From a virus: a stretch of 22,953 bases of DNA. Positions 1-22,953 of this stretch are shown here, piece by piece. Both the position numbers and the translations under genes were made by a program. Numbering within the stretch: the first letter of the stretch is position 1; every line of letters begins with the position of its first letter. The notes below the pieces were generated by a model. It saw only the letters and a program-made list of their open reading frames with translations, was not told the origin of the DNA and made no database searches. The stretch covers positions 1 through 22,953 of the IMG/VR virus record IMGVR_UViG_3300006751_000152, one strand, 5' to 3'.

Positions 1-222
1 TATCAGTAACTTTTTTCTTTTATTTGATAGGGCTTTATCTTTTCTAAATTCCTTAGTCATCCTCTCTAAATCTCGTTTTTTAAGTTCTTGGAGTTCAGGT
101 TCACTCAGATATCTTTTATCTAGATCTAACTTACTATAAGGGGAAGGACGTTTTCCACCTTGAATAATTTTAGGTTTTGGTTTCTTATAAAATTTATCTT
201 TTCTGTTTTTTTTATCTGTCAT
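1..222 (-). CDS. Unknown protein, 3'-truncated by window edge
   Basis: The reading frame starts with ATG at 222, two bases after the terminase small subunit stop, and stays open to the window edge (74 codons visible). The visible part is strongly basic and Lys/Arg-rich (MTDKKNRKDKFYKKPKPK at the start), with a charged helical stretch around residues 48-70. By position directly after a small terminase gene, the terminase large subunit would be expected here. No Walker A motif is visible in the first 74 residues, so that is not established. It could equally be another small basic protein like those upstream. Confidence 0.6.
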   Translation of the reverse strand, partial: MTDKKNRKDKFYKKPKPKIIQGGKRPSPYSKLDLDKRYLSEPELQELKKRDLERMTKEFRKDKALSNKRKKLLI

Positions 223-224
223 TA

Positions 225-605
225 TTAATCTTTCTTTTTCGGTGGCAATACTACAATACCGTGGATTGCCCTCACGTTGTGGTCTATTGTTTCTTTTTTG
301 CCAAGTCCTACCCTATTGAGTATGGATTCAGCAGCTTTCATACGAAGCTCACTAGTCTTAACATTACTGCCATCATCATCCATTGTTTGCTTTAATCTAT
401 GGACTGCTTTTGGTCCGTGTGTGGCTAATTCTGTTTCGCATCTATTAATAATCTCTTGACGAAGTGTCTTGGATAACCATTTTCTAGAATACTTTGAATA
501 CCCTGAATCAACAGTGGCTTTTGATATATTACCACCATTTTCAAACAGTTTATTTAGAAATATTTCTTGTTTTTCTGTTAGTTCTCTTTTTACTGGTAGA
601 TTCAT
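225..605 (-). CDS. terS: Terminase small subunit
   Basis: This 126-residue protein matches the usual pattern of phage small terminases, which recognise phage DNA and hand it to the large ATPase subunit for packaging. An N-terminal helix-turn-helix-like region (about residues 10-50, with LTEKQEIFLNKLFENGG and ATVDSGYSKYS) resembles the DNA-binding part. It is followed by a helical oligomerisation region and the typical end LRMKAAESILNRVGLGKK. The length fits the family (about 110-170 residues). The start overlaps the upstream gene by 56 bases. The large subunit may begin just downstream, at the window edge. The family call rests on motif recognition by eye. Confidence 0.85.
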   Translation of the reverse strand: MNLPVKRELTEKQEIFLNKLFENGGNISKATVDSGYSKYSRKWLSKTLRQEIINRCETELATHGPKAVHRLKQTMDDDGSNVKTSELRMKAAESILNRVGLGKKETIDHNVRAIHGIVVLPPKKKD

Positions 606-789
606 CCGGTTTACATTTACATCCTAATTTCTGTAATTTACTTTCGGGATTACCCACAATAAAATGATTCAAACGATCACCTTTATTATACCATGTAAGT
701 AAATCATCAATTCGAAGCCTCAAATCGGGTATTTCTGTTATCAGTTTTTTTGGGATTATTACATCCCCATCATCTACTTTGTAATGCAT
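550..789 (-). CDS. Hypothetical protein upstream of terminase
   Basis: This 79-residue unknown protein has a good ribosome binding site (AAGGA about eight bases before ATG). It is mixed charged at the N-terminus and ends in a Lys/Arg/Ser/Thr-rich tail. A CxC pair lies near residues 57-59 (LGCKCKP). The 3' end overlaps the terminase small subunit gene by 56 bases in another frame, and the last 15-20 residues are low complexity. I do not recognise a family. Its place between the small basic protein cluster and terS suggests a late or packaging-time role, which is inference. Confidence 0.65.
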   Translation of the reverse strand: MHYKVDDGDVIIPKKLITEIPDLRLRIDDLLTWYNKGDRLNHFIVGNPESKLQKLGCKCKPDESTSKKRTNRKTRNISK

Positions 790-791
790 AG

Positions 792-1145
792 TTAGTCCTT
801 ATATTTAGCCTTTCGTACAGGACCTCCGTATTGTTTTTTTACAGGGTATGGATCACTTTGTAACTTTTTATCAAATCTACTATGACCCATATCTTTAGTT
901 TTTACTGGTTTTGAAAATATTCCTATAGATCTTTCATCAGCGTCTAAAAGCTTTGCTTTCTTCTGTGCTTCAGTTTTAATTTTTGGATTACTAGATACAT
1001 ATCTATTAAATAATTGTTTTCCTTTTTTTAATCCATATTCAGCTACAAGTTTACCATATTTTTTACCTGCAGGTGTCTTTAATGCTGCATTTGCTAATCT
1101 ACTTAAACCAGCTATTGTTGCCCATGCGACTATTGGTATTGCCAT
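792..1145 (-). CDS. Small basic protein with GGxVRKAKY tail
   Basis: This 117-residue Lys-rich protein has an Ala/Gly-rich, hydrophobic first 25 residues (MAIPIVAWATIAGLSRLANAAL) that could form an amphipathic or membrane-associated helix. A basic middle follows, and the C-terminus is KKQYGGPVRKAKYKD. Almost the same tail ends the protein at 1470-1763. The ATG follows the repeated leader AGAGGAGAGCAAAACA at 1146-1189. It is the last of four such genes before terS. It may be a minor virion or DNA-associated protein, but the function is unknown. Confidence 0.7.
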   Translation of the reverse strand: MAIPIVAWATIAGLSRLANAALKTPAGKKYGKLVAEYGLKKGKQLFNRYVSSNPKIKTEAQKKAKLLDADERSIGIFSKPVKTKDMGHSRFDKKLQSDPYPVKKQYGGPVRKAKYKD

Positions 1146-1189
1146 TGTTTTGCTCTCCTCTAATTTCTCTGTTAATAATATATTAATAG
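1146..1189 (-). repeat. Repeated intergenic leader, copy 1
   Basis: On the minus strand this 44-base gap reads as an AT-rich stretch (TATTAATATATTATTAACAG), then AGAAATTAGAGGAG and GCAAAACA immediately before the ATG. Nearly the same sequence precedes three neighbouring genes (1433-1476, 1764-1797 and, for its 3' part, 1967-1985). It contains the ribosome binding site, so it may be a reused translation start cassette. Confidence 0.8.
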
Positions 1190-1432
1190 TTATCTTTTTC
1201 TTCTAACTCTACCGCCCTTTTTCATACCTCTACCGCCTTTAGGACTCCATTTCATTGGCGGATTTTTCTTCTTCGGTTTTGCTCCTTTTGCTAATCTATA
1301 AAGATAAGCCATAGCTTCAGAAGCTACACTTCTTCCACCTTTTCCACGTATTGCTCGACGAGCAACACCATAAGCTTGTGCTGCTTTACCTAGTGGATCT
1401 TTTCTATAGTCTTTTTTCTTTCCGTTTGCCAT
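1190..1432 (-). CDS. Very basic small protein (GGRVRRKR tail)
   Basis: The ATG at 1432 was chosen over an in-frame upstream ATG at 1501 because it sits directly after the shared leader with GGAAAG. This gives an 80-residue protein, about a third Lys/Arg. An Ala-rich helix (GKAAQAYGVARRAI and SEAMAYLYRLAKGA) is followed by a Lys/Pro/Gly/Arg tail ending GGRGMKKGGRVRRKR. The GG-x-VR pattern echoes the tails of the neighbouring genes. It is probably nucleic-acid binding by composition. No family is recognised. Confidence 0.7.
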   Translation of the reverse strand: MANGKKKDYRKDPLGKAAQAYGVARRAIRGKGGRSVASEAMAYLYRLAKGAKPKKKNPPMKWSPKGGRGMKKGGRVRRKR

Positions 1433-1476
1433 TGTTTTACTTTCCTTTAATTTCTCTGTTAATAATATATTAATAT
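1433..1476 (-). repeat. Repeated intergenic leader, copy 2
   Basis: This is the second copy of the leader cassette: the same AT-rich block, AACAGAGAAATTAAAGGAA and TAAAACA before the ATG at 1432. It begins inside the last codons of the upstream gene (stop at 1470), so the repeat covers a gene end, the spacer and the next start site. Confidence 0.8.
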
Positions 1477-1763
1477 TTGGCTTTTCGTACAGATCCGCCA
1501 TATTGTTTTTTTATCTTACCTTTTACCACATTTTTTGCTACTTTATATCCTCTGGACAATAAATCAACAATTTTCTGTTTACTTTTTTTTGGTAATTTTT
1601 TCCATATTCTACCTACTGGGTGTTTCTTTGCTAATTCTGCTGCAATAAATTTAGGACTTACTGCCTTTCTTGCTATAGCATGACCTCTACTTAACAAATC
1701 TTTTACTTTTGATTTCTTTGTTTTTGGTAAATCTTTCAGATCAGCTTCTTTAAAAATAGTCAT
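1470..1763 (-). CDS. Small basic protein with GGSVRKAKY tail
   Basis: This 97-residue Lys-rich protein contains two similar segments, KVKDLLSRGHAIARKAVSPK (about residues 20-39) and KIVDLLSRGYKVAKNVVKGK (about 65-84), which suggests an internal duplication. They surround a KKHPVGRIWKKLPKKSKQ linker. It ends KKQYGGSVRKAKY, matching the tail of the 792-1145 protein. The ATG follows the shared leader. The function is unknown. The repeated amphipathic helices and high charge would suit nucleic-acid or membrane contact. Confidence 0.7.
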   Translation of the reverse strand: MTIFKEADLKDLPKTKKSKVKDLLSRGHAIARKAVSPKFIAAELAKKHPVGRIWKKLPKKSKQKIVDLLSRGYKVAKNVVKGKIKKQYGGSVRKAKY

Positions 1764-1797
1764 TGTTTTGCTTCTCTCTAATTTCTCTGTTAATAAT
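1764..1797 (-). repeat. Repeated intergenic leader, copy 3
   Basis: This third leader copy reads ATATATTATTAACAGAGA, then AATTAGAGAGAAGCAAAACA before the ATG at 1763. It overlaps the final codons of the upstream gene (stop at 1790). It is a little shorter on the AT-rich side than copies 1 and 2. Confidence 0.75.
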
Positions 1798-1966
1798 ATA
1801 TAGGTTTTCTAACTGTGTTAGAATAGTTCTTCTTCTTCTTTATATTTTTTAAAATAGCTTTCCCTACTCCATAAGATGCCCCTAAAGCAGGGTTCATCTT
1901 AGTAGCTGCAAATAGTACTGGATCAGCAATAAATTCATATGTTTTTCGTTTCTTACTTTTTTCCAT
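1790..1966 (-). CDS. Small basic protein, first gene of terminase operon
   Basis: The ATG at 1966 follows GAAGGAAGCAAAACA, the 3' part of the shared leader; an ATG at 2002 lacks that context. The 58-residue product is Lys-rich with an Ala/Gly segment (LFAATKMNPALGASYGVGKAIL) and ends YSNTVRKPIYY, a weaker version of the VRKAKY tail. It is the first gene after the minus-strand promoter at 2220-2247, with a long structured leader between. No family is recognised. Confidence 0.65.
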   Translation of the reverse strand: MEKSKKRKTYEFIADPVLFAATKMNPALGASYGVGKAILKNIKKKKNYSNTVRKPIYY

Positions 1967-1985
1967 TGTTTTGCTTCCTTCTAGG
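1967..1985 (-). repeat. Repeated leader, partial copy 4
   Basis: Only the 3' part of the leader cassette is present here (CTAGAAGGAAGCAAAACA before the ATG). The AT-rich 5' part is replaced by sequence leading into the structured element at 2000-2102. Confidence 0.6.
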
Positions 1986-1999
1986 ATTCCCTGTGTTAT

Positions 2000-2102
2000 C
2001 AAAAGGTAGGCATAGAGTTTGCCTCTAACTTATTCAATAGTCCCTTAGAAAAAGGGGTGCACCGTAGTTATGATAACTAATTGGTGCTGAACCTACCTTT
2101 TG
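2000..2102 (-). ncRNA. Cloverleaf-like structured element in late leader
   Basis: An 11-bp perfect outer stem (CAAAAGGTAGG at 2000-2010 with CCTACCTTTTG at 2092-2102) encloses three hairpins. These are TAGAG/CTCTA (2013-2017, 2023-2027), CCCTT/AAGGG (2042-2046, 2052-2056) and a two-part arm GCACC/GGTGC (2059-2063, 2083-2087) topped by TAGTTA/TAACTA (2065-2070, 2074-2079). Together they form a four-way junction. It lies in the presumed 5' leader of the minus-strand terminase operon. Loop sizes and the lack of an anticodon arm exclude a normal tRNA. It could be a regulatory RNA, a processed small RNA, or a DNA or RNA signal for packaging. Strand assignment is inferred. Confidence 0.6.
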
Positions 2103-2114
2103 CCCCATATGGGG
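2103..2114. repeat. Perfect 12-bp palindrome CCCCATATGGGG
   Basis: The palindrome directly abuts the outer stem of the structured element. It could be a protein-binding site or extend the RNA fold. Confidence 0.6.
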
Positions 2115-2126
2115 AACTGTGGTTAT

Positions 2127-2156
2127 TTGTCAACTCCAACCTCTCTTTTGTATAAT
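2127..2156 (+). promoter_or_regulatory. Possible sigma-70 promoter, plus strand
   Basis: TTGTCA at 2127-2132 and TATAAT at 2151-2156 are separated by 18 bases. Transcription would start near 2163 and run right, opposite to the terminase operon leader. No gene follows closely. Confidence 0.4.
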
Positions 2157-2219
2157 GGATGTTAATCCTTAATTGTTAAGATTTATGATAGGGATTTGAG
2201 TAAATAATCCTATATTTTC

Positions 2220-2247
2220 ATTATAGTGCTGTAGAGAGATTTGTCAA
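2220..2247 (-). promoter_or_regulatory. Consensus sigma-70 promoter for terminase operon
   Basis: Read on the minus strand, TTGACA (2247-2242) and TATAAT (2225-2220) are both perfect and spaced by 16 bases. The start would be near 2213, giving a leader of about 245 bases that contains the palindrome and the cloverleaf-like element before the gene at 1966. It is back to back with the plus-strand promoter at 2276-2304. Confidence 0.75.
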
Positions 2248-2275
2248 GTCTTTTCTAAAAAAAATAAAAAAACTC

Positions 2276-2304
2276 TTGACAGATCCTGATCTCAGCAGTA
2301 TAAT
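2276..2304 (+). promoter_or_regulatory. Perfect sigma-70 promoter, plus strand
   Basis: TTGACA (2276-2281), a 17-base spacer and TATAAT (2299-2304) match the textbook consensus exactly. An A-tract lies just upstream and could act as an UP element. Transcription would start near 2311 into a region with no convincing gene, so the product may be a non-coding RNA. Confidence 0.75.
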
Positions 2305-2836
2305 GGGATTAGAGCCCGTGGGGAACAGATATATCCCTTAGGGTAAGCAAAACAACTCCTCAGATACATCTAGGGTATTGCTAGGATAAGCAAAACAACC
2401 CCAAAACTAAAAAATAGAAATTTATTCGAGGTATTGTATACAGCCATACCGCCACCCGTAGTGGACCAAGCCTACCCTTTCAATATAAAACATATTATAT
2501 ATAGTAGATTGCTATGATTTCTCATAACTGATATAAGTGAATCTTTCATTGAACCTAGTTATCCTGTTAGAGATTTTTAGGATGTAAAAGGGTAATTTCT
2601 CAAGAATAAATCATAACTTTAACTAGATGTTATCCTGTGATGTGATGTGGGTGGGTTTTTTATCTGAACTGACAAGATTTTATAGGGTGTATTAGGGTGG
2701 GCTTGGGCGATACTTTAACAACTACCTACAATGTCATCAAATTAGTAACTTCAGCCTCTTATGGTGCATTTAAAGGCTAAACAAGGCTACCTTGAAATAC
2801 TCCTCAAGGTAACCTAATTAATGCAAAACAATGTGA
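2305..2836. other. Non-coding region downstream of strong promoter
   Basis: About 530 bases hold no ORF with a credible start; the longest ATG frames on the plus strand are about 20 codons without a ribosome binding site. Visible structure includes two copies of TAAGCAAAACAAC (2344-2356 and 2387-2399), short GC-rich pieces such as CCACCCGTAGTGG near 2451-2463, and an 8-bp stem TACCTTGA/TCAAGGTA (2788-2795, 2804-2811) that lacks a T-run on either side. The region is a candidate for a non-coding RNA, an origin or a packaging site. Confidence 0.5.
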
Positions 2837-2962
2837 TTATTTTAGACTTTGGTCAGTATAGATTTCAAAAGATATATAGACAACAAACAACAAGAAACAG
2901 ATTAGAACAGCTGTTCCTGTAGTTCCGAATACCTCAATACTTGCATTCCATAATTCACTCAT
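2837..2962 (-). CDS. 41-residue single-pass membrane protein
   Basis: This short gene starts with ATG at 2962, sharing ATGA with the stop of the upstream gene, so translational coupling is likely. The product begins MSELWNASIEVFGTTGTAV, has one hydrophobic segment (about residues 17-33, AVLICFLLFVVYISF) and ends with a short polar tail. A one-pass inner membrane protein is the natural reading. The role is unknown. It is one of three tiny membrane peptides encoded in the same way in this part of the genome. Confidence 0.65.
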   Translation of the reverse strand: MSELWNASIEVFGTTGTAVLICFLLFVVYISFEIYTDQSLK

Positions 2963-3306
2963 AGTAAAGCCTCTCTTTCAACTTTATCAGCTACTCTATG
3001 ATTATCCCAAAAGTTACAGGCTATTTCAAACCAAGATACATTTTGCACAAATCGTTCAACTATTTCTTGTGTCAATAGCTCCTCGTAGCCTCTCCCTTTG
3101 TATTCTCGTGGTGTCAAGGTTGTTTCATAAATATCCGCTTTTACAACTTCCTTTATATTTTCCGCAAGTATAACCTCGTTTTTAGCTCTTAAAGTGTGTT
3201 GTTTAAGAACCAAGTAGATTGTTTCATTATTTTCAAGATGTGAAACACAAGCCCAAGTTTCCCAATTAGTCCAACCTAGATATTCTCCTTTTTTAGATTT
3301 ATCCAT
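2959..3306 (-). CDS. DUF7249-like phage protein
   Basis: The start at ATG 3306 has GGAGG five bases upstream; two more distant in-frame ATGs (3336 and 3318) lack such a site. The 115-residue product opens with a G-W-T-N-W-E-T-W block and then SHLENNETIY. This resembles the G-W-T-N-Y-E-T-W motif of a widespread phage family of unknown function (DUF7249). The C-terminal half contains SWFEIACNFWDNH. The next gene, a tiny membrane peptide, overlaps its stop. The family call is from the N-terminal motif by eye; the biochemical role is not known. Confidence 0.7.
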   Translation of the reverse strand: MDKSKKGEYLGWTNWETWACVSHLENNETIYLVLKQHTLRAKNEVILAENIKEVVKADIYETTLTPREYKGRGYEELLTQEIVERFVQNVSWFEIACNFWDNHRVADKVEREALL

Positions 3307-3325
3307 AATTTCCTCCATGTTTAAA

Positions 3326-3354
3326 ATAATAATCATAGAAGGCTAAAAATACAA
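3326..3354 (-). promoter_or_regulatory. Possible promoter for 2959-3306 unit
   Basis: On the minus strand TTGTAT (3354-3349) and TATTAT (3331-3326) are 17 bases apart, with a start expected near 3319. The spacer overlaps the long hairpin at 3332-3366. Confidence 0.35.
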
Positions 3355-3366
3355 GCCTTTTATGAT
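3332..3366. repeat. Long imperfect hairpin between units
   Basis: ATCATA-g-AAGGCT (3332-3344) pairs with AGCCTT-t-TATGAT (3354-3366): 12 base pairs with one mismatch and a 9-base loop. There is no clean T-run on the minus strand, so it is a weak terminator candidate. Its overlap with a possible promoter suggests an operator or a read-through control. Confidence 0.5.
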
Positions 3367-3383
3367 TTCCTCTTTTTAATGAT

Positions 3384-3467
3384 TTATAAAGCGATAAGTA
3401 GCAACACACTCATACCAAAAACCCATATGAGTAAAATTATAAGGATATTGAAATAGTGGCTATCCAT
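3384..3467 (-). CDS. 27-residue membrane peptide
   Basis: ATG at 3467 overlaps the end of the upstream gene (AATGGATAG). The product begins MDSHYFN and is otherwise almost wholly hydrophobic (about residues 8-27, ILIILLIWVFGMSVLLLIAL). It is a minimal single transmembrane helix with no recognisable family. The overlap with the preceding gene supports real translation, but the short length keeps confidence moderate. Confidence 0.5.
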   Translation of the reverse strand: MDSHYFNILIILLIWVFGMSVLLLIAL

Positions 3468-4008
3468 TTTCTTTGTCCTCTTTTGGTGGAATAGCAATAA
3501 CCTGTGCTATTCTTGGATAACCATATTCAGCGATATGTTTTTTAACCTCTCTATCAACGAATTCAGATAGAGATTTTTTACCATTTTCAACAATAGAATG
3601 ACAATGGTATTGCCCTACTATTTCACCATAACGATTTGGAACATCAAGGGTAATTGGTGTTCCTTCTCCTTCAAGTTTTCTAGTAGCTTTGTTATAAGAG
3701 ATTTCAATTTTACCTTTTGAATTCTCTTTAAGTGGTGGAAAATAAAGAACCAATCTTAAATGCGGTTCTCGTTTTCTGCCTTGTGAGTATTCGTGGAATA
3801 GCTCCATATGAATTGGAATACTCATAAGCGGTAAACTTTCAACAATATCTTTATCCATATTACGATTATATTTCAAACCAATAGAGATACGATTGAGAAC
3901 AATTAATTCTGATGTATCAAGCATATTTTCGCTATCAGAATTTAGAACATCATCAAGAGTTGAAGGATGTTTATCAATACTTGATGTTGGTTTTATTATT
4001 TTATTCAT
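3460..4008 (-). CDS. Hypothetical protein, 182 residues
   Basis: The start ATG at 4008 has a strong AGGAGGAATTAACT ribosome binding site. The protein has a polar N-terminus (about 1-45) and then a probable alpha/beta domain with REPHLRLVLYFPPL (about 82-95) and VGQYHCHS (about 132-139). The last 40 residues contain VKKHIAEYGYPRIAQVIAIPP. There are no signal peptide or membrane segments. I do not recognise the family. It forms a two-gene unit with the 27-residue membrane peptide, bounded upstream by the terminator at 4063-4106. Confidence 0.75.
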   Translation of the reverse strand: MNKIIKPTSSIDKHPSTLDDVLNSDSENMLDTSELIVLNRISIGLKYNRNMDKDIVESLPLMSIPIHMELFHEYSQGRKREPHLRLVLYFPPLKENSKGKIEISYNKATRKLEGEGTPITLDVPNRYGEIVGQYHCHSIVENGKKSLSEFVDREVKKHIAEYGYPRIAQVIAIPPKEDKENG

Positions 4009-4030
4009 AGTTAATTCCTCCTAACTATAA

Positions 4031-4058
4031 ATATTAATATTAGAATTTATTTTTACAA
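4031..4058 (-). promoter_or_regulatory. Possible promoter for 3460-4008 unit
   Basis: On the minus strand TTGTAA (4058-4053) and TAATAT (4036-4031) are 16 bases apart, just downstream of the terminator that ends the previous unit. A new start is needed here if that terminator is efficient. Confidence 0.35.
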
Positions 4059-4062
4059 GCAT

Positions 4063-4106
4063 AAAAAAAGGCTAGGGGTAAATGCAAAACCGCCTAGCCT
4101 CTTTTT
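4063..4106 (-). terminator. Intrinsic terminator (possibly bidirectional)
   Basis: AGGCTAGG (4069-4076) and CCTAGCCT (4093-4100) form a perfect 8-bp stem with a 16-base loop. On the minus strand the stem is followed by a run of six or seven T (4068-4063). On the plus strand it is followed by CTTTTTT, so it may stop both directions. It ends the unit 4172-4812. Confidence 0.8.
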
Positions 4107-4171
4107 TCTTAAAGGGAAAAAATATGAATAGTTATAAATTAAGAATTATAACTAAACAGAAATATAATAGA

Positions 4172-4315
4172 TTATTTCTCAATTTCAAGTTCACCTTCTT
4201 TTAGATATTTGGTGCAATTCAAACAATAGATGTTTTTTGAATGTCCGCATTTAATTAACGACATACCACCTTGTCTGCAACTTTTACAAATGCAATACTG
4301 CCAATATGGTTTCAT
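4172..4315 (-). CDS. 47-residue zinc-ribbon peptide
   Basis: The stop of the upstream gene and this start share one base (TAATG). Cysteines are arranged C8-x-C10-x2-C13, then C23-x-H25 and C31-x2-C34, as expected of a small zinc-binding fold, perhaps with two metal sites. A Lys/Glu-rich tail follows. It may bind nucleic acid or a host protein, but no family is recognised. It is the last gene before the intrinsic terminator. Confidence 0.65.
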   Translation of the reverse strand: MKPYWQYCICKSCRQGGMSLIKCGHSKNIYCLNCTKYLKEGELEIEK

Positions 4316-4812
4316 TAGTGAACACTCCCTTTTTTTCCGCTAGTGTGATAATCAGTACTATGGTCTTTTGCAAAAGGTGTTTTTGGCTGACTATCCAACC
4401 AATCGTTGAACTCATCTATTGTCTTGAAGTTTTTACCCTCTTTTCTATTGATGAGCTTTATTAAATTACGAAGTTGTGGTTGTGTTATATTTGTATAAAC
4501 ATAGCTTTGCCAAAGACTAAAAAAGCTCCAAAGTTCCACTCCCTCTATTTTTGCGGTTCTGCGGATAGCTGGTGTCACCATAAACAACATCTGCATAGCT
4601 CCAAAATAAAGAGCTAAATCATGCACAGGATTTTTAGCATTTTTCATCATAAAAGAACCAAACTCCGCAAATAAAAGTGGTACTTTATCGTAGGCTTTTT
4701 GAACATCCTCTTGTTTAGTATCAAGAGTTTTATTGAAGTTATCAAAATCTTGTTTTTCCTGTTTCAAGAGATTCATAACTTTATCCAATCGTTCTTTTTT
4801 ATCTTTATCCAT
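4315..4812 (-). CDS. Hypothetical protein, 165 residues
   Basis: The start at ATG 4812 has GGAGG just upstream; the ATG at 4824 is part of that site. The first 50 residues are a charged, probably coiled-coil helix (MDKDKKERLDKVMNLLKQEK and on). A more hydrophobic helical region follows (about 50-125, VPLLFAEFGSFMMKN and ALYFGAMQMLFMVTPAIRRT), and then a Lys/Asp-rich end. The hydrophobic stretches are broken by charges, so soluble or peripheral membrane are both possible. No family is recognised. It is coupled to the 47-residue zinc-ribbon gene. Confidence 0.75.
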   Translation of the reverse strand: MDKDKKERLDKVMNLLKQEKQDFDNFNKTLDTKQEDVQKAYDKVPLLFAEFGSFMMKNAKNPVHDLALYFGAMQMLFMVTPAIRRTAKIEGVELWSFFSLWQSYVYTNITQPQLRNLIKLINRKEGKNFKTIDEFNDWLDSQPKTPFAKDHSTDYHTSGKKGSVH

Positions 4813-4878
4813 AATTTCCTCCAAAAAGATAAAAGTTAATAATGATTTATATTTTATTATTTTTTTTGAGATTGCAAG

Positions 4879-4916
4879 AAAAAAAAAGCCTCACTATTTC
4901 TAGCAAGGCTAATTTT
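4879..4916 (-). terminator. Intrinsic terminator after DUF932 unit
   Basis: On the minus strand AGCCT (4910-4906), an inner CTA/TAG pairing with a GAAA-type loop, and AGGCT (4891-4887) are followed by nine T bases. This is a typical strong rho-independent terminator. It lies immediately after the 25-residue gene and before the 4315-4812 unit. Confidence 0.8.
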
Positions 4917-4994
4917 TTAAAATATTGCAAGAATTATTGCAAGTAATAATAAGGCAAGAATAGACCTATACACTATTACAAAAATTTCTTCCAT
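4917..4994 (-). CDS. 25-residue membrane peptide
   Basis: ATG at 4994 overlaps the DUF932 gene's TAA stop (TAATG). The product begins MEEIFVIVYRS and has one hydrophobic helix (about residues 12-25, Leu/Ile/Ala only). The gene ends right before the intrinsic terminator, so it is the last gene of its unit. No family is recognised. The arrangement repeats that of the peptides at 3384-3467 and 2837-2962. Confidence 0.5.
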   Translation of the reverse strand: MEEIFVIVYRSILALLLLAIILAIF

Positions 4995-6079
4995 TAAAGA
5001 CCTCCATTGAGAATATTAATATCCTCCTTCGTTTTTGAAGGTTTTATAAGAACTAACCATATAGGATGTTCAAGACTTTGAGATACAAGATTTCGTCTAT
5101 CTCGTTCAACATTATGAGTTGCTGAACCTTCTTTGTAAGTCCTATATGTTATAGTTTTATAAGAACCATTTTTTTGTTTTACCTCCTTATCAAATTCACC
5201 TTTAAGATGTGAACTCCAATGAGTTATTGCCATATAAACAGCAAAGAGAGTTTTTCCTAAAGATTTAATTTCCCTCTCATAAAGATACATTAGATAATCT
5301 AATTTTCTTTGAGAGATTTCCTTTCCGATTTCCTTTTCCAACAAATAAGATTTTCGTTTTCGTTGGGCAAGAGTGAATTTAAAAAAATTCATAACCCATT
5401 TATCCTCAACAGGTGTTATTCTCCATTTTTTCAAATCCTCCATACGATTTTCAAATAAGCTGATAGTCTTAACACATTTTTCTGCACTTGCAAATGTGTC
5501 AATACCAACCATATGTTTCGTTTTTTCGTGATACCATTTCTCACCACCAAAAACTAAAGTATTCAAGCACATTTCCCTAAAAGCTCCGACAAAGGCTTGA
5601 AAGCTCCAATCACCATTGACTGAATTGGCAACATCTAACCTCATGTTTACCCAATCTTCTTTTGTGTTTGTTCCAACATTGTGTCTTATGTTGTTCCAAA
5701 TAATAGTCCTCGTAGCTTTTGAACCATTTTCAAATATGCGGTCAGTAACTGAAATGTCAGATAAATCCACATCTTTTTTTTTCAGTTGTTTGGTAAAGTC
5801 TTTTACCATTTCTTTATGCGGAACTAACTTATATCTCCTTCCAACATCTCCAAGAAAATTGCCGTTATCACCACGAACTATTATTCTGCGGTTTTCAGCT
5901 TTTCTCTTTTCACCTTTCCAAGTATATTCCAATGGAATTTCCTCAATAGCAAAATCAAAGAGAGAAAAATCATCAATGTTTTTGTGTTCGTTCACATTAA
6001 CATCCTTTTCTTTATCTCTCATTATTTCGTTATTGGGTTCTTGATTTTCGGTAGTTGTAGGCTCTTGAGTTTCGTTCAT
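4994..6079 (-). CDS. DUF932 family phage/plasmid-like protein
   Basis: The start at ATG 6079 has a GGAGGT site; an ATG at 6091 is less likely. The 361-residue protein begins with about 40 polar, Glu/Asn-rich residues. The DUF932 core follows, shown by RRIIVRGDNGNFLGDVGRRY (about 64-83), a central MRLDVANSVNGDWSFQAFVG block and FREMCLNTLVFGG. DUF932 proteins are common in phages and plasmids and often highly expressed; their molecular role is not settled. It is the largest gene of the minus block, with its own likely promoter and a terminator after the following tiny gene. Confidence 0.8.
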   Translation of the reverse strand: MNETQEPTTTENQEPNNEIMRDKEKDVNVNEHKNIDDFSLFDFAIEEIPLEYTWKGEKRKAENRRIIVRGDNGNFLGDVGRRYKLVPHKEMVKDFTKQLKKKDVDLSDISVTDRIFENGSKATRTIIWNNIRHNVGTNTKEDWVNMRLDVANSVNGDWSFQAFVGAFREMCLNTLVFGGEKWYHEKTKHMVGIDTFASAEKCVKTISLFENRMEDLKKWRITPVEDKWVMNFFKFTLAQRKRKSYLLEKEIGKEISQRKLDYLMYLYEREIKSLGKTLFAVYMAITHWSSHLKGEFDKEVKQKNGSYKTITYRTYKEGSATHNVERDRRNLVSQSLEHPIWLVLIKPSKTKEDINILNGGL

Positions 6080-6117
6080 TTTTACCTCCATTGTAAAAAA
6101 TTATTAATAATATTACT

Positions 6118-6145
6118 AATATAAACAACAAAAATGGTATTGCAA
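6118..6145 (-). promoter_or_regulatory. Possible promoter for DUF932 unit
   Basis: On the minus strand TTGCAA (6145-6140) and TATATT (6123-6118) are 16 bases apart, about 35 bases upstream of the GGAGGT site of the DUF932 gene. The same TTG(C/T)A-type -35 recurs before the neighbouring units (4053-4058, 4872-4877, 3349-3354). Confidence 0.35.
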
Positions 6146-6166
6146 ATTATTTCTATTTTTTTAGTA

Positions 6167-6192
6167 ACAGGGTAGTTTGTTTAGATAGACAG
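6167..6192 (+). repeat. Inverted copy of early-region flanking repeat
   Basis: ACAGGGTAG (6167-6175) followed by TTTGTTTAGATAGACAG (6176-6192) matches the minus strand of 11709-11737 at 25 of 26 bases, apart from a 3-base gap. The two copies point towards each other and enclose the block of small minus-strand genes. This copy lies between the last gene of that block and the DUF932 unit. A shorter copy is at 8465-8479. Confidence 0.75.
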
Positions 6193-6195
6193 ATA

Positions 6196-6465
6196 TTAAT
6201 GTTCTTGAATTTCTATAAATTTAACAACTACATATTTTCCTTTAGGTATTGGGGGCAATTCAGATACAAACCTTGCACCTTCATCTAACTCATCTAAATC
6301 ATCAAATATAGTATTTCCACTAACAGATATGTATTGGGGATTGACAAATTTTTCTGCCGGTATTAACAAATAATCACCTTCATCTAGGTTTTCGTAATCC
6401 GGTGTTTTTGGCTTTGACAAATTATATTGTCTATAAGTTTGAATTGGTTTTGTTGGTCTTGACAT
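6196..6465 (-). CDS. Hypothetical protein, 89 residues
   Basis: This small acidic protein has a polar start (MSRPTKPIQTYRQYNLSKPK) and an acidic middle with two D/E-rich segments (ENLDEGDYLLIP and DDLDELDEGARF). It ends with a probable beta strand (GKYVVVKFIEIQEH). No ribosome binding site is obvious; the ATG is four bases after the upstream stop, so coupling is possible. It is the last gene of the small-gene block. The family is not recognised. Confidence 0.65.
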   Translation of the reverse strand: MSRPTKPIQTYRQYNLSKPKTPDYENLDEGDYLLIPAEKFVNPQYISVSGNTIFDDLDELDEGARFVSELPPIPKGKYVVVKFIEIQEH

Positions 6466-6469
6466 AATA

Positions 6470-6667
6470 TTATAAATCTAATTTAACCAACTGCTCGTGA
6501 ACATCTTGTCTAGTTTCGTTATCCCACTTTTCAAAATTATCCATAACAATAATATATCCTTTTCTGTATCTTTTTAATTCTGACAAAATATCTTTTTTTT
6601 CTTTTGACAAATTTTTAACACTTATGCGGTATTGTTTTAACTCCTCTTGCAATTCTGCTTTGGTCAT
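6470..6667 (-). CDS. Coiled-coil hypothetical protein, 65 residues
   Basis: The product is highly charged and helical. Residues 1-38 show heptad-like spacing (MTKAELQEELKQYRISVKNL and on), typical of a short coiled coil, and the end is KWDNETRQDVHEQLVKLDL. The start overlaps the stop of the upstream gene (TAGATGA), with GGAGG about ten bases upstream. No family is recognised. Confidence 0.65.
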   Translation of the reverse strand: MTKAELQEELKQYRISVKNLSKEKKDILSELKRYRKGYIIVMDNFEKWDNETRQDVHEQLVKLDL

Positions 6668-6957
6668 CTAGGCGATACCTCCACCTTATATCCGTGTTTT
6701 CCATATGTGAAAATGTATGCATGTTTTCCGGAATGTAATGTTTTGATTTTGTTGAGATTAACATTTCTATACTGCTGTATTCCGACATCATATACTATTA
6801 GATATTTGCTGTCATCTGTTGTTCTTAACTTTTGATTCTCGTTCATAATCTTTCCTTGTAGCTGACGAATTGTGCCATCTTTTTTTTCAAACCAAATTGT
6901 AAAAAATTTCGTTTCTACATTTCTTTTGATGAATTTAGCAAGTGCGATTGTGTCCAT
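6664..6957 (-). CDS. WYL_2/Sm-like SH3-barrel protein (probable)
   Basis: This 97-residue protein has the pattern of the small phage WYL_2 (formerly DUF2693) family: FTIWFEKKDGTIRQLQGKI (about residues 19-37), then YLIVYDVGIQQYRNVNLNKI (about 52-71), then an aromatic C-terminal strand (HAYIFTYGKHGYKV). Members are predicted Sm-like beta barrels and are common in marine phages; their role is unknown, with nucleic-acid binding suspected. The call is by motif and could be wrong. The start shares one base with the upstream stop. Confidence 0.6.
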   Translation of the reverse strand: MDTIALAKFIKRNVETKFFTIWFEKKDGTIRQLQGKIMNENQKLRTTDDSKYLIVYDVGIQQYRNVNLNKIKTLHSGKHAYIFTYGKHGYKVEVSPR

Positions 6958-7127
6958 TATGCAAATATATCCTCAATAATATCAATAAAAGTATCTTTAT
7001 TCCCAATCCAACAAGTTCCACCTTTTAATATTTTTGGGCAAGTTTGTGCCTCGTGTATAAAACTATAATAGTGGCTGTCATATATTCCACTACCTTTCCA
7101 TTGTGATAAAAAAGTTTTTTCGTTCAT
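6957..7127 (-). CDS. Hypothetical protein, 56 residues
   Basis: This short gene starts at ATG 7127, overlapping the upstream stop (ATGA), and its stop shares a base with the next start (TAATG). The product contains WKGSGIYDSHYYSFIHEA, a KILKGGTCWIG segment with two cysteines nearby (C30 and C39), and an acidic end (DIIEDIFA). No family is recognised. The tight overlaps on both sides are the main evidence that it is translated. Confidence 0.6.
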   Translation of the reverse strand: MNEKTFLSQWKGSGIYDSHYYSFIHEAQTCPKILKGGTCWIGNKDTFIDIIEDIFA

Positions 7128-7459
7128 TTCTTTTTACTCCTCTTGTATTTTTTATATAACCTATCAGCCTGTATGTTGGATTTGCCGGAAGATGTCCATA
7201 TCTTTTTTTCACCTTTACTTGTTTTATGAGTATATAATTCGTGAGTAAAATATTCTAATCCGGTTTTGATTAGCTCCTCACAACTATCTATTATCTCTTT
7301 TGGTGCTTGTAACTCCATTAACTTTGCTAGTCTTGTAAATCTTTCTCCTAATTTTCTAGCATGTATCATTACATAAAGCTCCGGTTCTGTCCATTTTTTT
7401 TGTGGCTTTTCAATAACTCCGGATTTCTCTAGCTTTTCTCTAAAAGTTTTATATTTCAT
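7124..7459 (-). CDS. Hypothetical protein, 111 residues
   Basis: This basic, mostly helical protein has WTEPELYVMIHARKLGERF (about residues 23-41) followed by a leucine-rich helix (TRLAKLMELQAPKEIIDS), and ends KKYKRSKKK. It has no signal or membrane segment. Both gene ends overlap neighbours by four bases (ATGA). The family is not recognised. The basic tail could contact nucleic acid, which is inference. Confidence 0.65.
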   Translation of the reverse strand: MKYKTFREKLEKSGVIEKPQKKWTEPELYVMIHARKLGERFTRLAKLMELQAPKEIIDSCEELIKTGLEYFTHELYTHKTSKGEKKIWTSSGKSNIQADRLYKKYKRSKKK

Positions 7460-7587
7460 TTTTCTTCTATATCCTTTTTATAACAAGATGAGCATAGTAA
7501 TTCGTTGTCAGATGTTTCAATTAATTTATCTTCGTCCTCTACACAATCACATTTATCACATGGTATTTGATATTTAATACTATTCAT
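7456..7587 (-). CDS. 43-residue CxxC zinc-ribbon peptide
   Basis: ATG at 7587 starts a 43-residue protein with two CxxC knuckles, C10-x2-C13 (plus C15) and C32-x2-C35, the layout of a minimal zinc ribbon. The rest is acidic (VEDEDKLIETSDNE). Its stop overlaps the next start (ATGA). Such peptides in phages may bind host transcription or translation factors; here that is only inference. Confidence 0.6.
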   Translation of the reverse strand: MNSIKYQIPCDKCDCVEDEDKLIETSDNELLCSSCYKKDIEEK

Positions 7588-7596
7588 TTTTTTATA

Positions 7597-7827
7597 TTAA
7601 ATCAATACAATCTTTTCTGTTTTTGCATTGTGGATTTCCCAATTAAATATTTCGCATAATTCTTGTAATGAAAGTTTTTTAAATTTTTTGTAATCTTTTG
7701 GTTCATCTGTATAGAATTCATTATCGTGTTCATTTAATAAAAATTTCTTAATATTTTTTAAAGATTTAAAAGTAAAATCTTTACCATAATATTTCTCGTT
7801 TAAAATATCCCAAAGTTTATATTTCAT
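7597..7827 (-). CDS. Hypothetical protein, 76 residues
   Basis: The start ATG at 7827 was preferred because it lies four bases after the upstream stop; an in-frame ATG at 7878 would extend 47 bases into the upstream gene. The product is Lys-rich (KYKLWDILNEKYYGKDFTFK) with an IFNWEIHNAKTEKIVLI C-terminal end. The middle (LKNIKKFLLNEH, KKFKKLSLQELCEIF) looks helical. No family is recognised. Confidence 0.6.
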   Translation of the reverse strand: MKYKLWDILNEKYYGKDFTFKSLKNIKKFLLNEHDNEFYTDEPKDYKKFKKLSLQELCEIFNWEIHNAKTEKIVLI

Positions 7828-7831
7828 CTTT

Positions 7832-8248
7832 TTAGAAACTTGCATAAAACTCGCAAGATTTACCCTCCCTCTCCTCAATCTTTTCGGCTAATTCAACAAA
7901 GTCAATAAAAGATTTTTGAGCTACTTTTATATCTTTGTCAGTAGCCTCTTTATAATTTGATTTATATCGTTCAGCAACTAATTCAAGAGTTTCCGGTAGT
8001 CGTTTTCTTAACAGCTTTGCCGGTATGAACACTTTAATCTCATATTCCACTCCTTCATCTCTACCACTTAAATCACCTAATACATTACCTATTTCAAAAC
8101 ACTCTTTTAATAAATAGTGTGTTGCATATGGTGAACCATGATAAGCCTCTCGCAAATATCCTTTATCTCCGGCTGTAATATCAAAACCTTGTCCACTATC
8201 ATTTCCATTTAAGTCTTGAGCTGTTTGATTATAACAATCTATTCCCAT
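7832..8248 (-). CDS. Conserved-looking phage protein, MGIDCY...GYLREAYHG
   Basis: This 138-residue protein has a distinctive N-terminal half (MGIDCYNQTAQDLNG, then a GDKGYLREAYHGSPYATHYL block). The pattern GYLREAYHG is familiar from small phage proteins of unknown function. The C-terminal half is a charged helix (ETLELVAERYKSNYKEATDK and DFVELAEKIEEREGKS). There are no metal-binding or catalytic motifs that I can name. It is one of the longer genes in the early-type block. Confidence 0.7.
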   Translation of the reverse strand: MGIDCYNQTAQDLNGNDSGQGFDITAGDKGYLREAYHGSPYATHYLLKECFEIGNVLGDLSGRDEGVEYEIKVFIPAKLLRKRLPETLELVAERYKSNYKEATDKDIKVAQKSFIDFVELAEKIEEREGKSCEFYASF

Positions 8249-8253
8249 TTTTT

Positions 8254-8424
8254 TTATGCCTTCCTTTTGTTTAAAAATTTTTCTACTTGTTGGAAACTTT
8301 GGTCATCTAGTTTTTTTATTTCAGTTTCAAAATCTCGGTGCATTGATTCTGTATCAAAACTTTTAACTCCATTTTCATCAGTAGAATAATAAATTGGTAT
8401 TTTTAAAAATTTAATCATAACCAT
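8254..8424 (-). CDS. Hypothetical protein, 56 residues
   Basis: The frame starts at ATG 8424 (a second ATG is at 8418) without a clear ribosome binding site. The product has a hydrophobic start (MVMIKFLKIPIYY) followed by a charged helical region (STDENGVKSFDTESMHRDFE and on). It ends right before the gene at 7832-8248. It lies just downstream of the repeat at 8465-8479, which may be a regulatory site for it. Support is moderate because the gene is short and the start is weak. Confidence 0.5.
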   Translation of the reverse strand: MVMIKFLKIPIYYSTDENGVKSFDTESMHRDFETEIKKLDDQSFQQVEKFLNKRKA

Positions 8425-8464
8425 AAAGTTAGTGTTAAAAATTTTTTCTGCAATAATTATTTTT

Positions 8465-8479
8465 TGTCTATCTGAACAA
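8465..8479 (-). repeat. Short copy of TTGTTCAGATAGACA element
   Basis: On the minus strand this reads TTGTTCAGATAGACA and continues AAAAATAATTATTG. The copy at 11710-11724 continues GAAAATAATTCTTG, so the similarity covers about 29 bases with three differences. The CTACCCTGT half of the full element is missing here. It lies in the gap before the gene at 8254-8424. Confidence 0.65.
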
Positions 8480-8482
8480 CTT

Positions 8483-8788
8483 TTAATAAAGTAACTGCTT
8501 TTTCAATTTATCATAACTTTCTTCAAATGTTGGGGATTTATCATCATCATCAAGTTTCGTCAGTATTCTAGTAGATATATCAAAATCATCATATGACTTG
8601 ACAATTTTATCACTGACAAGTTTACTGACAAATTTATCAAGAATTCTTTTGACAAATTTTTCCACTTGGTTATCTGCAAGTTCTGGTTTTTGAGCTTTTG
8701 ATATAACTGACAAATTTAGGGTGATTTTTTTCTTAACCAAATATTTATCAAATACTATTTTTGGGGTTTTGTTTTTTTCTACTTTCAT
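8483..8788 (-). CDS. Hypothetical protein, 101 residues
   Basis: The start at ATG 8788 has an AAAGGAG site. The protein is Lys/Asp-rich and helical, with a repetitive core (KFVKRILDKFVSKLVSDKIVKS, around residues 46-66). No metal-binding or membrane feature is visible. The plus strand under this gene is unusually rich in TGACAA (at least five sites), which comes from Val GTC codons in Lys-Phe-Val contexts. No family is recognised. Confidence 0.65.
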   Translation of the reverse strand: MKVEKNKTPKIVFDKYLVKKKITLNLSVISKAQKPELADNQVEKFVKRILDKFVSKLVSDKIVKSYDDFDISTRILTKLDDDDKSPTFEESYDKLKKQLLY

Positions 8789-9059
8789 TTTTTCTCCTTT
8801 CAAATTCCTGTGCCATAGTTTCTGAAAATTTATATGTCATTGACAAAGTTTGTTCATCTATGCAAAGAACAATTTTCCAATCATATGACTTTCCTGTTTT
8901 ATCAAATTCTTCCTTTATTATTTGTATGACATTTTTCGGAATAGCTTTCTGACAATATTCGTGTGATATATAATTGTTGTTTATATGAGCAACAAAAGTA
9001 TTACTCTCTATTGCCGGATTAGTTCCAATCAATGAAAAAAGAATTGACATCTTTATCAT
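8748..9059 (-). CDS. Hypothetical, possibly exported protein
   Basis: The product is 103 residues if ATG 9059 is used, or 100 from ATG 9050. Its start (MSILFSLIGTNPAIESNTFV) is weakly signal-peptide like. The body has two cysteines (YCQKAIPK and WKIVLCIDEQ) and ends in a basic tail (FERRKNESRKKQNPKNSI). Its 3' end overlaps the next gene by 41 bases, and its start overlaps the upstream stop (ATGA). Export with a disulfide is possible but not shown. Confidence 0.6.
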   Translation of the reverse strand: MIKMSILFSLIGTNPAIESNTFVAHINNNYISHEYCQKAIPKNVIQIIKEEFDKTGKSYDWKIVLCIDEQTLSMTYKFSETMAQEFERRKNESRKKQNPKNSI

Positions 9060-9229
9060 CTTTTAATACTCCTCTTGACAAATTTAACTGCTAACTCAAA
9101 TGCCTGTTCGTGTGTATCAAAAGCATTGTTCCCTTTTTTATCAGATAAATATGTATCTGCTGTTTCGTCATATGCCATAAAAGAACCAACACTTTTTTTA
9201 GTTCCCTGTGTCTTAATTACTTTGTACAA
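9056..9229 (-). CDS. Hypothetical protein, about 57 residues
   Basis: The stop at 9056 overlaps the next start (ATGA). The C-terminal part is clear: MAYDETADTYLSDKKG, then AFDTHEQAFELAVKFVKRS, beginning at an in-frame ATG at 9178 (40 residues). A TTG at 9229 with GAGGAAAA just upstream would extend the frame into the end of the preceding lipoprotein gene and looks plausible. The exact length of the T-run near 9194 decides whether that extension is in frame. No family is recognised. Confidence 0.5.
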   Translation of the reverse strand: MYKVIKTQGTKKSVGSFMAYDETADTYLSDKKGNNAFDTHEQAFELAVKFVKRSIKR

Positions 9230-9528
9230 TTTTCCTCGCTGACATTTATTGTATTGCTAGTACCATCAACATTTTTTTGAGAGAACCATACAAAAGATTT
9301 ATCACCTTCTTTACTGCATTTCCAACCAAAATAAGTATCATATTCTACAATGCCGGTTTTGTCTATCCAAGCAAGAGAATTATCTGTTTGGTCTATTTGA
9401 TTTTGTGCTGAAAAAGAAGCAACAGGTATGTCAGAATTTACAATGTCCTGCTTTAAAGATGTACAAGAAGTTATTGTTAATACTGACAAAATTACTAGTA
9501 GCTTACTCGGTGTCGCTAGGTTTACCAT
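9217..9528 (-). CDS. Probable lipoprotein, 103 residues
   Basis: The start ATG at 9528 has GGAGG six bases upstream, better than the TTG/ATG pair at 9555/9552. The N-terminus is a classical lipoprotein signal: VNLATPSK, a hydrophobic core LLVILSVL, then TITSC with the lipid-accepting cysteine at residue 22. The mature part is polar, with aromatic residues and two more cysteines (FGWKCSK and EENCTK) that could form a disulfide. Phage lipoproteins expressed early can act in superinfection exclusion; that role is inference. Confidence 0.7.
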   Translation of the reverse strand: MVNLATPSKLLVILSVLTITSCTSLKQDIVNSDIPVASFSAQNQIDQTDNSLAWIDKTGIVEYDTYFGWKCSKEGDKSFVWFSQKNVDGTSNTINVSEENCTK

Positions 9529-9802
9529 CAGTTGCCTCCATTTTCTTTTCATCAAATTGTGCTGTTTTCTTATCTATTATTTTATCCATTATTTGATTTG
9601 CCTTTTCTATTTTCTCTTGTTTAAAGGCAAGGTCTTGTATCATTGTAACAGCTTGAGCTAACAGCTCCTTCGTTTCTTTTTGCATTTTACTTATATCAAT
9701 AGCTGTTCCAAATTTTACTCGTGCCTTGTTTTCCTTCGTATTATTATATTCTAAATCCACAAAGTATTGTGTAATTTCGTTTATCGCATCAGTATACCAC
9801 AT
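9503..9802 (-). CDS. Helical hypothetical protein, 99 residues
   Basis: The start at ATG 9802 has AAAAGGAAC upstream; the longer frame from 9862 lacks one. The product is largely helical and charged. MWYTDAINEITQYFVDLEYN is followed by a long Lys/Glu/Gln-rich helix (about residues 35-85, KMQKETKELLAQAVTMIQDL and on), probably a coiled coil. Its end overlaps the lipoprotein gene by 26 bases. No family is recognised. Confidence 0.65.
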   Translation of the reverse strand: MWYTDAINEITQYFVDLEYNNTKENKARVKFGTAIDISKMQKETKELLAQAVTMIQDLAFKQEKIEKANQIMDKIIDKKTAQFDEKKMEATDGKPSDTE

Positions 9803-9870
9803 TGGTTTGTTCCTTTTTAAAAGTAATGTGGCTGAAAGAAAAATGCCCTTTCTTAACCACAATATAGTTG

Positions 9871-10065
9871 TTAATCAGAATCTTCTGCATCATCATCATC
9901 TGCATCTGCATTGTTATCCTCGTCAGCATCAGCATCAGAATCTTCCGCATCATCTTCTGTTTCATCTGCATCACCGTTTTCGTCAGCACCATCGCTGTCG
10001 TCATCAGCTTTTGCAGTATCGCTAGAACCAAAAAGCAGTTCTTTTTCATAGTCTATTACTTCCAT
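9871..10065 (-). CDS. 64-residue, half-acidic low-complexity protein
   Basis: ATG 10065 directly follows AGGAGGTAAT. After MEVIDYEKELLFGSSDTAKA, the rest is almost only Asp, Glu, Ala and Asn; 32 of 64 residues are acidic and only two are basic. The DNA shows a GATGCTGA/GCAGAT-type repeat, so length may vary by slippage. Such proteins can mimic DNA or sequester basic proteins (anti-restriction, inhibitors of DNA-binding proteins), or they may be simple low-complexity products. No family is recognised. Confidence 0.65.
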   Translation of the reverse strand: MEVIDYEKELLFGSSDTAKADDDSDGADENGDADETEDDAEDSDADADEDNNADADDDDAEDSD

Positions 10066-10108
10066 ATTACCTCCTATTAATAAGCGGTTAAAAGTAAACA
10101 TTAAAACC

Positions 10109-10531
10109 CTACTTGATTTCAAAAACATTGTCAAGGTCTTTCCTTTCTGCTCGGTAATCAAAATATTTTCGTTTCAATTCATAAATACCTTTTTGAAATT
10201 TTTGCATCACTACTTTTAGTTCTTTTTCCTTTCCCTCTTTTTTAATTTTTGTGTCCATCTGAACAAATATTTTATCCATCTTATCTATTGTTGTTCGTAA
10301 TTTTTCAACCAAACTAGTTGCACATTTCAAAGATTTATATGTATTCATTTTTTCTGCAACCTCAAATTTAATTGTAGATTGTAATGCTGATATTTTATTT
10401 CGTTCCTCCATCAATAATCTATTAGCAACAGAATGAGATTCTTGATGATGAACAATTTCATCTTTTAAACTTTCTATTTTTTCCTTCAAATAAAAAGTGT
10501 CGTGTATGTCCATTCGGCTATCTATTGTCAT
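10109..10531 (-). CDS. Long coiled-coil hypothetical protein
   Basis: The 140-residue product is almost entirely charged helix with heptad-like leucine spacing (LKEKIESLKDEIVHHQESHS, LLMEERNKISALQSTIKF and on), a strong coiled-coil pattern. The C-terminal third is basic (FQKGIYELKRKYFDYRAERK). The start ATG follows GGAGGAGAA. The stop/start overlap with the upstream gene is ATGA. It is probably an oligomeric structural or adaptor protein; the family is unknown. Confidence 0.7.
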   Translation of the reverse strand: MTIDSRMDIHDTFYLKEKIESLKDEIVHHQESHSVANRLLMEERNKISALQSTIKFEVAEKMNTYKSLKCATSLVEKLRTTIDKMDKIFVQMDTKIKKEGKEKELKVVMQKFQKGIYELKRKYFDYRAERKDLDNVFEIK

Positions 10532-10710
10532 TTCTCCTCCACTATTACATTATGTATTTTCAAATATTTCACCATCAATTCAACCGCATCTAATCTACAA
10601 GTCCTACAAGGTAATCCGGTATCATTAATATCACAAGTTAATTGATACCTTATTTTATCGCCTAGCTTGACAAGTTTCTTTATTTCTGTTTTTGACAATA
10701 TATCAGCCAT
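10528..10710 (-). CDS. Hypothetical protein, 60 residues, two near CxxC
   Basis: The ATG at 10710 is preceded by GGAGAAGA; an ATG at 10728 is in frame but inside the binding site region. The product begins MADILSKTEIKKLVKLGDKI, then YQLTCDINDTGLPCRTCRLD with CxxC (C38 and C41) plus C26, and a helical end. A small metal-binding fold is possible but incomplete. It overlaps the next gene upstream by eight bases. Confidence 0.6.
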   Translation of the reverse strand: MADILSKTEIKKLVKLGDKIRYQLTCDINDTGLPCRTCRLDAVELMVKYLKIHNVIVEEK

Positions 10711-10927
10711 CTTCTTCTCCACCTCCATTAATTTTTCCGGATGCCTCTACTCGTCTTTTTAAAGAGAGACTTTTTATAACCTGTTTTCTATATTCTTTAA
10801 AACTGATATTTCTATTTTTTCCATGTCGTAAATCATCAACAAATTCTTCAACCAAATCTTCTGTAAATTGTTCATCTAGTCTTTCTAATTCATCTACAAA
10901 TTTACTCGCATCTTTTTTATCTATCAT
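10703..10927 (-). CDS. Hypothetical acidic protein, 74 residues
   Basis: The product is charged and helical (MIDKKDASKFVDELERLDEQ and FTEDLVEEFVDDLRHG), with a basic mid part (FKEYRKQVIKSLSLKRRVEA) and a glycine-rich acidic end. The first 11 bases of the gene overlap the end of the upstream gene. Exactly the same 11-base overlap occurs at the next junction (11086-11096), a sign of local duplication. No family is recognised. Confidence 0.65.
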   Translation of the reverse strand: MIDKKDASKFVDELERLDEQFTEDLVEEFVDDLRHGKNRNISFKEYRKQVIKSLSLKRRVEASGKINGGGEEDG

Positions 10928-11096
10928 TTTTCTCCTTTTTTAAATTCTTCAAAACTATATCTGTTCTATCATCAATAATAATATCTTTAGAATAATCATC
11001 TAAATCTATTACTTGATAAGTATAATCTTTTGATAAATTATCTACATCAACAACTACTCCACCCATAACAGTTATTTCTATTTTTTTATCTATCAT
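10917..11096 (-). CDS. Small phage protein with MGGVVVDV motif
   Basis: This 59-residue gene begins MIDKKIEITVMGGVVVDVDN (residues 1-20), then YTYQVIDLDDY, with an Asp/Ile/Lys-rich end (...NDR). A pattern of beta strand, MGG-V-V-DV and Y-x-V-D-x-D is familiar from short phage proteins of unknown function. The start shares the sequence ATGATAGATAA with the next gene, and the end overlaps that gene by 11 bases. The function is unknown. Confidence 0.65.
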   Translation of the reverse strand: MIDKKIEITVMGGVVVDVDNLSKDYTYQVIDLDDYSKDIIIDDRTDIVLKNLKKEKNDR

Positions 11097-11214
11097 TCTT
11101 TATCCTTGTTTTTTCTCGGTCTTTAAATTCTAAAAAAGACACACTCCAATTTGATTCCTCTCGCAAGGTTTCAATGTAGTCCTCTAATAATCTGTCCTCT
11201 TGTTCTCTATTCAT
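11086..11214 (-). CDS. 42-residue hypothetical protein
   Basis: This highly charged short protein begins MNREQEDRLLEDYIETLREE (residues 1-20) and ends KDREKTRIKNDR. It is probably a single long helix. The start overlaps the upstream stop (ATGA) and the end overlaps the next gene by 11 bases, so coupling is likely. The plus-strand frames here show no competing gene. No family is recognised. Confidence 0.55.
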   Translation of the reverse strand: MNREQEDRLLEDYIETLREESNWSVSFLEFKDREKTRIKNDR

Positions 11215-11372
11215 TTTTTTATTATCTTTCTGTGTTTTAATAATTCTTGTATCTCATTAAAAGAATATACTTTATTTTTATATTCAAATTCCATTGGATA
11301 ACATTTAAAGTGTTTTAAATGGTCTATTACATAATCCAAAAGATTTTTAATCAAAAGTTTTTTGTTATTCAT
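11211..11372 (-). CDS. 53-residue hypothetical protein
   Basis: The product is basic and helical: MNNKKLLIKNLLDYVIDHLK, then HFKCYPMEFEYKNKVYSFNE, then IQELLKHRKIIKK. Both ends overlap neighbours with ATGA. There is one cysteine and no membrane segment. No family is recognised. The tight four-base overlaps are the main support. Confidence 0.55.
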   Translation of the reverse strand: MNNKKLLIKNLLDYVIDHLKHFKCYPMEFEYKNKVYSFNEIQELLKHRKIIKK

Positions 11373-11554
11373 TTTACTTTCCTCTCTCTAAATTTCTCTA
11401 GTTTTTTCTTTACCTTCAATCTCCTTTTTACACAAAATAATTCAATATCTTGTAAGGTTGATATTTCAGTTAGCATTCCAATTTCATCACCAAAATCACC
11501 TATTCCAAAACTAACTAATGTATCTTTTTCGTCTTTTTTTAATCCTTTTATCAT
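11369..11554 (-). CDS. 61-residue hypothetical, first gene of minus block
   Basis: The product is MIKGLKKDEKDTLVSFGIGD, then FGDEIGMLTEISTLQDIELF, then a strongly basic end (KRRLKVKKKLEKFRERKVK). No Shine-Dalgarno sequence is visible before ATG 11554. It is the first gene after the divergent control region, so its leader of roughly 200 bases may be regulatory. The acidic front and basic rear could bind a partner protein or nucleic acid. No family is recognised. Confidence 0.6.
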   Translation of the reverse strand: MIKGLKKDEKDTLVSFGIGDFGDEIGMLTEISTLQDIELFCVKRRLKVKKKLEKFRERKVK

Positions 11555-11708
11555 AATAGTTATAATACAGATTTTAGGAACTCTTGATTACTTTGTGTAA
11601 TAGCACCTGTTTTATGTTCCGAACTTTCGCATCAAACACAATCCTATGGTAATCTGCAAACCTATCTCTTAAAATAATATCAAAAATATATATTACAAGA
11701 ATTATTTT
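11555..11708. other. Leader of minus-strand block, no gene seen
   Basis: About 150 bases lie between the first minus gene and the repeat at 11709. Short frames exist (about 20 codons) but none has a start codon with a ribosome binding site. It is probably untranslated leader. Confidence 0.5.
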
Positions 11709-11737
11709 CTGTCTATCTGAACAAATACCTACCCTGT
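11709..11737 (-). repeat. Full copy of early-region flanking repeat
   Basis: On the minus strand this reads ACAGGGTAG, GTA, then TTTGTTCAGATAGACAG. The inverted partner is at 6167-6192, with one mismatch and no GTA. A shorter copy is at 8465-8479. In this copy the CTACCCTGT half merges with the palindrome at 11730-11742. Confidence 0.75.
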
Positions 11738-11763
11738 GGGTATATGGATGTAACCCTGCAGGG
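11730..11763. promoter_or_regulatory. Two operator-like palindromes
   Basis: TACCC-tgt-GGGTA (11730-11742) and CCCTGCAGGG (11754-11763) are similar GC-rich palindromes with centres about 22 bases apart, i.e. about two helical turns. They lie just downstream of the likely minus-strand promoter and are surrounded by AT-rich DNA. This is the expected geometry for a dimeric repressor or activator pair. The binding protein is unknown. Confidence 0.5.
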
Positions 11764-11772
11764 GGTATCTCC

Positions 11773-11801
11773 CTTTTATCATATATTTAAAAAAGTGTCA
11801 A
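11773..11801 (-). promoter_or_regulatory. Candidate leftward early promoter
   Basis: TTGACA is perfect on the minus strand at 11801-11796. The best-placed -10 is poor (TAAAAG at 11778-11773 with 17 bases; TATGAT at 11783-11778 is only 12 bases away), so an activator may be needed. Its -35 is six bases from the -35 of the rightward promoter. Confidence 0.35.
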
Positions 11802-11807
11802 TAGTGT

Positions 11808-11836
11808 TTGACAAAAAAATAAAAAATTATTATCTT
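11808..11836 (+). promoter_or_regulatory. Candidate rightward early promoter
   Basis: TTGACA at 11808-11813 is followed 17 bases later by TATCTT (11831-11836). The start would be near 11843, so the transcript begins at or within the inverted repeat at 11844-11863 and then passes the terminator at 11900-11938 before the first gene. Confidence 0.5.
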
Positions 11837-11843
11837 ATATATA

Positions 11844-11863
11844 GTTAGATAATTATATCTAAC
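11844..11863. promoter_or_regulatory. 20-bp inverted repeat at rightward start site
   Basis: GTTAGATA (11844-11851) and TATCTAAC (11856-11863) are perfect arms around ATTA. The position at the expected transcription start suits an operator; as RNA it forms an AU-rich hairpin. Confidence 0.55.
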
Positions 11864-11865
11864 AG

Positions 11866-11903
11866 CAGATGTTAACTATGTACATCTGACCTCCTTCGGG
11901 TGG
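11866..11903 (+). promoter_or_regulatory. Leader hairpins upstream of terminator
   Basis: CAGATGT (11866-11872) pairs with ACATCTG (11882-11888). Next, CC-t-CC (11890-11894) can pair with GG-t-GG (11899-11903) around a TTCG tetraloop. The second hairpin uses bases 11900-11903, which also form the 5' arm of the terminator, so the two folds exclude each other. This is the layout of an attenuator or antiterminator. Confidence 0.45.
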
Positions 11904-11938
11904 GTAGGTTTGTTCATTTTTCTCCTACCCACTTTTTT
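11900..11938 (+). terminator. Intrinsic terminator in leader of plus operon
   Basis: GTGGGTAGG (11900-11908) pairs perfectly with CCTACCCAC (11924-11932), a 9-bp GC-rich stem with a 15-base loop followed by six T (11933-11938). It lies between the rightward promoter and the first plus-strand gene, so it should act as a regulated (attenuating) stop. Confidence 0.8.
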
Positions 11939-11950
11939 ATAGAGTAAATT

Positions 11951-12052
11951 ATGATTAATGGATTAAAAGAATATTTAAAAAAGACTTCTGACAATTTATT
12001 GTTGTTAGGGAAATCTATAAAAAAATTAGTAAATAAATATAAGAAAAAATAA
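11951..12052 (+). CDS. 33-residue basic peptide, first gene of plus operon
   Basis: ATG 11951 begins 13 bases after the terminator's T-run. The product is MINGLKEYLKKTSDNLLLLG, then KSIKKLVNKYKKK: lysine-rich, with an amphipathic helix. The TAATG overlap with the next start supports translation. The ribosome binding site is weak. It may be a leader peptide linked to the attenuator or a small membrane-active or nucleic-acid-binding peptide. No family is recognised. Confidence 0.5.
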   Translation: MINGLKEYLKKTSDNLLLLGKSIKKLVNKYKKK

Positions 12053-12252
12053 TGGAATTTGTTTTATTAACTTGGCTTGGTATGAATCTGTATTATGTTG
12101 ATACATATTCTAATGTAAACGAATGTATCAGTAAGGCAGAAATATTATTTAAAGACAGGTCGGAATATATGTGCATCCCAAAAAATAATATGAATAAACA
12201 AAGAATTGTAAAAGGAGTATTTCATAAAGATTTATTAAAAGAGAAAAAATGA
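12052..12252 (+). CDS. Small, possibly exported hypothetical protein
   Basis: This 66-residue protein has a short hydrophobic start (MEFVLLTWLGMNLYYVD) and two cysteines (NECISK at about residue 25, EYMCIPK at about 41). It ends with a basic tail (FHKDLLKEKK). The C-x15-C spacing suits a disulfide in an exported peptide. Similar small phage proteins with a late CIPK motif are familiar, but I cannot name a family. It overlaps both neighbours (TAATG and ATGA). Confidence 0.6.
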   Translation: MEFVLLTWLGMNLYYVDTYSNVNECISKAEILFKDRSEYMCIPKNNMNKQRIVKGVFHKDLLKEKK

Positions 12253-12455
12253 AAATATTTATTGTAGCAGGTATGGTTTTATTTTTAACAGGTTGTACTA
12301 GTCCGGTTAATGTTGTATCGTTATGTTCTAATCTTGTTACTTATGGTGTTACAGGTAAAACAAATTCTGATATTGCTGTTTCAGTATTAGTAGGTAAAGA
12401 TTGTAAACTTGTAAGAGTTTTACAGGAAGATGAAAAGGTATGTAAAGTAGAATGA
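12249..12455 (+). CDS. Small lipoprotein, 68 residues
   Basis: A clear lipoprotein signal is present: MKIFIVAGMVLFLTGC, with the lipid-accepting cysteine at residue 16. The mature part is short, with Ser/Val/Thr-rich sequence (SPVNVVSLCSNLVTYGVTGK) and three more cysteines (C24, C52, C65). It would sit in the inner or outer membrane on the periplasmic side. The role is unknown; superinfection exclusion is one idea without direct evidence. Confidence 0.7.
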   Translation: MKIFIVAGMVLFLTGCTSPVNVVSLCSNLVTYGVTGKTNSDIAVSVLVGKDCKLVRVLQEDEKVCKVE

Positions 12456-12625
12456 CAATAAGACTAAAAAAAATTAGTGATACTATCGCTAGAGCATATG
12501 ATGTTAATCCTAAATTTGCAGAGGATATGAATCATTATATTGAACAATATGCAGAATATTATTATAAAATTTTTGTAGGGGAGTGGATAAAGAGAAAAGA
12601 GAAAAAAAATAATGATACCACATAG
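12452..12625 (+). CDS. 57-residue hypothetical protein
   Basis: ATG 12452 overlaps the lipoprotein stop (ATGA) and the gene ends 14 bases inside the next one. The product is MTIRLKKISDTIARAYDVNP, then a Tyr/Glu-rich helix (about residues 21-40, with NHYIEQYAEYYYKI), then FVGEWIKRKEKKNNDTT. It is soluble and helical. No family is recognised. Confidence 0.6.
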   Translation: MTIRLKKISDTIARAYDVNPKFAEDMNHYIEQYAEYYYKIFVGEWIKRKEKKNNDTT

Positions 12626-12842
12626 ACGACATTTTTTAGAGACACTTGCTGATATAGGTAGTGGATATGTTATTGCAGTTGTTATGCAAATATTAATTTT
12701 TCCATTATTCGGAATTGAAACATCATATTTTAATATGTTTATAATTGGTGCTATTTTTATGAGTGTGTCAATGGTGAGAAGTTGGTTATGGAGAAGATTT
12801 TTTCATATCAGATATTATAGAGATGAAAAAATTGATTTATGA
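12612..12842 (+). CDS. DUF7220-like membrane protein
   Basis: This 76-residue protein has two membrane helices (about residues 18-36, YVIAVVMQILIFPLFGIET, and about 40-58, FNMFIIGAIFMSVSMVRSW) and a basic end (WRRFFHIRYY). The order LETLADIGSGYVIAVVMQ, FPLFGI, VSMVRSWLWRRFF matches a widespread phage membrane family of unknown function (DUF7220). The start ATG is within the previous gene. Cellular location is most likely the inner membrane. Confidence 0.75.
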   Translation: MIPHRRHFLETLADIGSGYVIAVVMQILIFPLFGIETSYFNMFIIGAIFMSVSMVRSWLWRRFFHIRYYRDEKIDL

Positions 12843-12928
12843 AGTGGCAAAAAAAGGGGAAAGGAAGGAGAAAGAGAGGTAGTAAATGGAGAAAGGCACA
12901 AAGAAGGTTGAGAAGGAGAAAAAAATAA
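12839..12928 (+). CDS. 29-residue Arg/Lys-rich peptide
   Basis: ATG 12839 overlaps the upstream stop and TAA ends one base before the primase ATG. The product is MKWQKKGKGRRKRGSKWRKA, then QRRLRRRKK: 18 of 29 residues are Lys or Arg, with none acidic. Several AGGAGA-like sequences inside the gene could serve the primase start. It may be an RNA-binding arginine-rich peptide or a DNA-condensing peptide, or the frame may be a by-product of purine-rich DNA. The clean overlaps favour a real gene. Confidence 0.5.
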   Translation: MKWQKKGKGRRKRGSKWRKAQRRLRRRKK

Positions 12929-13747
12929 ATGAAACCAAATGAATTTGTAGAAACACTAAGTTTAAAAAATCAAGAAATCTATCGTGGAGATTGTCCTGCC
13001 TGTGGTAACAAAAATACATTTTCTGTAAAAAATATGGGGGATGCTATTTTATATAATTGCTTTCATGCAGATTGCGAAGTAAAGGGAAAAGTAAAAAGTG
13101 AAATATCAAAAAGCTCATTTAGTAATGATAAAAAAGTTTGGAATACTAATTCTAGTTTTGCAATCCCTAATCATTTTGCAGAATTTACTCGTAGTGATTC
13201 TGCAGTAGAATATTTAAAAAAATATAATTGTATGGATGCTATTGACAAAAAAAAAGTATCAATAATGTATGACATAAAACAGAATAGGATTGTTTTTTTA
13301 ATAAAAGATTATGCTGACAAAATTATTGATGCTATTGGAAGGTCGCTTGACAAAAATTCAAAAGTAAAATGGTTGAGATATGGTAAATCAAAAAATCCGT
13401 TTATTGTAGATGGTGAGATTGACAAAAATGTGGTTGTAATAGTTGAGGACTGTGCAAGTGCTTGTGCAGTTTCGTGTGGGTTTTCTGGATTAGCATTATT
13501 AGGAACTACTTTGACAAATTCAACATTATCAGTTATTAGAAATAAATGGTCTCGTGCTATTGTTTGTCTTGACAAAGATGCTACTGATAAAGCATTAAAA
13601 ATGTCCGATAGATTAAATTTTTATTTACAAACTGATATAAAGATGTTAGAAAGAGATTTGAAATGTGAAGATAAAGATACTATTTATAGGATGTTTGAAT
13701 TGAGTAAAGTATGTGCAACAGAATATGAAAATGCAGGGGATTTATAG
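12929..13747 (+). CDS. DNA primase (zinc finger plus TOPRIM)
   Basis: This 272-residue protein has a T7-gp4-like primase layout without the helicase half. An N-terminal zinc finger has C22-x2-C25 and C44-x4-C49. A TOPRIM domain follows, with VVVIVED around 168-174 (E173) and CLDKD around 213-217 (D215, D217), the acidic metal-binding residues. It would make RNA primers for lagging-strand synthesis. The helicase is a separate gene two positions downstream. The short length means the domain linking zinc finger and TOPRIM is compact. Confidence 0.85.
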   Translation: MKPNEFVETLSLKNQEIYRGDCPACGNKNTFSVKNMGDAILYNCFHADCEVKGKVKSEISKSSFSNDKKVWNTNSSFAIPNHFAEFTRSDSAVEYLKKYNCMDAIDKKKVSIMYDIKQNRIVFLIKDYADKIIDAIGRSLDKNSKVKWLRYGKSKNPFIVDGEIDKNVVVIVEDCASACAVSCGFSGLALLGTTLTNSTLSVIRNKWSRAIVCLDKDATDKALKMSDRLNFYLQTDIKMLERDLKCEDKDTIYRMFELSKVCATEYENAGDL

Positions 13748-14022
13748 TGCCATTTTATAGTTATGAATGTGATAAATGTAAAAAAGAAGTGGAATTTCAA
13801 CATCCTTATGGTAAGTGGAAAAAGAAATGTAAGTGTGGTGGTAAATTGACAAAATTACTATCTGCACCTAGAGTTGCTAGAATGACAAATCCTGCAATGG
13901 GTAGATTTTGTCCAGAAACACAATTTAGAGATTGGTGTAAAGATCCATTAACACCGGAAAAAGAAATACAAGGTAAGCAGGGTTTTAAACTGAAACCAAA
14001 GAAAAGGAAAGAACTTATATGA
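13747..14022 (+). CDS. FmdB-family zinc-ribbon protein
   Basis: The GTG start shares one base with the primase TAG stop. The N-terminus MPFYSYECDKCKKEVEFQHP matches the FmdB/CxxC zinc-ribbon start (MPxYxYxCxxC), and KKKCKCGGKLTKLLSAPRV completes the four-cysteine ribbon. The tail is basic (KLKPKKRKELI). Members are found in many phages next to replication genes; a regulatory or DNA-binding role is assumed for the family. The 91-residue length fits. Confidence 0.8.
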   Translation: MPFYSYECDKCKKEVEFQHPYGKWKKKCKCGGKLTKLLSAPRVARMTNPAMGRFCPETQFRDWCKDPLTPEKEIQGKQGFKLKPKKRKELI

Positions 14023-15233
14023 TACAGAAACAAATATTAGCCTTGTGTTTATACCATGAATTCTGGAAAGATGCAAAACGAATACTCAATGCAAAAATGT
14101 TCCCAAAAGAATTGAATAGTATATTTACTGCTATATCCGATGCTCATAAAAAATATGAAACTACTTTTAATGTTATGGAATTGCTGTTGGTTCATCGTGA
14201 TAAGTTTCCAGCTTTACCACCAACAACAAGAGATGAAATTGAAGATGTAATAAAAAGTTTAGAAATTGTAAAAGTTCCACATGTAAAATTAGCAAAAGAT
14301 GTTCTTTATAATTTTTGGAAAAGAGATAAAGCTAGGGAATTAGGAGAAAAAGCTGTTGAAATTTATAAAGGTAAGACTAATATAACATTTGGTGATTTAC
14401 AAAAAATTATTGATGATGCAATTAATAAAGAAAAAATTGAGGGAGGTGCTACATATACTATTGTTAATGAAGATATTGAGGAATTATTAAAAGAAGCTAT
14501 GACAGATACAGAATTCAAATTTAATTTAGATCCTTTGTCCTCAAACATTGAGGGATTATCTCGTGGGCATTTTGGAATTATTCTCGCAAGACCGGAACTT
14601 GGAAAGACAACATTTGCTTGTCATCTAACACAGGAATATATTAAACAAAAAAAGAAGGTTGTTTATTGGGCAAATGAAGAACCAGCTGTTAGAATAAAAT
14701 TAAGAATTTTACAAAGTTATTTTGAACGAGAAAAGCAGGAAATGATAGAAGATATAAAAGTCTGTAAAAAAATTTATCATAAAGTAATAAAACCGTATCT
14801 TACTGTTCACGATTGTGTGGGGACTGACATTTCTGAAGTTATGGAACACGCAGAATTAAACAAACCGGATGTAATATTTATTGATCAGTTAGACAAAATA
14901 AAAATTGCCGGTTCATATGATAGGGGTGATGAAAAATTAAAAGCTTTATATGTGCAAGCTAGAGAAATTTGTAAGAAAGCAAATTGTCTAGTGTGGGCAG
15001 TTTCACAAGCTAGTTATAATGGTGAGAATAGGCAGCTAATAACATATGCTATGCTTGACAATTCTAGAACAGGAAAAGCTGGTGAAGCTGATTTTATAAT
15101 TGGAATTGGTAAACCTTCAGAAATAGATACTGATGGAACTAGAATATTAAATGTCAGTAAAAATAAAGTTAATGGGTGGCATGGCTATGTTTCCTGTAAA
15201 ATGGATTGTATAAAAGGAAGGTTTGATCCGTAA
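14019..15233 (+). CDS. DnaB-like replicative helicase
   Basis: This 404-residue protein has an N-terminal helical region (1-150) and a RecA-type ATPase core. The core carries a Walker A loop ARPELGKTT (190-198), a Walker B DVIFIDQLD (284-292) and a late KNKVNGWHG segment (381-389) resembling the DnaB KNR-x-G region. It would unwind the duplex ahead of the polymerase and work with the separate primase upstream. The start overlaps the FmdB-like gene by four bases. The ATPase assignment is strong; assignment to the DnaB/T7 helicase family is by motif. Confidence 0.85.
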   Translation: MIQKQILALCLYHEFWKDAKRILNAKMFPKELNSIFTAISDAHKKYETTFNVMELLLVHRDKFPALPPTTRDEIEDVIKSLEIVKVPHVKLAKDVLYNFWKRDKARELGEKAVEIYKGKTNITFGDLQKIIDDAINKEKIEGGATYTIVNEDIEELLKEAMTDTEFKFNLDPLSSNIEGLSRGHFGIILARPELGKTTFACHLTQEYIKQKKKVVYWANEEPAVRIKLRILQSYFEREKQEMIEDIKVCKKIYHKVIKPYLTVHDCVGTDISEVMEHAELNKPDVIFIDQLDKIKIAGSYDRGDEKLKALYVQAREICKKANCLVWAVSQASYNGENRQLITYAMLDNSRTGKAGEADFIIGIGKPSEIDTDGTRILNVSKNKVNGWHGYVSCKMDCIKGRFDP

Positions 15234-15781
15234 TGTTTATGGTGCTTGATGTAGAAACAACATTTAAAGAAGTCAATGGCAAAACTGATCCTAGTCCTTT
15301 TGTAGAAGGAAATAAATTGGTATCTATTGGATTACAAAAATTTAGAACAGATATAAATCCTGTAGAGTATTATAAGTTTTCTCACGAGAGTGGTGACGAG
15401 AGTGAAAAATCTCACAAAATAATAAACAGCTATTTGAAAGAAACAGAATTACTAATTGGACATAATATAAAGTTTGATTTGCAATGGCTACTAGAATGTG
15501 GTTTTGCATATGATGGGGCAGTCTATGACACAATGGTCGTTGAATATTTAATGGCTGGTGGGATAAAATGTGATTTGACATTAGATGGCTGTTGCAGAAG
15601 ACGAGAGATAAAGAGACCGGAAAAAGATTTAGTAAGTGACTATATGAACAAAGGAATAGATTTTCATAGCATCCCTTGGGGTATTGTGAAAAAATATGGT
15701 ATTGCAGATATAGAGGCTACTAAATCCTTATCTGATTATCAGGTAGGGTTATTAAAAACATCTTATAAGGAGTTCTTGTAA
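15233..15781 (+). CDS. 3'-5' exonuclease (DEDD type, proofreading)
   Basis: This 182-residue protein has the three exonuclease motifs of the DnaQ/RNase D fold: DVET (D6, E8), GHNIKFDLQW (D82) and YGIADIEATK (Y155, D159), i.e. a DEDDy type. Family A polymerases normally carry this domain at the N-terminus; here it is a separate gene two positions upstream of the polymerase, so it presumably supplies proofreading in trans. Start and stop share one base each with the neighbours. Confidence 0.85.
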   Translation: MFMVLDVETTFKEVNGKTDPSPFVEGNKLVSIGLQKFRTDINPVEYYKFSHESGDESEKSHKIINSYLKETELLIGHNIKFDLQWLLECGFAYDGAVYDTMVVEYLMAGGIKCDLTLDGCCRRREIKRPEKDLVSDYMNKGIDFHSIPWGIVKKYGIADIEATKSLSDYQVGLLKTSYKEFL

Positions 15782-16221
15782 TGAGACCAATATATGAAAC
15801 TGCAAAAGACAGAAAGATAGAACAGGCAATTATTAATGAATTATCTGATGCTTGGAAAATCTTTTATCAAAAATTACCGATTAAGCATAGACTTGATTTT
15901 GCATTATTAGACGATAGACGAAATGTTACTTCTTGGGCGGAAGTTAAACGAAGGGATAACGATTCAACTACATATGACACATATATGTTAAGTTTAGATA
16001 AATATATGAGTGGTATGAAATTGTTCAAATTAACAGGTTTACCATTTTATTTGGTGGTAAAATTTAGTGATGGTTTGTATTATTGTGAAGTAAGTTTGTT
16101 AAGCTACGCACAATTAACTATATCATTTGGTGGTAGAACTGACAGGGCGGATGCACAAGATGTTGAACCTTGTGTTTTTTTTGATACTAATCTTTTTAAA
16201 AAAGTTGTAAGTAAGGAATGA
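15781..16221 (+). CDS. PD-(D/E)XK-like nuclease fold protein (probable)
   Basis: This 146-residue protein lies between exonuclease and polymerase. KHRLDFALLDDRRNVTSWAE followed by VKRR gives D39...E54-x-K56, the spacing of a PD-(D/E)XK active site. Flanking strands (FYLVVKFSDGLYYCEVS) would complete a restriction-endonuclease-like sheet. It could be a structure-specific nuclease or an inactive relative. The motif is short, so the call is tentative. Overlaps on both sides place it firmly in the replication operon. Confidence 0.6.
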   Translation: MRPIYETAKDRKIEQAIINELSDAWKIFYQKLPIKHRLDFALLDDRRNVTSWAEVKRRDNDSTTYDTYMLSLDKYMSGMKLFKLTGLPFYLVVKFSDGLYYCEVSLLSYAQLTISFGGRTDRADAQDVEPCVFFDTNLFKKVVSKE

Positions 16222-17750
16222 CATTGATACCTACTTGTAAATTATCTCTTGAAGTCACAAGAGTGCTGACAGATATTGAATTAGCAGGGTTGAAGGTTAA
16301 TAGAGATACTTTACAAAAAATTAAAGATGATTATACCAAAGAATATAATCAGTTAGAAAATGATTTGTTGTTAATTGGTAAAGAGGTTATGGGTGATACT
16401 CCATTTAATCTTAATAGTGCAGATGACAGGTCGGTCATTGTTTATTCTAGAAAAGTTAAGGATAAGAAAATGTGGAAGGGCTATTTTAATTTAGGTTCTG
16501 AAATGAGAGGTAATACTAGAAAAGCAAAGAGACGAATAATTCTCACAGATAATCAATTCAAACGAAGTGTAAAAAGTATGACACAGGTTCAAGCAATTAC
16601 TATTGCACACAGATGTAATGAATGTAAAGGAACAGGTAGAGTTGCTAAAAAAAGAAAAGATGGAACTTATGGAACAGCAAGATATATATGTAAGAATTGT
16701 GATGGTAAAGGAATTTATTATGAAGCAACAAGAAAAGTTGCCGGTTTAAAGATAGGACCTCGTTCTGTATATGATGTATCTGTAAATGGTTTTAGAACAG
16801 ATAGTGAAACTTTAAAAGAATTAACTTTAACTTGTAGTGATAAGGCAAAAGAATTTATAAAAAAATATATTAAGTATTCTGCTATAAAAACATATCTAAA
16901 AACTTTTGTTGAGGGTATAGAAAAATCATTAAATAAAAAAGATTTTATTCATCCACAATTTATGCAATGTATTACTGCTACAGGAAGGTTATCATCTCGT
17001 AGTCCAAACTTTCAAAATATGCCACGAGGTGTAACTTTTCCTGTTCGTAAGGCAATAGTAAGTCGCTTTCAGAATGGGTTGATATTAGAGGGTGATTATT
17101 CCCAATTAGAATTTAGAGTTGCAGGATTTTTAAGTAAGGATAAACAGGTGTATGATGATGTTGATAATAATGTTGATGTCCATAGTTATACTGCAGAAGT
17201 TATGGGTATTTCTAGACAAGATGCAAAAGCTCATACATTCAAACCTTTATATGGTGGAACACAGGGAACAGAAAAACAAAGAGAATACTATGGAAAGTTT
17301 AAAACTAAATACTCCGGTGTTGCTGAATGGCATAAGCAATTACAAGAAGAAGCCATCGCATACAAACGAATAAGATTACCTAGTGGTAGAGTCTATAAAT
17401 TTCCATATGTTGAAAGAACTAGATATGGAACTGCATCTCACGCAACTTCTATAAAAAATTATCCGGTGCAAGGATTTGCAACTGCTGACCTTTTACCAAT
17501 AGCACTTGTTAGGACACACAAAGCTATGAAAACATTAGGGTTGAAATCTTTAATTATAAATACGGTTCACGATAGTATTATTATTGATGTTCATCCGGAT
17601 GAGAAAAAAGCTTGTATAATTGCACTCCAGCAAGGTATGTACTCACTAGTTCAAGAGTGTAAAAAGAGATACAACATAGAGTATGATATGCCAATAGGAA
17701 CAGAATTGAAGATTGGTGAGGATTGGTTAAATTTAAAAGAAATAGTTTGA
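16218..17750 (+). CDS. Family A DNA polymerase with zinc-finger insertion
   Basis: This 510-residue polymerase lacks an N-terminal exonuclease. Conserved polymerase motifs are present: TGRLSSRSPNFQNMPR (255-270), motif A DYSQLEFR (293-300, catalytic D293), the O-helix RQDAKAHTFKPLYG (R333, K337, F341, Y345) and motif C VHDS (D452). The residue equivalent to E. coli Phe762 is Phe. Between the N-terminal region and the thumb is a DnaJ-type insertion, CNECKGTG (133-140) and CKNCDGKG (158-165), spaced by basic residues and predicted to bind zinc. It is the replicative polymerase. Confidence 0.92.
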   Translation: MTLIPTCKLSLEVTRVLTDIELAGLKVNRDTLQKIKDDYTKEYNQLENDLLLIGKEVMGDTPFNLNSADDRSVIVYSRKVKDKKMWKGYFNLGSEMRGNTRKAKRRIILTDNQFKRSVKSMTQVQAITIAHRCNECKGTGRVAKKRKDGTYGTARYICKNCDGKGIYYEATRKVAGLKIGPRSVYDVSVNGFRTDSETLKELTLTCSDKAKEFIKKYIKYSAIKTYLKTFVEGIEKSLNKKDFIHPQFMQCITATGRLSSRSPNFQNMPRGVTFPVRKAIVSRFQNGLILEGDYSQLEFRVAGFLSKDKQVYDDVDNNVDVHSYTAEVMGISRQDAKAHTFKPLYGGTQGTEKQREYYGKFKTKYSGVAEWHKQLQEEAIAYKRIRLPSGRVYKFPYVERTRYGTASHATSIKNYPVQGFATADLLPIALVRTHKAMKTLGLKSLIINTVHDSIIIDVHPDEKKACIIALQQGMYSLVQECKKRYNIEYDMPIGTELKIGEDWLNLKEIV

Positions 17751-17775
17751 CAATATCCTGTAGATAACCTATATT
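17747..17775 (+). promoter_or_regulatory. Internal sigma-70 promoter, possibly leaderless
   Basis: TTGACA (17747-17752), a 17-base spacer and TATATT (17770-17775) overlap the end of the polymerase gene. The expected start is near 17782, which is the A of the next gene's ATG. No Shine-Dalgarno sequence precedes that ATG, so a leaderless transcript is plausible. Confidence 0.55.
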
Positions 17776-17781
17776 TTAATT

Positions 17782-18630
17782 ATGACTGATAATAATGGTT
17801 CCGCTTTGCCTGCGGACTTAAGTAAGGTTTCAACAGCAGATTTGATGAAAATTACAGGGCAAGTTGATAGTGGTTCTGAAGAGAGTGGTTTACCTAGATT
17901 GTCTATAAACCACGCATCTGAAGATGATGAAGGTAATTCTTTACCTAGAGGATATTATGCAATTAAAAATCCTAAAACAGGTGAAGTTATTTTTGCTGAA
18001 CAAGCATCTTTCAGACCATTTATCAGGTTATTTATGTATAGTGCTTGGGATAATGAAGCTGAAGCTTTTGGTTCTCAAACTGTGCAATTAAATACACTTA
18101 ATGGCGTATTCTACGATTCTACTGGTGGTGAACGATGTGGTCGTTTAGCAAAAGCTGAAATGGATAAACTTGATGCAAACTCTCCGGAGTATGCTGTGCA
18201 AAAAAATGTGAAATGCAATCAAGTTATCTATGGTATAGCTGCCGCAAATGGTATAAATGCTAAAGGAGAAAAAGCATCTATCCAAAATATACCTGTTGTT
18301 TGGTATGTTAAGGGTGTGTCTTTTATTCCTGTTAGTAACTTTATTCGCAGTTTGAATAAACAAAAAAAACCTATGTGGGAAACCGTTATGCGACTAACTA
18401 CTGCCAAGAATAAAAAAGGTGCTAACACTTTCTATGGGGCTATTGTTCAACACGAAGGAAATGCTCAATTTACTGCTGACGATAAAGCATTAATGGAGTT
18501 TTTCTTCAAAGGTATAAAGGGCTTTAATGACTCTATACTTAAAAAATATAGGGATGTTATAAAGTCTACTACTAAAGGTGTTGATAAAAGTTTAGGAGAT
18601 AGTCTAGAGGGTGAATTGGCTACTAGTTAG
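17782..18630 (+). CDS. Putative single-stranded DNA-binding protein
   Basis: This 282-residue acidic protein follows the polymerase. The first 50 residues are polar and probably disordered. The core contains FAEQASFRPFIRLFMYSAWD, a VQLNTLNGVFYDS block and KCNQVIYGIAAANG, suggesting a beta-rich fold. The tail is acidic (DKSLGDSLEGELATS), as in many ssDNA-binding proteins that recruit partners. Position, likely own promoter and size suit a phage ssDNA-binding protein, but no family motif is certain. Confidence 0.5.
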   Translation: MTDNNGSALPADLSKVSTADLMKITGQVDSGSEESGLPRLSINHASEDDEGNSLPRGYYAIKNPKTGEVIFAEQASFRPFIRLFMYSAWDNEAEAFGSQTVQLNTLNGVFYDSTGGERCGRLAKAEMDKLDANSPEYAVQKNVKCNQVIYGIAAANGINAKGEKASIQNIPVVWYVKGVSFIPVSNFIRSLNKQKKPMWETVMRLTTAKNKKGANTFYGAIVQHEGNAQFTADDKALMEFFFKGIKGFNDSILKKYRDVIKSTTKGVDKSLGDSLEGELATS

Positions 18631-19501
18631 AATACAATCCTACTTATTAGGAGCAAGCAGGGGGGAGAGTAAAATCTCTCCCGAGCTTGTTAAAGAATTT
18701 CAAGAACTTTGTGGTAAAGCATTAGACCGCCAATTCAATCAAAAGAGAGATGATTGGCGACTCCGAATGTCAGAAGTTGGTAAACCACTTTGTCAGCAAA
18801 AATTAAAGAAAAAAGGAGTAGAGCAGGAATACGAATATAATGCTGTTATGCGGTTTATTATTGGAGACTTGATAGAAGCATTAGCTATTGTTATTATGAA
18901 AGCTGCAGGTTTGAAGATACAGGAATTTCAAAAAGAAGTAAGTATGAAAATAGCAAATATTAATTTGCAGGGAACATATGATGTAAAAGTTGAAGATAAA
19001 ATTTATGATGTAAAAACTGCCAGTCCATACGCATTTGATTCTAAATTTGGTGAGTGGGGTGGATATAACAAGGTAAAAGAAGATGATACATTTGGGTATA
19101 TTGCTCAAGGGTATTCATATTCTCATGCTAGTCAATCAAAATTTGGTGGGTGGATTGCTATAAATAAATCAACAGGAGAATGGGCTATATGTGAAGCACC
19201 GGAAGAACAAGACCACGAAAAACTAAAAGCATTACAAATTGTAAAACATAATATAGAAAGTATTGATACAGAATTTAAGAAAGAATTTGATGACTATGCT
19301 GAAACATACAAACCTACATCTGGTCCATATAAGGGGGTAAAAAAAGAAAGTGGAAATAGGATTATGACCTATCCTTGTACTTTCTGTGGATATAAAAATC
19401 ATTGTTGGGAAGATGCAGTTCTTGCTCCCAAAGTTACAAGCAGAGCAAAAAATCCTCCCTATATTTGGTATACAAAACTAAAAACTAGGGAAATAAAATA
19501 A
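18611..19501 (+). CDS. Cas4/RecB-like PD-(D/E)XK exonuclease with Fe-S cysteines
   Basis: This 296-residue nuclease has the core motif GTYDVKV...IYDVKTA (D124, then D133-x-K135) of the RecB/Cas4 family. One cysteine before the nuclease core (C61) and three after it (C256-x2-C259-x5-C265) match the iron-sulfur clamp of Cas4/AddB-type proteins. It would degrade or process DNA ends during replication and recombination. The GTG start at 18611 overlaps the previous gene by 20 bases; no better start is visible, although a hairpin at 18663-18682 hides an SD-like sequence. Confidence 0.75.
   Translation: MNWLLVRIQSYLLGASRGESKISPELVKEFQELCGKALDRQFNQKRDDWRLRMSEVGKPLCQQKLKKKGVEQEYEYNAVMRFIIGDLIEALAIVIMKAAGLKIQEFQKEVSMKIANINLQGTYDVKVEDKIYDVKTASPYAFDSKFGEWGGYNKVKEDDTFGYIAQGYSYSHASQSKFGGWIAINKSTGEWAICEAPEEQDHEKLKALQIVKHNIESIDTEFKKEFDDYAETYKPTSGPYKGVKKESGNRIMTYPCTFCGYKNHCWEDAVLAPKVTSRAKNPPYIWYTKLKTREIK
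18663..18682 (+). repeat. Hairpin in the first codons of the nuclease gene
   Basis: GGGAGAG (18663-18669) and CTCTCCC (18676-18682) form a perfect 7-bp stem with a TAAAAT loop. It is unusually GC-rich for this genome. It lies about 50 bases inside the annotated gene and sequesters a purine-rich SD-like stretch, so it may affect the choice of start or translation. Confidence 0.5.
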
Positions 19502-19899
19502 TGCCTGTTTTACTGCAAAGTAGTATTAATCAACACGACATATCAATAAATCAAGACACTATCTATGTCTACCTTGATAATGAACAGAAAAAGAGTGGTA
19601 GTGATTATGCTATACTAATGAGAAACTATTCCAATACCGTAGGTCTAGTGGTAAAAGAGAAACCATCTAATGCACAAAAAAGCTATTGGTCTGATGGAAT
19701 ATTTCCTAGTAAAAAAGAAATACTTGATGAAGGATTACAGAAGATACATAGACATTTGAGAAAAGGGGGGATTGTTGTACTGACCTGTGATTGGTCAGAT
19801 GATGAAAACCTAGAGAAGTATTCATATAAAACCTATGATTATTTATTAGAATCTATAGGGGAACTTAGAACGAGGTATAGTAAAACCATTGATTCGTAG
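19501..19899 (+). CDS. Hypothetical protein, 132 residues
   Basis: This soluble protein has a polar N-terminus, a strand-rich centre (SDYAILMRNYSNTVGLVVKE) and a LRKGGIVVLTCDWSDDENLE segment (around residues 86-105) before a helical end. The GGIVVLTCDW block resembles a nucleotide- or phosphate-binding loop context, but I cannot assign a family. Its TAG stop overlaps the next gene's start region by 11 bases. It is part of the recombination cluster between two nucleases. Confidence 0.65.
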   Translation: MPVLLQSSINQHDISINQDTIYVYLDNEQKKSGSDYAILMRNYSNTVGLVVKEKPSNAQKSYWSDGIFPSKKEILDEGLQKIHRHLRKGGIVVLTCDWSDDENLEKYSYKTYDYLLESIGELRTRYSKTIDS

Positions 19900-20281
19900 C
19901 CATAAATTTAGATCCAATTTTGAATTGGGTGTTATGACAGCTGTTACTAAATATGGTGTAAAAGTTGAGTATGAAACACAGAAAATACAATATGTTTTGC
20001 CTCCTAAAACTTATACACCGGATTTCTATTTTCCAGAATATAATTTACATGTAGAGTGCAAGGGATTTTTAAAGATGGTAGATCGTAAAAAACATTTATT
20101 GATTAAGGAACAGCATCCCGAATTGGATATTAGGTTTGTATTTGGCAGGGCAACTAATAAACTTTCTCCAAAAAGTAAAACAACATATGGAGGTTGGTGC
20201 AAAAAGAATGGATTCATATATGCAGAAAAATTTATACCAAAGGAGTGGTTCAATGAAAGAAATACTAAAGATATATCCTGA
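19889..20281 (+). CDS. T7 gp3-like endonuclease I (Holliday junction resolvase)
   Basis: This 130-residue protein strongly resembles phage T7 endonuclease I. It has FRSNFELGV with the first catalytic Glu (E12), YTPDFYFP (D45) and VECKG (E56, K58). The run DRKKHLLIKEQHPELDIRFV is nearly the T7 sequence. Such enzymes cut four-way DNA junctions before packaging and degrade host DNA. A TTG start at 19889 gives MIRSHKF; other near-by starts are possible. It follows 11 bases inside the previous gene. Confidence 0.93.
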   Translation: MIRSHKFRSNFELGVMTAVTKYGVKVEYETQKIQYVLPPKTYTPDFYFPEYNLHVECKGFLKMVDRKKHLLIKEQHPELDIRFVFGRATNKLSPKSKTTYGGWCKKNGFIYAEKFIPKEWFNERNTKDIS

Positions 20282-20504
20282 TGAAAAGTTTATGAAAGCA
20301 GATGGTTTTGATGATTGTATTATAGGAGTGTCTCATAGATTTGGAGAACCTTTAGTACTTGCTTACGATGAAGGAAAAGTAATAAAAAAATTAATGAAAA
20401 GAGATAAGATGACAAGAGAAACTGCGTTGGAATTTTATACCTACAACATTATTGGTGCTTGGGTAGGTAAACAGACTCCTATTTTTATTGAAAGAATAAA
20501 GTAA
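20253..20504 (+). CDS. Conserved phage hypothetical protein, 83 residues
   Basis: ATG 20253 has AAGGAG seven bases upstream; the longer frame from 20136 lies inside the endonuclease gene and is unlikely. The product contains FDDCIIGVSHRFGEPLVLAY, then LMKRDKMTRETALEFYTYNI and GAWVGKQTPIF. The block MTxExAxEFxxYNxxGAxVGxxTP is a very common phage motif of unknown function. It overlaps the endonuclease end by 29 bases. Confidence 0.7.
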   Translation: MKEILKIYPDEKFMKADGFDDCIIGVSHRFGEPLVLAYDEGKVIKKLMKRDKMTRETALEFYTYNIIGAWVGKQTPIFIERIK

Positions 20505-20509
20505 AGATT

Positions 20510-20929
20510 ATGAGAAAAAAATATGATAGAGTAAACTTAAAAAAAGATGCCGCAAAACTGTTGGGTTTAAAAAATGCAGCCTGTGGTATTATATTAGAGG
20601 CTCAAAGTGATGAGACATTTGCAATCAAGGCATTTGAAAGCCCTAAAGTATCACGAAAAAAAGCAGTACAAAATCGTGTCCCTACAAAAAAAGATGTAGA
20701 GAAACTGATGAAAACAATGCAACCTAATATGCATCTGATGCATCTACAAAGGGGGTTAATCTATTTGTTGTTAAAACATATGGATGTTATATATGAGGCT
20801 GCAGATAAATCTGTGGTAGAAAATTTTAGAGAAATTGAAGAAATGCTGAATACTCCTAAAAATAAAAAGGTAAAAGAAAAAAATAAAAATATAATATATG
20901 TTAATTTTGATAAGGACACAATACATTGA
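20510..20929 (+). CDS. Hypothetical protein, 139 residues
   Basis: This basic protein has a Lys/Arg-rich start (MRKKYDRVNLKKDAAKLLGL), a middle with KAFESPKVSRKKAVQNRVPT, and a histidine/methionine-rich helix (MQPNMHLMHLQRGLIYLLLK, about residues 70-89). The tail is charged (TPKNKKVKEKNKNIIYVNFD). No family is recognised. It is separated by five bases from the previous gene and overlaps the phosphoesterase start. Confidence 0.65.
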   Translation: MRKKYDRVNLKKDAAKLLGLKNAACGIILEAQSDETFAIKAFESPKVSRKKAVQNRVPTKKDVEKLMKTMQPNMHLMHLQRGLIYLLLKHMDVIYEAADKSVVENFREIEEMLNTPKNKKVKEKNKNIIYVNFDKDTIH

Positions 20930-21672
20930 CCACACACCTAATTATACCTGATGCTCATTGTATACCTAGTATTTCAAATGAAAGATTCACTTGGTTGGGG
21001 AAACTTGTAGCTGAGATACAGCCAGATGTTATTATTGATATTGGGGATTGGTGTGATATGGAAAGTTTGTGTTTTTATGATAAGGGTAAGATTCAGTTTG
21101 AAGGTAGGAGATACCAAAAAGATGTTACATGTGCACTTGATGCAAAGGAAAAATTTGAAAATGAGATTGCTAAAGTAAGCAAATATAAGCCCACAAAAAT
21201 TGCTATTACGGGGAACCACGAACAAAGAATAGAAAGAGTTGCAGAAGAAACACCGGAATTAAAAGGTGTTCTTGATGTAGAAGATTTGGGATATTTGAAA
21301 TATGGATGGAAATTGATACCCTACTTGACACCATATAACATAGATGGTATTCTATATGCACACTACTTTTCTACAGGTGTTATGGGTAAAGCAATGTCAG
21401 GTGAAAATGTAGGTGCCCGTTTAATTAAAAGCACATTTCAAAGTTGCACAATGGGTCACAGTCATAGACTCGATATTGCTACACGAACTAGAAAAGATGG
21501 AACAAGATTATGGGGATTAGTATGTGGGTGTTTTTTTGAACATTATTTGAAATACGCACAAACTGATAATAATGCTTGGTGGAGGGGTGTAATTTTAAAA
21601 CGAGATGTTAAAAAAGGAAATTATAATCCTACTTTTATAAGTCTCGATGTTATTAAAAAGAGGTATAAATGA
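20926..21672 (+). CDS. Metallophosphoesterase
   Basis: This 248-residue protein has the calcineurin-like metal-binding motifs in order: IPDAHC (D9, H11), DIGDWCD (D38, D41), ITGNHEQR (around 95-102), YAHYFS and MGHSHRLD (GHxH). The TTG start overlaps the upstream stop; AAGGA lies about ten bases before it. These phage enzymes probably act on DNA ends, nucleotides or cyclic phosphates. The exact substrate cannot be read from sequence. Confidence 0.85.
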   Translation: MTTHLIIPDAHCIPSISNERFTWLGKLVAEIQPDVIIDIGDWCDMESLCFYDKGKIQFEGRRYQKDVTCALDAKEKFENEIAKVSKYKPTKIAITGNHEQRIERVAEETPELKGVLDVEDLGYLKYGWKLIPYLTPYNIDGILYAHYFSTGVMGKAMSGENVGARLIKSTFQSCTMGHSHRLDIATRTRKDGTRLWGLVCGCFFEHYLKYAQTDNNAWWRGVILKRDVKKGNYNPTFISLDVIKKRYK

Positions 21673-21971
21673 AAAAAGACAAACAAAATAAAGAGGATCA
21701 AAAATACGATCCAGTAAATAGACCAAAACACTACAATCAAGGTGGTGTTGAGGTATATGATTTTATAAAAAGTAATAAGTTTGGCTACGCACAGGGTAAT
21801 GTAATAAAGTATGTCAGTCGCTATAGATACAAGGGGACACCCATACAAGACCTGTTAAAAGCTAGGTGGTATCTCAATAAATTAATTGAAGAAACTACAC
21901 TTGAATTGTCTAACTTAAAAAAAGCTAGAGATGCAGAAGCAGAAGGTAAGGAAAAAGACGATAAAAAATAA
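21669..21971 (+). CDS. DUF3310 (SaV-like) protein
   Basis: This 100-residue protein has the DUF3310 block: DPVNRPKHYNQGGVEVYDFI (about residues 14-33), GYAQGNVIKYVSRYRYKGTP (about 39-58) and DLLKARWYLNKLI (about 61-73). The family is widespread in phages and has been called a nucleotide kinase in some annotations, but the biochemical role is not firmly known. The C-terminal 20 residues are a Lys/Glu-rich tail. It overlaps the phosphoesterase stop (ATGA) and shares TAATG with the next gene. Confidence 0.85.
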   Translation: MKKDKQNKEDQKYDPVNRPKHYNQGGVEVYDFIKSNKFGYAQGNVIKYVSRYRYKGTPIQDLLKARWYLNKLIEETTLELSNLKKARDAEAEGKEKDDKK

Positions 21972-22414
21972 TGGAAAATATCTGTTATAGAAAACTATCC
22001 ATAATACAGACAATTAGGATAGAGGAAAGACGAGTTCGTGTTCATGTCTGTTTTGATATACACCCTGTAAAATGGATGAAAAAAGAACCGAACTGTATAC
22101 TTAGAATAAAAATTCATTCAGGAGGCAAGGCAACACATTCAGATCATATGTACGAAGATGAGTCAAATTTATTAACTTCAACTCTCAAGTACTCAAATGA
22201 TCACATAAAGACCTTAAAGGACTTATATAAGGAAGTTCCTAGAAATAGGAGGAATGGCAAACCAGTAACTATACTGGGTGCTATTTGTAAACTTTTAATA
22301 AATGATTATTTTTTAGAGAAACCGTATGTACAACAAGCACGAAGCGACTATAGCTTCGATCAACTTCAAACTCAATTCTTATGGACAGATTATCACAGAA
22401 GTCAAATCAGTTAA
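21971..22414 (+). CDS. Hypothetical protein, 147 residues
   Basis: ATG 21971 shares one base with the DUF3310 stop. The product has a strand-rich start (IQTIRIEERRVRVHVCFDIH, around residues 12-31), a LRIKIHSGGKATHSDHMYED segment with three histidines, and a helical C-terminus. The histidines could bind metal but the pattern matches no family I know. The last 89 bases overlap the next gene in another frame. Confidence 0.65.
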   Translation: MENICYRKLSIIQTIRIEERRVRVHVCFDIHPVKWMKKEPNCILRIKIHSGGKATHSDHMYEDESNLLTSTLKYSNDHIKTLKDLYKEVPRNRRNGKPVTILGAICKLLINDYFLEKPYVQQARSDYSFDQLQTQFLWTDYHRSQIS

Positions 22415-22550
22415 CGATAAAGATTTAAAGGAAGTTTTGGATAAATGGAATACATCCTATGAGAACACCCACCAGCTTTGCTCATTTGTAAAATGGGCTA
22501 AAGCTTATATGGATATGTTCTCAAAAGATGCAAAGAATATGTTAGGGTGA
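22326..22550 (+). CDS. Hypothetical protein, 74 residues
   Basis: This is the last gene of the plus operon. The product begins MYNKHEATIASINFKLNSYG, then QIITEVKSVNDKDLKEVLDK, and ends with a helix rich in aromatic residues and Lys (SFVKWAKAYMDMFSKDAKNM). The large overlap (89 bases) with the previous gene is unusual but both frames look coding. No ribosome binding site stands out. It ends six bases before the convergent minus-strand pair. Confidence 0.6.
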   Translation: MYNKHEATIASINFKLNSYGQIITEVKSVNDKDLKEVLDKWNTSYENTHQLCSFVKWAKAYMDMFSKDAKNMLG

Positions 22551-22556
22551 GTTAGA

Positions 22557-22778
22557 TTATTGGCAGAGTTCTAATTTCTCTGATAATTTGAGTTGTTCGA
22601 TCATCCAGATATCTACAAGAGGATCTTGTAAATTTTCTATCTTGTTAATGACCTCTTCAGGTGGGTGGGGATAACTAGGGCAGTAATTACTTACCTGATT
22701 TCTCACGCAACTTGTCGTAAGCATTGCGAGCAGAAATAATCCTAGCATCAATTTTATCGGCTTCTTTATGTTTTTCAT
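22557..22778 (-). CDS. Rz1-like outer-membrane spanin lipoprotein (probable)
   Basis: This 73-residue protein has an N-terminal signal (KNIKKPIKLMLGLFLLAML) and a TTSC lipobox with the cysteine at residue 24, then a short proline-containing periplasmic part (YCPSYPHPPEEVINKIENLQ). The gene overlaps the upstream spanin-like gene by 92 bases in another frame, the classic Rz/Rz1 arrangement. Spanins link inner and outer membranes and complete lysis. The lipobox is not perfect, so confidence is moderate. Confidence 0.65.
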   Translation of the reverse strand: MKNIKKPIKLMLGLFLLAMLTTSCVRNQVSNYCPSYPHPPEEVINKIENLQDPLVDIWMIEQLKLSEKLELCQ

Positions 22779-22953
22779 TGTCTAATTCCGCTTGTTTTAA
22801 TAGTTGGTCCTTCTTGCCTTCGTTTTTAGCAATATACCACATCATTAGTGGTTGAACTATTTTAAGTATAAAGCTAAATATAAATTTACTTATCATTGTT
22901 TTTGTCAAAATGGTTAGAAATACGGATATAAATTTCGAAAAATAACCATACAA
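22687..22953 (-). CDS. Rz-like inner-membrane spanin (start uncertain)
   Basis: The frame is open to the window edge; an ATG at 22896 would give 69 residues starting MISKFIFSFILKIVQPLMMW, and a TTG at the edge gives 88. The visible part has one or two hydrophobic N-terminal helices, then a Lys/Glu/Asp-rich coiled coil (IAKNEGKKDQLLKQAELDNE and on). This is the expected layout of an i-spanin. Paired with the overlapping lipoprotein gene it suggests a lysis cassette continuing beyond the window. Confidence 0.6.
   Translation of the reverse strand: MYGYFSKFISVFLTILTKTMISKFIFSFILKIVQPLMMWYIAKNEGKKDQLLKQAELDNEKHKEADKIDARIISARNAYDKLREKSGK

Follow-up and report, generated by a model that had tools for sequence, protein, structure and literature searches.

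The DNA at positions 2000 to 2114 of the IMG/VR virus fragment IMGVR_UViG_3300006751_000152 (22,953 nt, the whole of which is called the window here) can be drawn as a four-way junction in front of the terminase operon. The initial annotation proposed a phage small RNA, a riboswitch-like leader or a packaging signal, which raises the question of whether the element works as RNA, on which strand, and in what capacity.

Source phage and late operon

The DNA polymerase of the window belongs to family A, carries a DnaJ-type CXXCXGXG insert, and was closest to that of Pelagibacter phage HTVC033P (48% identity), followed by those of the CRP-series roseophages and HMO-2011. This likeness places the source, as judged from the protein sequence, among the HMO-2011-type marine phages, related to viruses of SAR11 bacteria. 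HMO-2011-type phages count among the dominant marine phages, and the published analysis of their genomes mentions neither promoters nor noncoding RNA (PMC9038755). The polymerase of the window was split over several ORFs at 15233-17750 on the plus strand (an exonuclease part of 182 aa, a phrog_7141 ORF of 146 aa and a polymerase part of 510 aa), unlike the single gene of about 680 aa in HTVC033P and HMO-2011.

The replication genes are directed rightward, and the late operon runs leftward out of a control region at approximately 2000-2820. The operon behind the element was identified as the terminase/late operon for packaging and structural genes, with the terminase small subunit gene terS located at 225-605 on the minus strand (matches to phrog_51 and Terminase_2). 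Its first small gene (1790-1966, minus strand, 58 aa) starts with the ATG at 1966 and differs among relatives. A related contig (L008/L086) has this leader ahead of terS, terL, portal and major head/coat genes, which are co-directional over 20 kb, and the leader promoter in L086 was the only sense-strand match of at least 11/12 across 20 kb of late genes. Sense-strand terminators in the L086 late operon did not exceed chance expectation, and among the proteins of the window none was recognised as antiterminator-like.

The late promoter (TTGACA-16-TATAAT, 2220-2247, minus strand) matched the consensus at all 12 positions, with a predicted start near 2213. The position of the element, behind a consensus promoter on the minus strand and ahead of the first terminase-operon gene, was thereby borne out. 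A divergent promoter (TTGACA-17-TATAAT, 2276-2304, plus strand) was also a 12/12 match. The spacers of the two promoters are alike, with CAGCA before TATAAT, which suggests a shared regulator site. Near-perfect divergent pairs of sigma-70 promoters upstream of terS recurred in L003, L007, L009, L028, L035 and others, distant relatives included. A third promoter-like site, TTGTCA-18-TATAAT, was located inside the leader at 2127-2156 on the plus strand, facing rightward and thus opposite to the late promoter, with an invariant -10 hexamer and a -35 hexamer that was weak (TTTTCA) in L007/L008. In the divergent leader on the plus strand (2311-2402), a short hairpin with (G)ATAAGCAAAACA behind it occurred twice (2339-2359 and 2382-2402). 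Such repeats were also present on the same side in L003, L007 and L083, where the hairpin sequence varied by copy and phage and the box was kept, so that they look like a nut-like, hairpin-plus-box signal.

Fold of the leader element

The initially described architecture was recovered in full. The arms CAAAAGGTAGG (2000-2010) and CCTACCTTTTG (2092-2102) are fully complementary and form a perfect outer stem of 11 bp, to which the minus-strand RNA adds a twelfth pair, U-G, between 2091 and 2011. Comparable perfect inverted repeats (11 bp, span of 30-150 nt, at least five G/C per arm) are expected by chance at 0.11 per window of the same composition. The three internal stems, one of them extended, were likewise found, and the cloverleaf lacks tRNA features, as ARAGORN detected neither tRNA nor tmRNA. 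The palindrome CCCCATATGGGG adjoining the element at 2103-2114 is exact.

On the minus strand, the element (2000-2102) is thus a branched structure closed by P1, with the 5' arm CAAAAGGUAGGU at 2091-2102 and the 3' arm GCCUACCUUUUG at 2000-2011, the latter showing a predicted pair probability of 0.96-1.0 in 5/5 leaders. P2 (2059-2087) is a two-part hairpin, GCACC-AAU-UAGUU-(A/U)UCAU-AACUA-(C/U)-GGUGC, in which GCACC pairs with GGUGC and UAGUU with AACUA. P3 (2041-2057) is formed by CCC(C)U and AGGG, and P4 (2013-2027) by UAGAG and CUCUA, with a linker containing CUAUUGAAUAA at 2028-2040 between them. A small hairpin, CCCCAUAUGGGG, stands beside P1 at 2103-2114. The 124-nt element folded at -46.6 kcal/mol with a z score of -6.1 on the minus strand. 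When both strands were compared, the minus strand (136 nt) gave a z score of -5.0 and the plus strand -3.2.

The 5' leader between the predicted start and the hairpin occupies 2115-2213. Its 5' end can pair locally or, weakly, with AAUCCUA behind the element; an outermost stem of the latter kind is suggestive only, with predicted pair probabilities from 0 to 0.83. A boxA-like site in the 5' leader (AUCUUAACA) was dropped, as L003 loses one base there.

Conservation in related phages

Homologues were found at the same position in four related IMG/VR phages, namely L002, L003, L007 and contig 3300030100_001326 (L069/L075/L083; L005 belongs to the same contig as L083), the last by a covariance model. 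The element of L008 is identical to that of L007. Searches with terS, the P1 pattern, the conserved leader motif and the P2 pattern all converged on the same four phages, the P2-based search returning known members only. The element was present in every clade member with the leader covered; L006 starts just downstream of the expected site. Six matches of the P1 pattern in bacterial genomes were regarded as chance, since none gave a fold match better than E 0.49.

The element was 92-97% identical to that of the window (92-96% for L007 and the L005/L083 contig), and the 5' leader was 92-100% identical between relatives and 96-100% identical to the window (about 96% in L007 and L005). The DNA identity of terS to the window was 70.5-72.6% in L007 and L005, far below the 92-97% of the leader over 215 nt. 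The conserved sequence begins at the promoter, not at the element, and part of the high identity may stem from the leader having recently been exchanged as a module. The z score of the fold ranged from -5.6 to -6.9 in the window, L003, L007 and L083.

More distant relatives also have a strong promoter before terS, often as a divergent pair, and their leaders were without comparable structure, with z scores from -2.1 to +0.2 for the terS leaders of six of them. The covariance model gave no match in HTVC033P or HMO-2011, and searches of the phages collection gave no instance of the element. The 34 further records likewise yielded none, an absence that says little, as leader coverage was established for few of these. 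HTVC033P (L070, record of approximately 51.6 kb) has a strong branched fold of its own, CCACCA..GGGCC ... GGCCCCCUGGUGG, at 31620-31735 just upstream of the terS promoter, with a sequence unrelated to the element of the window.

Compensatory changes and strand of the element

Base pairs were counted over the 36 pairs of the element and the neighbouring hairpin in five sequences, and 98.9% of the counted cells were standard pairs on the minus strand. The initial annotation would have been refuted by a lack of compensatory changes in relatives; three two-sided changes were in fact found across the five sequences. Two of them, A-U to G-C and G-C to A-U, lie in P4 of L003, which also carries an A-U to G-U change in this hairpin, and the third is C-G versus U-A in the outer pair of P3, which reads C.A in the window and L003. 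In addition, there were four one-sided changes (C-G to U-G, A-U to G-U twice, and U-G to U-A), all of which keep a G-U or U-A pair in the minus-strand RNA, while each would involve A.C if read on the plus strand. Over all counted cells, 2 were non-pairing on the minus strand versus 7 on the plus strand.

The 12 pairs of P1 were kept in 5/5 sequences, two of them varying on one side but staying G-U or U-A. In the hairpin at 2103-2114 (loop AUAU or AUCU), one stem pair became U-G, so that in L007 and L083 the RNA stem was kept while the symmetry of the DNA palindrome was lost. The loop of P3 varied in length by indels. In contrast, the 10 pairs of P2 were all invariant and CUAUUGAAUAA was identical in 5/5 sequences; this near-invariance of P2 with its loops and of the linker suggests that they are specifically recognised and do not serve stability alone. 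The control for covariation was modest, as 13 of 500 shuffles reached the observed value with only five distinct sequences, and 29 of the 36 pairs in the counted structure were invariant.

The element was 102, 103 or 104 nt long among the members, owing to single-base indels in P3, and since these indels break reading frames, the element is not coding. A short ORF running through it (ATGGGGCAAAAGG...) was rejected: L083 has no ATG, and in L002, L007 and L083 the frame is shifted by indels of one base. The preservation of the fold, the compatibility of G-U changes with the minus strand only and the broken frames together identify the element, from comparative sequence evidence, as a genuine structured RNA of the minus strand, situated in the 5' leader of the late operon in this HMO-2011-type clade. 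Of the two points initially marked as inference, the RNA nature is thus supported and the strand settled as minus, on the grounds of conservation, of compensatory and wobble changes and of the sense orientation to the perfect promoter and the late operon.

Relation to the downstream genes

The first gene behind the leader was different in L003, L007 and L083 although the leader was kept. These first genes come from an array of small genes with common initiation sequences and a common C-terminal tail. The first ribosome site and start codon were predicted to be unpaired at 66-82% on average in 5/5 leaders. The variable first gene and the open ribosome site therefore tie the element to the promoter and the operon and not to a single gene, and make it unlikely that the element controls this first gene as a riboswitch or autoregulatory leader.

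The array itself, at 790-2000 on the minus strand of the window and also in L003, L007, L083 and L006, consists of small basic genes sharing the initiation sequence TATTAACAGAGAAAT...GGAAGCAAAACAATG. Otherwise different proteins end in the common tail KKQYGGPVRKAKY or in GG.VR variants, and the gene content of the array differs among relatives. The genes are possibly exchangeable cassettes, or the tail may serve packaging or targeting.

Proposed role and alternative explanations

We consider, with a probability of about 70%, that the element works in cis, as a structured RNA of the late operon's 5' leader. Transcription of the minus strand would start from the strong sigma-70-type promoter near 2213, and the transcript would carry, in this order, a nearly invariant segment of about 100 nt, the small hairpin, the four-way-junction element, the small genes, terS, terL, portal and capsid genes. 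The element would then act on this message or on the polymerase making it. A tentative proposal, by analogy with put and EAR as the most specific precedents, is that it modifies the elongating RNA polymerase and thereby allows read-through of an operon of more than 20 kb with a single strong promoter; as sense-strand terminators in the L086 late operon were no more frequent than chance predicts, antitermination would have no visible target. Almost as likely is that the element protects the 5' end of the late mRNA or serves its processing; a weaker candidate is that it binds a regulator, from phage or host, which sets the timing of late expression.

Some of the same features would also suit a free small RNA of approximately 100 nt, cut from the leader or ending after P1 and acting in trans: the fold is compact, very stable and closed, the loops and the linker are invariant, P1 has UUUUG at the end of its 3' arm, and the element is independent of the downstream gene. 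We regard such an RNA as improbable, because conservation starts at the promoter instead of the element and there is no conserved intrinsic terminator or attenuator, in the sense of a G+C-rich stem kept across relatives with a run of U behind it. The sole terminator-like candidate, the hairpin at 2024-2008, has its stem broken in L003 and L083, and the UUUUG of P1 is engaged in base pairing. The suggestion of a new phage small RNA was retained as to its RNA nature, its free form being less favoured. Of the proposed riboswitch-like leader, the leader part is the best fit and the riboswitch-like part found no support. Control of the first small gene by a riboswitch or autoregulatory leader would agree with the branched fold directly before that gene, but is very unlikely given the exchange of the gene between relatives, the ribosome site that is not sequestered in any of the five leaders, and the lack of a conserved terminator switch and of an Rfam riboswitch match.

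The remaining alternatives dispense with a functional RNA. The proximity of terS, the inverted repeats and the divergent promoter region would suit a pac/cos packaging or replication site, read as DNA or as an extruded cruciform. The packaging signal of the initial annotation is nevertheless disfavoured, and a DNA signal of either kind has a low probability, as the changes fit a single RNA strand, the palindrome loses its DNA symmetry and keeps its RNA stem, terS is about 1-1.4 kb distant, and HTVC033P, with a TerS 45% identical, is without the element. A chance fold within a region conserved for other reasons could be argued from the few sequences and the 29 pairs that never vary; the z scores near -6 in every homologue, the compensatory changes in two hairpins and the low expectation for comparable inverted repeats leave it the least credible of all. 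A cis-acting leader RNA thus remains the preferred reading.

Comparison with known systems

A search of Rfam 15 gave no match at the gathering score and only irrelevant chance matches at E values up to 5. The element shares the general features of conserved cis-acting leader RNAs, namely a sense position behind a promoter and a conserved fold with compensatory changes, and, if confirmed, it would represent a new structured RNA family within this known general kind, so far limited to a small clade. As a conserved unclassified RNA at the head of a late operon, it offers a specific, testable handle on how structural gene expression is switched on and sustained in these phages.

HTVC033P and HMO-2011 share with the window the replication module, polA with the DnaJ-type insert, leftward late genes and the strong promoter before terS, but differ in having no match to the element and unstructured terS leaders. 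The prohead RNA (pRNA) of phi29, a branched phage RNA of about 100-170 nt linked to packaging, is contained in Rfam; the present element differs in lacking an Rfam match, in its position in an mRNA leader and in its operon, which has an ordinary TerS/TerL packaging system. In lambda-like phages, the late leader contains promoter-proximal DNA and pause signals acting with Q. The element resembles these sites in its place as a control point, immediately after the one late promoter that serves a long late operon; no relative of Q turned up in the portion of the genome examined. The EAR element of the Bacillus eps operon, also in Rfam, resembles the present element in being branched, in its size of about 100 nt and in belonging to a long operon, and differs in host group and sequence.

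The put RNA of phage HK022 is an antitermination RNA of lambdoid phages, with two adjacent stem-loops in about 70 nt, located in early operons (PMC9378689). Like put, the element is a structured phage operon-leader RNA behind a sigma-70 promoter that needs no adjacent coding sequence, and by analogy could act in cis to modify RNA polymerase. Unlike put, it is a four-way junction of about 103 nt with a closing stem of 12 bp, located in a late operon. It is conceivable, though doubtful, that phages of the SAR11 type use the principle of put, a protein-independent polymerase-modifying signal made of RNA only, with an unrelated fold; if so, such a signal would let one strong promoter drive a late operon of more than 20 kb.
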